A stretch of DNA of 64,000 bases from Actinotalea endophytica (GTDB lineage Bacteria; Actinomycetota; Actinomycetes; Actinomycetales; Cellulomonadaceae): assembly GCF_025717005.1 (NCBI RefSeq), contig NZ_JAOVZU010000010.1:62001-126000 (forward strand), read 5' to 3'. Each line of letters begins with the position of its first letter. Position 1 is the first letter of the stretch. The translations under genes and the position numbers were made by a program. Positions 1 through 64,000 of this stretch are shown here, piece after piece. The notes below the pieces were generated by a model, which saw only the letters and a program-made list of their open reading frames with translations, had not been told where the DNA came from and did not search any database.

Positions 1-1
1 C

Positions 2-196
2 GAGGAGGAGGCGCTCAAGACCCTCGAGGTGCTGTCCTCGATGGGTGACATGGTGGCCGCCGAGCTCGAGACCATGGGGCCGGGGATGGACGCCCCCGCG
101 GTGGTCAGTGACGACGGCACGCCGGTGAGCGGAGCACTCGCGTCCGCGGCCGCGAGCCCACCCGCCGAGCGGTCCACCCAGGAGCCGACGCCGTGA
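2..196 (+). CDS. hypC: HypC-type hydrogenase maturation chaperone, C-terminal end (partial)
   Basis: Only the last 64 codons are in the window. The first visible residues ([17 protein letters not shown]) match the C-terminal helix of HypC, which chaperones the iron centre with HypD and delivers it to the large-subunit precursor. A 45-residue Ala/Ser/Pro-rich tail without family resemblance follows and is longer than usual for HypC. The TGA overlaps the GTG of hypD (GTGA), so the two are translationally coupled. The CxxxP start motif lies outside the window, so the call rests on the helix and the position. Confidence 0.7.
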
Positions 197-1305
197 AGTA
201 CCTCGACGAGTACCGCGACCCCGAGCTCGCCAAGACGCTGCTCGCCGAGATCCACCGCATCACGACCCGGCCGTGGACCCTGATGGAGGTCTGCGGCGGG
301 CAGACCCACACCATCGTCAAGCAGGGCCTGGACGAGGCCCTGCCCGAGGGTGTCCGGATGATCCACGGCCCGGGCTGCCCGGTGTGCGTCACCCCGCTGG
401 AGCAGATCGACAAGGCGCTCGCGATCGCCGCCCGGCCCAACGTCATCTTCACCAGCTACGGCGACATGCTGCGCGTCCCGGGCACCGACACGGACCTGCT
501 CGCGCTCAAGGCGCGCGGCGCGGACGTGCGCATCGTGTACAACCCGCTGGACGCCCTGAAGATCGCGCGGGACAACCCCGACAAGGAGGTCGTGTTCTTC
601 GCCGTCGGGTTCGAGACCACGGCCCCGGCCAACGCGATGGCGATCGCCCAGGCCAAGGCTCAGGGCATCGACAACTACTCGGTCGTCGTCAGCCATGTGC
701 TCGTGCCGCCGGCGATGACGTCGCTGCTCGACTCCCCCACGAACCAGGTGCAGTCGTTCCTGGCCGCCGGGCACGTGTGCGCCGTGATGGGCTGGACGGA
801 GTACGAGCCGATCGCCGCGAAGTACAAGACCCCGATCGTGGTCACCGGGTTCGAGCCGCTCGACCTGCTCGAGGGCATGCTCATGGCGATCCGCCAGCTC
901 GAGGAGGGCCGCCACGAGGTCGAGAACCAGTACGCCCGCGCGGTCAAGCGCGAGGGCGTGCCGCTGGCCCAGAAGCAGATCTTCGACGTCTTCGAGATCG
1001 GCGACCGGACCTGGCGTGGCGTCGGCGAGATCCCGCAGTCCGGGTACCACCTGCGCCCGGAGTACGCGGCCTACGACGCCGAGACCAAGTTCGAGGTCGG
1101 CGACATCCACACGCTCGAGCACCCGGCCTGCATCGCGGGCCAGATCCTCACCGGTGAGAAGCTGCCGATCGACTGCACCGCCTACGGCACGCTGTGCTCG
1201 CCGCAGCACCCCCTCGGCGCCCCGATGGTCAGCGCGGAGGGCACCTGCGCGGCCTTCCACGCGGCCAACCGCGGCCTGGACGCACGGAGAGTGAACGTCG
1301 GATGA
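193..1305 (+). CDS. hypD: [NiFe] hydrogenase maturation protein HypD
   Basis: This 370-residue protein is a typical full-length HypD, the iron-sulfur scaffold on which the Fe(CN)2CO group is assembled with HypC and HypE in the cytoplasm. Visible hallmarks are CGGQTH near residue 35, GPGCPVCV near 60, GFETTAP near 140, and the C-terminal cysteine region with TAYGTLCSP. The GTG start overlaps the hypC stop and the TGA overlaps the hypE ATG, so the genes form one cotranscribed, coupled cassette. It presumably matures the group 3b enzyme encoded leftward at 3.2-7.7 kb. Confidence 0.96.
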
Positions 1306-2360
1306 CGACCATCGACCCCTTGGCCCTCACCTGCCCGGTGCCGATCCCGGAAGGCTCGCGGGTGATCCTCGGGCACGGCTCGGGCGGCCAGCTGTCCGGT
1401 GCGTTGATGCGCGACGTGCTCGCGCCGTGCCTGGCCGACGCGTCCCCCGGCGGTCCGCTCAACGACGCGGCCGTGCTCGAGGTGGCCGGTGCGCGGATCG
1501 CCTTCACCACCGACTCGTTCGTGGTCTCGCCGCTGGTGTTCCCGGGCGGCGACATCGCCGAGCTCGCCGTCAACGGCACGGTGAACGACCTCGCGATGAT
1601 GGGCGCCCAGCCGGTCGGGCTGTCGCTCGCCTACGTGATCGAGGAGGGCCTGCCGCTGGAGGACCTCGGCGGGCTCACGGCGTCGGCGGCCCGCGCGGCC
1701 GCGGCGGCCGGCACCAGGATCGTCACGGGCGACACCAAGGTCGTCGGGCGCGGGGCCGCGGACAAGATCTTCATCAACACCGCCGGGATCGGCGTGGTGC
1801 CGGCCGGGGTGCAGCTGGGCGCGGACCTCGCACGCCCGGGCGACGTGCTGCTGCTCTCCGGGCCCATCGGGCTGCACGGCGTGGCGATCATGAGCGTGCG
1901 CGAGGGGCTGGAGTTCGAGGCCGAGATCGCCTCCGACACGCAGTCGCTGAACAGGCTGGTCGCGGCGATGCTCGCGGTCGAGCCCGGCATCAAGGTCCTG
2001 CGCGACCCGACCCGCGGCGGCCTGGCGTCGGCGCTCAACGAGATCGCCGAGGCGTCGGGCGTCGGCATGGTGCTGGACGACGCGGCGGTGCCGATCCCGG
2101 ACCCGGTGCGCGGCGCCTGCGAGATGCTCGGCCTGGACCCCTACCACGTGGCCAACGAGGGCAAGCTCGTCGCCGTCGTGCCGGCCGAGACGGCGGACGA
2201 CGTCCTGGCAGCGATGCGCGCGGTCCCGGCCGGCGAGGGCGCGGTCCGGATCGGCGCGGTCGTGGCCGAGCACCCCGGGATGGTCACCGCCCGCACGCTC
2301 GTGGGATCGGAGCGGATCGTCGACATGCTGGTCGGCGAGCAGCTCCCGCGGATCTGCTGA
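1302..2360 (+). CDS. hypE: Hydrogenase maturation factor HypE (carbamoyl dehydratase)
   Basis: HypE dehydrates the carbamoyl group placed by HypF on its C-terminal cysteine, giving the thiocyanate that becomes the CN ligands of the active-site iron. The 352-residue protein ends in the diagnostic PRIC with Cys as the last residue. It carries the ATP-binding N-terminus [17 protein letters not shown] and the PurM/AIR-synthase-like fold motifs TGDTKVV and [10 protein letters not shown]. The start at the ATG inside the hypD stop (ATGA) is preferred over upstream in-frame codons because it gives the family N-terminus. hypA, hypB and hypF are not in the window. Confidence 0.96.
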
Positions 2361-2423
2361 CGTCGGCCGTCGCGGCGGCGGCGCCAGGTCCCGTCGGCGT
2401 CGCGGCCAGGGCGCGTGGCGTGC

Positions 2424-3059
2424 CTAGGACCACAGCCCCGACGCGTCGGGCACCGTCGCCGGGCACGTCCCACCCGGCGCCGTGAGCGCCTCGAAGTGCC
2501 ACGGCTCGTTGTCGTAGACCCGGCACAGCCCGTGCTCGGCCCCGTGCTCGGCGAGCCAGGTCCAGGCTTCCTGGGGCCCGACGTCCACGGCGAGGCCGAG
2601 GACGTGCTCGGAGCGCTCGACCGGCGCGACCCACCGGTGCGCCTCGGTCGGGTCGCCGTGGTCCTTCAGCGCCTGCTCGACCAAAGCGCTCTGTTGCTCG
2701 CGCGACCGGCACCCCGACGTGATGACCAGCTCGATGCCGGCAGCGGCAGCCGCCTCGCGCGCGTCAGCGAACCGGGCTGCGAGCTCCTGTCGAAGGCCGT
2801 CGGTGCCGGTCGGCGTCTCACCGGTCGGCACCCGGTCGGCGCACCACCTCGGCGCCGGCTCGGACGCGGCCCGTCCCGACGGCGGCGCGAGCACCCAGCT
2901 CGCCACCGTGGCCCGCGCGTCGGGCGGCCCCACGAGCGCCGCCAGCGCCACGACGAGAACGAGGACGATCGCTGCCCCGGCCGGCCAGCGACGCCGAGCC
3001 GGAACGACGGCCGACCCTTCGGTCCGTCGTGGCACGACACCCTGAGCACCGACCACCAC
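2424..3059 (-). CDS. VanY-type D-alanyl-D-alanine carboxypeptidase (peptidase M15), membrane-anchored
   Basis: The 211-residue protein has one N-terminal hydrophobic segment (about residues 26-44) and an extracytoplasmic M15B domain. The zinc-site pattern is complete: SGCRS (115-119), SEHVLGLAVD with H152 and D159, and EPWHFE with H188. It should trim the terminal D-Ala of peptidoglycan stem peptides at the cell surface. The start is uncertain, since GTG codons at residues 1 and 9 are both possible. It sits alone between the convergent hyp genes and the hydrogenase operon and has no evident link with hydrogenase function. Confidence 0.85.
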   Translation of the reverse strand: MVVGAQGVVPRRTEGSAVVPARRRWPAGAAIVLVLVVALAALVGPPDARATVASWVLAPPSGRAASEPAPRWCADRVPTGETPTGTDGLRQELAARFADAREAAAAAGIELVITSGCRSREQQSALVEQALKDHGDPTEAHRWVAPVERSEHVLGLAVDVGPQEAWTWLAEHGAEHGLCRVYDNEPWHFEALTAPGGTCPATVPDASGLWS

Positions 3060-3169
3060 GACTCAAGGCTCCCGGCCGGGGCTGGACGCGCACATCGCCC
3101 CGCGGGCGGAACGTCGGCCAGCCCTCGGTCGGACCACCAGGGGCCGGCGGGTCCGACCGCGGTCGTACG

Positions 3170-3649
3170 TCAGCGCTGCAGGACTCGCAGCACCTCGGCC
3201 GCCGCGGCGGGCACCGCGTCCGCGACCGGGCCGGTCAGGGCCTCACCCCAGCCGAAGGACTGCGCCTCGACGCCGACCACGACGACCTCGGGCAGCCGGT
3301 CGAGCGCGCGGGCGAGCTCGACGGCGCTCGCCAGGCCGAAGTCGTGCGACCCGGCCTCCTGGGCGTGCCCCTCGGTCAGCGGGGGCTGGTCCGGACCGGT
3401 GCGCACCACGTGCAGCGTGCCCGCGGGCGACCCCGACCGCACCGCGTCGCACACCACGCTGAGCGTGCAACCGGCCCACAGCTCGATGAGCGCGGTCGGG
3501 TCGTGCCGTTCGACCACCTCGACACCCGGCAACGGCGAGTCGGCCAGTCGTCGCGCGACCTCGCGCGCCACGGCCGACCCGACCGCGTCGTCACCGCGCT
3601 CGGGCGCCCCGAGACCGACCACCACCCGCCGCGCCCGCGGGCGGGGCAC
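3170..3649 (-). CDS. [NiFe] hydrogenase maturation protease (HyaD/HycI family)
   Basis: This 159-residue protein begins with the family signature [16 protein letters not shown] and keeps the acidic residues that bind nickel in the substrate (the Glu/Asp of ERGDD, and CDAV in mid-protein). Such proteases cut the large subunit after the His of its DPCxxCxxH motif once nickel is inserted. The GTG at 3649 is chosen because it directly precedes the signature and lies exactly where the large subunit should stop. The same frame stays open upstream to 3910, but that part is out-of-frame large-subunit code. It is the last gene of the hydrogenase operon. Confidence 0.85.
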   Translation of the reverse strand: MPRPRARRVVVGLGAPERGDDAVGSAVAREVARRLADSPLPGVEVVERHDPTALIELWAGCTLSVVCDAVRSGSPAGTLHVVRTGPDQPPLTEGHAQEAGSHDFGLASAVELARALDRLPEVVVVGVEAQSFGWGEALTGPVADAVPAAAAEVLRVLQR

Positions 3650-4947
3650 CCCCGGTCCACCGTGAGGTTGAGGAAGTGCACGGAGCAGGAGATGCACGGG
3701 TCGTAGTTGCGGATCGCGACCTCGGCACGCAGGGTGAGGTCCTCGTCCGACATCCACATCCACTCGGTCGCCAGCTCGCGCAGGTCGCCCTCGATGCTCG
3801 GCTGGTTCTGCGAGGTCGGCGGTGCGATCTGCGCGTCGGTCACCATGCCGCTGTCGTCGATCTTGTACCGGTGGAAGCACAGGCCGCGGGGAGCCTCGGT
3901 GGCGCCCCACCCCTCGCCCTCACGCGGCGGCACCGGCACGGAGGCGGGCAGGCCGTCGACCCACGAGTCGATGATCCGGATCGCCTCGTGGAACGCCTCG
4001 ACGGTCTCCACGGCGCGCACGATGATCGACTTGAACGGGTTGTAGCAGGTCTCGCCGAGGCCGGCGTCCCGTGCGGCCTGCTGCGCCAGCGGCGACAGCC
4101 GGTCGAAGTTGAGCGAGTAGCGGGCGAGCGGCCCGACCACGTAGGGCTCGCCGTCGAGCACGCCGTGCAGCGCGTTGGAGTGCTCGACGTGCACCTCCTC
4201 GACCTGCTCGACGAACTCCCGGACGCTCCAGTCGTCGCCGCGGCTGGTGACGATCCGTCCCGACTCGATCGGGTAGCCGGTCTCCGGGCGCAGCGAGACG
4301 TAGAGGTACGGCCGGTCGAAGTCCGGGTACTCCAGGCCGGCGGTGAACCGCACCGTCTCCAGGGCGTCCTCGAGCCCCTGGACGAGGGCAGGGCGCAGGG
4401 CCAGCATGTCCGCCACCGACGGCATCTTGTAGAAGCCGCCGACCTTGGTGTTGACCGGGTGCACCGAACGACCGCCGACCAGCGTCATCAGCTCGTTGCC
4501 GGCCTTCTTCATGCTCAGCCCGCGCTTGACCTCCGCCGGGAAGTCCTTCGCCATCTCGATGGCGCCGGCGTAGCCCATGAAGTCCGGTGCGTGGAGCATG
4601 TAGACGTGCAGGGTCTGGGACTCGATCCACTCCCCGCAGTACAGCAGTCGGCGCAGCGCGTGGACCGAGTCCGGCACGGTGACCCCGCACGCGTCCTCGA
4701 TCGCCATGCAGGCGCTGAACTGGTACGCGACCGGGCAGATCCCGCAGATCCGGGCCGTCAGGTCGGGCAGCTCCATCATCGAGCGGCCGCGCAGGAAGGC
4801 CTCGTAGAAGCGCGGCGGCTCGAAGATGTTGAGCTTGACGTCGTCGACCTTGCCGTTGCGCAGCGACAGGTGCAGACCGCCCTCGCCCTCGACGCGGGCC
4901 AGGACCTCGACCGAGAGCGTGCGCTCGCTCGTGGGCTGCATGCTCAT
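3376..4947 (-). CDS. hyhL: Group 3b [NiFe] hydrogenase large (catalytic) subunit, with an abnormal 90-residue out-of-frame C-terminal run-on
   Basis: The catalytic subunit of a cytoplasmic NAD(P)-linked hydrogenase binds the NiFe centre through RICGIC (C68, C71) and DPCISC (C418, C421). Up to residue 433 it matches the expected length of about 430. The processing site after H424 is followed by FLNLTVDRG, where the gene should stop. Instead the frame continues for 90 Arg/Ser/Trp-rich residues that are simply the protease gene read in another frame. Adding one A after 3647 would give a TGA overlapping the protease GTG, as in the other junctions of this operon. Either a one-base deletion or a sequence error is likely. 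The true coding end is probably near 3647. The start overlaps the small-subunit stop (ATGA). Confidence 0.9.
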
Positions 4948-5765
4948 GCCTCAACCTCCTCCGCGCCGGCCTTCCGCGCCCGCTCGTGCCGCATGCTCTC
5001 CGCGTGGAAGGGCTCGCACGTGGCGTTGAAGGTCCGGTACGCACGGACCATCTCGTCGTTGGTCATGCCGAGGGCTGCCAGGCGGTCGGCCATCCCGTGG
5101 CAGTTCTGGGAGTCCTGCGGGCCGAAGCACGCGTAGCAGCCACGGTTGAACGACGGGCAGATCGCGCCGCAGCCGGCCTGGGTGACCGGGCCGAGACAGG
5201 GCTCGCCGCTCACGACCGGCACGCAGATGTTCCCGGCGCGCTTGCACTCGACGCAGACGCTGTACGTCGGGATCCGCGGCCTGCGCCCCTGGGCGAACGC
5301 CGCGATCACCTCGACGAGCTGGTACTTGTCGACCGGGCAGCCGCGCAGCTCGAAGTCGACCTTGACGTGCTCGGAGATCGGCGTCGAGGTCTCGAGCGTC
5401 TCGATGTACTCGGGGTGGGCGTACACGTAGCGCGTGTACTCCTCGACGTCGGCGTAGTTGCGCAGTGCCTGGATGCCACCGTGGGTGGCGCAAGCACCGA
5501 TCGTGATGAGCACGCCGGACTGCTCGCGCACCATCTTGATCCGCTCGATCTCCTCGGGCGTGGTGATCGAGCCCTCGACCAGGGACACGTCGTAGGGACC
5601 GGGCAGCATCGTGCGGGTGGCCTCGGGGAAGTAGGCGATGTTCACCGTGTCGGCGACCTCGAGGAGCTCGTCCTCGGCGTTGAGCAGGTTGAGCTGGCAA
5701 CCGTCGCACGAGGCGAACTTCCACACCGCCACGGTGGGCTTGGTGCGCACCGCTGTCGTCGTCAT
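4944..5765 (-). CDS. hyhS: Group 3b [NiFe] hydrogenase small subunit (delta, three Fe-S clusters)
   Basis: This 273-residue electron-transfer subunit has no twin-arginine signal, as expected for a soluble cytoplasmic enzyme. Cluster ligands are visible as CDGCQ near residue 19, a central [16 protein letters not shown] near 144, [25 protein letters not shown] and GCYACFGP. Together they relay electrons from the NiFe site to the diaphorase subunits. It overlaps the gamma gene by one base at the start and the large-subunit gene by ATGA at the end. Confidence 0.94.
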
Positions 5766-6592
5766 CAGAGCTCCTCAGTGGCGAGCAGGGGCACGAGCTG
5801 GTCGTAGCTGAACACCGGGCCGTCGACGCACATGAACGCCTCGCGGAGCTGGCAGTGGCCGCACAGCCCGATGCCGCAGTGCATCGATCGCTCGAGGGAC
5901 AGCCGTACCTTCTGCGGCGGGACGGCCCGGTCGGTCAGCGTCTTGGCGGCGACCTCCATCATGATGTCGGGGCCGCACGCGAGGGTGAGCAGCATCGCGG
6001 GGTCGAACGACGGATCGTTGACCACGTCGGCGAGGCCGGCGCGCACGCCTTGGTGCACCGTGAAGCCGTGCAGCCGCTCCCACTCCTCGATCTCGTCCGT
6101 GAACAGGAAGCCCTCACCGGGCCGGGAGCCGTACAGCAGGATCACCCGGCGGAACTCGCCGCGGCGGCGGACCGCCTCGAGGATCGAGGGGCGCAACGGT
6201 GCGAGCCCGATGCCCCCGGCGATGAACATCAGGTCGCCGCCGACCGCGTCCATCGCGTCCCAGGAGGTCCCGAACGGGCCACGGACGCCGATCACGTCGC
6301 CGACCTTGGTCTGGGTCAGCGCGTGGCTGACGGCGCCCACGTCGCGGATGGTGTGCCGCAGCGGCTCGCCCGGCAGGGCCCCACCGGAGATCGACACGGC
6401 GATCTCACCGACGCCGAAGGCGTAGAGCATCATGAACTGGCCGGATCGCCAGTGGGCCTGCTCGCCGTACAGCGGGATGAGGTCGAGCGTGGCGGTGTCG
6501 TGGGTGTCCTGGCGCCGGGCGACCACGCGGTACGGCCGCGGGGTCATCGGGCCGGGAGCGGTCACGTCGGCGGCGACGTCGGTGGCGGTCAT
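5765..6592 (-). CDS. hyhG: Group 3b hydrogenase gamma subunit (FAD/NAD(P)-binding reductase)
   Basis: This 275-residue ferredoxin:NADP reductase-like subunit is the diaphorase half that exchanges electrons with NAD(P)H. An FAD-binding barrel comes first, then the pyridine-nucleotide site [16 protein letters not shown] in mid-protein. A C-terminal 2Fe-2S site reads [11 protein letters not shown] followed by [13 protein letters not shown]. The ATG at 6592 overlaps the stop of the beta gene (ATGA) and gives the normal length, so the open frame further upstream is out-of-frame beta code. Group 3b enzymes have also been reported to reduce sulfur or polysulfide; nothing in this sequence decides that. 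Confidence 0.93.
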
Positions 6593-7731
6593 CGGGCCTC
6601 TCCTGCGGTCTCCAGGTCGGTCTCGGGGTCGGCCAGGCTCGCCCGCAGCGCCGCGGCCTCGGCGGTGATGTCGATCGCCGCGGGGCACCAGGTGATGCAG
6701 CGCCCGCACCCGACGCAGCCCGAGAGACCGAACTGCTGCTGGTAGCCGGCCAGCTTGTGGGTGATCCACTGGCGGTAGCGGGACTTGCCGCTCGCCCGGA
6801 CCACGCCACCGTGGATGTAGGAGAACCTCGCGCCGAAGCACGAGTCCCACACCCGGTGTCGCTCGGTGGTCGACATCGACAGGTCGGTGCTGTCCTCGAC
6901 CGAGGTGCAGAAGCACGTCGGGCACACCAGCGTGCAGTTGGTGCAGGCGAGGCAGCGGGCGGCGACGGTGTCCCAGTGCGGGCTGTCCGCGGCAGCGAAC
7001 ATGAGCTCCGGGAGCCCTTCGGTGTCCAGCGTGCGGCCCATCGACGCGGTGGCCTCGGCGACCTGGGCGTCGACCGCGGCGAGGTCCGACTCGGCGGCCT
7101 CGGCGGTGGTGACCTGCGCGAGGACCTCGGCGCCGCGCTCGCTGCCGACCTCGACCACGAACCGGTGGCCGGCGTCGTCGACGAGCTCGGTGAGCGCGAG
7201 GTCGTACCCGTCGCCGGGCTTGGGGCTGCCGCCCTGGGAGACGCAGAAGCACGTGCCGCAGGGGTCCGCACAGCTCACCGCGACGACGAACACGCCGTCG
7301 CGGCGCTGGCCGTAGGACTTGTCCGCGAACTCGCGCGAGCTCAGCACGGTGTCGTGCACCGCGAGGGCCCGCAGGTCGCAGTCCCGGGCACCGAGGAAGG
7401 CCCGCGGACGCGCCGGCGCCTCCGGCTCCTCGAGGTCGAAGCCGATCGGCGTCTTGCGGATCCGGACGAGCAGCTCGTCGGAGGGGAACAGCACCGGCTT
7501 GAGCCCTTGGGCGGCGGCCGCGTAGCCGAACAGGCGGTCGTCGCCGCGGTCACGCAGGCGGTAGCGCGCTGCGTCCTGCTCGTCACCGACGCCCCGCGGC
7601 AGATCGGCCACCCCGCTGATCGGCGCGAGCACGATCGCTCCGTCACGTACGCGCGGGCCGAAGACCTCGTAGCCCGCGCCGTCCAGGACGGCGACGAGCT
7701 CGTCGATCGCCGCCAACCCCATCGTCCGCAT
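6589..7731 (-). CDS. hyhB: Group 3b hydrogenase beta subunit (two [4Fe-4S] ferredoxin motifs)
   Basis: This iron-sulfur subunit of about 380 residues belongs to the hydrogenase/sulfur-reductase beta family and links the gamma flavoprotein with the hydrogenase core. Typical motifs are CDLRAL, CADPCGTCFC, and near the C-terminus CLACTNCTLVCPTCFC and CVGCGRCITWCP. The start at 7731 follows GGAGGG (7735-7740) with a short spacer. In-frame ATGs at 7755 and 7722 are alternatives. It is the first gene of the five-gene operon, and the palindrome at 7834-7849 lies about 100 bp upstream. Confidence 0.92.
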   Translation of the reverse strand: MRTMGLAAIDELVAVLDGAGYEVFGPRVRDGAIVLAPISGVADLPRGVGDEQDAARYRLRDRGDDRLFGYAAAAQGLKPVLFPSDELLVRIRKTPIGFDLEEPEAPARPRAFLGARDCDLRALAVHDTVLSSREFADKSYGQRRDGVFVVAVSCADPCGTCFCVSQGGSPKPGDGYDLALTELVDDAGHRFVVEVGSERGAEVLAQVTTAEAAESDLAAVDAQVAEATASMGRTLDTEGLPELMFAAADSPHWDTVAARCLACTNCTLVCPTCFCTSVEDSTDLSMSTTERHRVWDSCFGARFSYIHGGVVRASGKSRYRQWITHKLAGYQQQFGLSGCVGCGRCITWCPAAIDITAEAAALRASLADPETDLETAGEAR

Positions 7732-7833
7732 GTGCCCTCCAAGCGACGTCGGCATGACGCCAAGCGTGGGCCATGGGGGCCAACCGGGGGGAGGACGAAG
7801 GTCGCTACTTCCCCACTCTTGACCTGCGCAAAC

Positions 7834-7849
7834 ATACCCATGGGGGTAT
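7834..7849. promoter_or_regulatory. Putative CsoR-family operator before the hydrogenase operon
   Basis: ATACCC-ATGG-GGGTAT is a perfect 6-4-6 inverted repeat about 100 bp upstream of hyhB, in the only intergenic space of the operon. A run of C/G flanked by TA is the form of operators bound by CsoR/RcnR/CstR-type metal or persulfide sensors. No such regulator is in the window. The assignment is by motif only. Confidence 0.45.
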
Positions 7850-7893
7850 ACGGCGACGATCCGGCGGGACCAATGGCCCGGACGCGGTGGCGG

Positions 7894-9783
7894 CTAGAGC
7901 GTGAGTCCCGCAGCGAAGCCCGACCGCACCGCGTCGCCGAGCGATCCGGGGCTCACGCAGTCGCCCACGAGGTGCACCCTCGGGTCCTCGAGCACACCAC
8001 CCGCCGCGAGCTCGCGGGAGGGCAGCACCCCGACCGCGAGCACCACGGAGTCGGTCGGCAGCTCCACCGGTCCGTCCGGCCCGACCGCGTGCACGCCGAG
8101 GTCGTCGACCGCCTGCACGATCGTGCCGGTCAGCACCGGGACGCCCTGCTCCTCGAGCCCGGCCAGCAACGCCGCCCGGGAGACCGACGGGCTCCCCGGC
8201 GCGATCTCGTCGCCGGCCTCGACCAGGGTGACCCGGTGGCCACGCGCCGCGAGGTCGAGCGCCGTGTCGGCCCCGGACAGGCCGCCGCCGATCATCACCA
8301 CCCGCGACCCGAGGGCGGACCCGTGCACGTCGAGCACGTCGATCACCTCAGGACGGTCCAGCCCGGTGATCTCCGGGCGCACCGGTCGTGCACCCGTGGC
8401 CAGCACGACCACCTCGGCCTCGGCCAGCACGTGCGAACCGGAGCGGACCGTGCGGCCGAGGTGGATCGTCACGCCGAGGTCGGCGAGCTCGGCGCCGTAC
8501 CAGCTCACCAGGGCGAGCAGCTCGCTCTTGAATCCGGGGCTCGCGGCCCGTGCGAGCACGCCACCGATCCGTGGACGCGCCTCGTAGAGGTCGACGGCGT
8601 GGCCCCGGATCGCGGCCATCCTCGCCGCCTCGAGACCGGCCGGACCACCGCCGATCACGACCACCTTGCGGACCCGCACCACCGGGCGCACCGCGTGCAC
8701 GGTCTCCTCGCCCGCGAACGGGTTCACCGCGCAGCGCAGCGGGCGGCCGGCGCGCACCGCGTCCAGGCACGCGTTGCAGCGCACGCACGGGCGGACCCGC
8801 CCCGCCTGGCCCGCCATCACCCGCGCGGGCAGCTCGGGGTCGGCCACCAGGGCACGGCCGAGCCCCACCAGGTCGATCTCGTCGTCCCCGACCGCCTTCG
8901 ACGCCTGCTCGAGCGAGGTCGCTCCGGCGACCAGCACGGGCACGCCCGTCGCGCTGCGGACCCGCACGGCCGCGTCCAGGTGGGCACCCGCGGGCTGGTG
9001 GTAGTCCGGCGCGACGAGCCACGGCGCCTCGGGTGATCCCTCCTCGACGGTCACCAGACCCACGCCCGCCGCCCCGAGCATCCGGACGAGCTCGATGGAC
9101 TCGGTCAGGCCCCGGCCACCTGGCAGGTGCTGGTCGAGCGACAGGCGCACGCTGACCGGCAGCCCCGCCTCGCGGACCGCGTCGACGAGCGCGAGCAGCA
9201 GGGCCGCCCGGCCCGTCAGGTCCCCGCCCCACTCGTCCGTCCGGTGGTTCCACAGCGGTGTGAGGAACTGGTCGACCAGCCCGCCGGCCCGGGCGCCGAT
9301 GTCGATGAGGTCCACGCCGGCCCGCGCGAGCCGGACCGCGGCCGCGGCGGCGTCGTCGATCAGCGTCCGGATCTCGCCGCCGGTGAGGGCGCGGCAGGAC
9401 CGGCCGTCCGGGGTGGTCGTCGCCGACGAGGACACCGGGTGGCTCTGCGCGCGAGGGGCGAGCCGGCCGAGCCCGACGGTCAGCTGCGCCCCGGCCGCCG
9501 CGCCGCCGTCGTGCACCGCGTCGACCAGGCGGCGGATGCCGGCGACGAAGCGGTCGTCGTCCGCGCGCAGCCGGCCCAGCGGGTCCTCGACCTCGGTGCT
9601 GGCGAGGAACGGGCCACAGATGACGAGTCCGGCGCCACCGCGGGCGCGTGCGCCCCAGAACGCCACCTCACGCGCGCTCACCCCGCCGTCCGGACCGGAC
9701 AGGCGGGTGGTCATCGGCGGCATCGCGATCCTGTTGCGCAGGCTCAACCCGGCGACCTCGTGCGGCGCGAGCAGACGTTCCAT
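7894..9783 (-). CDS. Old yellow enzyme / 2,4-dienoyl-CoA reductase-type FMN-FAD-Fe-S oxidoreductase
   Basis: The 629-residue protein has the three-part layout of FadH and trimethylamine-dehydrogenase-like enzymes. An FMN TIM barrel (residues 1-320, opening LLAPHEVAGLSLRNRIAMPPM) is followed by a [4Fe-4S] site (C333, C336, C339, C351) and an FAD/NAD(P) domain with GGGPAG at 378-383 and a second nucleotide site near 500. It should pass hydride from NAD(P)H through FAD and the cluster to FMN to reduce an activated C=C bond; the substrate cannot be read from sequence. The ATG at 9783 gives the family N-terminus. A GTG at 9822 would add 13 residues. It is a single gene. Confidence 0.85.
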   Translation of the reverse strand: MERLLAPHEVAGLSLRNRIAMPPMTTRLSGPDGGVSAREVAFWGARARGGAGLVICGPFLASTEVEDPLGRLRADDDRFVAGIRRLVDAVHDGGAAAGAQLTVGLGRLAPRAQSHPVSSSATTTPDGRSCRALTGGEIRTLIDDAAAAAVRLARAGVDLIDIGARAGGLVDQFLTPLWNHRTDEWGGDLTGRAALLLALVDAVREAGLPVSVRLSLDQHLPGGRGLTESIELVRMLGAAGVGLVTVEEGSPEAPWLVAPDYHQPAGAHLDAAVRVRSATGVPVLVAGATSLEQASKAVGDDEIDLVGLGRALVADPELPARVMAGQAGRVRPCVRCNACLDAVRAGRPLRCAVNPFAGEETVHAVRPVVRVRKVVVIGGGPAGLEAARMAAIRGHAVDLYEARPRIGGVLARAASPGFKSELLALVSWYGAELADLGVTIHLGRTVRSGSHVLAEAEVVVLATGARPVRPEITGLDRPEVIDVLDVHGSALGSRVVMIGGGLSGADTALDLAARGHRVTLVEAGDEIAPGSPSVSRAALLAGLEEQGVPVLTGTIVQAVDDLGVHAVGPDGPVELPTDSVVLAVGVLPSRELAAGGVLEDPRVHLVGDCVSPGSLGDAVRSGFAAGLTL

Positions 9784-9928
9784 GCCCTCCCCCGGCGTCG
9801 CGGCCCGCACCGTCGCGGACACTCGCCATTCTCGGGAGCACGATCACCGGCACGCGGGGTCGTAGGTCCTGCGGAGCGCAGGAAGAGCCCGCCGCGCCCG
9901 CCCCGACCCGCGTCGGGCGGACGTCCGG

Positions 9929-10438
9929 TCAGGAGCGGGCGCGCTCGAGGATGCCGCGGAGGTATGCGGCCTGCCCGACGTGCTGCAGGTCGTCGGCGAG
10001 CACGCTGACCAGGCGCACACCGAGCGTCACCGGCGGGTCCCAGCGGGTGTCCACCACGCGGTCCAGCGCCGCGGGCTCCAGCGCACCCAGCAGATCGACC
10101 GATCGCGCGTGCACGGCCTCGTGGTACCCGCGCAGCAGGTCCGCACCGGCGACGACCGCGGCGACCTGGTCGCCGGAGTGGCCGTAGCCGGTGTCGCGGA
10201 CCGGCAGGGCGAGGCCGAAGCGCTCCGCCCAGCCGTCGGCGACCCAGAGCTGCGGGACGTCGAACGCGTCCGCGAGGTGGTCGTCCTGGACCCGCGTCAG
10301 GTGCCAGACCAGCCAGCCGATCGAGTTCGCGTCGTCCGGCCGGGCGGTGAGCAGCTCGGCGTCGGCACCGTCCAGGACCCGCGCCACCTCCTCGGCCACG
10401 CGTCCGTACCCGTCGACGAGCAGTGCGGCGACGTCCAT
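9929..10438 (-). CDS. DinB-fold (DUF664-like) protein
   Basis: This 169-residue helical protein has the DinB layout. WLVWHLTRVQDDH near residue 42 and DDLQHVGQAAYLRG near 148 supply the histidines expected to bind the metal. Actinobacterial members include mycothiol-dependent transferases and maleylpyruvate-isomerase-like enzymes, so a thiol-dependent role is possible but not shown here. AGGAGGGGG lies a short distance before the ATG. It is monocistronic. Confidence 0.8.
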   Translation of the reverse strand: MDVAALLVDGYGRVAEEVARVLDGADAELLTARPDDANSIGWLVWHLTRVQDDHLADAFDVPQLWVADGWAERFGLALPVRDTGYGHSGDQVAAVVAGADLLRGYHEAVHARSVDLLGALEPAALDRVVDTRWDPPVTLGVRLVSVLADDLQHVGQAAYLRGILERARS

Positions 10439-10570
10439 CTGCAGACCCCCTCCTCGAGTGCGAGGTCAGGCTACGCCGCGGGCCGAGCCCCGTGGCCGGC
10501 GAGCGGGCCGCGGCGTGCGGGGTGCCTGCTCATGTGCGGCAGGGGCGCCCGCGTGGACACGGGGGAACAC

Positions 10571-10606
10571 GGATGGGGCCCGCGCCGATCGGCGCGGGCC
10601 CCATCC
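10571..10606 (-). terminator. 36-bp perfect palindrome, strong hairpin after the 30-residue gene
   Basis: Two 18-base arms (GGATGGGGCCCGCGCCGA and its complement) meet without a spacer. The element starts 11 bases downstream of the small gene at 10617-10709. It has no T tract, as is common in actinobacterial terminators, and may also end transcripts arriving from the right. Confidence 0.7.
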
Positions 10607-10616
10607 GGATGAGGTC

Positions 10617-10709
10617 TCAGAGACGAGTGCGGTTCGGGTTGCCCACCAGCGTGTCGCGACCCTTGTCGCCACCGGTTCGGTCAGGTCCTTCGGTTCGACG
10701 GTCCGACAT
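10617..10709 (-). CDS. Putative 30-residue small protein
   Basis: The ATG at 10709 is preceded by a perfect AGGAGG (10715-10720) five bases upstream. The product is very polar, rich in Arg, Asp, Gly and Thr (it begins MSDRRTEGPDRTGGDK), with no hydrophobic segment and no recognisable domain. A 36-bp palindrome follows 11 bases after the stop, so the unit looks like a complete monocistronic small gene. The ribosome binding site and the terminator are the only support. Function is unknown. Confidence 0.55.
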   Translation of the reverse strand: MSDRRTEGPDRTGGDKGRDTLVGNPNRTRL

Positions 10710-10815
10710 CGGCTCCTCCTGAATTCGTCCTATGACTAGTGTCCGACATGTCCGTCCGGAACGCCAGTCGAGGCGTGTGAACTCTGGGTGAACGCCGCGG
10801 CCGAGGCCGCCCGTC

Positions 10816-11640
10816 TCAGGCGTAGGGCGAGTCGATGTTGAACTCGGTCGCCACCTCGCGGATCTCCTCGCGCGTCATTCCCTCGGCGACGCCCCGGGCC
10901 ACGAGGTTCATGTACTCGTACTTCGCGCCGGTCTCGGCGTACTCGATCCGGTCGGTCGCACGCGTGACGGACTGGTCCGACCGCGCCATCACGCCGTGCT
11001 TGGACCACACCACGATCTGGTGGGCCCGCAGCCCCTCGACGTTCGCCGCCATCATCCCTGCGGAGCCGGGCACCAGGAACGGCAGCACGCCGATCCCCTC
11101 GGACAGCGCCACGATCGACTCCGGCTCCCAGCGCAGCACCTTCTCGTTGAACGCCTGGGTGTCGCGGTAGGCGGGGATGTGCGACAGGAAGGTGGTGTGC
11201 ATCGGCTGCGCGTGCACCACCGCCTGGAACATCACGCCGCGGCGGGCCACCTGGTCCTGGTGCACGGCCAGGTGCGAGTTGAACTCGCTGGTCAACCTGT
11301 CGAACAGGCGGCGCGGCGAGGTGAACATCGTCGCCGTCGTGCCGCCCTCGTGGACCTTGACGCCGGCGATCGCCGACTCGGGGTCCTCGTGGATCTGACG
11401 CAGGCGGCGGCCCGAGCCGGTGACCAGCAGGGTGTGCCCGGCCAGCGCCGGCGCCGCGAGCGGGAGCTCGATCTCGGACTGCTCCGGGAACCGGCGCCGC
11501 AGCTCCACGTCCCAGCCCAGGTAGACCGAGATGTTGCCCGCGCCGGCCTCGGACGCGTCGATCTCCGAGATCCGACGGCCACCGGCACCCATCGAGGTGA
11601 GCACCTCGTCGAGCTCGGGGTACGGCTCCTTCAGCTCCAT
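10816..11640 (-). CDS. rhaD: L-rhamnulose-1-phosphate aldolase
   Basis: This 274-residue class II aldolase cleaves rhamnulose-1-phosphate to dihydroxyacetone phosphate and L-lactaldehyde. Zinc-site histidines are visible in VVHAQPMHTTFL and in the later VWSKHGVMARS, with the family motif GNISVYLG near residue 38. The ATG at 11640 follows GAGGAG by six bases. It has its own operator (11685-11698), separate from rhaI-rhaB, so it is probably an individually promoted member of the same regulon. Confidence 0.9.
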   Translation of the reverse strand: MELKEPYPELDEVLTSMGAGGRRISEIDASEAGAGNISVYLGWDVELRRRFPEQSEIELPLAAPALAGHTLLVTGSGRRLRQIHEDPESAIAGVKVHEGGTTATMFTSPRRLFDRLTSEFNSHLAVHQDQVARRGVMFQAVVHAQPMHTTFLSHIPAYRDTQAFNEKVLRWEPESIVALSEGIGVLPFLVPGSAGMMAANVEGLRAHQIVVWSKHGVMARSDQSVTRATDRIEYAETGAKYEYMNLVARGVAEGMTREEIREVATEFNIDSPYA

Positions 11641-11684
11641 CACGAACTCCTCACTCGGACCGGCCGTCGCTGCGACCGATCGGT

Positions 11685-11698
11685 ATGAAACGATTCAT
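11685..11698. promoter_or_regulatory. LacI-type operator upstream of rhaD
   Basis: ATGAAACGATTCAT is a near-perfect palindrome with a central CG, 45 bp upstream of the rhaD ATG. The identical 14-mer recurs at 14450-14463 before rhaI. The form is typical of LacI-family repressor sites. No LacI gene is in the window. Confidence 0.7.
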
Positions 11699-11728
11699 TC
11701 TATCATGTCGGGCGAGCGCCCGACGCGC

Positions 11729-13216
11729 TCAGCGGAGCCGCTCGGCGGCCCGCACCCAGGCCTGCTCGTCCCCGCTCGGCTCGTAGCGCACCGGCTCCTC
11801 CGACGCCGCGACGATCGCACGCAGCTCAGGCAGACCGCCGGAGACCTCGCCCGCCGCCCACGCCTGGACCAGCAGGTTCCCGATCGCCGTACCCTCGGCC
11901 GGACCGGCGACGACCGGCAGCCCGGTCGCGTCGGCGGTCAGGCGGCACAGCAGCGCGTTCCGCGAACCCCCACCGACCACGTGCACGACCTCGACGGTGC
12001 GGCCGGACAGCGACGTCACCTGCTCGATCGCCCGCCGGTAGGCCAGCGCGAGCGAGTCCAGCAGGCACCGGGTGACCGCCGCCGGATCCTCGGGAACGGG
12101 CTGGCCCGACTCCCGCGCCGCGTCGGCGACGCGCGCCGGCATGTCGCCGGGAGGCGCGAACACCGGGTCGTCGACGTCCACCACGGTGCGCAGCGCCGGC
12201 ACGTCCGCCGCCGCCGCGAGCAGACCGGCGAGGTCCTGCGGCCGGCCCTGGTCGGCCCAGGTCCGCAGGGACTCCTGCAGGAGCCACAGACCGCCCACGT
12301 TCCGCAGGTAGCGCACCGTCGACGCGACGCCGAGCTCGTTCGTCACGTTCGCGGCACGGCTCGCCTCGCTCAGCACCGGCGCGTCGAGCTCGAGGCCCAC
12401 CAGCGACCACGTGCCCGACGAGATGTACGCCGCCCGGGCCGCGTCGGCCATCGGCACCGACACGACCGCCGAGGCCGTGTCGTGCGAGCCCACCGCCACG
12501 ACGCGCGCTCCGGCCAGGCCGAGGTCGGCCGCGACGTCGGTCCGCACCGCGCCGATCGTCTGGCCGGGCTCGACCAACGGTGCGAGCAGCGGACGCACGT
12601 CGGCGCCGGTCACCGCGGCCAGCGCATCGAGCACCGGGGCGCTCCAGGTGCGCGTGGTCGGGTCGAGCATGCCGGTCGTCGAGGCATTGGTGACCTCGGT
12701 CACCGCAGCACCGCTGAGCCAGTGCGAGACCAGGTCGGGCATCAGCAGCAGGCGCCGTGCCGCCTGCTGCTGCGCGCTGCCGGCGCCGGCGACGAGCTGG
12801 AACACGGTGTTGATCGGGAGCACCTGCAGACCGGTCGCGGCGTAGTGCTCCTCGGCGGCCAGCACCTCGAAGAAGCGCTCCACGGCACCCTCGGTGCGCG
12901 CGTCGCGGTAGTGCACCGGGTTGCCGAGGAGTGCGTCGTCGGCGTCCAGCAGGCCGTGGTCCACCCCCCACGAGTCCACCCCGACCGACACCGGGGCCCC
13001 GTGCTCGCGCGCGGCCGCGCGCAGGCCCTGCTGGATCCCGCCCCACAGCGCGGCCACGTCCCAGCGCAGCGTGCGTCGACCCCCCTCGGGGAACCACACC
13101 GGCACGTTCGAGAACCGCCCGGTCTCGACGGTGACCAGCCGGCCCCCGTCGAGGTGTCCGGCGATCACCCGGCCGCTCGACGCTCCGAGGTCGACCGCCA
13201 GGTACGTACCCGCCAC
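11729..13216 (-). CDS. rhaB: Rhamnulokinase
   Basis: This 495-residue FGGY-family sugar kinase phosphorylates L-rhamnulose at C1. The N-terminal phosphate-binding motif is LAVDLGASSGRV. SVGVDSWGVDHGLLD, ISSGTWSLVGLE and the C-terminal VHVVGGGSRNALLC ATP-site region are all present. The GTG start at 13216 follows GAGGA by nine bases and lies 36 bp after rhaI, so the two form an operon driven from the rhaI promoter. Confidence 0.92.
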   Translation of the reverse strand: MAGTYLAVDLGASSGRVIAGHLDGGRLVTVETGRFSNVPVWFPEGGRRTLRWDVAALWGGIQQGLRAAAREHGAPVSVGVDSWGVDHGLLDADDALLGNPVHYRDARTEGAVERFFEVLAAEEHYAATGLQVLPINTVFQLVAGAGSAQQQAARRLLLMPDLVSHWLSGAAVTEVTNASTTGMLDPTTRTWSAPVLDALAAVTGADVRPLLAPLVEPGQTIGAVRTDVAADLGLAGARVVAVGSHDTASAVVSVPMADAARAAYISSGTWSLVGLELDAPVLSEASRAANVTNELGVASTVRYLRNVGGLWLLQESLRTWADQGRPQDLAGLLAAAADVPALRTVVDVDDPVFAPPGDMPARVADAARESGQPVPEDPAAVTRCLLDSLALAYRRAIEQVTSLSGRTVEVVHVVGGGSRNALLCRLTADATGLPVVAGPAEGTAIGNLLVQAWAAGEVSGGLPELRAIVAASEEPVRYEPSGDEQAWVRAAERLR

Positions 13217-13252
13217 GTCAGATGTTCCTCGTCCCGCTCGTCCCGGCCGGCC

Positions 13253-14419
13253 TCAGGCGCCCCAGCCGGACTGCGTCCCGCCGACCCGCTCCTCGGCGAC
13301 CTTGGCCATGTACCCGGACGCCAGGAACGCCTTCATCGGGTCGGCCGGCAGCCCACGGGACTCCCGCCAGGTCGCCAGGTCGGGCCGCACGTCGGTGTAG
13401 AAGGCGTCCATGACGATGTCGTTGGCGCCGAGCACGTCGTTGGCCTCCTGGGCCGCGGCAAGGGCCTCGCGGTCCACCATCAGGGCCCGCGCCGTCATCT
13501 CCTGGACGTTGAGCACCGAGCGGATCTGGCCGGGGATCTTGTCCTCGATGTTGTGGCACTGGTCGAGCATGAACGCGACCTGCGACCCCTCGCCGTAGCC
13601 ACCGCCGCGGATCACCTCGTAGATGATCCGGAAGAGCTGGAACGGGTCGGCGGCACCGACGATCAGGTCGTCGTCGCCGTAGTTGCGCGAGTTGAAGTCG
13701 AACGAGCCGAGCTTCCCGAGCCGCAGCAGCTGGGCGACGATGAACTCGATGTTGGTGTGCGGTGCGTGGTGCCCGGTGTCCAGGCAGACCATCGCCCGGT
13801 CGCCCAGCGCGCTGACGTGAGCGAACGACGTGCCCCAGTCCGGGACGTCCATCGTGTAGAAGTACGGCTCGTAGATCTTGTACTCCAGCACCAGGCGCTG
13901 GTTCGGCCCGAGCCGGTCGTAGATCGTGTGCAGCGAGTCGGCCAGCCGGTCCTGCCGGCCGCGGATGTCGCCCTGGCCCGCGTAGTTGGTGCCGTCGGGC
14001 AGCCAGATCTTCAGGTCCTGCGAACCCGTCACGTTCATCACGTCGATGCACTCGAAGTGGTGGTCGATCGCCTTCTGGCGGATCCGGTCGTCGTGGTGGG
14101 TCAGGGAGCCGAACTTGTAGTCGTTGTCCTGGAAGGTGTTCGAGTTGATCGTGCCGAGCCGCACCCCGAGGTCCTTGGCATAGGCGGCGAGCTCACCGAA
14201 GTCGTCGACCAGGTCCCACGGGATGTGCAGCGCGACGCTCGGCGCGAGGCCGGTGTACGTGTTCACCTGCGCCGCATCGGCGAGCTTCTCCTGGATGGTG
14301 CGCGGGGTGCCCGGGGTGCCGAACACCCTGAACCGGGTGCCGGCGTTGCCGAACGCCCATGAAGGAAGCTCGATCGCCTGCTGGCCCAGCAGGTCGAGGG
14401 TGGCCTGGTCGATGCTCAT
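13253..14419 (-). CDS. rhaI: L-rhamnose isomerase
   Basis: This 388-residue metal-dependent TIM-barrel isomerase converts L-rhamnose to L-rhamnulose. It resembles the Pseudomonas stutzeri-type RhaI rather than the longer E. coli RhaA. Metal and substrate residues appear in CLDTGHHAPHTN, FDFNSRNYGDDD and FMLDQCHNIEDK. AAGGA lies seven bases before the ATG. The operator at 14450-14463 is 30 bp upstream. rhaB follows in the same transcript. Confidence 0.93.
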   Translation of the reverse strand: MSIDQATLDLLGQQAIELPSWAFGNAGTRFRVFGTPGTPRTIQEKLADAAQVNTYTGLAPSVALHIPWDLVDDFGELAAYAKDLGVRLGTINSNTFQDNDYKFGSLTHHDDRIRQKAIDHHFECIDVMNVTGSQDLKIWLPDGTNYAGQGDIRGRQDRLADSLHTIYDRLGPNQRLVLEYKIYEPYFYTMDVPDWGTSFAHVSALGDRAMVCLDTGHHAPHTNIEFIVAQLLRLGKLGSFDFNSRNYGDDDLIVGAADPFQLFRIIYEVIRGGGYGEGSQVAFMLDQCHNIEDKIPGQIRSVLNVQEMTARALMVDREALAAAQEANDVLGANDIVMDAFYTDVRPDLATWRESRGLPADPMKAFLASGYMAKVAEERVGGTQSGWGA

Positions 14420-14449
14420 GGTCAGTCCTTCGGCGGTGAAGCACGGATA

Positions 14450-14463
14450 ATGAAACGATTCAT
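14450..14463. promoter_or_regulatory. LacI-type operator upstream of rhaI-rhaB
   Basis: This is an exact second copy of ATGAAACGATTCAT, in the 69-bp gap between rhaM and rhaI. Its position implies that rhaI-rhaB has its own regulated promoter rather than depending only on read-through from rhaM. Confidence 0.7.
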
Positions 14464-14488
14464 AGACTAGCAGAGGCGCTGGAGTGGA

Positions 14489-14833
14489 TCAATCGACGAG
14501 GCGCTCCAGCTGGTCCTCGAGGTGGAAGACCTCCTCGAGGCGAAGGAACCCGGTGTCCGGGCGGGCGTCGCCGAGGTCGACGAAGAAGTCGGCCATCTCG
14601 GCCTGCCACCGGGCGTTGACCTCGGTGGCAGCCATCCCTGCCAGGGCCTGCTCGATCGACGGCGTCTCCACGTAGCCGATCAGCAGGCCGTCGTCGCGCA
14701 GGAACAGCGAGTAGTTGTGCCAGCCGGTCTCGGCCAGCGCCCGGAGCATGTCCGGCCACACCGCGGCGTGACGGGCCTTGTACTCGTCCAGGCGGTCCGG
14801 CCTGACCTGGAGCTGGAAGCAGACGCGCTCCAC
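14489..14833 (-). CDS. rhaM: L-rhamnose mutarotase
   Basis: This 114-residue dimeric alpha-beta barrel protein interconverts alpha- and beta-L-rhamnose for RhaI. RVCFQLQVRPDRLDEYKARHAAVWPDM, GWHNYSLFLR and the final ARWQAEMADFF are the standard features, with the catalytic His in the first segment. The GTG start lies 18 bp after a strong hairpin that ends the binding-protein gene, so its expression may depend on read-through. Confidence 0.93.
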   Translation of the reverse strand: MERVCFQLQVRPDRLDEYKARHAAVWPDMLRALAETGWHNYSLFLRDDGLLIGYVETPSIEQALAGMAATEVNARWQAEMADFFVDLGDARPDTGFLRLEEVFHLEDQLERLVD

Positions 14834-14850
14834 GATTCCCCTCTCCGGAC

Positions 14851-14884
14851 CTCGGTGCCCCGGCGGTTGTGCCGGGGCACCGAG
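14851..14884 (-). terminator. Hairpin between the sugar-binding lipoprotein gene and rhaM
   Basis: Perfect 14-bp arms (CTCGGTGCCCCGGC and its complement) surround a six-base loop, 20 bp after the binding-protein stop. It would end or attenuate the transcript so that the binding protein is made in excess over RhaM. Confidence 0.75.
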
Positions 14885-14903
14885 GTGCCCGGTCTACGAC
14901 AGC

Positions 14904-15968
14904 TCAGAAGTTGAAGTTGTCGATGTTGTCGGCGTTGAAGACGTAGGGGTCGCCGAGCACGACGATGCCGTCGGCGCCGACGGTGAAGTCGGTGACGTCG
15001 GAGGACAGGCCTTCGGCGGTGAAGGTGTCACCCTCGGCGCCGGTGATCGACCCGTCGATCAGGGCCTTGGCCGCCCAGGACGCCAGGATCCCCAGGTCCT
15101 CGGGGTTCCACAGCGCGAACTCCTGCACGGTGCCGTCCTTGACGTAGTCGCGCATGTCGTTCGGGGTACCCAGACCGGTCAGCATGACCTGACCCTTGTA
15201 CTCCGAGGTCGACAGGTACCGGGCCGCCGCCGCGATCCCGACCGTGGTCGGGGAGATGATCCCCTTCAGGTCCGGGTACTGGCTCAACAGCGCCTCGGTC
15301 TTGTCGTACGAGGTCTGGTCGTCGTCATCGCCGTAGACCACGTCCACCAGCTCGATGTCCGGGTAGTCCGACGCCAGGTAGGCCTTCATCACATCGATCC
15401 ACGCGTTCTGGTTCGTCGCGTTCGCGCTCGCCGACAGAATCGCGATCTGACCCGACCCACCGATCTCCTCGGCGATGATGTCCACCTGCTTCTGACCGAT
15501 CAGCTCGGTGTTCGACGCCGCGATGTACATCTCCCGGCAGTTCGTGTCCGAGTCGAACGTCAACACGTGCACCCCGGCGTCCTGCGCCTGACCGATCGCA
15601 TCACACAACGCATCCGGGTCGTTCGCCGAGATCACGATCGCCCCGACCTGCTGCTGGGTCAACGTGTTGATGAACGAGACCTGCGCATCCGGAGCAGCCT
15701 CGGTCGGACCGACCTCCTTGAACGTCCCCCCGAACCCCTCCACCGCGGTCTTCGCCGCACCATCAGAAGCATCGAAGTACGGGTTACCCAAGTTCTTCGG
15801 CAAGAACGCGATGTCATACGACATCGACCCCGAGTCCGACGAACCCGAGTCACCACCCGCCGACGAAGACTCCTCCCCGCCACCACCCGACGAGCACGCA
15901 GCCAAACCCAACGACAGCGCCACCACAGCACCCGCCGCCACCACAGACCTACGACGAAGCAACCTCAT
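14904..15968 (-). CDS. rhaS: RhaS-like rhamnose ABC transporter substrate-binding lipoprotein
   Basis: The 354-residue lipoprotein has a signal peptide ending in the lipobox LAAC, a Gly/Ser-rich linker and a periplasmic-binding-protein type I domain (YDIAFLPKNLGNPYFDA onward) close to RhaS. The ATG at 15968 is chosen because it begins the signal peptide; the open frame above it has none. rhaM follows directly. In the usual arrangement the ATPase and two permeases adjoin this gene, but none is adjacent here, so it is an orphan receptor in this window. It may use transporter parts encoded elsewhere. Confidence 0.88.
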   Translation of the reverse strand: MRLLRRRSVVAAGAVVALSLGLAACSSGGGGEESSSAGGDSGSSDSGSMSYDIAFLPKNLGNPYFDASDGAAKTAVEGFGGTFKEVGPTEAAPDAQVSFINTLTQQQVGAIVISANDPDALCDAIGQAQDAGVHVLTFDSDTNCREMYIAASNTELIGQKQVDIIAEEIGGSGQIAILSASANATNQNAWIDVMKAYLASDYPDIELVDVVYGDDDDQTSYDKTEALLSQYPDLKGIISPTTVGIAAAARYLSTSEYKGQVMLTGLGTPNDMRDYVKDGTVQEFALWNPEDLGILASWAAKALIDGSITGAEGDTFTAEGLSSDVTDFTVGADGIVVLGDPYVFNADNIDNFNF

Positions 15969-16042
15969 TGTTCTTCCTCTCCGTTGAGGGGCCGCTCCCG
16001 GGGGAGCACGGTCATGAGGGAGGTGAAACCTTCCAATCCCGA

Positions 16043-16071
16043 GTATTGTCAGCGTTCGCACCGGACGTCAA
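16043..16071 (-). promoter_or_regulatory. Putative sigma-70-type promoter of the rhaS-like gene
   Basis: On the minus strand TTGACG (16071-16066) and CAATAC (16048-16043) are separated by 17 bases, about 75 bp upstream of the ATG. A GGAGGTGAAACCTTCC imperfect palindrome just downstream could be an operator. Confidence 0.5.
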
Positions 16072-16108
16072 CGCTTGGCGGGTCACAAGTCGGTCTCGTC
16101 TCGCCGGC

Positions 16109-16131
16109 ACGTCACTGCCAATGACGTTCCA
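16109..16131. promoter_or_regulatory. Putative TetR operator before the first TetR gene
   Basis: ACGTCA and TGACGT form a 6-7-6 perfect inverted repeat (16109-16127). The motif TGACGTTCCA (16122-16131) is shared, with one difference, by TGACGTTTCA at 22051-22060 before the paralogous TetR gene. Both sit between divergent genes. Confidence 0.45.
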
Positions 16132-16254
16132 GGTCAAGCCCCGCGACGTGGATGGTCGACGGTGCCCGTCGAGATATCCCGAGCCCAGCGACGGCCGTCG
16201 CAGGCCACGCGTCCACCACCGATCACGACGTGGATTCGGCCTAGGATCACCTCC

Positions 16255-16902
16255 ATGGCTGGCGCCCGAGGCCCGTATCGCGTCGGACGCGAGCGTCGCG
16301 CGGCAATCATCGCGGCGGCCGCCGACCGGTTCGCCGTCGACGGGTACCACGAGACCTCGATGAACCAGCTGGCCCGCGAGCTCGGGATCACCCAGGGGGG
16401 CTTGCTGCACCACTTCCCCAGCAAGCAGCACCTCCTTCTGGCAGTCGCGGAGCACCGCCTCGACGTGAGCGTCGCGTGGTGGGACGACATCACCCCGGCG
16501 AGCACCGCCGGGGAGATCATCGATCGGATGATCAAGGTCACGGCGCTCTTCCTGACCGAGCCCGGCCTGATCGAGCTCGCCGTCGCCGTCGCGACCGAGG
16601 CCGCGGACACGGCAAGCCCAGCCCACGAGGTCCTCTTCAGCCGCTACGACGCCGTCCTCACGAACCTGACGAGCCGATTCGCCGCCTGCGCCGCGCGGGG
16701 CGAGCTGCGACCCGGAGTCGACCCGGAGTCCCTCGCGCGGCGGTGCGTGGCGATCAGCGACGGCCTGCAGCTCCAGTGGACGCTCGCCGATCGCACGATC
16801 GACCTCCTCGGGCTCGTCAGCGCTGCGCTCCGGGATGTCGCGGTCGCGACGATCAGACCGGAGTTCCAGCCGCCGTCGGCCGCTGCCCACCGCCGACCGT
16901 GA
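16255..16902 (+). CDS. TetR-family regulator (paralog 1 of the rhamnose island)
   Basis: The 215-residue repressor has an N-terminal helix-turn-helix (residues about 14-60, ending GGLLHHFPSKQHLL) and a ligand domain with EIIDRMIKVTALFLTEPGLIELAVAVATEAAD. It is clearly paralogous to the regulator at 22164, sharing GARGPYR at the start and SDGLQLQWTLADR near the end. It is divergent from the rhaS-like gene and convergent with the MFS gene, overlapping its 3' end by 50 bp. It probably senses a rhamnoside or related inducer; that is inference from context. Confidence 0.85.
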   Translation: MAGARGPYRVGRERRAAIIAAAADRFAVDGYHETSMNQLARELGITQGGLLHHFPSKQHLLLAVAEHRLDVSVAWWDDITPASTAGEIIDRMIKVTALFLTEPGLIELAVAVATEAADTASPAHEVLFSRYDAVLTNLTSRFAACAARGELRPGVDPESLARRCVAISDGLQLQWTLADRTIDLLGLVSAALRDVAVATIRPEFQPPSAAAHRRP

Positions 16903-18166
16903 CCGACGGCCCGTCCCCCACCTCGGCGGGTCGAGCGCCTCCGACCACGGAGAGCCGGGCGACCCAGCCCAGGCCGATCGCGCCCGAGCCGGCGATGCAC
17001 CCGAGGAGCACGCCGAAGAGCACCGCGGGCGACGAGCTCGCGATCACCGGCGTCACCAGCGCCCACGCCGCGGCGGCCACGCGGGCCGCAGCCATCGTCT
17101 GGCCCTGCGCGGAGGAACGCACGAGCGTGGGGAAGAGCTCCTGCGACCAGACCTTGTAGATCGTCTCGCCGAAGAACGGCGCGCTCAGCCCGAACAGCAG
17201 GGAGCATGCCGTCATCGTCACCACGTTGACGCCGAGGACCAACGGCACGGCGAAGGCGACGAGAGCGACGACGAACCCCGCCACGACGTACGGCCTGCGT
17301 CGCGCACCGTCGACCACGCGCATGAAGACCACCCCGCCGAGAACCCCGAGGGGCAGGCCGACCAGGCTCACCAGCGACGCGAACGAGACCGACGCCCCTG
17401 CCACGTTCACGAACAAGAACGTGGCGAACTGGCCCATGGTGTTCGCCGCAAGGTTCCACAGCGCGTAGAACGCCGCGGTGCCGGCGAAGGCGGCGAGCAG
17501 GGGCGGTCTGACGAGGAGCCGGAACGCCGACCGCGTCGCGCGATCGCCCGGGGACTCGTCCGCAGCACTGCTCGCCGTGGTCCACTCCACCGACTCGCGA
17601 AGGCCCCGTCGAAGGGCGGACACGCCGACCGCGACGACCACCAGGTGCGCGTACAGCACGCGCGCACCGACGGAGCCGAGCCCACCGACCACCGTCGCGA
17701 GGCCGACCGATGCGGCGATGCCCACGAGCCAGAGCACCGCCGAGAGACCGACCATCTTGCCCCGGTCGGCGGGACCGGCCTCCTCCGCGATGAGCGCGAG
17801 CGACACGGGAAGGTCGCTCCCGATGGCGAGACCCGCCACCACCACCCCGACGGCCAGCATCCAGGGTGCTGTCGCCGCCGCCAGGACGCTCAGGCCCGTG
17901 GCGAGCACCGCCAAGGTGACCGTGAACACCCGCCGTCGCCCGAACCGGTCACCGAGCCGCCCGCCGACCACCGCGCCGATCGCGAAGCAGAGCGTGAGCA
18001 CGGCGGACAGCGCCCCGATCGACCACTCACCGAGGCCGAGGTCGGGCGCGAAGAGCACCAGCGCGATCCCGGTGGACACGATCGTCGCGGCGTCGAGGTA
18101 GGACGCCATGCCGGCCAGGAAGGCCGTGCGCCATGGGCGCACGGCCGGTCGACCCCCGACGTTCAC
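16853..18166 (-). CDS. MFS transporter, probably for rhamnose or rhamnosides
   Basis: This 437-residue permease has the two six-helix halves of the major facilitator superfamily and the loop 2-3 signature GGRLGDRFGRRR. A charged central loop separates the halves near residue 210. The GTG start follows GGAAGGA by seven bases. It sits between the TetR gene and the secreted rhamnosidase, so import of sugars released by that enzyme is the natural guess. The substrate is not shown by the sequence. Its last 50 bp overlap the convergent TetR gene. Confidence 0.8.
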   Translation of the reverse strand: MNVGGRPAVRPWRTAFLAGMASYLDAATIVSTGIALVLFAPDLGLGEWSIGALSAVLTLCFAIGAVVGGRLGDRFGRRRVFTVTLAVLATGLSVLAAATAPWMLAVGVVVAGLAIGSDLPVSLALIAEEAGPADRGKMVGLSAVLWLVGIAASVGLATVVGGLGSVGARVLYAHLVVVAVGVSALRRGLRESVEWTTASSAADESPGDRATRSAFRLLVRPPLLAAFAGTAAFYALWNLAANTMGQFATFLFVNVAGASVSFASLVSLVGLPLGVLGGVVFMRVVDGARRRPYVVAGFVVALVAFAVPLVLGVNVVTMTACSLLFGLSAPFFGETIYKVWSQELFPTLVRSSAQGQTMAAARVAAAAWALVTPVIASSSPAVLFGVLLGCIAGSGAIGLGWVARLSVVGGARPAEVGDGPSVTVGGGQRPTAAGTPV

Positions 18167-18190
18167 ATCACGATCCTTCCTCGTCGTACG

Positions 18191-18235
18191 GCGACGCGGT
18201 GCCGAGCATTCGGTCGGCGCTCGGCACCGCGTCGC
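18191..18235 (-). terminator. Terminator hairpin upstream of the MFS gene
   Basis: Perfect 17-bp arms (18191-18207 and 18219-18235) enclose an 11-base loop. It lies between the rhamnosidase stop and the MFS start and should insulate the MFS gene from the rhamnosidase transcript. A second hairpin is just to the right. Confidence 0.75.
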
Positions 18236-18257
18236 GGTCGTCCCTCAGATGGTGCGG

Positions 18258-18293
18258 CCGGGGGTGCACGCCGGGTCCGACGCGCACCCCCGG
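18258..18293 (-). terminator. Terminator hairpin after the rhamnosidase gene
   Basis: Arms CCGGGGGTGC (18258-18267) and GCACCCCCGG (18284-18293) enclose a 16-base loop that begins ten bases after the GH106 stop. With the 18191-18235 hairpin it forms a tandem terminator. Confidence 0.65.
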
Positions 18294-18302
18294 TGGAGCC
18301 GG

Positions 18303-21300
18303 TCAGATCGGCCGGCAGGTGTGACGGTCACGCTGGTGCGGCGGCGTGGCCCGGTGCTGCCCACCACCGTCGCGCTCCGGCACCGTCGCGATCGTGTACG
18401 CATCGAGCGCAACCCCGGTCAGGCCGTAGGTCTGGCTCCTCGACGCACCGGTGTTCTCGACCACGTACCTGTGGTTGAGGCTGGTGTCGATCGTCACGGT
18501 GACCGTGTTGGTGCCGACCTTGAGGCCCTTGCTCAGATCGACGGCGTCGGTGAGCTGGTCGACGTCGTCGATCACGGTGCCGTTGACGACGACCTGCACG
18601 ACCATGTCGCCGCTCCCGTGCGCCAGGTCGAGCACGGCGCCGGCGTCGCGCCAGTCACGGCCCAGCCGGAAGGTCGTGGAGTAGGTGCCGGTCCCCGACA
18701 CGTCGCCCATCGACGCCACGCCGAGGTCCGCCAGCTGCTCCTCGCTCGCGGGCAGCTCGGCCCAGTCGCCGAGGGAGACGTCCGAGAACTCGACCGTGGT
18801 CTTCGCCGAGATCGTCGGGTCGACCGCGTTCGCCTCCGCGTCCGGTCCCCAGCTCTCCAGGGACAGGTCCCACCCGTCGGTGAGCTCGACGTCCGCAGGC
18901 ACCGAGGAGACCTCGACCTGCTTCACCGAACCGTCTGCCAGGGTGACCTCGTAGTCGCCGACCTCGAAGGCGTGGAGCTCGAGCTTGTTGCTCGCCACCA
19001 CGAGCTCGCCGCCGGACACGTCGGTCGCGCTCGGCAGCTTGCCGTTGTCCTTCACCAGGGCAACGATCTCCGCGTCCTCGCCGCCGATCCGCGGGGTGAA
19101 CGTGATCGTGTCACCGTCCCGGCTGTACACCGCGAGCGGCTCGACCTCACCGGTCCAGGCGTTGAGCACGTACGGCGTGCCCTCGCCGGTCAGCGTCACG
19201 TCCTGGTCCACGAGGGCCGAGACGGCGTCGCCGCTGATGCCGCCCAGGAACCCACCGGACGGACCGGCGTGGGCGAACTGCAGGGGCGCCGTGAGCGTCA
19301 CCGTGGTGCCGCTGATCGACAGGATCTCGACCTCCTCCTGCGTGCCACCACTGCCGATCAGCAGGTGGTCACCCGCGGACAGCCCGTACACGCTGCCGAC
19401 CCGCACCGTCGTCGCGCCCGCCTCCGCCGCGGCGGAGAGCGTCGTGCCGGCGTTGAACAGGTAGTAGAACGACGTCGAGCCGTCGGTGCGGTGCGAGGTC
19501 TCCAGGAACGGCACGTCGTACGAGGCGGCCGAGGTGACGCCATCCGCGCCGAGCTGGTCGAGCACAGCTGCCTCGTCGGCGACCGTGACGACACCGGGCT
19601 TGGCGGTCAGCGACGCCCACGCGGCCAGCATGTCGGCGTCGTTGTCGTCGACCTTGTTCGTGCCGTAGACGCGGGTCGGGCCGTCGCCCATCACGACGAT
19701 CGGCAGACCTGCGTCGGCGTAGCCGATCAGGGTCTCGACGGTGGCCAGCGACAGCTTCGCGGCGTCCTTGACCACGAGGGCCTGGTACTGCGAGCCCTCC
19801 GGGTCCAGCACACCGTCGGTCACGACGGCCGTCGGCTCCTCCAGCAGCGCCTGGGACAGGACGTTGTAGGAGTACCCGGCGTCCAGCAGCGACTGGAGCG
19901 AGTTCCCGCTGGAGATGCTGTAGCCCGCGTCGCTGCCGATCAGCACGGCCACGTCGACCTTGGCCTGGCCGGTCTGCATCACGCTCTGCGTGCGGGCGAC
20001 GTAGCCGCTGAAGGTGTCCACGTCGTCCCACCAGATCTGGCGAGCGTTGTAGTTCGAGAACCCGCCTCCGTTGTTCCGGAAGAAGTTCCAGCCCGGCCAC
20101 GAGGCCTCGTACCCGTTGAAGGTCCGGGCGAACGCCGTGCCGTGGAAGATCGCGCGGTTGACGCCGTCCGACACGTCGCTGTTCACGACCTTGGCCACCG
20201 TCTCCCACGTCGAGAAGATCGTCGCCGAGAACGTCGTGGTCTCCATCGAGAGCAGCTTCTCCCGGCCGAGGTTCGTCGCAGCCTTGAGGGTGCGCAGCAT
20301 GTCACCGGAGCCGGAGTTGTCACCCTCGGGGATGTCCACCGTCGCCGCCGCGGCGCCGACGTCGAGACCCGGGAGCGGGTACGCCTGGGCACGGTAGGTG
20401 TAGCCGAAGGACGCCGCCCAGTCCTTGATCAGGTCGGCGTGCTCGACCTTGTAGAGGTGACCCAGCGTGAGGTTGTAGTCCTCGATGATCCGGGTCGCCT
20501 CGGCCGACTCGTCGAACATGCCGGCCGAACCGAGGGTCAGCACCGGCGCGACGGCCGTCATGTCGTACCCGTTGAAGGCACTGGCCTCGTCGAGCAGGTC
20601 GGCCGTCCAGATGGCACCGGTCCGGTGCACCTCGATGGAGTCCTCGAAGATCGACGTGCCCTGCTTGCCGTTCTTCTTCAGCAACGAGATCAGCTCGTTG
20701 TCGAGGATGTTGGCGTCCCAGAAGTCGAAGACCTGCTGCACGCCGTCCGCGGAGAAGTAGTCCGTGGCGTAGGTGCGGTTGTACTGCGTCACCGAGGAAC
20801 CGCCGGACATGACCTGGCCCGTGCCCTGGTGGTAGGAGCCGATCAGCACCAGGTCGCCCACCTCGTAGCCGTCGCCCTCGGACGGCACGTACCCGCTGAG
20901 GTCGACGCCCGACAGGTCGGTCGAGTAGGTGTACTGCCAGTCGGCCATCCGCTTGCGGTTGCCGTCCGCGTCGATCTTGCCCTCGAGGTCCGGATCGCTC
21001 GGCTCCGGACCGAAGACCGCCAGGACCTCGCTGTCGTAGTCGATGCCGTTCGCGTCCGCGTAGGCACGGTCGGGGATGCCTGCCGCGTAGCCGGCGTAGA
21101 GCACGCCGCCCTCCTCGAGTGCAGGGGTACCGGCCGCGGCGTCGTCGGCCGAGACCGTGTCCGCCGCGGTGGCACCGGTCAGGTCGGTCAGTGACGCCAG
21201 CCCGAAGGTCGGCGTGCCGTCGGCGCTCACCGCAGTGACGGTGGCCAGCGTTGCCGCCGTGAACTTGTCCACGAACAGGAACGGGGCGTCCTCGTTGCCG

Positions 21301-21908
21301 CCGAAGCCCTGCTGGTAGTCCTCGGTCCGCTGGACAGGCAGCGGGAGCGCCGCCGCGCCGGCCGCGGCGTCGGCGGCGGTCACCTTGCGGTAGGCCACCG
21401 TGGCCTGCTGCTGCTGCGTGTCGTCGTTCGGGTCGATGGTGTTGACGATCGGCGGCCAGTGCGAGGTGATCGTGATGTCGATCTTGAACCCACCGGGCAG
21501 CGAGTTCGCCGTGCGGAGCATCGTCTTGAGGATCCGCTGCCAGTTCTCGCTGCCGTAGCCGACGGTCGCGAGCTCGTCGTTGTTCACGTCGCTGTCGTCC
21601 GCGAGGTAGGCGATCTCCACCCCACCGAACCCACCGGCATGGATGTCCCGGATCTGCTTCTCGACCAGGGCGAGCCCTTCGGCCGAGGCGCCCGCACCTG
21701 CGTCGGGGAACCACATGCGGGCCATCGGCTTGGCATCCAGGCTCGGGTCGGTGAAGGCGCTGAGCGCCCGGTTCACGCTGCTGCTGTTCTGGTCGGACCG
21801 CCCGCCGGCCATCGCGGGCACGGCGAGCGCCGTCATCCCGAGGACGACACCGGCCGCGGCGAGCGACGCAACCACGCGCCGCTGAGTCCCTGTTCGATGA
21901 TGTGTCAC
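18303..21908 (-). CDS. Secreted GH106-type alpha-L-rhamnosidase
   Basis: This large 1201-residue extracellular enzyme begins with a signal peptide (RRVVASLAAAGVVLGMTALAVPAMA). The N-terminal region has the GH106 hallmarks MWFPDAGAG and IHAGGFGGVEIAYL, then the long catalytic TIM-barrel region. The C-terminal third is beta-rich, ending in a carbohydrate-binding-like sandwich with LGRDWRDAGAVLDL and RYVVENTGA. It should release terminal L-rhamnose from plant glycosides or pectic side chains outside the cell. The GTG start follows AGGAGG by eight bases. The last 20 or so residues are charged and resemble no domain. Confidence 0.85.
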   Translation of the reverse strand: MTHHRTGTQRRVVASLAAAGVVLGMTALAVPAMAGGRSDQNSSSVNRALSAFTDPSLDAKPMARMWFPDAGAGASAEGLALVEKQIRDIHAGGFGGVEIAYLADDSDVNNDELATVGYGSENWQRILKTMLRTANSLPGGFKIDITITSHWPPIVNTIDPNDDTQQQQATVAYRKVTAADAAAGAAALPLPVQRTEDYQQGFGGNEDAPFLFVDKFTAATLATVTAVSADGTPTFGLASLTDLTGATAADTVSADDAAAGTPALEEGGVLYAGYAAGIPDRAYADANGIDYDSEVLAVFGPEPSDPDLEGKIDADGNRKRMADWQYTYSTDLSGVDLSGYVPSEGDGYEVGDLVLIGSYHQGTGQVMSGGSSVTQYNRTYATDYFSADGVQQVFDFWDANILDNELISLLKKNGKQGTSIFEDSIEVHRTGAIWTADLLDEASAFNGYDMTAVAPVLTLGSAGMFDESAEATRIIEDYNLTLGHLYKVEHADLIKDWAASFGYTYRAQAYPLPGLDVGAAAATVDIPEGDNSGSGDMLRTLKAATNLGREKLLSMETTTFSATIFSTWETVAKVVNSDVSDGVNRAIFHGTAFARTFNGYEASWPGWNFFRNNGGGFSNYNARQIWWDDVDTFSGYVARTQSVMQTGQAKVDVAVLIGSDAGYSISSGNSLQSLLDAGYSYNVLSQALLEEPTAVVTDGVLDPEGSQYQALVVKDAAKLSLATVETLIGYADAGLPIVVMGDGPTRVYGTNKVDDNDADMLAAWASLTAKPGVVTVADEAAVLDQLGADGVTSAASYDVPFLETSHRTDGSTSFYYLFNAGTTLSAAAEAGATTVRVGSVYGLSAGDHLLIGSGGTQEEVEILSISGTTVTLTAPLQFAHAGPSGGFLGGISGDAVSALVDQDVTLTGEGTPYVLNAWTGEVEPLAVYSRDGDTITFTPRIGGEDAEIVALVKDNGKLPSATDVSGGELVVASNKLELHAFEVGDYEVTLADGSVKQVEVSSVPADVELTDGWDLSLESWGPDAEANAVDPTISAKTTVEFSDVSLGDWAELPASEEQLADLGVASMGDVSGTGTYSTTFRLGRDWRDAGAVLDLAHGSGDMVVQVVVNGTVIDDVDQLTDAVDLSKGLKVGTNTVTVTIDTSLNHRYVVENTGASRSQTYGLTGVALDAYTIATVPERDGGGQHRATPPHQRDRHTCRPI

Positions 21909-22050
21909 TGCTCAGACCTCCTGCACTCGGGTCGAACTGGACGGAGCGAAGGTCGCCACGCAGGGAGCCGCGAACTGCCAGGCGTCTCCGTTGACGAGGC
22001 TCGTTCCTTCGGTCGCACCGGTGCGCGGACCGGACGCGCCCACCGAAATG

Positions 22051-22066
22051 TGACGTTTCAAAACGT
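22051..22066. promoter_or_regulatory. Putative TetR operator between the rhamnosidase and TetR paralog 2
   Basis: ACGTTT-CA-AAACGT (22053-22066) is a perfect 6-2-6 inverted repeat in the 255-bp gap between two divergent starts. Its left part, TGACGTTTCA, matches the site at 16122-16131 before the paralogous regulator. Confidence 0.55.
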
Positions 22067-22163
22067 AGCCATGCGAACACCTACTGCACAAGGCATTCGC
22101 GAGAACTGGGCCGGACGGGTGCCGACAGGGCGGGTCTCCGCGAGGCACCCGTACGCTCTGACC

Positions 22164-22889
22164 ATGGGAGCTCGTGGGCCGTACCGCGCCGGGCGGGCCA
22201 CCCGGGCGAAGATCGTCGAGGTCGCCGCCCAGCGGTTCTCGACCGACGGCTACCACAACACGGCGCTCGCTGACGTCGCCAGAGACGTGGGGGTCACGAC
22301 CGCCGGCCTGCTGCACCACTTCCCCAGCAAGCAGCACCTCCTGGTCGCGGTCGCCGGGCACCGACTCGAAGCCAGCCGCCACATCTGGGACGGCATCACC
22401 GACGACAGCTCCGCCGGCGAGATCGTCGAGCGGATGATCGACGTGACGAAGCACTACCTCACGGAACCCGAGCTGATCGAGCTCGCCGTGGCCGTCGCGA
22501 CCGAGGCGGCCGACAGCTCGAGCCTCGCCCACGACGTCTTCGCCGGCCGCTACGCCACCGTCGTCGACACCATCACCGGGCAGTTCTCCCGCAGCGCCGC
22601 CCGAGGCGAGCTGTTCGACGGGGTCGACCCCGCGCAGCTGGCCCGGACGACCGTCGCGATCAGCGACGGCCTCCAGCTCCAGTGGACCCTCGCCGATCGT
22701 GGCGTGGACCTCCTCGGGCTCATCGCCACGTCGCTCGCCGACCTCGCCTCAGCCACGATCCGGCCCGAGTACATCCCGCCGGGGCTGCGGGCATGGTCGT
22801 CGGCAGCCCGCGGCGAGGAGCTCGGGGCAGCGGCCGGCGCCACGGATCCCGCGCCGGTCCTGCGCGACGCGGCAGGGGGCACCGACTGA
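22164..22889 (+). CDS. TetR-family regulator (paralog 2 of the rhamnose island)
   Basis: This 241-residue repressor is close to the one at 16255 over its whole length (GARGPYR, GLLHHFPSKQHLL, YLTEPELIELAVAVATEAAD, SDGLQLQWTLADR). It is divergent from the GH106 gene with the palindrome at 22053-22066 between them, so it probably represses the rhamnosidase gene and itself. The C-terminal 25 residues are Ala/Gly-rich and absent from paralog 1. The ATG at 22164 is chosen because it aligns with the paralog start. Confidence 0.85.
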   Translation: MGARGPYRAGRATRAKIVEVAAQRFSTDGYHNTALADVARDVGVTTAGLLHHFPSKQHLLVAVAGHRLEASRHIWDGITDDSSAGEIVERMIDVTKHYLTEPELIELAVAVATEAADSSSLAHDVFAGRYATVVDTITGQFSRSAARGELFDGVDPAQLARTTVAISDGLQLQWTLADRGVDLLGLIATSLADLASATIRPEYIPPGLRAWSSAARGEELGAAAGATDPAPVLRDAAGGTD

Positions 22890-23038
22890 CACGTGCGCAC
22901 CGCGCGCCGACGCTGTGACGGGCGCCTGAGCAGGTCCGGGCCCCGGGCGTGCGGACAACCGGAGTGCGACGCACCCTAGTGTGGTTCGTGACCCGCGCGG
23001 CCGGCGGGTGCCGGCGGCCGATCGAGACTTCACGCTCA

Positions 23039-23053
23039 CGAGGACCGTCCTCG
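23039..23053. repeat. Short perfect inverted repeat in the 22890-23174 intergenic region
   Basis: CGAGGAC-C-GTCCTCG is a 7-1-7 palindrome about 120 bp before the membrane-protein gene at 23175. It could be an operator. The rest of this 285-bp gap shows nothing recognisable. Confidence 0.3.
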
Positions 23054-23174
23054 AGGAGGGCCCACCTCGCAGACGCTCGTTCGAGGACGGTGGTGGGAGT
23101 GACCAGACGGTCGCCCGACGGCGCGCTCTCGGCGGTCCGGCGGGCGGCTCGACCCCGGACCGCGGGACTCTAGG

Positions 23175-24911
23175 GTGTCCGACGACCCGGATCGCGCGGC
23201 GACTCTTCGCCGGCTCCTGCGCCTCGGCTACCGCAGCGCCGCGATCGAGACGATCGAGTCGGGGTCGTGGGCCGCCGGCGAGCTCGGTCCCGGATGGGCG
23301 GTTGCCGCGCTGGCCTTGTCGGACATCGATGAGCTCGGCACCTGTGCTCTCTCGCCCGCGGAGCTGGATGCCACCTGGCACTACGTCGTCCGTGACGCCG
23401 CCCGACCCGGGAGTCACGACTCGCGCGACATGACCCCTGTGCTGATCGGCCGTTTCCCGCGCACCGCGCGGCAGCACTCCTGGACGATTCCGAGCGAGGA
23501 TCCCGCCGACGGCACTCTGACATCTCTCGGCAGGTGGTTGCGGCGAACGGTCGTCCTTCGCATCTCGACGGCCGCCTACTTCATGGTGGCCGGCGCCACG
23601 CTCCTTGCTCTCGGCTTCCTCTCGTTGTTCTTCGAGTCCATCGGGAACACGATCGACCTGGGCTTCCTTCTGTGGGTCGGTCTGTTCGGAGTCTCGCTCT
23701 CGCTGTTGGCCACGAGCGTCGCGACGCAGGCGCTCGGCGCCCTCACCCTCAAGCGAATACAGGCGCACGGTCGGCTGGGGTTCCTCCCGGCCTCGAGGTT
23801 CAGGGCCCCCCTTGCGGGCGCTGTGCAGGCGGCACGCCGACGCCGGTACCGGCGGTCGCAACGCGAGCCCGGCGGATGCGTGGTGCTTCCGGTACGTCGA
23901 ACAGTCCTACGACGAGCCGTCCTCCTGGGACTCACGGTCGCGGTGGTTCCCGTAGCGCTCGCTGGTGGCCTGCTCACCCTCTCCTTGGTGCTGGGCCTTC
24001 TGTCGGGTTCGCTCGACACCTCTGAAGCTCGAGATCTCGGACCGATGGCGGTCCTGTTCGGCGCGTCGGTCCCGCTGCTGATCTGGATGTACCGCAGTCC
24101 CCGCCTGTTCCTACCCCGCGCCATCCCCTCGAGGCTGGGGTGGGGCCTTCGCCGAGCGAAGGCGTTCCCGGCATCGGTTCTCGAGCTCGGGAAGCCGAAG
24201 TCCATCGTGCGCGCCGCGATGCGAGCGTGCGCCTCCGGCGCGGAGACGAATGGGCTCGTAGGCGAGGCGCTGCTGCTCCGGAGCTTCGAGGACGACGCGT
24301 TCGAAGCAGACAACCTGCTGCCCGCCGGCGCACCGATCGAGGGGAGGGCCACGGCGCCGGCCGCGGCGGTCCTGGCGTGCGCCGGATGGTTCCGCCTGCG
24401 GATGGTCGCTCCGCCGGGAGCGGCGGCCGAGGGCGCGGCCGCGCACGAAGACGACCTGGAAGGCCGCGCGTTGCGACGGTTCTACCTGAAGCACCTCGAC
24501 ATCCTGGGCATGTTCTCGTCCTCCCTCCCGGACGACACCTGGGAGGAGGAGGTCGAGACTCTGGCGCGCACCTCCGACCTCATTCTGGTTTCACTGGGGT
24601 ACTCACCGGGCATCACGACGGAGATCGAGCTGCTGCGTCGGATCGGGGCGACATCACGAACCGTCTTTCTCTTCACGTCGTTCCGGCAGTTCCAGGCGGA
24701 CGATGCGGACCGCCTGCTGGAGGTCCTGGGCGTCAGCGCTGCCGCACCCGAGCTGCTCTCCGGCCGAAGGCCGCTGGCCCTCTGCCTCGCGCCGGAGCCG
24801 ACGCTGTTCGTCACGTCCCCGCGCGCAGTCGGCAGCGTGAGCAAGGACCTGGAGGTCGCCTTGGAGTGCGCGATCAGACTCGTTCACGCCAGCTCTGCAG
24901 ATCGAACCTGA
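23175..24911 (+). CDS. Four-TM membrane protein with a possible TIR-like C-terminal domain
   Basis: I do not recognise a named family for this 578-residue protein. A soluble N-terminus (1-120) is followed by two TM segments (about 124-154 and 160-190), a basic loop (200-245), two more TM segments (245-275 and 288-306), and a cytosolic region from 315. That region contains LLLRSFEDD (366-374) and SDLILVSLGYSPGITTEIELLRR (467-489). The spacing and hydrophobicity of these two strands recall box 1 and the later strand/helix of TIR domains, including an acidic residue after the second strand. This is a pattern resemblance only. The GTG start is plausible but lacks a strong ribosome binding site. 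It stands alone on the plus strand. Confidence 0.7.
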   Translation: MSDDPDRAATLRRLLRLGYRSAAIETIESGSWAAGELGPGWAVAALALSDIDELGTCALSPAELDATWHYVVRDAARPGSHDSRDMTPVLIGRFPRTARQHSWTIPSEDPADGTLTSLGRWLRRTVVLRISTAAYFMVAGATLLALGFLSLFFESIGNTIDLGFLLWVGLFGVSLSLLATSVATQALGALTLKRIQAHGRLGFLPASRFRAPLAGAVQAARRRRYRRSQREPGGCVVLPVRRTVLRRAVLLGLTVAVVPVALAGGLLTLSLVLGLLSGSLDTSEARDLGPMAVLFGASVPLLIWMYRSPRLFLPRAIPSRLGWGLRRAKAFPASVLELGKPKSIVRAAMRACASGAETNGLVGEALLLRSFEDDAFEADNLLPAGAPIEGRATAPAAAVLACAGWFRLRMVAPPGAAAEGAAAHEDDLEGRALRRFYLKHLDILGMFSSSLPDDTWEEEVETLARTSDLILVSLGYSPGITTEIELLRRIGATSRTVFLFTSFRQFQADDADRLLEVLGVSAAAPELLSGRRPLALCLAPEPTLFVTSPRAVGSVSKDLEVALECAIRLVHASSADRT

Positions 24912-24947
24912 AGGCTCCGCCCGCCCTGCGCCTGCCGGAGCGCCTTC
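24910..24947 (+). terminator. Imperfect hairpin after the membrane-protein gene
   Basis: GAAGGC/GCCTTC plus TCCG/CGGA pair with a two-base bulge around a 16-base loop, starting at the stop codon. It is a weak candidate terminator. Confidence 0.35.
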
Positions 24948-25032
24948 GGTGCACGCGACGATGAACAGGTACTCGCCGGCCGGCTGCAGCCCCGCAACGT
25001 CGTCCAGAGAACCTCGGCGTCCGGGCGGAGAT

Positions 25033-25881
25033 CTACGACTTACCCGCGGGCTGGGCGGCCGGCGGCGCCAAGGTCCGAGCCGCGGCCACCACGCCCCCGT
25101 CGACCAGCAGGTCCGTCCCGGTGATGAACGACGACTGCGGGTCGAGCAGGAACTCCGCGGCCCGCGCGATGTCCTCCGGCGTGCCGACCCGCCCGCTGCC
25201 GGACATCGCGATCATCTGACGCATCTGCTCGCCGTGCGCGCCGCCGAGCTCGGCCATGCCCATCGGCGTCGCGATGATCCCTGGGCTGATCGAGTTCACC
25301 CGGGCACCTCGCTTGCCCCAAGGCACGGCGGCCGCCTGGACCCGCAGGATGTTGCCGCGCTTGGCCAGGGAGTAGGCCGCGCCGGGGTCCGCGAACGCCT
25401 CGGCCTCGAGGGCAGGGATCGCGAGCAGGTCCTTCGCCGGAACGGTCGCCAGCGCGCGTTCGAGCTCGGCGGGCAGGCCTGCGGCCATGTGGCCGGCCAT
25501 GCTGGCGATGACCACACCGGCCCCGCCGGGTGCGATGACCCGGGCGAACTCCTCGAGCATGTGCGCGACCCCGAGGAGGTCCACGCCGAAGATGGCGTCG
25601 GCCGGCGCCTGGACCGGGGACAGGCCCGCCGTGTGCGCGACCTGCGCGACCCGGCCGAGCGACGCGGCCGCGTCGGCCAGGCCCGCCATGGACTGCTGGT
25701 CGGCAACGTCGACCCGGTGCGTGGTCACGTCGTAGCCGGTGCCGCCGAGCCGCTCGGCGACCGAGTCCATCGCCTGCTCGCTGAAGTCGGCCAGCAGGAC
25801 CCGCCGACCCGCACTGATCCGCGGGGCGAGCGTGAGCCCCATCCCACCGACACCGATGATGACGACGACGTCCTTGTCCAC
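25033..25881 (-). CDS. SDR-family NAD(P)-dependent oxidoreductase
   Basis: This 282-residue short-chain dehydrogenase has the N-terminal cofactor region VVIIGVGGMGLTLA and the catalytic Ser after VVIASMAGH. YSLAK supplies the Tyr and Lys, and the end SSFITGTDLLVDGG is typical. A roughly 45-residue insertion between the Ser and the Tyr strand is longer than usual. The GTG at 25881 follows GGAG by six bases; an ATG at 25920 is an alternative. It is divergent from a TetR gene with a perfect operator between them, so it is probably the regulator's target. The substrate is unknown. Confidence 0.85.
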   Translation of the reverse strand: MDKDVVVIIGVGGMGLTLAPRISAGRRVLLADFSEQAMDSVAERLGGTGYDVTTHRVDVADQQSMAGLADAAASLGRVAQVAHTAGLSPVQAPADAIFGVDLLGVAHMLEEFARVIAPGGAGVVIASMAGHMAAGLPAELERALATVPAKDLLAIPALEAEAFADPGAAYSLAKRGNILRVQAAAVPWGKRGARVNSISPGIIATPMGMAELGGAHGEQMRQMIAMSGSGRVGTPEDIARAAEFLLDPQSSFITGTDLLVDGGVVAAARTLAPPAAQPAGKS

Positions 25882-25942
25882 CGCGGGCTCCTTCGACCTG
25901 GTAGGTGACGCGACCAGCATTTCGAGACGCTTTGTATTGTTT

Positions 25943-25956
25943 AGGACGAACGTCCT
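25943..25956. promoter_or_regulatory. TetR operator palindrome between the SDR and TetR genes
   Basis: AGGACG-AA-CGTCCT is a perfect 6-2-6 inverted repeat, 18 bp upstream of the TetR ATG and in the only gap between the divergent pair. Autoregulation together with control of the SDR gene is the usual arrangement. Confidence 0.7.
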
Positions 25957-25974
25957 GCTGTCTAGGGTGTCCGC

Positions 25975-26577
25975 ATGGCCAGGGGCACTGTCGGTCGCCC
26001 ACGCGACACCCGCGCGCACGCCGCCATCCTCGAGGCCGTGCGCGAGCTGCTCACCGACGTCGGCTACGAGCGGCTCACGATCGAGCGGGTCGCGGCGCTG
26101 GCCGGCGTCGGCAAGCAGACGGTGTACCGGTGGTGGCCCTCGAAGTCGGCACTCGTCGCCGAGGCCGTGCTCGCCGGCCTCATCCGGGTCGACGCGTACA
26201 TGCCCGAGGCGACCGGCAACCTCGCCACGGACGTGCGCGCCTGGCTCGTCGCCGCCCTCGAGACCCAGGCCGACCCGTCCCGGGCCGCACTGGTCCGCGG
26301 TCTCGCCGCAGCCGCCGCGGATCGCGTCGAGGACGCCGACCGGCTCTACACCGAGCTGACCGGGCCGGCGCGCCAGGAGCTCATCGCGTACCTCGCCCAC
26401 GGCCTCGGGTCAGGCCAGATCCGCCAGGACGCCGACCTCGGCGTGGTGGCCGACACGCTCGCCGCCACGATGCTCTACCGCGTCCTGACGCACCGCCCTG
26501 CCCCCACGCCTCGCGAGATCGACGACCTCGTGACGCTGGTCGTCGGTGGCATCGGGACCCGAGCGGCCGCGACCTGA
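25975..26577 (+). CDS. TetR/AcrR-family regulator of the SDR gene
   Basis: This 200-residue repressor has the DNA-binding domain at residues 14-60, with ERVAALAGVGKQTVYRWWPSK as the helix-turn-helix. A C-terminal helical ligand domain follows. It belongs to a different TetR subgroup from the two rhamnose-island regulators. It is divergent from the SDR gene, with the palindrome at 25943-25956 in the shared promoter region. Confidence 0.85.
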   Translation: MARGTVGRPRDTRAHAAILEAVRELLTDVGYERLTIERVAALAGVGKQTVYRWWPSKSALVAEAVLAGLIRVDAYMPEATGNLATDVRAWLVAALETQADPSRAALVRGLAAAAADRVEDADRLYTELTGPARQELIAYLAHGLGSGQIRQDADLGVVADTLAATMLYRVLTHRPAPTPREIDDLVTLVVGGIGTRAAAT

Positions 26578-26693
26578 CGAAGTGATCGGACGCGGCGCGA
26601 CGGACCGGCCTCACGCCCGTCATCCGCCGCGGTGGGTGTGTCCTGCTGAGCGCCGGGCGACCACCGATGTGCAGCGACGGTGTGACCGGCCCC

Positions 26694-27650
26694 TCAAGAC
26701 ATCCGTGAGGAGGCGTGCCAGACGATCTCCAGACTCGTCTCGGCCCCCGGCTCCAACGTCGTCAGCGGTCCGAGCGCCTCGAGCTCCAGCAGGCGCGCCG
26801 TCGGGCGCAGCCCCCCGCCGACCGGCGCCGCGGTCGGGTACTGCATCCAGATCTCCGCAGCGCAGCCGCCGTCGGGGTAGGCGGCTCCGGGCAGCACCGA
26901 GTAGCTCCACGCCACACCGGCCCCGTCCGGGCGCCGCACCTCGAGCGTCCCGTCGGCGTCGGTGAAACCGACCTTCGCCACCACGTCGTCCACGTGGACC
27001 CTGCGCCGCCCGCCGGCCGGCGGGTCGACGGTGATCAGGCCGTCGTCGGCGACGAGCGCCCGAGGTTCGGCGCCGCCCCTGACCCCGACCCACACGCCCG
27101 ACGGGTTCCCCGACGGTGCACCAGCGAACATCTCCGTGTCGACCTGGCACACCTCCCAGATCGCCCAGGTCACCGGGCGGTCCGCGATCGCCCGGAAGGT
27201 GACCCGGTGCCTGAACGTCGTCCCCGTCGCGGGCAGCCGGAACTCGCGCACCACTCGAAGGCCGGTGCGCGGGTCGTCCGGGCTGGTGAACGTGACGACC
27301 GCGTCTTCGCCGTCGTGAGCGACGTCGACGTCCCAGCTGCCCGAGTCGATCACCGGGTCCGGTGGGCCGGGCCACTCACCGGGACCCGACCAGCCCTGGG
27401 GCGCGGGCCAGGTCTTGGACCCGCCGAGGTTGGCCCACGAGCCCATCGTCCCGTCCAACGGCGCCCACGAGGAGCGGGCCCGGACCGTGCCGAGGTCGCC
27501 GTCGAGGTACTCGGAGTTCCGCCAGAGCAGCTCGACGCCGTCCACCCGGACCGAGATCAAGCGCCCGCCCACCGAGGGCAGGAACGCCAGGTCGACGGAG
27601 CCGTTGCCGATCCGCAGGACCGGCAACGGCTCCTCGCCGTGCGTCGTCAC
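26694..27650 (-). CDS. DUF4380-like sugar-locus protein
   Basis: This 318-residue protein has the beta-sandwich style of aldose epimerase-like proteins (FLPSVGGRLISVRVDG, WAPLDGTMGSWANLGGSKTWPAPQGW) found in the DUF4380 family. It has no signal peptide. It is the last gene of the second ABC sugar operon and starts by a GTGA overlap with the permease stop, so it is probably made with the transporter. An enzymatic or sensing role on the imported sugar is possible; none is established. Confidence 0.7.
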   Translation of the reverse strand: MTTHGEEPLPVLRIGNGSVDLAFLPSVGGRLISVRVDGVELLWRNSEYLDGDLGTVRARSSWAPLDGTMGSWANLGGSKTWPAPQGWSGPGEWPGPPDPVIDSGSWDVDVAHDGEDAVVTFTSPDDPRTGLRVVREFRLPATGTTFRHRVTFRAIADRPVTWAIWEVCQVDTEMFAGAPSGNPSGVWVGVRGGAEPRALVADDGLITVDPPAGGRRRVHVDDVVAKVGFTDADGTLEVRRPDGAGVAWSYSVLPGAAYPDGGCAAEIWMQYPTAAPVGGGLRPTARLLELEALGPLTTLEPGAETSLEIVWHASSRMS

Positions 27651-28669
27651 TTGGGCAGACCGACCCGGCGCTCTCCGTTGCGCAGCTGCTGGATGATCAC
27701 CGCGGACACCAGCAGGGTGCCCTGGGCGATGTTCTGCCAGAACGGGTTGACACCGAGCAGCGACATCCCGTTGAGCAGGATGCCCAGCAGGATCACCGCG
27801 AGGATGGTGCCGCCGATCGACCCCTTGCCACCGCGCAGGGCCACGCCACCGAGGGCCGCCGCCGTGATCGACTGGAACTCGAGGCCCTCGGAGCCCGAGA
27901 CCGGCTGACCCGACCCGGTCCGCGCCGTGATGAGCACGCCGGCGAGCGCCGCGACGGTCCCAGCGAGGGCGAAGACGCCGAGGATGTAGCGGTTGATGTC
28001 GATGCCGGACAGCCGGGCCGCGGTGTCGTTCCCGCCGACCGCGTAGATGTTCCGCCCCATCCGGGTGTACCGGAGCATCACGTGCAGCGCGGCGGCGACC
28101 AGCGCGAGGATCCAGATCAGCGTCGGGATGCCGAGCACCGAACCGCGCGCGAGGAACACGTACAGCGGGTCGGCGCCGGTGTAGCCCTGTGCCCGTCCGT
28201 CCGAGACGAGCTGGGCGATGCCCTTGTAGCCGATCAGTCCGGCCAGGGTCGCGATCATCGGCGTCACCCGGCCGAACACCACGACGGAGCCGCTGATCAC
28301 GCCGCACACCGCGCCGATCGCGAGCGCACCGATCAGAGACACCCCGCTGCCGAACGAGGTGAAGAGCATCGCCGAGGCCACCGATGCCAGGCCCGCGACG
28401 GAGCCGACCGACAGGTCGATGCCGCCCATGATGATGACCACCGTCTGGACCACCGCGAGCAGGCCCGAGATGGTCACGGCCATGCCGATCGTCTTGAGGT
28501 TCGACGTCAGGTAGAACGCGCTGTTCTGCGAGCCGATCACGAGCACCAGGACGGCGATCGCGGCGACAAGGCTGAGGTTCTGCACACCGATGGCACGGAG
28601 GATGCGCCGCCACCCGCGCTCACGCGGGGGTGCGCCCTCGACGGTGGGGGCTACGGGGGTGGCGGTCAT
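27647..28669 (-). CDS. Sugar ABC transporter permease (RbsC family)
   Basis: This inner-membrane permease of about 340 residues has many TM helices and the family motifs GGIDLSVGSVAGL near residue 83 and TAAALGGVALRGGKGSIGGT near 270. The second is the loop that contacts the ATPase. A single permease with a double ATPase is normal for this family, where the permease forms a homodimer. The ATG at 28669 overlaps the ATPase stop by one base; a GTG at 28672 is also in frame. Confidence 0.92.
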   Translation of the reverse strand: MTATPVAPTVEGAPPRERGWRRILRAIGVQNLSLVAAIAVLVLVIGSQNSAFYLTSNLKTIGMAVTISGLLAVVQTVVIIMGGIDLSVGSVAGLASVASAMLFTSFGSGVSLIGALAIGAVCGVISGSVVVFGRVTPMIATLAGLIGYKGIAQLVSDGRAQGYTGADPLYVFLARGSVLGIPTLIWILALVAAALHVMLRYTRMGRNIYAVGGNDTAARLSGIDINRYILGVFALAGTVAALAGVLITARTGSGQPVSGSEGLEFQSITAAALGGVALRGGKGSIGGTILAVILLGILLNGMSLLGVNPFWQNIAQGTLLVSAVIIQQLRNGERRVGLPK

Positions 28670-30201
28670 CACGAGGTCGCTCCTTCGTCGGAGAGGTGGT
28701 CGGCGATCGCGAGAGTGAGGATCCGTTCCTCGGTCGCCTCGGTGTGGTGGAGCTCCCCGGTCACCCGGCCGTTCTGCATGACGACGACCCGGTCGGCCAG
28801 CCCGAGCACCTCGGGAAGCTCGGAGGAGATGACGAGGACAGCGACGCCGCGCGACGCGAGCTCGTCGATGATCTGGTAGATCTCGGCCTTGGCCCCGACG
28901 TCCACCCCACGGGTGGGCTCGTCGAGGATGAGGATCCCGGCGTCGCGGGCGAGCCAGCGCGCCAGGACGACCTTCTGCTGGTTGCCGCCCGAGAGGTTCT
29001 GCACGAGCTGCGCCGCGGACGGCGTCCTGATGTGCAGCTGCTCGATGTAGCGGTCGGCGAGGTCCTTCTCCCGCCGGGCCTTGACGAACCCGAACCGGGA
29101 CAACGACCCGAGCACCGCGAGGGCGATGTTGTCGCGCACGGTGCGCACCATCACCAGGGCGTCCGCCTTGCGTTCCTCGGGCGCGAGCGCGATGCCCGCG
29201 GCGATCGCTTCCCGAGGGCTGCCGAACTGGCGCGGGGTCCCCTCGACCTTGATCACCCCGGAGCGCACCGGCCGGTCGCCGGCGATCGCCAGCGCGAGCT
29301 CGGTGCGTCCCGCGCCGACCAGGCCGGCGAGCGCGACCACCTCGCCGTGGTGGACCGTGAGGGACACGCCCGTCACGTCATCCGTGGTCACGTCCTCGAG
29401 CTCGAGGGCCGGGGCGCCCGGCTCGCGTCGATCCCGGTCGTACATCGACGTCAGGTCCCGACCGACCATCATCTTGACGATCTCGCCCTCGGTCGTGTCG
29501 GTCACCTCGCGCGAGCCGATCAGGCGGCCGTCGCGCAGCACCGTGACCGTGTCGGCGATCCGGAAGATCTCGTGCATGCGGTGCGACACGTAGCCGACCG
29601 CGCGACCCTCGTCGCGCAGCCGGGCGATCAGCTCGAACAGCACGTCGGTCTCGTGGTCGGACAGCGACGAGGTCGGCTCGTCGAAGCAGATCACCTGCGG
29701 CTCGTCGATCAGGCACCGCACGATCTCGACGATCTGGCGCTGCGCCGGGCTCAGCTCCACGCCGAGCCTCGCGGGGTCGAGAAGGTGACCGAACCCGAAC
29801 CGCTCGAGGTCCTGCCGGGCCTGCTCCTCGATCGCGCGCTGCGACACGCGGCCGAGGCGCCCGGACGGCAGCGCGCCCAGGTAGATGTTCTCGGCGACGG
29901 ACACGTGAGGGACGATCTCCGGTTCCTGGGCGATCACCCGGAGGCCGGCCGAGCGGGCGTCGAACGGCGTCTGGAACGACACCGTCTCGCCGCCGATCTC
30001 GATCTCGCCGGCGTCCGGCAGGTGGTCGCCGCTGAGGATCTTCAGCAGCGTCGACTTGCCGGCGCCGTTCTCGCCCATCAGTGCGGTGACGCGACCGGCC
30101 GGCAGGTCGATGTCCACGCCGTCGAGGGCGCGCACGCCCGAGAAGTTCTTGCTGATGCCGCGCGCCGTCAGGGACGCCGACGCCTGCGTCACGGTCCTCA
30201 T
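28669..30201 (-). CDS. Sugar ABC transporter ATP-binding protein (double ATPase, RbsA/AraG type)
   Basis: The 510-residue protein is a tandem fusion of two ABC domains. The first has Walker A GENGAGKST, the degenerate signature LSPAQRQ and Walker B VICFDEPTSSL. The second has a degenerate Walker A (GLVGAGRTEL), the canonical signature LSGGNQQKV and Walker B ILILDEPTRGVD. Such asymmetry is normal for ribose-type importers. The ATG at 30201 is chosen because GGGAG precedes it by six bases and the protein then begins at the domain. Confidence 0.92.
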   Translation of the reverse strand: MRTVTQASASLTARGISKNFSGVRALDGVDIDLPAGRVTALMGENGAGKSTLLKILSGDHLPDAGEIEIGGETVSFQTPFDARSAGLRVIAQEPEIVPHVSVAENIYLGALPSGRLGRVSQRAIEEQARQDLERFGFGHLLDPARLGVELSPAQRQIVEIVRCLIDEPQVICFDEPTSSLSDHETDVLFELIARLRDEGRAVGYVSHRMHEIFRIADTVTVLRDGRLIGSREVTDTTEGEIVKMMVGRDLTSMYDRDRREPGAPALELEDVTTDDVTGVSLTVHHGEVVALAGLVGAGRTELALAIAGDRPVRSGVIKVEGTPRQFGSPREAIAAGIALAPEERKADALVMVRTVRDNIALAVLGSLSRFGFVKARREKDLADRYIEQLHIRTPSAAQLVQNLSGGNQQKVVLARWLARDAGILILDEPTRGVDVGAKAEIYQIIDELASRGVAVLVISSELPEVLGLADRVVVMQNGRVTGELHHTEATEERILTLAIADHLSDEGATS

Positions 30202-30233
30202 CCTCGTCTCCCGTGGTCGATGGGCCGATGGCC

Positions 30234-30261
30234 GGGGGCGCAGCCGGTCGGCCACGCCCCC
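30234..30261 (-). terminator. Stem-loop between the binding-protein and ATPase genes
   Basis: GGGGGCG (30234-30240) and CGCCCCC (30255-30261) enclose a 14-base loop in the 71-bp gap. A hairpin here commonly raises binding-protein mRNA over the rest of the operon. Confidence 0.55.
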
Positions 30262-30272
30262 GCGCCGGTGGG

Positions 30273-31325
30273 TCAGGTGCAGGTCACGCCTTCGGCCTCC
30301 CAGTTGGAGGCGTCGACCATGTGGGTGGCGGCGATCGTCTTCGGCGGCAGCGGGGTGCCGTCGCGCAGGTCGGCGACCATCGCGTCGAGGGCGGCGCTAC
30401 CGACGTCGTAGCCGGAGATGTACAGCGCGGCCTTGTTCCCGGTGTCCTGCCCGGCCTTCCAGTCCTTGCAGGTCAGGTACGCGCCGAGGCCCACGCCGAT
30501 GATGCTGTCGGGCGAGACACCGGCGTTCTGCAGCGCGGTGACCACACCCGTCTCCGACTCGTCGTTGCAGCCCCAGACCACCCAGTGCTGGACGTCCTGG
30601 TGCGCGGTGATCAGACCGCCTGCCTTGTTCAGCGCGTCGGTGACCGAGTTGTCAGTGCCGAGGTCGAGGATCTCCGGCGCGTCCGAGGCGCCCTGTCCGA
30701 ACGTGTCGGCTGCACCCTCGAGGCGCTGCACGCACACCGACAGGTCGGGCTTGCCGACCGCGATGATCGCGGTGTCCGCGGCGGTCCAGCCGGCAGCCTG
30801 GTACAGCTCGGCGGCCTTCGTGCCGACCTCGTTGCCCATCGAGGTGCCGTCGAACCCGACGAAGGGCGCCTCGTTGCCGTCGGCGTCGGTCAGGATGTCG
30901 TCCGAGGCCAGCAGCGGGATGCCCGCGGCGTTCGCCTTCTCGATCACCTGCGGACCGATGGCCTGGTCCGGCGCGACCATGATGATGCCGTCCACGCCAC
31001 GGGCGATGGCGGCGTCGAGCTCGCTGATCGCCTTGTTCGAGTCCGTGCCGAGGTTCACCACGGTGACCGTGACGTCGCCGGCCGCCTCAGCGGCAGCCTT
31101 CGCGCCGTCCGCCTCGTCGACGAAGTACTGCTGGTCGCCCTGCTTCTGCAGGTAGACGATCTCCAGCGGGCCGGACCCGCCGGCGTCGCCCGCGGCCGAC
31201 GTCCCGGCGGCGTCCGCGGGGGCCTCCTGGCCGGAGTCGCACGCGGTCAGCGACACGAGCAGTGCTGTCGCACCCACGACGGCGACCGCCGTGCTCCGGG
31301 TCCGTGACCATGTCCTCGTTGTCAT
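30273..31325 (-). CDS. Sugar ABC transporter substrate-binding lipoprotein
   Basis: This lipoprotein of about 350 residues has signal and lipobox LTAC, an Ala/Gly-rich linker and a type I periplasmic-binding fold (EIVYLQKQGDQQYFVDEA, DGIIMVAPD, VVWGCNDESETGVVTAL). The style is that of arabinose/ribose-type receptors; the exact sugar is not evident. The ATG at 31325 is seven bases after GGAGAGG. The ATG at 31331, overlapping the previous stop, is also possible. Confidence 0.88.
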   Translation of the reverse strand: MTTRTWSRTRSTAVAVVGATALLVSLTACDSGQEAPADAAGTSAAGDAGGSGPLEIVYLQKQGDQQYFVDEADGAKAAAEAAGDVTVTVVNLGTDSNKAISELDAAIARGVDGIIMVAPDQAIGPQVIEKANAAGIPLLASDDILTDADGNEAPFVGFDGTSMGNEVGTKAAELYQAAGWTAADTAIIAVGKPDLSVCVQRLEGAADTFGQGASDAPEILDLGTDNSVTDALNKAGGLITAHQDVQHWVVWGCNDESETGVVTALQNAGVSPDSIIGVGLGAYLTCKDWKAGQDTGNKAALYISGYDVGSAALDAMVADLRDGTPLPPKTIAATHMVDASNWEAEGVTCT

Positions 31326-31327
31326 GC

Positions 31328-34300
31328 TCATTCCTCTCCGTACTGTCGATCGCCCGGCGACGTCGTCGCGGGCACGGGCACGGGCGCGGCCTCGCGCCCG
31401 GGTTCGGGGGTGGTGCGCGCGGCGTCGCGCAGCCGCCGCAGGTCGAGCGCGCGCAGGTGACCGGGGTCACGGCGAAGCGCCTCGTCCAGCAGCTCGTCGG
31501 TGGCGGTCTCGGCCGTCAGGTCGCCGAGCTGGGCGCGCAGCACCAGGACCGTGATCGCCCGCCGGGCGTCGAGGTCCTCGGTGAACAGCAGCAACGTGGG
31601 CAGCGATGTCGCGAAGTAGTCGATCGTCGCGGGGGTGTCGGCGAGCCGTGCCACGTGCTCGGCCAGACCGGCGACGAGTCGGTCAGCCGTCGCGTCGTCA
31701 CCGGCCCGGCGGGCCGCCAGCACCGAGTAGTACGTCATCTCGGAGTAGGGCGTGGTCGCCATCTCCTGGAAGTCGCCGGAGAACGCTGCCGCCCTCGACC
31801 ACGCCTCACGTGCGCCGTCCAGGTCGCCGCTCGCCGCGCGGGCGTCGCCCAGTGCGAGCAGCAGGTGGCTGTTGTTCGCGAGCAGGTGGCGTCCCTCGCC
31901 CAGGGTCAGCGGCGGGACCAACGCCTCCTCGACGGCGGCGAGGGCTGACGCGGCGTCACCGCCTGCGAGCGCGGCTCGCGCTCGCGCGAGGCACGCCTCG
32001 TCCCAGGCGCCGAGCACCTGGCCCTCGCCGCCCTCCCAGGGCTGGAAGACCCGCGAGCCCAGGATCGTCGCGGCACGCTCGGCATCGCCGTTCGCGGTGC
32101 GCAGCCGGGCCAGCTCGACGACGAGGTCGTCGCGGTCCTCGACCAGCGACCCGGCCGCTTGCAGGGCCGCGAGCCGCACTCCGGTCGACTCCCCCTGGCG
32201 ACGCGCCAGCTGGTCGGTCTCGTAGAGCAGCCGGGCGTCGCCTGGCGCGAGCTCACGCGCGACGCGGTAGCAGTGCCGCGCCCCGTCCGGGTCGTCCTCG
32301 ACGTTGACCATGCCGACCGCGAGGTTCCGCCAGACGACCGGGTCCTCGGCGCCCGCGTCGAGCGACCGACGCCACGCGGTCATGGCGTCCGCGTGCCGGT
32401 CGTGGGCGTAGCGCCAGTGACCGATCAGTGCCCAGGCGAGCGCGTCCTGCGGGTCCCGCTGCACCGTGCGCTCCAGCATGTCGACGTCGTCGAGGCGTGA
32501 GGCGAGGCAGTAGGTCCGGTCGGCGGCGTGCGCCGCGGCGTACGCCTCGGCTGCGGCAGCCTCCTGGCCGGCCCGGGCGAGCAGGTCGGCCCGGTGGTAG
32601 TGCGCCAGCGGGGCGACGTTCACCTGGCCGACGGGGGTCGGCCGGGCCGCCGTGGTCTCGAGGACGTCGAGGGCGGCGGCCCACTCGCCGACAGTGGCGT
32701 ACTCGAGGGCGACGTCCAGGCACGTGGTCGGGTCGGAGCTCAACGAGCCGTCCCGCAGGTGCCGGGCCCACTGGTCGAGCGGGTCGAGCTCGAGGGTCGC
32801 CGCGAGCACGGCGTCGGCGCGGTCGGCGTCGCCCGAGCGCCGCAGCAGCACCACGGCCAGGTCCCGGACCTGGAGGTGCTGCGGCTCGCGCGCCAGCAGG
32901 TCGAGCACCCGGTCCAGCGCACCGGGCTCGCCCTCGGCGGCCTCGAGCCGGGCGAGCGAAAGACCCGCCGGGACGGTCCAGGCGTTGTCCCATCCGGCTT
33001 TGCCGTAGGCGGTGCGGGCGTCCCGGTCGCGGCCGAGCCTCGCGAGGGTGGCGCCGAGGCGGTAGTGCGCCTCGCCGGTCTCCGGGTTGGGGTTGAGCCG
33101 GGTCAGGCGGGCCAGTGCGGTCTCGAGATGACCCAAGGCCTGTGCGTACTGCGCGTCGCGGTGCAGCCGCGCGGCGAGCGCGACGTTGCAGCGCACGTCC
33201 TCGGGGTCGCGGCGGAGCGCCTCGCGCCAGTACGGCTCGGGTGACCGCGTCGCGTGCCGGTACTGCTCGAGGTGACGGCCCACGAGGTAGAGCTCCTCGG
33301 TCGTCGCCACGAGCTCGGGGGCGGTCGGCTCCGCTGCCGGCGTGAGGGCGGGTGCCGATGCGCCCGGCCGGCGGGGTTGCCAGGCCACGAGCAGGTCGTC
33401 GCCGGACCGCACCTCGACGGTGAGCTGGTGCGGCTCGTACCGGGCACCGAGCTCGACCGTCTCGAGGACCGGGGCGTCGGGCGCCGCGTCACGTCGCGCG
33501 GTCCACACCACCGATCCGTCGACGAGCAGCGCGACCGTCAGGTCCGGCCGCGGTGCCGTGACCGCGACCGCGACGTGTGCCCGGGTCGCCGAGCCGAGGT
33601 GGTCCACGTCGAGCCGGACGGCGGCGTCGAGCGTCGCCTGGTGCACCGGGCCGGTGCGCTGGATCGGGTACCAGTACTGGCTGAACGCCTTCGTCTCGCC
33701 GGGTGCCAGGAAGGTGAAGTCCGGCTGGTTGTCCGTGAAGACGCCGGCCATCAGCTCGACGTAGGGCCCGTCACCGTCGGTGAGGTTGCGGTCCCACGCC
33801 CAGCCGAACTCGGCGTTGCCCCAGGTCCACTGCTTCTTGCCGGGGGACACGTGATGGTCGGCCCAGTGCACGAACCCGGCGCCCGCACCATGGTCGTACC
33901 CGCCGAAGAAGTCGTCCTCGCTGCCGATCGCCATGTAGGACGTCGGCACCGGGATGTTGCGGTACCAGTCGAGCCGGTCGCCGTCCGGGTGGTCCGCGTC
34001 GACCCGCGCCGGGTAGTCCACGCCGTAGTAGGGCCGGTCGGCGTTCGGGAAGCCGGTCACGGCACGCTTGGCGTGGTCGGCGACCATGGTGACGTCGGTC
34101 GGGAAGAAGGACTGGTAGTCGTCGCCCACGCGGGCCGCGACGTTGGCCCACCACAGGAACGTCTGGACGTCCTCGGAGCGGTTGAACAGGCGGGCGCGGA
34201 GCTCGACCACGGCGGAGTCCGGCCGCAGCCGCACACCGTGCATGCCCTTCATCCGGGCGAACGGGTCGTGGTCGGAGCACCACACCGTGATGCAGCCGTC

Positions 34301-34771
34301 GGGCTCGTGCTCGATCTCGACCTCGGTGGCGAGGAACGTGGCCGGCCGGTGGTGCTGCGGCCAGTTGAACTCGACGCCACCGGAGATCCACGGCCCGGCG
34401 AGCCCGACGAGGGCCGGCTTGATCACGTTGTTCCGGTAGAAGAAGTCGTAGCCGTTGGTCAGGTCGACGCCGATGTGGATGCGACCGCCGAGCTCGGGCA
34501 GGACCATGAGGCGCACCCAGCGGTTCTGGATGTGCACCGCGTCCCACGACCGCGGCGCCTTGTCCGGCTCGATGCGCTCGTGGAACGGCAGCGGGTAGAT
34601 ACGACCGGAGGACCCCTGGTACACGCGGCGGTCCAGGTACGCCGGGTAGCGGTCCGGCGCCATCGGCGCATAGGTGTCGATGGTCACGGGTTCACGCCAC
34701 GCGGCGACCGGCAGGTCGGCCTGGGCGGCGGGGACCGGCGGGAGCTGGATGCGGGACTCTTCGTCGAGCAT
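31328..34771 (-). CDS. DUF5107-domain protein with tetratricopeptide repeats
   Basis: This 1147-residue cytoplasmic protein begins with an epimerase-like beta-sandwich (about residues 30-340, with RIYPLPFHERIEP, LPELGGRIHIGVD and GGVEFNWPQHHRP) characteristic of DUF5107. An Ala-rich region of TPR-like helical pairs follows from about residue 520 to the end (for example AHYRLGATLARLGRDRDARTAY). It has no signal peptide. It heads the ABC sugar operon, with its stop at the binding-protein start. The ATG at 34771 leaves 57 bp to the divergent AraC gene. A role in handling the imported sugar or glycoside is inferred from location. Confidence 0.8.
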   Translation of the reverse strand: MLDEESRIQLPPVPAAQADLPVAAWREPVTIDTYAPMAPDRYPAYLDRRVYQGSSGRIYPLPFHERIEPDKAPRSWDAVHIQNRWVRLMVLPELGGRIHIGVDLTNGYDFFYRNNVIKPALVGLAGPWISGGVEFNWPQHHRPATFLATEVEIEHEPDGCITVWCSDHDPFARMKGMHGVRLRPDSAVVELRARLFNRSEDVQTFLWWANVAARVGDDYQSFFPTDVTMVADHAKRAVTGFPNADRPYYGVDYPARVDADHPDGDRLDWYRNIPVPTSYMAIGSEDDFFGGYDHGAGAGFVHWADHHVSPGKKQWTWGNAEFGWAWDRNLTDGDGPYVELMAGVFTDNQPDFTFLAPGETKAFSQYWYPIQRTGPVHQATLDAAVRLDVDHLGSATRAHVAVAVTAPRPDLTVALLVDGSVVWTARRDAAPDAPVLETVELGARYEPHQLTVEVRSGDDLLVAWQPRRPGASAPALTPAAEPTAPELVATTEELYLVGRHLEQYRHATRSPEPYWREALRRDPEDVRCNVALAARLHRDAQYAQALGHLETALARLTRLNPNPETGEAHYRLGATLARLGRDRDARTAYGKAGWDNAWTVPAGLSLARLEAAEGEPGALDRVLDLLAREPQHLQVRDLAVVLLRRSGDADRADAVLAATLELDPLDQWARHLRDGSLSSDPTTCLDVALEYATVGEWAAALDVLETTAARPTPVGQVNVAPLAHYHRADLLARAGQEAAAAEAYAAAHAADRTYCLASRLDDVDMLERTVQRDPQDALAWALIGHWRYAHDRHADAMTAWRRSLDAGAEDPVVWRNLAVGMVNVEDDPDGARHCYRVARELAPGDARLLYETDQLARRQGESTGVRLAALQAAGSLVEDRDDLVVELARLRTANGDAERAATILGSRVFQPWEGGEGQVLGAWDEACLARARAALAGGDAASALAAVEEALVPPLTLGEGRHLLANNSHLLLALGDARAASGDLDGAREAWSRAAAFSGDFQEMATTPYSEMTYYSVLAARRAGDDATADRLVAGLAEHVARLADTPATIDYFATSLPTLLLFTEDLDARRAITVLVLRAQLGDLTAETATDELLDEALRRDPGHLRALDLRRLRDAARTTPEPGREAAPVPVPATTSPGDRQYGEE

Positions 34772-34828
34772 GGCCCCGAGGCTAGGGAGTCCGACGGATG
34801 CGGCAGAATGACCAAACCGACGGACCAC

Positions 34829-35749
34829 ATGGACGATTTCATGATCTCAGACCCTGACCTCAGCAGTCCCCCGGCCGTGCGACGGGTGCGCGAGGGCTTC
34901 CCGGGCCAGCGCATGAGAGTGCTTCCACGCCCCCTCGTCGCCCAGGCGTCACGCGAGCCGGCGACCTCGCAGGTGCTCGTCACCGACGCCGGCTACTTCC
35001 CCCATGCGGCCATGCACGGCCGTGCTCGTGCTCACGGCGCGGACCAGACCATCGTGATCGTGTGCACCGAGGGCGCCGGCGAGTGCCGGCTGCCGTCAGG
35101 TCGCCACCAGGTAGGACCGGGTCAAGCGGTGGTGATCCCCGCCGGCACGCCGCACCAGTACGGCGCAGCCGTCGGCGACGCCTGGACGATCTGGTGGATG
35201 CACCTGGTCGGCGACGCGCTCGACGACCTGCTCGCCGCGGCCCACGTCTCGGTCGCCGAGCCGGTCGTCGTGCTCGCCAACCCCGCGCGGGTCACGGCGC
35301 TCATCGAGACCGTCATCCGCGCCATGGAGCGCGACGAGACGCGCTCGTCCCTGGTCGCGGCCGCGGGCGCGGCATGGCACGCACTGGCCCTGCTGGCGGC
35401 CGAGCGGCGGACCATCGGGGGAGACCGGGCCGACCCGGTCGAGGCAACCATCGAGCACCTGCGGCAGGCCCCCTCGTCGCGGGTGTCCGTGGCCGACCTG
35501 GCCGGCATGGTCGGGCTGAGCGCCTCGCACTACGCGGCACTGTTCCGCCAGGCGACCGGCTACGGCGTCCTGGAGTACCAGACCCGGCAACGCATGGCCC
35601 TGGCCCGCGAGCAGCTCGACACCACGACGCGATCGATCACGTCGATCGCCCGGGACCTCGGGTACGCGGACCCGTTGTACTTCTCGCGCCACTTCCGCCG
35701 CGTTCACGGCACGAGCCCGAGCGCGTACCGGGCGCACGCGAAGGGCTGA
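34829..35749 (+). CDS. AraC-family transcriptional regulator of the sugar ABC operon
   Basis: The 306-residue regulator has an N-terminal cupin sensor (GAGECRLPSGRHQVGPGQAVVIPAGTPHQY) and two C-terminal helix-turn-helix motifs (VADLAGMVGLSASHYAALF and ITSIARDLGYADPLYFSRHF, then HGTSPSAYR). It is divergent from the DUF5107-headed operon and presumably activates it when the sugar binds. Starts at 34808, 34829 and 34841 are all in frame. 34829 is taken because the earlier one leaves only 36 bp for two promoters. Confidence 0.85.
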   Translation: MDDFMISDPDLSSPPAVRRVREGFPGQRMRVLPRPLVAQASREPATSQVLVTDAGYFPHAAMHGRARAHGADQTIVIVCTEGAGECRLPSGRHQVGPGQAVVIPAGTPHQYGAAVGDAWTIWWMHLVGDALDDLLAAAHVSVAEPVVVLANPARVTALIETVIRAMERDETRSSLVAAAGAAWHALALLAAERRTIGGDRADPVEATIEHLRQAPSSRVSVADLAGMVGLSASHYAALFRQATGYGVLEYQTRQRMALAREQLDTTTRSITSIARDLGYADPLYFSRHFRRVHGTSPSAYRAHAKG

Positions 35750-35782
35750 CCCGGCGGCAGGCCCCGCGCCCGGAAAGCACAA

Positions 35783-35806
35783 AGCCCCGGGCCTCAGCCC
35801 GGGGCT
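35783..35806 (-). terminator. tRNA-Arg terminator
   Basis: AGCCCCGGGC and GCCCGGGGCT enclose a four-base loop. On the minus strand it is followed by TTT and lies 20 bp downstream of the tRNA 3' end. It was presumably the native tRNA terminator and may also stop the AraC transcript from the left. Confidence 0.8.
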
Positions 35807-35825
35807 CCCGTCCTGCTGGTTCTGC

Positions 35826-35872
35826 GCGCCCGGAGGGACTCGAACCCCCAACCTTCTGATCCGTAGTCAGAC
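35826..35872 (-). pseudogene. 3' half of tRNA-Arg(ACG), prophage attachment site
   Basis: On the minus strand a perfect anticodon stem (TCTGA/TCAGA) surrounds the loop CTACGGA with anticodon ACG. A good T-arm (GGGGG-TTCGAGT-CCCTC) and the acceptor strand CGGGCGC follow. The 5' half is not a tRNA: no GCGCCCG acceptor strand is present and the bases before the anticodon stem do not fit a D-arm of normal spacing. This is the expected attL-type remnant after integration into the tRNA 3' half. The intact gene should lie at the far prophage end, beyond 64000. Confidence 0.8.
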
Positions 35873-35954
35873 GAACGGCTATCCTGGAGCCGTACGGAAA
35901 GGGCATCTGACCTGCACAGACGTGCTAGGTTGCTACCCTCAGGATACCCAGAGA

Positions 35955-37214
35955 ATGGCTGCACAGATGGCTGCAGAGCGCAAGCGACGTCAGTACGGCA
36001 CCGGGTCGGTGCATCGACGTGCAAGCGACGGCCGCTGGATCGGCACCATCGAAGCCGGCTGGACGCGTACCGGTGGACGGCGGCGCATCACCGTGTCGGC
36101 CAAGACCGAGGCCGAGTGCCGCCAGCGTCTGCGCGACCGGCAGCGCGACATCGCCAAGGACGGCATGCCGACCGAAGGCGCCGGCGCGCGCACCACCGTC
36201 AAGGCATGGTCGGTGACGTGGCTCGCCGAGCTGGAGCACCACGCCCGTCCCCGCTACTACGCAACCGAGGCTTCGGTCGTGCGACGGTGGCTCATCCCGA
36301 CGATCGGGCACAAGGAGCTCGCCCGGCTCACGCCGGCTGACGTGCGGGCCGTCACCACAGCCATCCGGAAGGCGGGGAAGTCGAGCACGACCGCGGCCTA
36401 CGCGCAGGGCACACTGACGCGGATGCTCCGAGCGGCGATCGTCGAGGGCCACCAGGTGCCCGAGCGCCTTCTGCACGTCCAGGCTCCCGGGAAGGCCGCC
36501 TCCGACCGCGACGCGATCCCTCTGGATCAGGCTGTCGCCCTGCTCGCCGCGGCCGCGAACGAGCCGGACGGCTCGCGCTGGGTCGCCGCGATCCTCCAGG
36601 GCATGCGGCAAGGCGAGTGTCTCGGGCTCACCTGGGAGTGCGTCGACCTTGACGCCGGCACGCTCGACGTCTCGTGGCAGGCGCAGCCGCTCCCCTACCG
36701 GATCCCCTACGACCGCACGTCGGGCTTCCGGATCCCCGACGGGTACGAGGCTCGGCACCTGACCGGCGCGTGGCACCTCACCCGCCCGAAGACGTCCGCC
36801 GGGAAGCGGATCATCCCGCTCGTCACCTGGATGAGCGCCGCCCTCGCGACCTGGCGGGAGGTCGCACCGGCGTCGCCCTACGGGCTCGTGTGGCCAGACG
36901 CGAACGGGCTGCCGCGACGCGATGTCGACGACCGCGCGGCCTGGTACGCGCTACAGGAGAAGGTCGGGGCCGCGCACCCGTCCGGCCGTCCGTGGCTACT
37001 GCACGAGGCGCGGCACGCCACCGCGACGCTCCTCCTCGAGTCAGACGTCTCCGAACGGACCGTGATCGAGATCATGGGCCACTCGCGGATCGCGACGACC
37101 CGCGGATATCAGCACGTCTCCCCCACGATGAGGCGGAGGGCACTGGATCGGATCGCCGAGCGCCTGCAGCTGGGCGCGGCGAAGGGCGAGAAGGATAGGG
37201 CGACCACGCCGTGA
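35955..37214 (+). CDS. int: Tyrosine site-specific integrase
   Basis: The 419-residue integrase has an N-terminal arm-binding region, a core-binding SAM-like domain (about 75-165) and a C-terminal catalytic domain. Catalytic residues are R218 (GMRQGE), H350 and R353 (LHEARH), H376 (GHSR) and Y385 (GYQHV). It lies 80 bp from the tRNA-Arg remnant, as expected for the enzyme that recombined there. The ATG at 35955 is a choice; 35967 is also possible and the ribosome binding site does not decide. Confidence 0.93.
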   Translation: MAAQMAAERKRRQYGTGSVHRRASDGRWIGTIEAGWTRTGGRRRITVSAKTEAECRQRLRDRQRDIAKDGMPTEGAGARTTVKAWSVTWLAELEHHARPRYYATEASVVRRWLIPTIGHKELARLTPADVRAVTTAIRKAGKSSTTAAYAQGTLTRMLRAAIVEGHQVPERLLHVQAPGKAASDRDAIPLDQAVALLAAAANEPDGSRWVAAILQGMRQGECLGLTWECVDLDAGTLDVSWQAQPLPYRIPYDRTSGFRIPDGYEARHLTGAWHLTRPKTSAGKRIIPLVTWMSAALATWREVAPASPYGLVWPDANGLPRRDVDDRAAWYALQEKVGAAHPSGRPWLLHEARHATATLLLESDVSERTVIEIMGHSRIATTRGYQHVSPTMRRRALDRIAERLQLGAAKGEKDRATTP

Positions 37215-37242
37215 GCGCCGACGGTCGAGTCCTGGCCCAGGC

Positions 37243-38589
37243 TCACACGATCGCGTAGGCGAGCCGGCGGTACTCGTCGCTGGAGACGATGCCGGCGATG
37301 ATCTGCTCGTCGCGGGCGCCCTGCTGGATCTGGGTGACCCAGAACTTGCGACCGGTCGCGTCGATGCGTCGGCCGAGCAGGTCGACGTAGTAGCCGTCGA
37401 CGACGTCGGTCAGGTGCTCGGTGGAGTACAGGAATCCGAGTGCGACGCTCTGGCGGGTGCGGCCACCGTTCAGCTCCCCGACCCAGTAGGCGACCTCGGA
37501 GGATCCGGCGGAGCGGCCTAGCACGGTGCGGTACAGCAGCCGGACCCATCCGGCGTCGGTCCCGCCGCCGCGGGCGTAGAACTCGTCGGAGGCGATGAAC
37601 CCGGACTGCATCTGCTCGATGTGCCAGCCGTTGCGCATCTTGTCCAGCCAGAACGCCAGGCCCGAGGAGTCCGCTGGCCGGCCGAGGTAGTGCCGGTAGG
37701 ACGCTTGGATCAACCGGGATCGGAACTCGTTGGAGTACGTGATCCCGTTGGCGACCTCACCGTAGGGCGTGCCGGTCTGCAGCTTGGTGGTCCAGGTCGC
37801 CAGGCCCGTCGAGTCGGGCTTGCGCCCGAATAGGTCGTAGTAGACCGCGTAGATGTAGGCGTGGATCGCGGCCACGGCCTCGGGTGTGCCCGCCTTGGCC
37901 GGGACCGTCGTGGTGGTGCCCGCGCACCACGTGTCGTACAGCCAGTACGAGAGGGCGTCGTACTCGTCCCAGTCGATCGTCAGATTCCACCGGTACTTCA
38001 CGGTCACCCAGTCGGTCACGTACTGGCACGCGACCTGGGAGTCCGGCGGCATCCAGTCGGCCGGGTCGCGGTCGCCCTTGGACGCGTTGACGTTGTCGGT
38101 AACGGCTACGAGGCTGGCGGGCCAGTCCAGGTCGTTCGCGAACGCCTCGCGCTGGGCCGCGCTCCACGCCCAGGCCCCCGAGTCCCAGGCCTCCGACAGC
38201 GGGACCATGTGGTCGATGTCGAGGTCGGCTGGGACAATCGTGGTCGTCCTGTCGTAGTAGGAGTACCAGAAGCCCGACGTGACCGGGCATCCCCCGCCCA
38301 CCGGAACGGTGCCATTCAACGCCTCGGCCTTGAGGACCTCCTGGCGGGTGTCGCACCCGTCGTGATTCGCGTCGATCCAGTGATGGAAGTACGACCGGTC
38401 GTAGGCCGAGGTGTTCTCAGGCTCGATCCACAGCAGCTCGAGCAGCGACGCGACCGGAACCGTGGCGGTTGCGGCCTGGACGACCGTGGGCTGTTGCGGC
38501 TCGGCCGACACGGCCACCGCGGGAAGAGCTGACGTCGCGGCGAGCGTGCACCCGACAGCGAACGAGATGAGCGAACGACCCGGACGCAC
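37243..38589 (-). CDS. Secreted HNH-type nuclease (DUF1524-like) with four DUF4214-like repeats
   Basis: The 448-residue protein starts at a GTG six bases after GGGAGGG, which gives a clean signal peptide (SLISFAVGCTLAATSALPAVAVSAE). The middle carries the nuclease motif LDIDHMVPLSEAWDSGAW and, 45 residues on, NVNASKGDRDPADWMPP, as in the GmrSD C-terminal/DUF1524 HNH family. The last 200 residues are four repeats of about 50 residues with the core YxxxLGRxxDxxGxxxW and a later SxEF/SDEY. No membrane anchor is seen. It is convergent with int at the prophage edge and is not part of the late operon. Export of a nuclease by a prophage gene is unusual. Confidence 0.8.
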   Translation of the reverse strand: MRPGRSLISFAVGCTLAATSALPAVAVSAEPQQPTVVQAATATVPVASLLELLWIEPENTSAYDRSYFHHWIDANHDGCDTRQEVLKAEALNGTVPVGGGCPVTSGFWYSYYDRTTTIVPADLDIDHMVPLSEAWDSGAWAWSAAQREAFANDLDWPASLVAVTDNVNASKGDRDPADWMPPDSQVACQYVTDWVTVKYRWNLTIDWDEYDALSYWLYDTWCAGTTTTVPAKAGTPEAVAAIHAYIYAVYYDLFGRKPDSTGLATWTTKLQTGTPYGEVANGITYSNEFRSRLIQASYRHYLGRPADSSGLAFWLDKMRNGWHIEQMQSGFIASDEFYARGGGTDAGWVRLLYRTVLGRSAGSSEVAYWVGELNGGRTRQSVALGFLYSTEHLTDVVDGYYVDLLGRRIDATGRKFWVTQIQQGARDEQIIAGIVSSDEYRRLAYAIV

Positions 38590-38693
38590 GTTGTCCCTCC
38601 CAGCTGGTGGTGTTCCGATGCGGAGTCTGCCGGAACTTGGGTGTCCGGTGCGCGACTTATGTGCCATGTCTTTGCGTGTTCATCCGTTCGGAT

Positions 38694-38966
38694 TCAACCG
38701 CCCTTGACCGCCGCGGCTGGCACCCACGCGTTCCACGGGTCGGGCAACCCGCGGTCCTGGCGCACGCACACCAGGTCGGCCGCGGCTGCGACCTGGTCGA
38801 GCTCGAGCGTGACCTCGTCCCTGCCGTAGGTGCGCCACTGCACACGGACCCGCCGAGGCCGCTCGAGCATGCGCGAGGACTTCGGGTCGCCGACGGTCAC
38901 GAGTAGGTCGGCGTGCGGGACGAGCTCGGGGTGCATGGAGTCGATCGTGCCCGGGGGCGGTGACAC
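38694..38966 (-). CDS. Hypothetical small prophage protein
   Basis: This open frame of 90 residues has no recognised domain; its centre is charged (ERPRRVRVQWRTYGRDEVTLELDQV). No good ribosome binding site is seen before the GTG at 38966 or the ATG at 38936. It is kept because it lies alone on this strand, between the nuclease gene and the inverted-repeat region, with ordinary codon use. Confidence is low. Confidence 0.4.
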   Translation of the reverse strand: MSPPPGTIDSMHPELVPHADLLVTVGDPKSSRMLERPRRVRVQWRTYGRDEVTLELDQVAAAADLVCVRQDRGLPDPWNAWVPAAAVKGG

Positions 38967-39030
38967 CTGAGCAAGGAGCGAGGCCCCGCTCGCAGGGGGC
39001 CGGAGCGGAGCCTCGCGAGCTCGGACGCTA

Positions 39031-39085
39031 CATCGGTGACCGATGACGCGAGGTGCGAGTCGTGTGGGTTCACCCGAACGACTCG
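39031..39085. repeat. Inverted repeats upstream of the HicA-like gene (part 1)
   Basis: Two dyads lie side by side. CATCGGT-G-ACCGATG (39031-39045) is a perfect 7-1-7 palindrome. CGAGTCGT/ACGACTCG (39056-39063 and 39078-39085) encloses an inner GGGT/ACCC pair. The second overlaps the large palindrome that follows by three bases. Confidence 0.7.
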
Positions 39086-39114
39086 ATCGCCTTGCGCTAG
39101 CGCAAGGCGATCGA
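39083..39114. promoter_or_regulatory. 32-bp perfect palindrome overlapping the promoter of the HicA-like gene
   Basis: TCGATCGCCTTGCGCT and its exact complement meet at CTAG with no mismatch. TTGCGC (39092-39097) could be a -35 box and TACTCT (39115-39120) a -10 box with 17 bases between, so a protein bound here would block transcription of the gene at 39152. Autorepression by the following HTH protein is the simplest explanation. Confidence 0.6.
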
Positions 39115-39151
39115 TACTCTGGACTTGTTCACGAGATAGAGGGGAGGGACA

Positions 39152-39355
39152 ATGGACAAGGACACCCGCAAGGTCCTCCGGGAAGCGGAGCGCCAGGGCT
39201 TCACCATCCGGACGACCAGCGACGGGCACCCGATGGTCTACCGCGGTGGGGTCTTCGTGACGAAGGCCTCGACCACCCCGGGCGACCAGCGAAGCCTGAG
39301 GAACCTCATCGCCGCACTGCGGCGCCACGGGTTCGTCTGGCCGCCCCGCCGCTAG
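39152..39355 (+). CDS. HicA-like small protein (candidate toxin)
   Basis: The 67-residue basic protein follows the layout of HicA-type double-stranded-RNA-binding folds: VLREAERQGFTIRTTSDGHPMVYRGGVFV, then a basic tail LRNLIAALRRHGFVW. The usual GSH motif is replaced by DGHPM, with the His retained. GAGGGGAGGG lies three bases before the ATG. A terminator (39361-39399) separates it from the HTH protein gene, and a large palindrome covers its promoter. Toxin activity is inferred from fold and context only. Confidence 0.55.
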   Translation: MDKDTRKVLREAERQGFTIRTTSDGHPMVYRGGVFVTKASTTPGDQRSLRNLIAALRRHGFVWPPRR

Positions 39356-39360
39356 CGGGA

Positions 39361-39399
39361 CCGGGGTCGGGAACCGAGGTAAGCGGCTCCCGACCCCGG
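39361..39399 (+). terminator. Terminator after the HicA-like gene
   Basis: Perfect 12-bp arms (CCGGGGTCGGGA and its complement) enclose a 15-base loop, starting five bases after the stop codon. Confidence 0.75.
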
Positions 39400-39437
39400 G
39401 TCCACCATCGTCCCACCCAGACCCAGGAGCACACACG

Positions 39438-39941
39438 ATGGCCACCAGCTACAACGTCGTGGTCGACATTGGCCGAGTCGACCCGGTCACCCTCGACCTC
39501 GACCCGCTCGCCGAGCACCACGCCGTCGCCGCCGGCACCCGCTATGGCACGCTCGAGCTCATCCTCACCCTGCCCGCCGAGGACCTGCGCCAGGCGGCCT
39601 CCCTCGGCTGGTCTGTGGTGCGGGCCGCGGGGCATGAGCCGCAGGCTCTGACTGTGATGACGACCGAGGACTTCGACCTGCGGTGGGGCCTGGAGGAGCC
39701 CGCGACGATCACCGTGCGCGAGGCCGCGAACCTGCTCGGCGTTTCGCCCCAGGCGGTCCGCCAGCGCCTGGACTCCGGGTCCCTGCCCGGCGAGCGCCGC
39801 GGCCGCGACTGGCACCTGCCCAGGCGCGTGATCGTGCAGCTTGCCGGGAGCCCGGAGGTCTTCTCGAGGCAGATCAGGGTGAGGACGTTCGACGACCCCT
39901 CGAACGCCGAGACGGCGAAGCGCGCCCCCTCCCAGCCGTGA
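39438..39941 (+). CDS. HTH (excisionase/MerR-like) DNA-binding protein, candidate antitoxin
   Basis: This 167-residue protein has two parts. Residues 1-85 form an alpha-beta region unlike named domains but similar in size and hydrophobic pattern to HicB partners. Residues 90-140 are a clear helix-turn-helix of the excisionase type (TITVREAANLLGVSPQAVRQRLDSGSLPGERRGRDWHLPR). It lies 82 bp after the HicA-like gene and could bind the palindrome upstream. Alternatives are a phage excisionase or repressor. An imperfect terminator overlaps its stop codon. Confidence 0.65.
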   Translation: MATSYNVVVDIGRVDPVTLDLDPLAEHHAVAAGTRYGTLELILTLPAEDLRQAASLGWSVVRAAGHEPQALTVMTTEDFDLRWGLEEPATITVREAANLLGVSPQAVRQRLDSGSLPGERRGRDWHLPRRVIVQLAGSPEVFSRQIRVRTFDDPSNAETAKRAPSQP

Positions 39942-39966
39942 GCCAGGGGCTCAGGCCGGGAAGGGG
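39925..39966 (+). terminator. Terminator repeat copy 1, overlapping the HTH gene stop
   Basis: CCCC-T-CCC-GCC pairs with GGC-GGG-A-GGGG, with two mismatches. The whole segment, including CCGTGAGCCAGGGGCTCAGGC in the loop side, is nearly identical to 41154-41199. Confidence 0.65.
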
Positions 39967-40071
39967 CCGTGCGGTGAGGTGGTGGGTGTCTACTCCTGGC
40001 CCCCGAGCACCTTGATGCGTCGGTGGATCGAATCGCCGCGGCGGTGGTGATGGTCACCGTGTCGCTGTCGG

Positions 40072-41079
40072 TCAGGGCGGTTGCCGGCGGAGCTGACTGC
40101 TGAGGATGTTGCCCCCCGACCAAGTGGTTGGCGGAATCGACTCGTACCTGATGAGCTCGACGGGCTCCCCCTCTTCGGTGCCTGGGACCCAGGAGATGTG
40201 GAGCGGCGCCGACCCGCCGATGACCGCCGGCGGCTGAACCATGTGGTTCGTGATGACCCAGGGGGTGAACGCCTGCCGCGCGACGCCGCGCGCGGGGTCC
40301 TGGCGGTAGCGGACGCGGAAGAGTGGCGACCCGAAGGGATCGTGGGTGATCGCCATGACGTCGGTTCCGATCGCTCCGCCACCGGGCGACGACGCCGCGA
40401 GGCGAATGTGCTCGGAGAGAAACTCCTCAGCAGACTCATCCGTGAGCTCGGGAAGCCCGGTCCGGTACCGCTCACGGAACGCTGCGAGCATGTCCTTGAC
40501 CCCGACGGTGGATCCGATCGCGGCGAGCTCCACGGACCGGAGCGGCGCGCGGTGGACGGCTCGATAGCGGTGACGTGGCCCGGCAGTCGTGCACGCGTGG
40601 TCGTCGCCTCTGATCGATGCGGTCCACAAGAATGTGCGGGGGGGCGCACCCATGCGCATGGCCCTGGCCTTGAACGTCCAGCCGGCCGCGAGCAGTTCGA
40701 TGCCGTGGTCGCGAATCAGGGCCGGCTCGTTCGGGAAGGCAGCGTCGAGTCGGGCGACGACTGCGGCGAGTGCTGGCCCGACCCTGACCCGCTGCGGGAG
40801 TGGGCCTCCTGTGATCGCTGGTGCGAGTGGACCTCGAGGGCCGGGAGTTGACGGTCGACCGGTGATGGTCTCGGCGAGCCATTGATCCGTCGGGGTTCTC
40901 TCGACGAAGGCGCTCCCGGCGAAGGAGAGGGTAAAGCCCCCGTCGTCCGCGATGACGATCAAGGACTTGTTGGTGTAGCGGTCCCAGGGCTCGAACGTGT
41001 CGCCTGACTTCACCGTCAGGAGGCGATCGCCGGCCTGGGTGATGTAGCACGGCGTCGCGACAACCAGGTGTTGCGTCAT
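40072..41079 (-). CDS. Hypothetical protein, possibly Ntn-hydrolase-like
   Basis: I cannot name this 335-residue protein. Its N-terminus (VATPCYITQAGDRLLTVKSG, then KSLIVIADDGGFTLSFAGSAFV and PTDQWLAE) has the strand order and GDRLL/FAGSA patterns seen in proteasome-type Ntn hydrolases. No catalytic nucleophile can be assigned with confidence. It has no signal peptide or TM segment. It is the leftmost gene transcribed leftward before the late operon, separated from it by the terminator at 41154-41199, so it is probably an accessory prophage gene with its own promoter. Confidence 0.6.
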   Translation of the reverse strand: MTQHLVVATPCYITQAGDRLLTVKSGDTFEPWDRYTNKSLIVIADDGGFTLSFAGSAFVERTPTDQWLAETITGRPSTPGPRGPLAPAITGGPLPQRVRVGPALAAVVARLDAAFPNEPALIRDHGIELLAAGWTFKARAMRMGAPPRTFLWTASIRGDDHACTTAGPRHRYRAVHRAPLRSVELAAIGSTVGVKDMLAAFRERYRTGLPELTDESAEEFLSEHIRLAASSPGGGAIGTDVMAITHDPFGSPLFRVRYRQDPARGVARQAFTPWVITNHMVQPPAVIGGSAPLHISWVPGTEEGEPVELIRYESIPPTTWSGGNILSSQLRRQPP

Positions 41080-41153
41080 GACACGCCCAATTCGGCTCGA
41101 GGTCGCCAGCAGGCTACCCAGATCGCCCACGGCAGGACGGCCAAACACGCAGG

Positions 41154-41199
41154 CGCCCCCTCCCGGCCGTGAGCCAGGGGCTCAGGCCGGGAGGGGGCG
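41154..41199 (-). terminator. Terminator repeat copy 2, end of the prophage late operon
   Basis: Perfect 15-bp arms (CGCCCCCTCCCGGCC and its complement) enclose a 16-base loop, 22 bp after the last late gene. It is a near-identical copy of 39925-39966 and presumably stops the whole leftward late transcript. Confidence 0.8.
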
Positions 41200-41220
41200 G
41201 TGTGTGCTGCGCCGGGTGCG

Positions 41221-42183
41221 CTACTGCCAGCGGTCTCCGATGCGGACGAGCTCGCCGACGCGACGGGTCGCGGTGACGGCGGGCAGGTCGATCGTGCCGG
41301 TGGCGGTGTCCACGTCGTCGGTCAGAGAGACCCCGACGGTGTGGCCGGTGCCGTCGTCGTCGAACACGAAGACCCCGGGCGTGACCTGCTCGTAGGTCAG
41401 GCTGTCGGCGTCGGTGATGGCGAAGGTCGGGGTGCCGGTGTAGGTGGAGCCGCGGGCGTCGATGACGTTGCCGACGCGCGTCAGGACGAGGGTGGGCGCA
41501 GTGAGGAGCTGGTCGAACACGGCGGGCGCGGTGAGTTGGTCGACGCGCAGGTCGTCGAGGTCCATGACGGACCATCCGCCGGCGTTGGTGACGCCGCCGA
41601 GACGGAAGCGCGCCGGGTCGACGGTTCCCATCCCGGAGGCGCCGGTGAGGGTGTGGTCCCACACCACTGCCCAGGACTCGTCGCGGATGACGATCTGGGC
41701 GGTGTCGTTCGCTGCGTTCGCGGTGTCGACGTAGAGCCAGCACTCGACGTGGTACCAGGCCGGCACGGTGATCGCTGGCGACTGGTTGGCGGCGCTGGTG
41801 TTGATGGTTCCGCCGGGTGCGTGGGCGAACGACCCGGTCGAGCGGAACACGCAGTTGTAGATGGTGGCGTCGGCGGCTGAGCGCGCCTGGATGACGACGC
41901 CGGCGGCGGACGAGGACGGCACGGCCGGGAGGTAGAACCAGCCGCCGGCGCCGGTGCGACCGCCGGGCGCGGCGACGTCGAGGCGCAGGTAGCCGCCGGT
42001 CGCGTCCAGGACCCGCCGGGCGCCGAGGGTGCCGCGGTGGGCGGCGTCGGCCTCGTAGGTCCACTGGTTGCCCGAGGTGGGCTGGGGCTCGATCGCGAAC
42101 GCGTCGCCGCTGGCGCCGCCGCTGTTGGCGACGGTGATGGTTGCGCCGTCGGTGCCGCCCTCGAAGGTGTTCAGCTTGCCCAC
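41221..42183 (-). CDS. Phage tail fibre/minor tail protein, concanavalin-like
   Basis: This 320-residue beta-rich protein opens with LNTFEGGTDGATIT. WYHVECWLYVD, WDHTLTG and LDDLRVDQL are typical of laminin-G/concanavalin-like sugar-binding sandwiches in tail fibres. A short Ig-like region ends the protein. GTG at 42183 follows GGAGG by five bases. It is the last gene of the late operon and probably acts in host-surface recognition. Confidence 0.65.
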   Translation of the reverse strand: MGKLNTFEGGTDGATITVANSGGASGDAFAIEPQPTSGNQWTYEADAAHRGTLGARRVLDATGGYLRLDVAAPGGRTGAGGWFYLPAVPSSSAAGVVIQARSAADATIYNCVFRSTGSFAHAPGGTINTSAANQSPAITVPAWYHVECWLYVDTANAANDTAQIVIRDESWAVVWDHTLTGASGMGTVDPARFRLGGVTNAGGWSVMDLDDLRVDQLTAPAVFDQLLTAPTLVLTRVGNVIDARGSTYTGTPTFAITDADSLTYEQVTPGVFVFDDDGTGHTVGVSLTDDVDTATGTIDLPAVTATRRVGELVRIGDRWQ

Positions 42184-42193
42184 GTGAGCCTCC

Positions 42194-43336
42194 TCACCCG
42201 TTCGTGTAGGTCACGGCGCCGAGGTCGGTCCAGGTGCCCGAGCTCGGGTTGGAGATGACCCGGTTGGTGGGGTCGTCCAGGTGCGCGAAGTAGGCGGCTT
42301 CGCGGTTCACGTACTTGGCGTCGTCACGGAACACGTGCAGGCACCCGGTCATCGAGCAGTCGTCGGAGAAGTCGTTCGGGTACGTCGGGTTGTAGGCGAT
42401 GTTGACGTTGAAGTTCCCGCCGCTGGCGAACCAGAACATCACGCGGTCGTAGTGGATGTTCCGCTGCTTGCGCCACGCCGGCAGCGGGGTCGTCCCGGAC
42501 CGCCAGTCCTCCTGCTTCCAGGTCACGCCGCATCCCGCCGCGGTCAGCGAGTCCGGGTCGTTCGGGCCGCCGATGAGGCCACCCCGGGCGGTGAAGTTCT
42601 GGCCGACCTGCGGCTGCAGGTTGTCCGAGTGCGTGCCCTCGAGCTGTGAGGGCCACAGCGGGCCCGCGTACCAGATCGGGTGCTCGAGCCAGGGGTGCTC
42701 GATCAGGGTGAAGCGGGTGTCGGCGTCGTCGACGCGGTTGTTCGACCACTGCCAGTCGTCCTGGCAGTTCGCGACCTTCCAGTTGCGGAACGTCCCGTAG
42801 CCGCCCTTGACGCCCACGCTGTTCAGGTAGGCCTCGCGGATCTGGGTCTCGGTCCACGGCCCACCCGGGGCGTCCGAGCGCATCCACAGCAGCGGGTTGA
42901 CCAGGACGTCGTCGAAGGCGTGCTGGGAGGTGTCGGTGTCGTAGGCCGAGACGAGGTAGAACACGTCGCCCGGGGTGACCAGGTCGGGTCGGGGCCCGGC
43001 GACGGCGATGTTCCCGCCCGCAGACCCGGTCCCGTTCCAGCCGTTGCGGGCCATCTTGATCTTGCCCCAGTACAGCTTGTTGTAGACCGGCACGGTGCCG
43101 AGGGTCAGGGTCGAGGAACCGAGGTCGACGTGCTCGAGGTCGCCGGGGATCGCGGCCGAGACGTCCGCGAGCTTGGTGCCGTACAGCAGCCCGTTGGTGC
43201 GGTCGTCCGGCAGGAACGTCCCGGGCACCAGCGACGCCCGCCACTCGCGGGTCCCCACGGCCGGGCCCGGAGTCGCGCGTCGACCGTCGCCGGCGACCCA
43301 CACGCCGCCGATCCTGGTGAGCTCGTTCAGCGGCAT
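42194..43336 (-). CDS. Phage tail-associated protein of unknown function
   Basis: This 380-residue protein has no recognised domain. It is rich in Trp and aromatic residues (VANCQDDWQWSNNR, HPWLEHPIWYAGPLW, NIHYDRVMFWFASGG) and has several cysteines, which suggests an extracellular carbohydrate-binding or depolymerase-like role. It lies between two fibre-like genes, with ten bases to the downstream gene and three to the upstream one, so it belongs to the tip/fibre module. Confidence 0.6.
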   Translation of the reverse strand: MPLNELTRIGGVWVAGDGRRATPGPAVGTREWRASLVPGTFLPDDRTNGLLYGTKLADVSAAIPGDLEHVDLGSSTLTLGTVPVYNKLYWGKIKMARNGWNGTGSAGGNIAVAGPRPDLVTPGDVFYLVSAYDTDTSQHAFDDVLVNPLLWMRSDAPGGPWTETQIREAYLNSVGVKGGYGTFRNWKVANCQDDWQWSNNRVDDADTRFTLIEHPWLEHPIWYAGPLWPSQLEGTHSDNLQPQVGQNFTARGGLIGGPNDPDSLTAAGCGVTWKQEDWRSGTTPLPAWRKQRNIHYDRVMFWFASGGNFNVNIAYNPTYPNDFSDDCSMTGCLHVFRDDAKYVNREAAYFAHLDDPTNRVISNPSSGTWTDLGAVTYTNG

Positions 43337-43339
43337 CGC

Positions 43340-44497
43340 TCAGACCAGCGTGTCGTAGACCGCGGACGCCGGGTGCGGCAGCCAGGCGTGCCCGTCGGCC
43401 GACAGTCCGTAGGCGGTGTACGGGTCGGGTGCCGCGATGAGATCCGCCTCCGTCGCCGAGTCGCCAGGGACCACGCGCACCGACCGGAACCGGTAGTACT
43501 GCGTGCCCGTGATCGTCGGCAGCGGCGTCGGCCACCCCGCCGCGAGGTACTCGACAACGACGGCGTCCAGGCCGACGTCGACCGGCGCCAGCGCCACGTC
43601 GGCGTCCAGCGCCTTGCCGGCGACCGTGCGGGTCGTGGGGACCTTCCCGGCGAGCGCGGTGGTGACGGTGGATGCGAAGTTCGCGTCGTCGCCCAGCGCG
43701 GCCGCCAGCTCGTTGAGCGTGTCCAGCGCTCCCGGTGCACTGGCGACGACGGCGTCGACGATCAGCTGCGCGCGGGCGTCGACCTCGGCCTGGTTCAGCG
43801 ACGCGTCGGCCTTGGCGATGGAGGCCTGCAGCGCGGCGGAGAGCTTGGCGAGCGCCACTGCCCCGTCGGCGACCGGGAAGGCCGTGGGGTAGTCCGGCAG
43901 GTCTGCGACCTGGGTGGCGTAGGACGTCAGGTCCGCTCCGCCGAGCACCTTCGTCCCGGTCGCGTCGACCACGTCCCCGTCGATGTCGAGGGCTGCGACG
44001 CCACCGGCGACGCCGACCTCGAGCGATGCGGCAGCGTCGATGGCGTCCGCCGCGGCCGCCTGCGCGGCGAGCCGGTCCGCGATCGAGACCACGGTGACCG
44101 TCCCGGCCGCCGACGGCACGGGAGCGGCGGTGGTGATGTCCACGGTGTCGCCGGCGGGCACCGACAGCGAGAAGGCCTTGTAGATCGCACCGGTCAGGTT
44201 GAACGAGACCGTGTAGGTCCACGCGGTCGGGGTGGCGTCGGCGATGTCGGTGGCGACCAGCTTCACGCTGAACGCCCCGTTGGCGTCGAGGGCGACCGTG
44301 ATCGGCTTCGGCACGAGCGTGGTCGGGGGCACCGCGGTGCCCAGGAGCACGGCCGAGGTCGACGGGGTGAAGGTGACCGTGCCCGCCATCGGCGAGGCGT
44401 CCGGCAGGTCGTCGGCGTCGGCGCTGTCCGTCGTGGCGGCGATCAGACGCCCGATGACGGTGCCGTAGACGATCGGGTCAGGCAGCGTGGTGGACAC
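43340..44497 (-). CDS. Phage tail fibre protein
   Basis: This 385-residue protein begins with a beta-rich domain of about 130 residues. An Ala-rich coiled region follows, with the typical fibre segment ALDTLNELAAALGDDANFASTVTTALAGK near residue 265. The C-terminal tip region starts near 310. This layout is common in trimeric tail fibres. Confidence 0.72.
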   Translation of the reverse strand: MSTTLPDPIVYGTVIGRLIAATTDSADADDLPDASPMAGTVTFTPSTSAVLLGTAVPPTTLVPKPITVALDANGAFSVKLVATDIADATPTAWTYTVSFNLTGAIYKAFSLSVPAGDTVDITTAAPVPSAAGTVTVVSIADRLAAQAAAADAIDAAASLEVGVAGGVAALDIDGDVVDATGTKVLGGADLTSYATQVADLPDYPTAFPVADGAVALAKLSAALQASIAKADASLNQAEVDARAQLIVDAVVASAPGALDTLNELAAALGDDANFASTVTTALAGKVPTTRTVAGKALDADVALAPVDVGLDAVVVEYLAAGWPTPLPTITGTQYYRFRSVRVVPGDSATEADLIAAPDPYTAYGLSADGHAWLPHPASAVYDTLV

Positions 44498-44537
44498 GGG
44501 TCACCTCCGTACTCGCCGGGCTGGTGCGGTGGTGGAC

Positions 44538-44900
44538 TCAGGCCGCCAGCGCGACGTCGGCCTTGGTGTTCGGCAGGGCCCCGACGCCGATCGCTCCGAG
44601 CGCGGCGAGCGCGACGGTGATCCAGTCGGACAGGGAGACCGCGGCCCAGCCGTTGACGTCGGCGAGGATCACGACCAGGGCGCCGAGGCCGGCTCCGGTG
44701 AACGCGACGATGCCCTTGGCGTAGGCGCGGATCCCGGTGTCGAGGTTCGGCACGAGGTAGACCCCGGCGGCGGTGACGACGGCGATCGCGATGTTGATGG
44801 CCTCGACCGGGGTCACGACCCCGTCGGTGGTCGCAGCTCCGAGCACGGCGAGCGCGGCCGCGACGATCGCGACGATGGCCTTGGTGTAGGTGGTGAGCAT
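44538..44900 (-). CDS. Phage holin
   Basis: The 120-residue membrane protein has up to four hydrophobic segments (about 6-25, 32-50, 62-82 and 92-112) and a short charged N-terminus. It sits in the lysis cassette with two other small membrane proteins and the endolysin. It should form the membrane lesions that release the endolysin. Confidence 0.8.
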   Translation of the reverse strand: MLTTYTKAIVAIVAAALAVLGAATTDGVVTPVEAINIAIAVVTAAGVYLVPNLDTGIRAYAKGIVAFTGAGLGALVVILADVNGWAAVSLSDWITVALAALGAIGVGALPNTKADVALAA

Positions 44901-44910
44901 GAGGGACTCC

Positions 44911-45036
44911 TCAGGGGTTGACGAGCACGCCGGCGGCGCCGGCTGCGGAGATCAGGAGCGCGAGCAGGAACGGCACCCACCACACCCGGGAGAGCCGCCA
45001 GGGCGGCGTGTGCGAGGGCCGGTGGTCGTCCGTCAT
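44911..45036 (-). CDS. 41-residue single-TM phage membrane protein
   Basis: A short polar N-terminus (MTDDHRPSHTPPWRL) precedes one TM segment (VPFLLALLISAAGAAGVLV). The ATG overlaps the stop of the DUF2746-like gene (ATGA), and the holin follows 11 bp later. Its place between two lysis-cassette membrane proteins suggests an accessory holin or antiholin role. Confidence 0.65.
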   Translation of the reverse strand: MTDDHRPSHTPPWRLSRVWWVPFLLALLISAAGAAGVLVNP

Positions 45037-45311
45037 CGCCGGCGGCGAGACTTCTCGGCGGCGAGGTGCTCGTCGAACCGGCCGGCAAGCGTGGCGATGG
45101 CGACGCTGTTGTCCTTCGTGTCGGCCTCGATGCGGTCGAGCTGGTCCTTGACGTGGGACCCGCCGTTGTTGGTCGTGAGCACGCGATTGGTCCGCCGGGA
45201 GGTGAGCCACGCCGCGATGCCGGGCCACACGAGCAGCGCGAACACGATCACGGTCGCGACGACGGCCTGTGGCCAGGACGTGACGATGGTGATGTCGACC
45301 GGTGGTGTCAC
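45033..45311 (-). CDS. DUF2746-like phage membrane protein
   Basis: This 92-residue protein has one N-terminal TM segment (about 14-36). A cytoplasmic coiled region with LTTNNGGSHVKDQLDRIE follows, as in DUF2746 proteins of actinophages, and the tail is very basic. It is next to the endolysin and holin and is probably part of the lysis module. Confidence 0.75.
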   Translation of the reverse strand: MTPPVDITIVTSWPQAVVATVIVFALLVWPGIAAWLTSRRTNRVLTTNNGGSHVKDQLDRIEADTKDNSVAIATLAGRFDEHLAAEKSRRRR

Positions 45312-45314
45312 CGG

Positions 45315-46160
45315 TCAGCCCTTCGCCCGGGCGAGGTACTCGTCCCCGGCCTTGATCGCGGTGATGATGTCGACGATCGGCTGGCCGACGCGCTCGGCGA
45401 GGTCGTCCTCGGTGGCCTTGCGGCCGAGCATGTTCCAGAACAGGGTCTTGACCGCGTAGTCGTTGGCCGGCCTGCGCTGGACCTTGGTGCGGATGTCCTT
45501 GAGCGACCAGCTCGACGTCTGCGCGTCGATCGCCATGTTCACGGCGTCGTAGTCGCTGCACGGCTCGCCGAGGTAGGCCGAGAACACGGCCTTGACGTCG
45601 TCGGGGCTCATGTAGGGCATGTCGTCCTCCGGGGTCAGCGGGGTGGGCAGGGTGGTGACGGGTTCGGGGGTCGGCAGCCCGTCCGCGGTCCACAGGGCGT
45701 TGCCGACCAGGGCGATGTCGGTGCGCAGGTTCACACCGCGGACGGCCATGAACGGCTCAGGGTCGGTGGCGCTGGTCGAGGACACCCACGAGACGCCGGG
45801 GTTGTAGGTCTCGAAGTGCAGGTGCACCCCGCGGGCGACGCCGGTGGCGCCCATCTCGCCGAGGCGCTGCCCGGTCACCACGCGCTGCCCCGTGGACACG
45901 GCCGCGTGGGCCGCGAGGTGCTGGTAGCGGGTCGAGGAGCCGTCGTCGTGCTTGACGACGACCCACCACCCGCGCACCGGGGAGAACAGGTTCGCCGCGA
46001 CGACACCCGAGGAGACGGCGACGACGGGTCGACCGGTCTGACCGGGGATCGGTGGGGCGATGTCGACGCCGCGGTGGTAGGTCGAGGCGCCGGGCAGTGG
46101 TGCGATGCGCGGACCGAAGTCGTCGGTGAACCGGCCGGCCGCGGGAGGAACCCATCTCAT
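45315..46160 (-). CDS. Endolysin, M23 (LytM-type) peptidase
   Basis: This 281-residue lysin has an N-terminal M23 zinc peptidase. FTDDFGPR, the first His in YHRGVDIAPP, the second pair in RYQHLAAH, and GVHLHFETYNPG give the HxxxD and HxH ligands. A linker of Pro and Thr leads to a C-terminal helical domain of about 100 residues that contains FWNMLGRKATEDDL, reminiscent of DUF4214 repeats. It should cut peptidoglycan cross-bridges at lysis. ATG at 46160 overlaps the SGNH gene stop. Confidence 0.88.
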   Translation of the reverse strand: MRWVPPAAGRFTDDFGPRIAPLPGASTYHRGVDIAPPIPGQTGRPVVAVSSGVVAANLFSPVRGWWVVVKHDDGSSTRYQHLAAHAAVSTGQRVVTGQRLGEMGATGVARGVHLHFETYNPGVSWVSSTSATDPEPFMAVRGVNLRTDIALVGNALWTADGLPTPEPVTTLPTPLTPEDDMPYMSPDDVKAVFSAYLGEPCSDYDAVNMAIDAQTSSWSLKDIRTKVQRRPANDYAVKTLFWNMLGRKATEDDLAERVGQPIVDIITAIKAGDEYLARAKG

Positions 46161-46771
46161 GACCCGGCCCCCTCGGTCGCGATGAGCACGGCTCCCTCGA
46201 CCACGTCCGCCACGATCTGCGCTCCTGCCGTCGTCGGGTGCACGCCGTCGGTGGTCATGCCCGACGCGTAGCCGCCGTCGAGCGTCCGGATCCGCGCCCA
46301 CGGGTCGACGAACAGCCAGCCCGCGTCCTGCGCGTGTGTGGCGAGCGAACGGTTCAGGACCGACGCCTCGCGCTGGCGATCGATGCCGTTGTCGTCGGTG
46401 ACGTCGCACGGAGCCACGGCCAGGAGCACGACGTGTGCGGCGCCGACCTTGTCCACGATCGCGTGCACGTTCGCCACGGTCGTCGTGCGGCTGATGCCCT
46501 CGCGGATGTCGTTCGTGCCGACCATGAGCACCAGCACGTCGCCGCCCGGCTGGATGTAGTTCAGAACCCCTGCGGACGTCGCGCCCGGGTACCACCAGCC
46601 GATCGGGTCGAAGTCCGTCAGGCTCGCGTACCGGTCGGTCAGGGAGTCGCCGGCGAGCTCGACCACGAGAGGCTCGGGCTCGGGCGGGTATGTGGTGGCG
46701 GGCAGGATGCTCAGGGCGACGGCGATCGCCCCGGCCGCGAGCGCGAACGGGGTGCGGTGGGTCATGGTCAT
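46157..46771 (-). CDS. SGNH/GDSL hydrolase
   Basis: The 204-residue protein starts with a hydrophobic signal-like segment (PFALAAGAIAVALSILPA). It carries the SGNH blocks: GDSLTDRY (nucleophile Ser) near residue 41, VLMVGTNDI near 87, and DGVHPTTAG with the catalytic Asp-His near the end. It is an esterase or lipase that may deacetylate cell-surface or envelope polymers during infection. It overlaps its neighbours by ATGA on both sides, so it is embedded in the late operon between tail and lysis genes. Confidence 0.8.
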   Translation of the reverse strand: MTMTHRTPFALAAGAIAVALSILPATTYPPEPEPLVVELAGDSLTDRYASLTDFDPIGWWYPGATSAGVLNYIQPGGDVLVLMVGTNDIREGISRTTTVANVHAIVDKVGAAHVVLLAVAPCDVTDDNGIDRQREASVLNRSLATHAQDAGWLFVDPWARIRTLDGGYASGMTTDGVHPTTAGAQIVADVVEGAVLIATEGAGS

Positions 46772-47454
46772 GCCGCCCGGTAGTGCAGGACGCCGCGCAG
46801 CCGGTCCGAGATCCCCCACGTCCACGGGGCGGCGTTGGTGACGGCGGAGTTGTCGTTCGCGTCGATGGCCCGCAGCTCGAAGGTGTTCGCGTCGTCGGAG
46901 CGGGTGATCGCCTCGTAGATCCGCTCCGTGCCGGTCGAGGCGTCCCGTAGACGGACCTGCCCGAGGGGGATCGTGCCGTCGGTGACGGAGGCCAGGTCGG
47001 CGTGGATCGTGACTGGAACCGAGATGCGGTAGGTGCCGGTGCCGACCGTGACCCCGGAGGTGCCGAACTGGATCGAGAAGTACGCGTCGACCCACTCCCC
47101 GGTCTTGGAGTAGACGCCGGTCGCGGTCGACCCGGACCCGAGGGACACCCCGCCTCCAGAGGCGGTCAAGGCGGGCACCCAGGCGGTGGGGCCGGTCGAA
47201 GCCACCAGGATGGCGAACGTCGTGCCGTCGGTGGTCTGCACGAGCTGGCCGGTGTCGGCCATGAAGAAGAACAGCGGCGCGGACGTCGATGGGGTGACAC
47301 CGGCCGTTGCGAGCTCGGTGAGCTTGGTGGCCCGGGCGGTCGCGTTCGCGACGTTGATCGGGTCGTTGATCGACAGCCCGAACGCCAGGAGCGAGGCACG
47401 CGAGGGGTGCTCGGAGCCGGCCCAGGTGGTGTGTCCGCGGGCGTCGGTAGTCAT
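46768..47454 (-). CDS. Phage tail/fibre protein, unknown
   Basis: This 228-residue protein is rich in Thr, Ser and Ala, with beta-strand-like segments and no cysteines. YSKTGEWVDAYFSIQFGTSGVTVGTGTYRISVPV resembles receptor-binding tip sandwiches. It is located in the baseplate/fibre module between a tail gene and the SGNH hydrolase. Confidence 0.6.
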   Translation of the reverse strand: MTTDARGHTTWAGSEHPSRASLLAFGLSINDPINVANATARATKLTELATAGVTPSTSAPLFFFMADTGQLVQTTDGTTFAILVASTGPTAWVPALTASGGGVSLGSGSTATGVYSKTGEWVDAYFSIQFGTSGVTVGTGTYRISVPVTIHADLASVTDGTIPLGQVRLRDASTGTERIYEAITRSDDANTFELRAIDANDNSAVTNAAPWTWGISDRLRGVLHYRAA

Positions 47455-47463
47455 GTGCGCCTC

Positions 47464-48282
47464 CTAGGCGGGACGGGTCAGGGTGAGAGAGATGACCATC
47501 GAGCCGGCGGTGGCCGTGCCACCCCAGCCGGAGTAGGTGCCGCCGACAGCGGCCAGGGCCTTGGCCGCGCCGGTGCGCAGGTTCTCGCGCACGTCGGAGG
47601 GCAAGGTGACCTGGCACCACTGGTCGATCGCGACGGCCGCGCTGGCCGCGGCGGTGGTCCCGGTCGGGGACGGCGCGCCGGCGGGCTGGGAGGCGTGCGG
47701 AGCGCCCTGCAGCACGAGCTGGGCGGTGGACCCGCCCGAGCCGTTGCGGCGGGCGCTGACGACGGCGGCGGTGATCGCGGTGGCACCCAGGTTCTTGATC
47801 TGGTCGCCGTAGGTGGCAAGGCCGATCAGGGTGCCCGACCCGTAGTCATCACCCTGGTACAGGTCCGAGCGGCCGCCGTAGCGGTCGATGTTCCACCGGT
47901 CCCACGCCGAGCGGATGACCCGCCATGTCCCAGACCAAGTCGGCAGGATCGTCGCCTTCTCGGTCACGGTGCCCGTCGGCACGACAGGTGCCGGCCCTGC
48001 GGTGTCCTCGTCGACGACCCCGATCGGGCCGAGCACGAACTCCGCCCGCCCGCCCGCCATCGGGTTGCACAGCACCAGGACGGTGGTGATCCCGGTGTAG
48101 TCGGTGTCCGCGCCGAGGTAGGGCAGCTCGAAGCCCTGCGACCCGCGGAACGACACCGTCGCCCGTGCGGTGCCAGCGTCGATCGACAGCAGCCGCGCCA
48201 CCCCGGACACGTTCGTCAGCTGCCCACGGCGTGCACCGACCGGCTGGGCGGCGGCCTCCCGGGCGTCCTCGAGCGCGCCCAT
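47464..48282 (-). CDS. Phage tail/baseplate protein, unknown
   Basis: The 272-residue protein has an N-terminal OB-like part (GVARLLSIDAGTARATVSFRG, then PYLGADTDYTGITTVLVLCNP) and a C-terminal beta-rich receptor-type half. The ATG overlaps the DUF5047-like gene stop by one base. Position downstream of a DUF5047-like protein suggests a baseplate hub or fibre adaptor. Confidence 0.62.
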   Translation of the reverse strand: MGALEDAREAAAQPVGARRGQLTNVSGVARLLSIDAGTARATVSFRGSQGFELPYLGADTDYTGITTVLVLCNPMAGGRAEFVLGPIGVVDEDTAGPAPVVPTGTVTEKATILPTWSGTWRVIRSAWDRWNIDRYGGRSDLYQGDDYGSGTLIGLATYGDQIKNLGATAITAAVVSARRNGSGGSTAQLVLQGAPHASQPAGAPSPTGTTAAASAAVAIDQWCQVTLPSDVRENLRTGAAKALAAVGGTYSGWGGTATAGSMVISLTLTRPA

Positions 48283-49379
48283 CAGGACAGCCCCACGTCC
48301 AGGCGCATCGTGTCGCCCGCGTCGGCCACGACGAGCGGGATCTCCACGGCCACGACCCACCCCCACTGCGTGTGGCCGTCTCGGGTGACCGAGATCGCGT
48401 CGTCGAGCTCGGGGCGCGGGTCCGGGGCCGCGGTCACGGTGCGGACCACCGACCCGCGAGACTCGTCGGCCAGGATCGTTGCCGCCGACGCCGCGAGCTG
48501 GGCGCGGGTCGTCGCCAACGGGGAGGACCACTTCTTGACCACCCGGCGGTACCCGGTGCCGTCGTCGGTCGCAGCCAGCGGCCCGGTGGTCACGCGGGCG
48601 GTCGCCGACAGGGGTTCCAGAGCGGTGGAGTCGGTGACCGAGGACGTCGCGACCACGATGTTCGGCTGCCCCTCACGGGTATCCGACGTCGGCGCGGAGA
48701 CCACGGTGCCGCCCTGGCCGTCGGTGTAGGACAGCACCGGGGACGGCACCGCCGGCAGCGGCTCGAGGAGCCCGACCTGCCCCCACTGGTCGGTCAGGAT
48801 CCGCGCCGGCCAAGCCTTGGCGATGTCGTACAGCGCACCCAGGCGGTCATCGGGCCACTGGAATGACCGCGGGCAGTCCCGGTCCACCAGGCCGTCCGCG
48901 ATCGACACCGGGATCCCTGGCGACATCAGCCGCCGGAACTCCGAGGCCAACGTGCCGCCGGCGCGCGGGACCTCCGGGACCTGGAAGTCGTCGGTCTCGA
49001 CCACGTTCAGCATGCCCAGCCCGGACACCCGCACCAGCCCGCCGACGTCGTCGTGGTCGGAGTCGTGGATCAGGAACTGGCCGAGCCGGGTCTCGTACTC
49101 CGCGCCCTGCGGGGTGGTCACCGTGATGCCCAGGACCACGACCTGCCCGTAGCGCGCCAACGGGTGGTCCGGATCGCGCGGAACCCACGAGAACCCGTCG
49201 ACCAGGTCCGGGACGGTGAACTCCACCCGCTCGGGCACCCGCAACGACCGGGCCGCGGTGAACCTGCCCCAGTTGATCGGCACCGAGCCAGCGAGCAGCG
49301 CCCCGTCACGCCAGACCGACGCGGTCGGGCGCCAGCCGACCCACCCAGCCAGGACGTCCGACGGTGCGCCCTCGCGCAT
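48282..49379 (-). CDS. DUF5047-like phage baseplate protein
   Basis: This 365-residue protein resembles DUF5047 proteins of actinophages (VPERVEFTVPDLVDGFSWVP, ARYGQVVVLGITVTTPQGAEYETRLGQFLIHD). These lie after the tape measure and correspond to tail-associated structural proteins. The ATG at 49379 overlaps the previous stop by one base. Confidence 0.7.
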   Translation of the reverse strand: MREGAPSDVLAGWVGWRPTASVWRDGALLAGSVPINWGRFTAARSLRVPERVEFTVPDLVDGFSWVPRDPDHPLARYGQVVVLGITVTTPQGAEYETRLGQFLIHDSDHDDVGGLVRVSGLGMLNVVETDDFQVPEVPRAGGTLASEFRRLMSPGIPVSIADGLVDRDCPRSFQWPDDRLGALYDIAKAWPARILTDQWGQVGLLEPLPAVPSPVLSYTDGQGGTVVSAPTSDTREGQPNIVVATSSVTDSTALEPLSATARVTTGPLAATDDGTGYRRVVKKWSSPLATTRAQLAASAATILADESRGSVVRTVTAAPDPRPELDDAISVTRDGHTQWGWVVAVEIPLVVADAGDTMRLDVGLS

Positions 49380-50167
49380 CAGCGGTTCGCCCAGTCGGTG
49401 GTGTCGAAGTCGTCCCAGGTGAGCGTCGACCACTCAGAGTCGAAGTCGTCCCACGTCAAGGATGCGTAGACCGAGTCGAGGTCGTCCCAGGTCGATGCCG
49501 CGAGGGTCGTCGACAGGTCCGCGTCCGAGGCGAAGAACGCCAGCCGCCAGATCCTGGCCATGCGGTCAGTCGCCCCGCCCCACAGCGCGTGGGACACCGA
49601 CCGGAGCACGATCACCTGCACCGGGTCCAGGTCCCGGACCTGACCGTCGGTGCGCAGCACGAACATCGGCGCCTTGGACCGCAACGCCGTCTTCAGCGTG
49701 GCTCCGGCCGAGGCCGCGGCACGGATCAGCAACTCGCCCGTCTCGCCGGCGGACACGTCGTACCGGCCCGGCTGGCGGATGCGCCCCGGCACCTCGAACG
49801 CGGTCGCCCGCACGAGCTCGGAGCGCGGGTCAGCGTTGTCCTGCCACACGAACGGCACCACGACCGACCCGTCCACGTGCTGCAGCACGTACCGGCCGCC
49901 GAAGTCCACTGTGACCGTGTCCGACGCGGTGTCGCCCGCCTGGGTCACCGTGTAGGTGAGCTCGACGTTCAACGGCGTGAAGATGTCAGCGAGCAGCGCC
50001 GTGGTTGCGGCCGCCTCCTGCCCGGCGCCACCCGGCACCGTCCACGTCCACGACCCGGCAGACCCCTCCACCGTGAACGTGACCCCGGCCGTGAGGCCGG
50101 TCACCGCGAGCTGCACCAGCTGCGGATCTGTCGCCCCCGCCAGGGTCGCGGTGATCGCGAGCGCCAC
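49379..50167 (-). CDS. Phage distal-tail-like protein with a C-terminal WDD repeat
   Basis: The 262-residue protein follows the tape measure and is in the position of distal tail proteins. It ends with three 12-residue repeats of the form TWDDFDSEWSTL, encoded by 36-bp DNA repeats at 49404-49500. The acidic, aromatic repeat is not part of any tail fold I know and may be a flexible surface tail. Start GTG at 50167 directly follows the tape measure stop. Confidence 0.65.
   Translation of the reverse strand: MALAITATLAGATDPQLVQLAVTGLTAGVTFTVEGSAGSWTWTVPGGAGQEAAATTALLADIFTPLNVELTYTVTQAGDTASDTVTVDFGGRYVLQHVDGSVVVPFVWQDNADPRSELVRATAFEVPGRIRQPGRYDVSAGETGELLIRAAASAGATLKTALRSKAPMFVLRTDGQVRDLDPVQVIVLRSVSHALWGGATDRMARIWRLAFFASDADLSTTLAASTWDDLDSVYASLTWDDFDSEWSTLTWDDFDTTDWANR
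49404..49500. repeat. Three 36-bp direct repeats inside the tail gene
   Basis: Units begin at 49404, 49440 and 49476 (TCGAAGTCGTCCCAGGT and variants). The period is a multiple of three, so the repeat expands a 12-residue protein unit without breaking the frame. Confidence 0.8.
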
Positions 50168-53100
50168 TCAGGCCACCCCCCTCGCTGACGCGGACGTGCG
50201 CGAACGCTGCGCCGACGCGATCTCCTCGCGGACCATCCCGCGCATCTGCGCCGGCCCCCATGGGGTGTCGAGCGTTCCGACGATCTCGAGCCCGGCAAGG
50301 GATGGCGCAGAGCCCGATGAGAAGGAGCCTCCGACGACCGTCATGTAGCCGGGCGCCGGTGCGTACCCGACCTGCCCACCCGAGGCTCGGCCCGGGAGCG
50401 AGCGGACCACGGACGCGAGATCCCGTCGGTTGACAGAGTCCATGAACCCGGTACCCCAGAAGTCGACGGCCGCCACCGAGTGCACCCACTCCTTCGGGTT
50501 CGCCCGGATGAGCACGTTGTCCGCGGTCGGACCGATGTACGGGCCGGGGACCTCCCCGCCCTCCGCCAGGCCGGGGCGGCCCGATCCCGATGCCGAGCCG
50601 TTCAGGTCGGGCAGCGTGGCCCGCATTTCGATGGAAGCGATGCGGCGGGTCTGGATCCATGCCTGGACCGTGCGGTCGGCCGGCGTGGTGTCCGCCTCGA
50701 CCGGGATCACCGGGTTGCGGTAGCTCTCGACCTGCGAGGTGAACTCGGCGACAGCGTCAGTGCCCTTCTGCGACCAGAGCTCGACGACCTTGGCGAACTG
50801 CTCGTCGGTCATGTCGTGCAGAAGCTGGACCTGCGCGGCGCCGTCAGGCCCGAGGTTGAGCAGTTCGTCGATCATCTGCTCGGCGGCGGTCCGCATGTCG
50901 CCGGTCATGCCGTCGCGCACCCGGCCGGAGATGTCGAGCAGGTTCTGCTCCCATGCGGCCTGCGCGTCGACCTGCGCCTGCAGCTGGGCGATGTAGTCCT
51001 CGGCCGACACCGTCTGGCCGTCGTAGAAGTCTTCCCACGAGTCGCTCATCGAGTCGGTCGCGTCAGCGGCCGCCTGGGCGATCTCGGTGTTCTTGTCGAT
51101 GACGCCCTGGTAGGCGCCGGCCAGGTCGACGAACGAGGCGTCGGCCTGGGAGACGGCGTCGCGCCACTCCTGGGTGAGCTGGATCGCGGCGTCGAGCTGG
51201 TCGTTGGCCGCCGCGGTGGCATCGGCCACGTCCGAGGTCGAGGACGCGGCCGCGTCCTGCGCGAGGGTGAGGTTCCCGGTCGCGAGGGCGAGGAGCGACG
51301 TGTCGTCCAGGGTCATGCCGGCGGCGGTCGCGGTGGCGAGCAGCGCGTCGCGGTACCCGGGCATGATGTGCAGGAGGTTCCCGGCGGACTCTTCGGTGCC
51401 GCCGAACGCCTGGTTGAGGGCGTTGAACTGGCGCTGCGCCTCGGTGAGGTTGGTGCCGGTCAGGTCGCCGAGGTTCCGGCCGATCTCGTGGATGCTGTTC
51501 GACAGTGTCCGGGCGCCCGAGTCGGTGCCGATCAGGTCGTTCAGCCACAGCCGCGAGGCCTCGGCGCTGTTGTTCTGCACCCGGGTGAGGTACTCGAGCT
51601 CGTGGGCCATCGCGTCGACGTCGTTCGGGTCCAGGACGTTGCCCCACGTGCCCTCAGGGAGCCGGTCGAACACGTCGGAGACCGTCGTCGCGCCGTCGGC
51701 GAGCCCCTGCATCGAGTTGGCCAGCTCGGCCGCGTTGACCTTCGCCTGCTGGGCCGCGTCGGCGATCTGGAGGACCGTCGCCGCGACGGCGGCGAGCCCG
51801 GCGACTTTCGCGACCCGCGTCAGCCCTGAGGCCAGGGCGGCGTTGTCGGAGCGCAGCTGGCGGTACGCGGTCCGGAGCTCGAGGAGCCGCGGAGTGATCG
51901 TCAGGAAGGCGCCGCCGAGCAGGGCGACGGTCCCGACCAGCCCGCCCATCTGCCCGGCGACCTGCTGCACGGGCTCGGGGAGCTGGGCGAGCCAGCCGGC
52001 GAAGTCCGCGACCCCCTGCGCCGCAGACGCCACCGCCGGCAGGAACGTCTCGCCGAGGCTGATCGCGGCGTCGACGATGGAGTTGCGCGCGATCTCGATC
52101 TTCGCCTGGGCGGTGTCGTACCGCTTGGCCGCCTCGGCCGCGAGCGCGTTGTTGCGCTCCCACTCGTCAGAGGCCTGCGCCACCGCAGCCGTGGTGAGCT
52201 CGGTCGCGTTGGACATGCTGAGCAGGGCGTTGGTGACCCGGATGTCGTTGAGGCCGAGCTCCTGCAGCATCCCGAAGGTGCCCTGGCCGGTCTCGGTCAT
52301 CTTCGACAGGCCCTGGACGACGGCCAGGAGCGCGGCGACCGGGTCGTTGGCCCACTGGTCGGCGAACTGCGCCGAGGACATGCCGGCGACCTGGGCGAAC
52401 TGGTCGAGGTTGTCGCCGCCGTCGTCGACCGCCTGGCTGATCTTGATCATCACGCGGGAGACCGCGGAGCCGCCGGCCTCGGCCTCGATGCCGACCGACG
52501 ACATGGCTGCCGCAAGGCCCAGGGTGTCGGCCTCGCTGAGCCCCACCACGCGTGACGCGGAGGCGAGCCGCTGGGCCATGTCCAGGATCTCGGACTCGGT
52601 CGTCGCGTAGTTGTTGCCCAGGCCGACGATGACGGACCCGAGCCGGTCGAAGTCGGTCTGGGCGGTACCCATCACGTTCGCGAACCGGGCCAGTCCAGTG
52701 GCTGCGTCCTGGGCGGTCAGGTTCGTCGTCTCACCCAGGTCGATCATCGTGCGCGTGAACGCCGCGATGTTCTCGGTCTTGATCCCGAGCTGCCCGGCGG
52801 CCTCGGCGACCGCTGCGATCTCCTCGTGTGTCGCCGGGAGCTCGCGGGCCATCTGGCGCAGCTGCTCCTGCAGCGCCTCGAGCTGGATGCTCGACCCGGA
52901 GACCGTCTTGGTCACGCCGGTCCACTGGGACTCCCAGTCGACCGCGGCCTTGCCGGCCAGTGCGAGCCCGCCGACGGTGAGTGTGCCGAAGGTGGCCATC
53001 GTCCGGCCGGTGCGGTCCCAGGCCTCGCGGTTGTACTGGGCCGACTGAACCATCTGGCCGAGCGCCGTGTCGGCCCGCCGCGTCGACTCGGGGATCTTGT

Positions 53101-53185
53101 CGGCGGCCTGCGCGGCCTCGGCCATCGCACGCTTGAAGTCGGAGACCTCCGCGCGCAGGCGGACGACGACGGAGCGCTCAGCCAT
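50168..53185 (-). CDS. Phage tail tape measure protein (TP901 family)
   Basis: The 1005-residue protein sets tail length. The N-terminal TP901-type core (GLGNNYATTESEILDMAQRLA, GLAAAMSSVGIEAEAGGSAVSRVM) is followed by two hydrophobic stretches near 380-430 and 460-485. Long Ala-rich helices make up the rest. GGAGGTGA lies upstream of the ATG. It is the largest late gene and lies just after the tail chaperones, as in siphoviruses. Confidence 0.93.
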   Translation of the reverse strand: MAERSVVVRLRAEVSDFKRAMAEAAQAADKIPESTRRADTALGQMVQSAQYNREAWDRTGRTMATFGTLTVGGLALAGKAAVDWESQWTGVTKTVSGSSIQLEALQEQLRQMARELPATHEEIAAVAEAAGQLGIKTENIAAFTRTMIDLGETTNLTAQDAATGLARFANVMGTAQTDFDRLGSVIVGLGNNYATTESEILDMAQRLASASRVVGLSEADTLGLAAAMSSVGIEAEAGGSAVSRVMIKISQAVDDGGDNLDQFAQVAGMSSAQFADQWANDPVAALLAVVQGLSKMTETGQGTFGMLQELGLNDIRVTNALLSMSNATELTTAAVAQASDEWERNNALAAEAAKRYDTAQAKIEIARNSIVDAAISLGETFLPAVASAAQGVADFAGWLAQLPEPVQQVAGQMGGLVGTVALLGGAFLTITPRLLELRTAYRQLRSDNAALASGLTRVAKVAGLAAVAATVLQIADAAQQAKVNAAELANSMQGLADGATTVSDVFDRLPEGTWGNVLDPNDVDAMAHELEYLTRVQNNSAEASRLWLNDLIGTDSGARTLSNSIHEIGRNLGDLTGTNLTEAQRQFNALNQAFGGTEESAGNLLHIMPGYRDALLATATAAGMTLDDTSLLALATGNLTLAQDAAASSTSDVADATAAANDQLDAAIQLTQEWRDAVSQADASFVDLAGAYQGVIDKNTEIAQAAADATDSMSDSWEDFYDGQTVSAEDYIAQLQAQVDAQAAWEQNLLDISGRVRDGMTGDMRTAAEQMIDELLNLGPDGAAQVQLLHDMTDEQFAKVVELWSQKGTDAVAEFTSQVESYRNPVIPVEADTTPADRTVQAWIQTRRIASIEMRATLPDLNGSASGSGRPGLAEGGEVPGPYIGPTADNVLIRANPKEWVHSVAAVDFWGTGFMDSVNRRDLASVVRSLPGRASGGQVGYAPAPGYMTVVGGSFSSGSAPSLAGLEIVGTLDTPWGPAQMRGMVREEIASAQRSRTSASARGVA

Positions 53186-53229
53186 CGGGGGTCACCTCCC
53201 GTGTCGGGCGACTGCGGTTGAATGGCGGG

Positions 53230-53694
53230 ATGAACCGCGCGGCACTGGTGCCTCTGCTCGCCCTGCTCCTGGCCGGCTGCGCATCGGGATCGAGCGGGGA
53301 TGAGGCCTCCCCGGCGGAGTCGACGACCGCACAGGCGGAGCCTTCGGAGACCACGTACACCGCGACAGCCGCGCCTGTGACTGCGAGCGCCGTGATCGCG
53401 ATCAGCCCGGCTCACGCCATCGCGGATGGCGACTTGTGCATGGCGTGGGGGGACTACACGGACTTCAACGACGACCAGGTGCAAGGCCAAGTGCTCGACG
53501 CGACCGGCACGACAGTCGGAGTGGGGTACTTCAGTGACCCCGTCGAGATCAGCGACGGATGCGTTCGGTCGTTCACGGTCGACGTGCCCGCGGGTGGCGG
53601 GTTCTACACACTCAAGGTCGGGGAGCGGACGTCCGATGCCGTGGCCGAGGCAGACCTGGCGTCAGACAACCTCCTGATCGTCTTCGACGGCTGA
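53230..53694 (+). CDS. Prophage-encoded lipoprotein on the opposite strand (moron-like)
   Basis: The 154-residue protein has a signal with the perfect lipobox LLAGC, a Ser/Thr/Glu linker, and a small beta-rich domain with two cysteines (GDLCMAW and SDGCVRSF). It is read opposite to the late operon, starts 45 bp from the tape measure start, and its last 33 bp overlap the tail chaperone frame. Independently expressed surface lipoproteins in this position often alter superinfection or host surface properties; here that is inference. Confidence 0.75.
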   Translation: MNRAALVPLLALLLAGCASGSSGDEASPAESTTAQAEPSETTYTATAAPVTASAVIAISPAHAIADGDLCMAWGDYTDFNDDQVQGQVLDATGTTVGVGYFSDPVEISDGCVRSFTVDVPAGGGFYTLKVGERTSDAVAEADLASDNLLIVFDG

Positions 53695-54060
53695 GCGCAC
53701 CAGCGCCTGAGGCGCCGGCTTCGGCACGGCGAAGATCCGCAGCCCGGCTGGGCGCTCCTTGCCGTCCTTGCGGTACTCGGCCTCGGCGAGCTCGACCACG
53801 GCGGCGTAGCCGTCAAATGTCTCGTCCGGCTCCCACTCCTGGGTCGCGTCGAGCGCGAGCCAGTCGGGGATGCCGTTCGCGGTCAGGTGCTCGTCGTAGT
53901 AGGTGAGCCCCTCGGCCAGGCCGCGGTCCACGCGCGTCCACCGGTTCGGCTTGCCTCGACCGGTGAGGTAGAGCTCGGGGCGCGTGCCCCAGGCTCGGGC
54001 CGCCCGGAGGGCGAGGATCAGCCCAGGTCGCTCGTGGAGCGCCCGGGCAACGTAGGGCGG
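53662..54060 (-). CDS. Tail assembly chaperone, -1 frameshift extension (T-type)
   Basis: This frame has no credible start of its own and overlaps the end of the first chaperone gene in the -1 frame. A run of five C (54063-54059), read GTC CCC CGC in the first frame, is the likely slip site. The fusion would be about 350 residues: 218 of the first protein plus 132 from here (PPYVARALHERPGLILAL onward). Such G/GT pairs are standard before tape measure genes and hold the tape measure protein during tail assembly. Confidence 0.7.
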   Translation of the reverse strand, partial: PPYVARALHERPGLILALRAARAWGTRPELYLTGRGKPNRWTRVDRGLAEGLTYYDEHLTANGIPDWLALDATQEWEPDETFDGYAAVVELAEAEYRKDGKERPAGLRIFAVPKPAPQALVRSAVEDDQEVV

Positions 54061-54713
54061 GGGACCTCGCGGTCGCCGTGCGTGGCCTCGTCGACGGCGT
54101 GGTAGAGCTTGGCGACCCACTGCTCGCCGTGCGGGCGTTCGCGCAACGCGCGGAGCTGGTCGACGGTGACGACCGGCGGGGCGCCCGCTTCGCGCTCGAG
54201 GACCCGGCCCGGCGCTTCGATCTTCGTCACAGCGGCTGCGATCAACACGAGCCGTCGCTCACGCTGGGCCCGGGTGTTGGCCTTCGACCACTCCACGTAC
54301 TTCCTGGTGTAGTCGTCACGGGCCTTCTGTCCGGCCTTCTCCAGTGGCGGAACCGGCTGACGAGGCACAGCGATCCCACCCTTGTCGGGCTCGAACGAGT
54401 CCTCGACCTCGTCCTCTGCCAGGGCGCGCACGGTCCAGGTGGTCTTTGAGGCTTCCCACCGCTCGTAGAGCTCCTCCATGCGGGCGAGGATGCCCGGACG
54501 CGGGTCGATGGCGTCCATCGCCTGGTCGCCGGCGTCGGCGGCCGCGGCCGTCTCGGCGGCGGCCAGCTGGGCCTGCAGCGCCTCGGACTCCTCCAGGAGC
54601 GCCGGGTCGTTGTAGATCATCACCTGGCGGCGGGCGACGGTCGAGGTCGCGAGCCACTCGTCGAAGTCGAAGACCTCGGGGGTCAGGGTCTCGTCGGGGG
54701 TCGTGTCGGTCAC
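54018..54713 (-). CDS. Tail assembly chaperone (G-type)
   Basis: The 231-residue mostly helical protein lies between the major tail protein and the tape measure genes. Its last 14 residues lie in the overlap with the -1 frame extension. The C-terminal GRSTSDLG is the product made without slippage. No named domain beyond its position and the frameshift arrangement. Confidence 0.75.
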   Translation of the reverse strand: MTDTTPDETLTPEVFDFDEWLATSTVARRQVMIYNDPALLEESEALQAQLAAAETAAAADAGDQAMDAIDPRPGILARMEELYERWEASKTTWTVRALAEDEVEDSFEPDKGGIAVPRQPVPPLEKAGQKARDDYTRKYVEWSKANTRAQRERRLVLIAAAVTKIEAPGRVLEREAGAPPVVTVDQLRALRERPHGEQWVAKLYHAVDEATHGDREVPRPTLPGRSTSDLG

Positions 54714-54751
54714 AGGTCTCTCCTCACAGGTCCACAGGTCGGTGGTGGTGA

Positions 54752-54792
54752 CCCGCCGGGCGCGCGGACCTGTGAGACGCGCGCCCGGCGGG
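54752..54792 (-). terminator. Terminator after the major tail protein gene
   Basis: Perfect 14-bp arms (CCCGCCGGGCGCGC and its complement) enclose a 13-base loop, nine bases after the stop. It probably keeps the tail tube transcript abundant relative to downstream genes. Confidence 0.8.
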
Positions 54793-54800
54793 GGTCGAGG

Positions 54801-55298
54801 TCAGGCCGCGACCGTCCCGGAGCCGTGGTCCTGGACGCCGAGCGGCACGGTCCGCTTGATGTAGCCGGACACGTTCTGCGGCTTCTGCGGCTCGTCGGTG
54901 ATGACCTCGAACCACTCGTACTCGTCGGCCGCGGCGTCGGCCTGGGTGGCGAGCGGCCCCTCGCGCTCGATGACCCACAGGCGGGTGCCCTTGGTCTGCA
55001 CGAGCGGCCACAGCGTGTCGTTGGTGGCGTCGACCGTGCCGTCAGCGAGGAGGTGGCGCAGGGCCGTCATGATCCCGTCGAAGTTCGAGTTGCCGTAGGT
55101 CACGGCGTTGCCCGAGGCCTCCAGCGGCTGGTCGGGGACGGTGTCCGAGCCGCGGGCGCTGATCCGGTAGTCCGGCTTGTTGATCAGCGGCGAGGCGTAG
55201 AGCCCCGCGCCGAGCTCAGTCGTGGTGATCGCGCTGAGGTCCGCTGGCTCGGCGGTCAGGATGGTGACGCGCATGCGTCCATCGGCGAGGGTCAGCAT
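54801..55298 (-). CDS. Major tail protein
   Basis: The 165-residue protein is in the tail tube position, between the tail terminator-type genes and the chaperones. Its small beta-rich sequence includes TILTAEPADLSAITTTELGAG and DYRISARGSDTVPDQPLEASGNAVTYGNSNFDG, typical of actinophage tube proteins. A strong terminator follows, as usual for abundantly made tube proteins. Confidence 0.8.
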   Translation of the reverse strand: MLTLADGRMRVTILTAEPADLSAITTTELGAGLYASPLINKPDYRISARGSDTVPDQPLEASGNAVTYGNSNFDGIMTALRHLLADGTVDATNDTLWPLVQTKGTRLWVIEREGPLATQADAAADEYEWFEVITDEPQKPQNVSGYIKRTVPLGVQDHGSGTVAA

Positions 55299-55304
55299 CG
55301 GGGA

Positions 55305-55547
55305 TCAGTCCTCCTTGTCCCCGGCGACCGGGGTCTTCGGGCCCCTGCGGGCCGGGGTGGCGGGGGTCTCGGCGACCGGGTCGGTCGCGGAGTCGGTGGG
55401 CGGCTCCTCGGTGGGAGCCGGCTCGGTGGGGCGCTCGGCCGAGTAGTTCTTGCCGAGGGTGGGGTGCCCGAGCCAGTGCTCGGGGATCTCGACGGACCGG
55501 GGCGGCGTGGTGTCGGTGCGCCAGGCGGAGACGATGCGTCCGGGCAT
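55305..55547 (-). CDS. Small phage protein, Pro/Thr-rich
   Basis: The 80-residue protein has a short ordered start (MPGRIVSAWRTDTTPPRSVEIPEHWLGHPTLGKNY) and a disordered Pro/Glu/Thr-rich tail. AGGAGG precedes the ATG by nine bases. The upstream open frame is out-of-frame code of the neighbour. Function is unknown; it lies between the tail terminator and tail tube genes. Confidence 0.65.
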   Translation of the reverse strand: MPGRIVSAWRTDTTPPRSVEIPEHWLGHPTLGKNYSAERPTEPAPTEEPPTDSATDPVAETPATPARRGPKTPVAGDKED

Positions 55548-55560
55548 GGTGGGTTCCTCC

Positions 55561-55977
55561 TCAGAGGTATGGGCCGATGCGGAAGGTGAAGGGCACGAAC
55601 CAGCGCGTCGGGGTGACGTTCGGGTCGCGGTCCATGGATGGGGTGCCGGGCTGCTCGCGCAGGATCCCGGCGCCGGTGATGAGGTACCCATCGAGCGCGG
55701 CCCGGACGGCGGCGGCGGCTCGCAGGCACCAGGTGGGGTCGCCGGCGGCGACAGTGACCGGGCAGGGCCACGACAGGGCGCCGTGGGCGTCTCCGTCGAC
55801 CGTACGGGCCTCCTCGGGTGCCCACCCAGCGCTGCCCCAGACGACCGCGTAGGGCAGGACCCGGCCCTTCGCGTCCGCCGGCGGCGAGCCGGGCACGTCG
55901 GCGTCGTGGACACTGATCGTCGCGATCTCCGTCGTGAGCCTCGCGACGACCGCGGCGTGCAGGTCGGCGGGGTTCAC
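55561..55977 (-). CDS. Phage tail terminator-like protein
   Basis: The 138-residue protein starts at a GTG overlapping the HK97-gp10-like gene stop. Position after gp10 and before the tail tube, small size and the pattern of PADLHAAVVARLTTEI and LRAAAAVRAALDGYL fit tail completion/terminator proteins. Confidence 0.65.
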   Translation of the reverse strand: MNPADLHAAVVARLTTEIATISVHDADVPGSPPADAKGRVLPYAVVWGSAGWAPEEARTVDGDAHGALSWPCPVTVAAGDPTWCLRAAAAVRAALDGYLITGAGILREQPGTPSMDRDPNVTPTRWFVPFTFRIGPYL

Positions 55978-56378
55978 AGGTCGCCGACGATCTGCTCGGC
56001 GGCCTGCTCGAACCGGGGCAGGTGGCGCTCGAACGACGGGCCCATGAAGGGGCGGGGCGCCATGACGGAGGTGCCCTTCTCGACGTACCCGCCGTAGGCG
56101 GCGGTCGGCCCGGCCTCGAACCCGAGCCCGTCTGGGTCGACGTCGATCCCGATGCTGGATCGCAGGAACCCCGTGTCGACCGCGGCCGCGGCCTTGCCGT
56201 CAGCGACGACCCGGAGCCCGGTGGCGGCGACGACGGGCTTGAGCTCGTCGATCATGCGGTCGGTCGCGCCTTCGAAGTCGGCGACGAGTTGGTTCACCTC
56301 CGAGGCGTCGACGAAGACCCCGCCGGCCGACCAGGCGGCGTCTGATGCGGCCCGGCGTCGCTGGAAGCGTGTGGCCAC
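55974..56378 (-). CDS. HK97 gp10-family head-tail connector
   Basis: The 134-residue protein has the gp10-type features VVADGKAAAAVDTGFLRSSI and YGGYVEKGTSVMAPRPFMGPSF. These proteins join the head and tail at the neck. It lies between the DUF6093-like protein and the tail terminator. Confidence 0.85.
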   Translation of the reverse strand: MATRFQRRRAASDAAWSAGGVFVDASEVNQLVADFEGATDRMIDELKPVVAATGLRVVADGKAAAAVDTGFLRSSIGIDVDPDGLGFEAGPTAAYGGYVEKGTSVMAPRPFMGPSFERHLPRFEQAAEQIVGDL

Positions 56379-56384
56379 GGCCGA

Positions 56385-56807
56385 TCACCCCTGGTTCGCG
56401 AGGTCGAGGTCGCAGCCGAGGACGCGCTCGAGCAGGACCGTGTCGTAGGCGGTGGTCCGCACGACGAGGTTCAGGCCGGTCAGCCGCGGGTCGTCGCAGG
56501 AGTCGACGTGCACGCGGGCACCGTTCGGGATGGCCGCGGCGTCCGGGTCGATGCCGACGACGTACTCGGTCGGGGCGATGGTCTGCCCGGCGGCGTCGGT
56601 CAGGCGGGCGGTGCGCTGGGCCCGGGACACCGAGCAGAGGCCGGTGTAGTGCGTGGTCGGGGTGCCCGCGACCGCTCCGTCCTCGGGGGTCCAGTCCGAC
56701 CCGGCCTCGGTGGTGATCGTGCACGTCCCGGTGAGGGTCGCGATCGCGGTCGGGCGGTGGTGGGCCGCCCACTTCGTGTGGATCACGCGGGTGGCGGGGA
56801 ACGGCAC
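56385..56807 (-). CDS. DUF6093-like head-tail protein
   Basis: The 140-residue protein contains YTGLCSVSRAQRTARLTDAAGQTIAPTEYVVGID, similar to the neck proteins called DUF6093 in actinophages. It is placed between the connector and gp10 genes. Confidence 0.65.
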   Translation of the reverse strand: MPFPATRVIHTKWAAHHRPTAIATLTGTCTITTEAGSDWTPEDGAVAGTPTTHYTGLCSVSRAQRTARLTDAAGQTIAPTEYVVGIDPDAAAIPNGARVHVDSCDDPRLTGLNLVVRTTAYDTVLLERVLGCDLDLANQG

Positions 56808-56810
56808 GGG

Positions 56811-57179
56811 TCAGCCCACCGTCGGGTAGGGCTGGAACTCGACAGTCTCGAAGAACCCGCCGTCGTCGTACTCCTCAGCCTGGGCCCGGAGCTGTGCCGC
56901 GTGCTTGCGCAGGTCCGCTGCCACTGCCGGGCCGTCGGTGGAGACGCCGGCCTGGGTGCGGATCTTCTTGGAGATCAGTGACTCCGAGGACGCGATGGCG
57001 TCCAGGGCGTCCGCGGCCGCCCGGCGGGTCGCGGCCTTGTCGGAGGTGTCGGTCGGGTCGGTGACGCCGTTGAGGGCGAGGTACCCGTTGACCGCGTCGT
57101 CGTCGAGCAGTGGCGCGGTCTCGTCGACGTCGGCGATCAGGAGGCGGACCTGGCCGGTCGCGGTGGCGTAGTCGATCAC
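56811..57179 (-). CDS. Phage head-tail connector protein
   Basis: The 122-residue helical protein (VRLLIADVDETAPLLDDDAVNGYLALNG, then RRAAADALDAIASSESLISKKI) has the pattern of gp6/gp15-type connectors that bind below the portal. It directly follows the capsid gene and its terminator. Confidence 0.75.
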   Translation of the reverse strand: MIDYATATGQVRLLIADVDETAPLLDDDAVNGYLALNGVTDPTDTSDKAATRRAAADALDAIASSESLISKKIRTQAGVSTDGPAVAADLRKHAAQLRAQAEEYDDGGFFETVEFQPYPTVG

Positions 57180-57218
57180 GGCGGCCTCCTCGGGTGCGTC
57201 GGTGGTGTTGGCGCCCGG

Positions 57219-57255
57219 GAGGGGCCGAGCCGCGGGGAAGGCGGCTCAGCCCCTC
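57219..57255 (-). terminator. Terminator after the major capsid gene
   Basis: GAGGGGC/GCCCCTC and GAGCCGC/GCGGCTC pair with one mismatch around a seven-base loop, 15 bp after the capsid stop. It would favour high capsid mRNA. Confidence 0.7.
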
Positions 57256-57269
57256 CTCAGGGGGTCGGG

Positions 57270-58418
57270 TCAGGACCCGTCGGAGCAGTAGGTGACCTTC
57301 GGGTCGACCGTGGCTGCGCCGATGACGTGGCGGACGCGGTACTGCAGGTCGTCGAAGTCGAACGACCCCTCGGTGGGGTCGATGACCCCGCCGCCCACGC
57401 GCATGCCCGCGTCGGACTTCACGCGCAGGTCCGGCACCTCGTGGCCGCGCAGGAACCCGACCGCGATCGCCGGCCGCGGGGCGGTCGGCTGCGGGAGCAG
57501 GAACCATCGGGTGGCCGCCTTGCCGTCCGTCGCGATGACCGTCAGCCACGGGTCGACCACGATCGTCACCTTGGACTTGAGGTAGTTCGCGGTGACGAGC
57601 TGGTTGGACCCGTCGGTGACGCGGATCTCGACCGCGTTGACGATCTGCATGGCCGTCATCTCGAGCGACGGCGGCACGAGCAGGACCACGCCCGCGGACA
57701 GGTCGATCGGGTTGCCGTCGGAGTCCTTGCGGTTCTGGACGGCGGTGATCGCGGCCGCGAGGTTGTCGGTCGTGAGCGCCAGCGCCGTGGGGGCGTTGCC
57801 GTTCGCGGCCTTGAAGAACGCGGTGTTGGCGCCCGTGGAGGTCACGAGCTGGGAGGTGGCGAGGTAGTCCTCGGTGACGTGGGAGGCGTCGGACAGGCGG
57901 CCGGGCAGCGTGCGGAACGCGTCCAGGTCGTCGTTGACGAGCATCTCCCAGGTCAGCGCGAACCGGGCACCGCGCTTGCCGACCGAGATCGCGTACTTCG
58001 ACTCGGTGGCCGCACGGGCCTTGTACTCCTCGCCCGGCTTGACCGGGTCGAGGATCCCGCGACCGCCGAGCAGGTCGATCAGGTTCTTCTCGCGGAAGTC
58101 CCGCAGGGTGGTGCGCATGGCGAACTTCGACCACACGGACGGCGCCTGGTTGTACTCCCGCAGGAGCTCCCGATCGATGACCCCGCCGAGCAGGTAGGGG
58201 AAGTCCGGGGTCGCGAGCGCCTCGACGAGTCGTGCGCGGGCCTTGAAGCCGGCCAGGCCGCCGGCGTGCAGGGCCTCGCCCCAGATGTCCGCGGCCTCGA
58301 TGAGCCGCTTGGCGAACTGCGGGCCGCGCGCCGGGGCGCGGAAGCCGCCCTCGTTGCCGGTCTGCTCACCCTCGGCGACCGCGGCCGCCCCGGTGAGGAC
58401 CTCGATGTTGTCCAGCAT
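57270..58418 (-). CDS. Major capsid protein
   Basis: The 382-residue protein contains RRTTLRDFREKN-type signals (MRTTLRDFREKNLIDLLGG), RFALTWEMLVNDDLDAF and the C-terminal DFDDLQYRVRHVIGAATVDPKV of Mu gpT-like/HK97-fold capsids. The decoration protein and protease-scaffold genes lie just upstream, in standard order. A terminator follows. Confidence 0.88.
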   Translation of the reverse strand: MLDNIEVLTGAAAVAEGEQTGNEGGFRAPARGPQFAKRLIEAADIWGEALHAGGLAGFKARARLVEALATPDFPYLLGGVIDRELLREYNQAPSVWSKFAMRTTLRDFREKNLIDLLGGRGILDPVKPGEEYKARAATESKYAISVGKRGARFALTWEMLVNDDLDAFRTLPGRLSDASHVTEDYLATSQLVTSTGANTAFFKAANGNAPTALALTTDNLAAAITAVQNRKDSDGNPIDLSAGVVLLVPPSLEMTAMQIVNAVEIRVTDGSNQLVTANYLKSKVTIVVDPWLTVIATDGKAATRWFLLPQPTAPRPAIAVGFLRGHEVPDLRVKSDAGMRVGGGVIDPTEGSFDFDDLQYRVRHVIGAATVDPKVTYCSDGS

Positions 58419-58429
58419 GGGGGGCCTCC

Positions 58430-58780
58430 TCAGCCGATCCGGACGTTGATGGTGTCGGTGCTGCCCGAGGTGATGGCCTCCATGGCGACGCCGTAGCGCA
58501 CGCCGGTGGACTTCTTGGACAGCGCGGGGGTGTCGCCGTTGACGTAGTAGATGACGTCGCCGGCCGCGACGGCGGAGTTGCCGCCGCCGTCGATGGCCTT
58601 GACCGAGACGTCGGCGACGCCCTCGAACTGCACGACGGTCTTGCCGTCGGTGTCCTCGGCGCCGATCGCGACGCCGGGCAGGTCACCGAAGATGACCGGG
58701 TCGCCCGAGGCCGGGGTCGCCGGGAAGGTGCAGGGGACCGCCAGGCGGCGGCCGTACTCGTAGATGACGTTGGTGGCCAT
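58430..58780 (-). CDS. DUF2190-like capsid decoration protein
   Basis: The 116-residue beta-rich protein (RLAVPCTFPATPASGDPVIFGDLPGVA and VAAGDVIYYVNGD) resembles DUF2190 head decoration proteins. It is located between protease/scaffold and capsid. Confidence 0.75.
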   Translation of the reverse strand: MATNVIYEYGRRLAVPCTFPATPASGDPVIFGDLPGVAIGAEDTDGKTVVQFEGVADVSVKAIDGGGNSAVAAGDVIYYVNGDTPALSKKSTGVRYGVAMEAITSGSTDTINVRIG

Positions 58781-58783
58781 GGC

Positions 58784-59230
58784 TCACGCCTCCTTGATCG
58801 TGTGGCCGAACGCGCGAGCGGCGGCCTCGTCGACGTCGGCCTGGGACGGGACGTCGCCGGTGGTGGTGGATCCGCCGAGCCCGCGGACGCTGCCGGCGCC
58901 GAGCATCTCGGCGATCGCGGCGACCTCGGTCTCCTTGGCCTTGAGGGCCGCGGTCGCGGCCTCGGTGGCCTGCGCCTCGGTGGTCGTGCCGTCGAAGCCC
59001 TCGACGACGGACGCGACGAGCTGGTCGCGCAGCGTGACCGGGATGGCCTCGGACTCGCCGATGACCTTGGTGACGACCGGGCGGAGCTTGCCCCGGTTCT
59101 CGATGGCGGCGAGCGCCTTCTCGGCGACCTCCGCGCGGGTGACCGCGGTGTCACGCTCGGTCGTGAGCGTGGTCACCCGGCCGGCGTCCTCCTCGAGCTG
59201 GCGCAGGCGCGCCTCCTCGATCTGCGGCAT
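58784..59230 (-). CDS. Nested in-frame scaffold protein
   Basis: The internal start MPQIEEARLRQLEEDAGR follows GGAGG with five bases between. The product is 148 residues, coiled-coil N-terminus with a helical Ala-rich remainder ending AFGHTIKEA. Separate synthesis of scaffold from the protease gene is inferred from the ribosome binding site. Confidence 0.55.
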   Translation of the reverse strand: MPQIEEARLRQLEEDAGRVTTLTTERDTAVTRAEVAEKALAAIENRGKLRPVVTKVIGESEAIPVTLRDQLVASVVEGFDGTTTEAQATEAATAALKAKETEVAAIAEMLGAGSVRGLGGSTTTGDVPSQADVDEAAARAFGHTIKEA

Positions 59231-60070
59231 GGTGTCCTCCTCGGACTCCTGGGTGGTGGTGGACTGCCCGGCCGGGTTGACCGGGACGTAGGTGGTGGTG
59301 GGCCGCACCTCGATGCGCTCACCGGTCAGCTGGACGGACATGTCGTTCTCCGCGGGGGTGTACGACTGCTGCCAGGTGGCCATGCCGTCGGGGGTCTCGA
59401 CCTCGAACCAGACCAGGGCCTCGTCGAAGTCGCGGACCCACGCCCAGGTGTTCGCGTCGCGCGAGCCGTAGGCGGACCGCACGGCGTCGGAGAGCTGCTC
59501 GCGGCGGTCGTTCGCGGTGGCCTCGGCGACGCCGCGGCGGACCGCCCGGGCGGTGGCGCGGGACTCGAGGACCTCCAGGACCTTGCCGCCGCGGCCGGCG
59601 TAGGTGACGAAGTCGACCGACAGGCCCTCGGTGAGCTTGGTGATGATGAGCGCCGGCGCGCCCTCCCACTCGCCCTGCTCGGCCTCGGCGAGCGCGCGGA
59701 TGGAGACCCCGATGTCGCCTGCCATGTCGGCGATGGGCTGACGCCAGGCGGAGTAGACGTCGGCCTCGGCCACGAGGGCCTGGGTCCCGGCGTCGAACCG
59801 CGCGTCCTCGATCAGCACTGCCGCGAGGTCGCGCACGGACCGCTCGGGCCGCTCCCACTCGTCGGACTCGGTGGGGTGGTCGATGAACATGAGCGTCCCG
59901 GCAGGGAAGACCCGCGCCTCGGCCGCTGCCTGCAGGGTCTCGGCGGGGTAGACCCCGGAGGAGCCGCGCCCGGCGTCGACGAGCCGGACGAGGATCCGCC
60001 CCTTGCCGGGCTTCGCCGAAGGCGTCGCGGCCTCGGCGAACGGCCGGGCCTCGCGAATCCTTGTGGACAT
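58784..60070 (-). CDS. Prohead protease with C-terminal scaffold domain
   Basis: The 428-residue protein has an N-terminal protease half (ILVRLVDAGRGSSGVYPAETLQAAA, FIDHPTESDEWERPERSVRDLAAVLIED, with His and Ser candidates). The C-terminal half is a Glu/Ala-rich coiled scaffold. An internal ATG at 59230, preceded by GGAGG (59236-59240), begins the scaffold half and probably makes a separate 148-residue scaffold in the same frame, as lambda C/Nu3 and similar phages do. The catalytic residues are not assigned with confidence. Confidence 0.8.
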   Translation of the reverse strand: MSTRIREARPFAEAATPSAKPGKGRILVRLVDAGRGSSGVYPAETLQAAAEARVFPAGTLMFIDHPTESDEWERPERSVRDLAAVLIEDARFDAGTQALVAEADVYSAWRQPIADMAGDIGVSIRALAEAEQGEWEGAPALIITKLTEGLSVDFVTYAGRGGKVLEVLESRATARAVRRGVAEATANDRREQLSDAVRSAYGSRDANTWAWVRDFDEALVWFEVETPDGMATWQQSYTPAENDMSVQLTGERIEVRPTTTYVPVNPAGQSTTTQESEEDTMPQIEEARLRQLEEDAGRVTTLTTERDTAVTRAEVAEKALAAIENRGKLRPVVTKVIGESEAIPVTLRDQLVASVVEGFDGTTTEAQATEAATAALKAKETEVAAIAEMLGAGSVRGLGGSTTTGDVPSQADVDEAAARAFGHTIKEA

Positions 60071-60106
60071 GGCGCCTCCTCGGCGTGGCGGTGGGATGCT
60101 GGGGCG

Positions 60107-60436
60107 GTGAGCGAGCAGCCGCGGGCGTGCCCGGAATGCGGCGGACCGGTCGAGGTCGTGTCGCTACGGGTGGCGAGGCAGTACGAAGACGGCCGGACCG
60201 AGCGGTGGGTCGAGGACGTGGACACGTGCCACAACCCGGCCTGCCCGCGCAACGACGGCGCGGAGCCGGTCACGGCCGACCCGGACCTCGACCTACCCGA
60301 CCCGGACGCCGAGCCGCTGCACATGTGGCGGCTCAAGGTGCTGGGCATGGGCCCGGGCGGGGTCTCGCAGTACTGGTGCGAGCTGTGCGGGGAGCTCCTG
60401 TACTGCCCGCCCGCGGACGAACCGGAGGAGTGCTAG
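60107..60436 (+). CDS. Zinc-ribbon protein on the opposite strand of the head module
   Basis: The 109-residue acidic protein has two cysteine pairs at each end: CPECGG and CHNPAC, then CELCGELLYC. It should bind one or two zinc ions. It starts at a GTG 36 bp from the protease gene start and its end overlaps the MuF-like gene by four bases. It is the second plus-strand gene in the late operon and probably has its own promoter. Function is unknown. Confidence 0.65.
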   Translation: MSEQPRACPECGGPVEVVSLRVARQYEDGRTERWVEDVDTCHNPACPRNDGAEPVTADPDLDLPDPDAEPLHMWRLKVLGMGPGGVSQYWCELCGELLYCPPADEPEEC

Positions 60437-61500
60437 CCGCGGCTCGCGAGCAGTCGGCCCACGGGGGTCGGCGCCCACGAGTCACGCCACCCGGCGGTGC
60501 TGCGCCGCGTGGACAGGTCGCCCCAGCCGATCAGCCCGTCGTCGAGGGCCTGCAGGCGGGTCGGTCCCATGATCGCGAGCTGCTCGTCGCGGGACAGCGC
60601 AGCGAACTCGGCCTGCGCGTCCGGGAAGATCGACGCCGGCTCCTCGATGTCCGGGAACCCGAGCTCGGACCACGGCCTGACGACCGTGATGCGCGCGCAG
60701 CGGCCGCACTGGTGATCGTCCGGCCCGGTCTCCTGCAGGTTGTGCTCGGTGCCGTTCATGCCCCAGCACGACGGGCAGGTGCGTGAGTCGAGGGTTGCCA
60801 GCCACTTCCACCCGCCGACGAGCTCCTCGTGCGCCCATTCCGTAGCCGCGGCCGAGGAGCGGTAGGCGTCGAGCATCTCGGTCCGCGCGATCGTCAGGGC
60901 CCGGGTGAGCCCGCCGTTGAACGCACCTTCGGCGCGGCGGACCATGATCCGCGCCGCCTTGCGAGGGTTGTCGCCCACGGCGACACCGGAGACGAGGACT
61001 TCGCGCATCTGTGCCTGCACCATGGCGGGTAGCGGGCGGGTGACGGCGGTGATCTGCTTGGTGGTGCGCTCCACGATCGCGTCCAGCGCGGTCTGGTCGA
61101 CCCGGTCGAACGAGATGGACAGCAGGGCCTGCGCCTCGGGGATCTGGGGGACCTGCGAGGCGATGATCCGGACCTGGTGCTCGGGGGTGAGCTGCACGAT
61201 CTTGCCGACCGCGTCGAACATCTCGACCTCGGACGTGCTGACGATCTCGGTGAGTGAGTCCAGGGCCGCTGCGAGAGCCTGCTCGGCCTTGCGTGACCGG
61301 GACACGACCCACCGGGAGGGCCAGTGCCCGTCGATGCCGGCGGAGGCGAGGTCCATCATCGCGTCGGACCAGGTCGCGTACAGCGCGTCCCAGGCTCGTG
61401 CCCACTGGCGGACCAGGCGCCGCTCGTAGGCGTCGGTCTGCTCGGCGATGACGATCCGCAGCCCGGACGCGAGCCGCAGGGTCTCCTCCTCGACGGCCAC
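60433..61500 (-). CDS. Phage minor head protein (MuF/SPP1 gp7-like)
   Basis: This 355-residue protein has the MuF-like region AFNGGLTRALTIARTEMLDAYRSSAAA. A zinc-type motif follows (TLDSRTCPSCWGMNGTEH, then HQCGRCARITVV). Such proteins enter the head with portal and may help DNA injection. The GTG start at 61500 directly follows the upstream gene. Confidence 0.8.
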   Translation of the reverse strand: MAVEEETLRLASGLRIVIAEQTDAYERRLVRQWARAWDALYATWSDAMMDLASAGIDGHWPSRWVVSRSRKAEQALAAALDSLTEIVSTSEVEMFDAVGKIVQLTPEHQVRIIASQVPQIPEAQALLSISFDRVDQTALDAIVERTTKQITAVTRPLPAMVQAQMREVLVSGVAVGDNPRKAARIMVRRAEGAFNGGLTRALTIARTEMLDAYRSSAAATEWAHEELVGGWKWLATLDSRTCPSCWGMNGTEHNLQETGPDDHQCGRCARITVVRPWSELGFPDIEEPASIFPDAQAEFAALSRDEQLAIMGPTRLQALDDGLIGWGDLSTRRSTAGWRDSWAPTPVGRLLASRG

Positions 61501-61503
61501 AGG

Positions 61504-61749
61504 TCACGTCCCGCCGCGTCGGTACCAGGTGAACTCGAACACCTGGTCGCCCGGCTCGGGGTGATCCTCGGGGACCACGACGGCTCGCAGTCGCTGGCGC
61601 TGGCCGGCGTTCGGGCCTTTGCTCACGGTGTGCACGCGGGTCACGAGGTAGGTGCGGCCGCTGGTGGCGGAGCGGACGTAGTCGGCCTCGCGGATCCTGG
61701 CGGTGGTGTCGAGCGTCATGCCGACCTCGACGCCCAGCGGCGCAGTCAT
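61504..61749 (-). CDS. Small phage protein of the head module
   Basis: The 81-residue protein (VEVGMTLDTTARIREADYVRSATSGRTYLVTRVHTVSKG) is small and beta-rich. The ATG overlaps the zinc-ribbon gene stop by one base. No domain is recognised. Confidence 0.6.
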   Translation of the reverse strand: MTAPLGVEVGMTLDTTARIREADYVRSATSGRTYLVTRVHTVSKGPNAGQRQRLRAVVVPEDHPEPGDQVFEFTWYRRGGT

Positions 61750-61937
61750 CACGCTCCCGGGATGGGTTCGCCGCACTCGTTGCAGCGGCGGATCCGGCCG
61801 GCGGTCATCGTGCCGTTCGGCAGGTGCTGGACGAACGCGAGGTAGGCGCCGGTGGACTTCGCGCACCGCGGGCACCACACCTCGCGCTCGACCGCCAGGA
61901 CCTCGATCGCCACCTTCACGAGCCGTCCGGTCGCCAT
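61749..61937 (-). CDS. Small zinc-ribbon phage protein
   Basis: The 62-residue protein has CPRC near residue 22 and CNEC near 52, a two-knuckle zinc ribbon. The ATG overlaps the portal stop by one base (TGATG). It may bind DNA or a head protein; the role is unknown. Confidence 0.65.
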   Translation of the reverse strand: MATGRLVKVAIEVLAVEREVWCPRCAKSTGAYLAFVQHLPNGTMTAGRIRRCNECGEPIPGA

Positions 61938-63511
61938 CACAGCACCTGGGCGGGGTCCTCGCCGCGGCGGAACGCGTCGATCGCGGCCTGCCCGGCGGAC
62001 AGCATCGGGTCGACCCAGTTGCCCTGGTCGTCGAGCATCGACTCGAGGATGTCGTCGACGTCCTTGACCCCCAGGACCTGCATGAGCAGCCGGGCGGTGA
62101 CCTCGGGCGGGATCTTGCTGGTGCCGTCAGCCTCGACGATGGCCTTGACGAACTGGTCGACGGGCAGGTCGTCCATCGACGGCCAGTCGAACTCGACGGT
62201 CTGGTCCACGTCCCCGGTCAGGGTGGTGACCATCCGCCCGGTGTCGGTGTCGCGCAGCACCGTCCCGGACAGCGGGCCTTGCGGGGCGCGCACCGCGGCG
62301 GTGATGACGTAGGCCAGGGACCGCCGGTAGGCGTCCTCCCAGACGCTGCGGCGCATGCCCATCTCGAGCTCGGTGGGCCGGTCCAGGGTCTCGGCGACGG
62401 CCCGGGCGCCGGTCTGGCCGGGGTCGGCGAGCAGGACGGTGACGGCGATGCCCAGGCCGGCGGCGATCATCGCGGCGAGCGGGCGCCCGGAGTCCGAGTC
62501 GACGGTCGCGCCGGTCTTCGGGATGGCTTCGAGCGTGACGTCGTTGCCCATGACCGCGGTCGCGCCGACGTTGTTCGGGTTGCCGTCCGGGGCGGTCTCG
62601 GCGGGCCGGCGGGTGAGCTTCTGGCGCAGCGCCTGGGCCTTGGAGCCCTTCGAGGTGGCGCGCCAGGCGTACTGGGACAGGGACTTGACCAGCGTGGCCC
62701 AGTCGGCGAGGAAGTCCCGGTACAGGCGCGCCCACGGCAGCGCGGCGTACACGTCGCCGATGCCGAAGTCCCACCCGTCCAGGTCGTTGACCTTCACGTG
62801 CAGGACCGGGGCGTCCCACATCACGGGGGCGCCGTTGAGCTGCTTGGGGCGGGTGGCCGGCCAGTACCCGAGCGCCGGGTAGTAGGCCTGCAGCATCTGC
62901 GTCGCGGTGGTGCCGTCGTTGCGGACGACGGTCGCGGACCACTCGCGGCGGTAGTACCAGGCCTCTGACGCGTCGTCGGGGTTGGTGATCGGGTCGGCGA
63001 TCTCGGCGAACGGGATGCGCCGGGCCTGCACGAACCCGGTGCGCGGGTTGGTGAAGTGCGCGATGAACACGTTCCCGTCGGTCGCGACGGACCGTTCGAG
63101 GCGCTCGTGCGCCTGGTCGCCGGTGTACGCGCCCTGGTTGCCGTCGTCGTCGAGGAACGCCTGCACCACGGCGTTGACGTCCTGGGTCTCGTCCGCGCCG
63201 GCGCGGGCGGTGATCTGCACCCCGGAGCCCCACACGTAGGCGATCCGCAGGTTCACGCCGCGCTTCACGAGCGGGTGCGCGACGGCCATGACCCGGCAGG
63301 CCTCGGCGGAGCGGGTCAGCCCGGCGCGGGAGAACTGCTCGCGCGAGCCGGCGATGATCCGGTCCCAGCCAGTGTCGTCGAGCTGGAGCTCCAGGTCGGC
63401 GAGGGACTCGGTGAGGACCTCGAGCAGGGACTCGGCGGCGTTCGCACGGGCGACGGCCTGCTCGACGATGGCGGTCGGCCGCAGCCCGACGGCCTCCCCG
63501 ACGCGCGTCAT
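61937..63511 (-). CDS. Phage portal protein
   Basis: The portal protein of about 524 residues contains HPLVKRGVNLRIAYVWGSGVQI at the start, a wing region, and DVYAALPWARLYRDFLADWATLVKSLSQYAWRA plus LLADPGQTGARAVAETLDRPTELEM, typical of portals. It forms the DNA gate and binds terminase. The ATG at 63511 is chosen over a GTG at 63529. It lies 30 bp after the terminase gene. Confidence 0.88.
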   Translation of the reverse strand: MTRVGEAVGLRPTAIVEQAVARANAAESLLEVLTESLADLELQLDDTGWDRIIAGSREQFSRAGLTRSAEACRVMAVAHPLVKRGVNLRIAYVWGSGVQITARAGADETQDVNAVVQAFLDDDGNQGAYTGDQAHERLERSVATDGNVFIAHFTNPRTGFVQARRIPFAEIADPITNPDDASEAWYYRREWSATVVRNDGTTATQMLQAYYPALGYWPATRPKQLNGAPVMWDAPVLHVKVNDLDGWDFGIGDVYAALPWARLYRDFLADWATLVKSLSQYAWRATSKGSKAQALRQKLTRRPAETAPDGNPNNVGATAVMGNDVTLEAIPKTGATVDSDSGRPLAAMIAAGLGIAVTVLLADPGQTGARAVAETLDRPTELEMGMRRSVWEDAYRRSLAYVITAAVRAPQGPLSGTVLRDTDTGRMVTTLTGDVDQTVEFDWPSMDDLPVDQFVKAIVEADGTSKIPPEVTARLLMQVLGVKDVDDILESMLDDQGNWVDPMLSAGQAAIDAFRRGEDPAQVL

Positions 63512-63542
63512 CACACCCACCCGGCCCACCGCCTTCCGTTGG

Positions 63543-64000
63543 TCAGTAGCCGCCGACGATGGCGTGCGGGTCGTCGTCGTCGATCAGGTCATCGCCGGTC
63601 ACCCAGGCGTCGTCCTCGTCCAGCAGCGGCATGAGCAGGATCCGGTTGATGGCCTGGGACAGCGCGTCGACCGCGTCGTCGTGGGCGCCGTTGGGGAACG
63701 CTGCGGCCTCGGTGATGAGGTCCTCGACGTTCGGCAGCAGCTCGGCCTCGGGGAGCACCACGTTGCCGGAGTGGCACAGCGGGCTCACCGCGGCGGCGCG
63801 GGCGTACTTGGACCCCTCGGGCTCGATCGGGATGAGGCCCCCGATGGTCCGGTGCAGGGCGTTGATCACTGCGGGCCCGTTGGCCTTGTCCTCGACGAAC
63901 TTGGCCGTGGCCTGAGGCCAGCGAGCCGACATGGCCTTGATCGCGGCGAGCGTCTTGGTGAACGACAGTCGGTCGCGCACCTGGTCCACCAGGAACGCCT
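63543..64000 (-). CDS. Terminase large subunit, C-terminal nuclease part (partial)
   Basis: The frame stays open to the window edge, so the start lies outside. The visible 152 residues include the RNase H-like nuclease elements VEDKANGPAVINALH and ITEAAAFPNGAHDDAVDALSQAI, whose acidic residues bind metal. The motor domain is missing. It sits before portal, as usual. Confidence 0.9.
   Translation of the reverse strand, partial: AFLVDQVRDRLSFTKTLAAIKAMSARWPQATAKFVEDKANGPAVINALHRTIGGLIPIEPEGSKYARAAAVSPLCHSGNVVLPEAELLPNVEDLITEAAAFPNGAHDDAVDALSQAINRILLMPLLDEDDAWVTGDDLIDDDDPHAIVGGY

Follow-up and report, generated by a model that had tools for sequence, protein, structure and literature searches.

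The large-subunit gene of a [NiFe] hydrogenase from Actinotalea endophytica, located in a stretch of 64,000 nucleotides that was analyzed as a whole (hereafter the window), runs past its normal end into the gene of its maturation protease. Comparison with the nearest congeners makes it very probable that this gene has undergone a private one-base stop loss and that no tail has evolved. Since the difference is private and confined to one base, the gene is still a member of its family by descent. Most likely, the loss of a stop codon at this conserved overlapping stop/start is recent or artefactual and does not represent a new way of enzyme maturation.

The large-subunit gene and its overrun end

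Large subunits of [NiFe] hydrogenases carry the motif RxCGxC near the N-terminus and the motif DPCxxCxxH near the C-terminus. Both CxxC motifs, RICGIC and DPCISCSVH, are present in the protein encoded by the minus-strand open reading frame 4947-3376 (523 codons plus stop), identifying it as such a subunit. The last residue of the second motif, H424, is the expected processing site and is followed by FLNLTVDRG (residues 425 to 433). As sequenced, the short, stop-terminated extension that should follow the histidine is replaced by 99 residues, compared with 7 to 21 in the 79 other distinct loci read. The initial annotation had reported that the frame overruns its expected end at residue 433 and adds 90 residues of out-of-frame protease code, and the translation bears this out, the protease using another frame; the junction likewise reads GGGGTGCCCC as it had been given there. 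The coordinates of all features are listed in Table 1.

Table 1. Features of the hydrogenase region, numbered from the first letter of the window
Feature	Position	Strand	Basis or remark
hypD	193..1305	+	TIGR00075, 478 bits over 192.8
hypE	1302..2360	+	TIGR02124, 413 bits over 251.6; counterparts 94% and 90% identical in congeners
Hydrogenase maturation protease (HycI/HyaD type), intact, 159 aa	3170..3649	-	TIGR00072, PF01750, conserved columns
[NiFe] hydrogenase large subunit, probable group 3b type, as sequenced	3376..4947	-	523 aa; PF00374, 97.7 bits over 25.8
Read-through tail, 90 residues plus stop, in a frame unused by the protease	3376..3648	-	22 Arg, net charge +20
Codon 434, TGC; stop TGA in both aligned congeners	3646..3648	-	Gapless junction alignment
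FLNLTVDRG, normal C-terminal extension of 9 residues that follows the expected cleavage site at H424	3649..3675	-	9 residues also in 64 of 79 other distinct loci
Hydrogenase small subunit	4944..5765	-	PF01058; top NCBIfam matches HydD and ShyD, below cut-offs
FAD/NAD(P)-binding subunit (gamma type)	5765..6592	-	NCBIfam matches, all below cut-off
4Fe-4S subunit (beta type)	6589..7755	-	Top NCBIfam matches ShyB and HydB, below cut-off

The nearest congeners found were MAG62 (G014; 94% protein identity in the large subunit) and A. lenta SYSU T00b441 (G006; 87%), and their operons (L034 and L035, respectively) are collinear with the window from hypD to past the 4Fe-4S subunit gene. In both of them an intact TGA stop overlaps the GTG of the protease gene, in agreement with the initial annotation, which had taken such an overlap to be the normal arrangement, whereas the window lacks that stop. 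The junction reads GTGGACCGGGGGTGA in MAG62 and A. lenta and GTGGACCGGGGGTGC in the window, and it aligns without a gap; a gap, of three bases in A. lenta, first occurs 14 columns beyond the site. The simplest reading of a gapless junction is that one A was changed to C at position 3646 (minus-strand letters), which turns TGA into TGC. The initial annotation had instead assumed a missing base, with one extra A restoring the TGA on the protease GTG. An inserted A does create TGA in the large-subunit frame, but the alignment indicates an A-to-C substitution with no base lacking, and the protease frame of the window is unchanged relative to its conserved GTG (3649-3647), as in both congeners, and would be broken by the insertion. 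On account of the gapless alignment with both congeners this repair was rejected, and a missing base in the sequence is scarcely credible.

The C-terminal ends of related large subunits were surveyed at 103 loci, of which 96 were read after seven contig stretches (L043-L049) had been left out; at most 30 loci were taken per search, which put nine matches of the class-level search as well as secondary weak matches outside the survey, and the order- and class-level searches were samples of 396 and 394 genomes, respectively. Nine of the loci read, all of them distant matches, are without the motif, and the 87 with the motif include 7 duplicate rows, leaving 80 distinct loci with that of the window. 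Among the other 79, the tail after the histidine measures exactly 9 residues in 64, 14 residues in six of a distant kind (DPCM[AS]CAVH) and 7 to 21 residues in nine, and a tail of more than 21 residues occurs in none. The stop codon is TGA in 77 of these 79 loci and overlaps an ATG, GTG or TTG in 66; at 54 loci, the six distant ones being excluded, a frame of at least 100 residues is open from the overlapping start. The initial annotation had made the comparison with orthologs decisive for the question whether the tail is a trait, and with 0 of 79 loci carrying it a tail shared among orthologs was rejected.

The tail itself, judged from its frame, is the product of protease code read in the frame of the large subunit. 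No Pfam match was found for it (3379-3651) at E 0.001, and a fusion to the protease was rejected because the two frames differ. In MAG62 and A. lenta this frame likewise stays open behind the genuine TGA, over 89 and 88 codons, respectively, so that the length of the tail means nothing; across 59 overlapping loci, the frame behind the stop is open for a median of 38 codons and for at least 90 codons in 15. A genuine long pro-peptide, that is, a 99-residue tail that evolved, serves in maturation and is removed by the protease, would fit the open frame and the normal first nine residues. However, its absence from every other distinct locus read, the shadow coding of the protease and the equally open frame behind the real stop of both congeners make such a pro-peptide very unlikely.

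Apart from its end, the large subunit retains 119 of 120 columns whose conservation in 73 others reaches 95%, compared with 118/122, 119/122, 120/121 and 120/120 in four controls. Comparison with MAG62 yields a dN/dS of 0.125 for this gene, and comparison with A. lenta one of 0.215. With A. lenta as the outgroup, 8 residues changed on the lineage of the window alone and 12 on that of MAG62 alone, giving no sign of decay on the former. All of the nine genes examined between 193 and 9822 are open in the window, and dN/dS does not exceed 0.354 against either congener in the seven genes for which a value was obtained. The 4Fe-4S subunit yielded no value because the congeners have a stop in the aligned stretch. 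The window frame opens (7734-7755) seven codons upstream of the ATG used by both congeners, each of which has a stop codon upstream of this conserved ATG; going by these alignments, the congener stop reflects an over-long frame start in the window and no lesion, and the ATG seven codons further in is the more likely start of the subunit. With open genes, low dN/dS values and conserved columns retained, a decayed operon is unsupported.

An overrun of this kind was also looked for in other genes by comparing 466 kb of this genome with 792 kb of A. lenta. From 475 reciprocal pairs of open reading frames, 120 were kept (at least 65% identity over 80 residues, with overlapping shadow frames removed). 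Only the hydrogenase large subunit overruns its A. lenta counterpart by at least 30 residues, while the A. lenta frame is the longer one in 2 of the 120 pairs and the ends lie within 5 residues of each other in 103.

Hydrogenase type, neighboring genes and protease

Match rank, the operon and the known features of these enzymes point to a hydrogenase of the group 3b type. The genes for the large, small, FAD/NAD(P)-binding and 4Fe-4S subunits adjoin, which is the four-subunit layout of group 3b [NiFe] hydrogenases, sulfhydrogenases 1 and 2 and HyhL; the window differs from these by the read-through of the stop. In NCBIfam, the large, small and 4Fe-4S subunits match sulfhydrogenase subunits best, and the best match of the FAD/NAD(P)-binding subunit is NF006220 (cytochrome-c3 hydrogenase subunit gamma), with ShyC in third and HydG in fifth place. 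Since the sulfhydrogenase models bear the names of subunits of particular enzymes and the scores stay below the equivalog cut-offs (NF040828, 268 bits vs 700; NF040832, 247.5 bits vs 880), no equivalog membership is claimed. Among solved structures, HyhL (5yxy) and sulfhydrogenase 1 alpha (9e15) rank highest for the large subunit; in the alignment with 9e15_B, a chain of 424 residues, residue 424 pairs with the final residue of that chain. In an excerpt of PMC7294309, the HyhL of 5yxy is that of the T. kodakarensis type. A gene for a VanY-like D-Ala-D-Ala carboxypeptidase (PF02557; 2424-3059, minus strand) is situated between hypE and the protease gene, and no counterpart of it was found in the compared stretches of both congeners.

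The protease gene extends from a GTG at 3649-3647 to a stop codon at 3172-3170. Its product scores 88.8 bits with TIGR00072 (cut-off 47.45) and 25.3 bits with PF01750 (cut-off 23; 24.8 bits in the genome search), and it stays below the narrower cut-offs of TIGR00140 and NF007777. It keeps all 17 columns on which 90% of 54 relatives agree, among them D20, D21, D68 and H102. The profile matches and the conserved Asp and His columns are those of a maturation protease; proteases of the HycI/HyaD/HybD type likewise match TIGR00072 and PF01750 over cut-off, and their Asp and His columns are retained in the window protein. The start of the gene, instead of sitting on the stop codon of the large subunit, here falls within the running large-subunit frame. 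Two Asp and one His of such proteases have been proposed to bind nickel (PMC12134894, in part), and in the window protein D20 or D21, D68 and H102 would be the corresponding residues. Residue 2 is Pro in the window and Thr in the congeners. For the protease, the search of solved structures gave no match at E 0.001.

Another large subunit of this type (L002, G000:C1:551333-552607), 68% identical and with a normal 9-residue tail, is encoded elsewhere in the genome (4.25 Mb in 20 contigs). It is located on another contig than the sole PF01750 match of the genome. One protein matches the protease of the window and PF01750 has one match, although a further protease of a more distant kind may have escaped detection, as the protease of the window itself barely exceeds the PF01750 cut-off. 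MAG62 and A. lenta likewise combine two large subunits with one HycI-type match per genome. A contig scan, which may omit the genome itself and near ones, yielded no second assembly of the species.

Recent mutation or sequencing error

From the consensus alone, a recent mutation and an error are inseparable, and we consider the choice between them as near even. The sequenced strain may have undergone a real mutation very recently, a reading to which we give about an even chance; the mutation would have produced a useless basic tail that is tolerated either because the hydrogenase is dispensable or because a second one is present. The second large subunit with its normal tail is consistent with this, as is the finding that 12 of the 19 genomes of the genus, this one included, lack any match to the enzyme at E 0.001. 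However, the class of change needed, A:T to C:G, is among the scarcer ones, with 21 of 454 changes on the lineage of the window, although A:T sites are themselves scarce here. Moreover, such a mutation would probably also disturb the sole HycI-type protease gene detected, and no other decay is seen in the operon genes.

A sequencing or consensus error, the cell having TGA and a plus-strand T being called G after GGG, appears to us a tentative reading with a chance somewhat below even. The plus strand reads GCGGG[G]CAC, where the congeners have T at the bracketed base, which corresponds to the motif GGT read as GGG; in an excerpt of one study, this was the strongest systematic Illumina error motif (PMC3295828). 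That the large-subunit gene is otherwise intact also agrees with an error. On the other hand, GGT-to-GGG changes are not enriched in the operon, with 1 of 454 changes on the lineage of the window, namely the site itself, and 1 of 304 on that of MAG62, both counted in the aligned blocks 1-2360 and 3172-7800. This absence of enrichment means that nothing points to a generally error-ridden assembly, for which the 120-pair overrun test gives no support either. Systematic errors tend to hit one read direction (PMC3295828, in part), and errors of that kind would often be overcome by the consensus.

Possible consequences for maturation

A real mutation would leave the precursor with 99 residues behind H424. 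Since the first nine residues of the extension are unchanged, the protease may still cleave after H424 in a nickel-dependent manner, if perhaps poorly. In the available text of PMC6769069, cleavage follows nickel insertion, and exchange of the whole extension in E. coli HybC left the protease specificity unchanged; R. eutropha HoxG without its extension was still active at a lower level (PMC7294309, in part). One proposal links the volume of the protease cleft to the size of the peptide that is removed (PMC12134894, in part), and by that measure a tail of 99 residues might be cut poorly. The ribosome translating the large subunit would pass the protease start without terminating there, and with large-subunit translation no longer ending at this start, the protease would probably lose its coupled initiation. 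With a single HycI-type gene detected for two large subunits, the second hydrogenase could also be affected in its maturation. We infer these effects on cleavage, coupling and the second enzyme; what the sequences show is the difference from the congeners, the conserved neighbors, the otherwise intact genes and the one protease detected. That the strain makes a precursor with a 99-residue basic tail encoded over the protease gene and that its own protease still removes this tail, the length of the extension thus being irrelevant to nickel-dependent processing, seems very improbable.

A real mutation would turn the strain into a natural test of how well the protease tolerates a long extension. 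In the excerpts of PMC6769069, PMC7294309 and PMC12134894, extensions are exchanged, mutated or removed only, and among the titles and abstract beginnings searched no description of such a case was found. The finding also calls for caution with GC-rich genomes, in which one changed base at an overlapping stop/start may lead to a long, plausible-looking fusion. Overlaps of stop and start are also present in six genomes of the same family (L019, L020, L021, L025, L027 and L028), where the DPCM[AS]CAVH hydrogenase has a 14-residue tail ending in TS.
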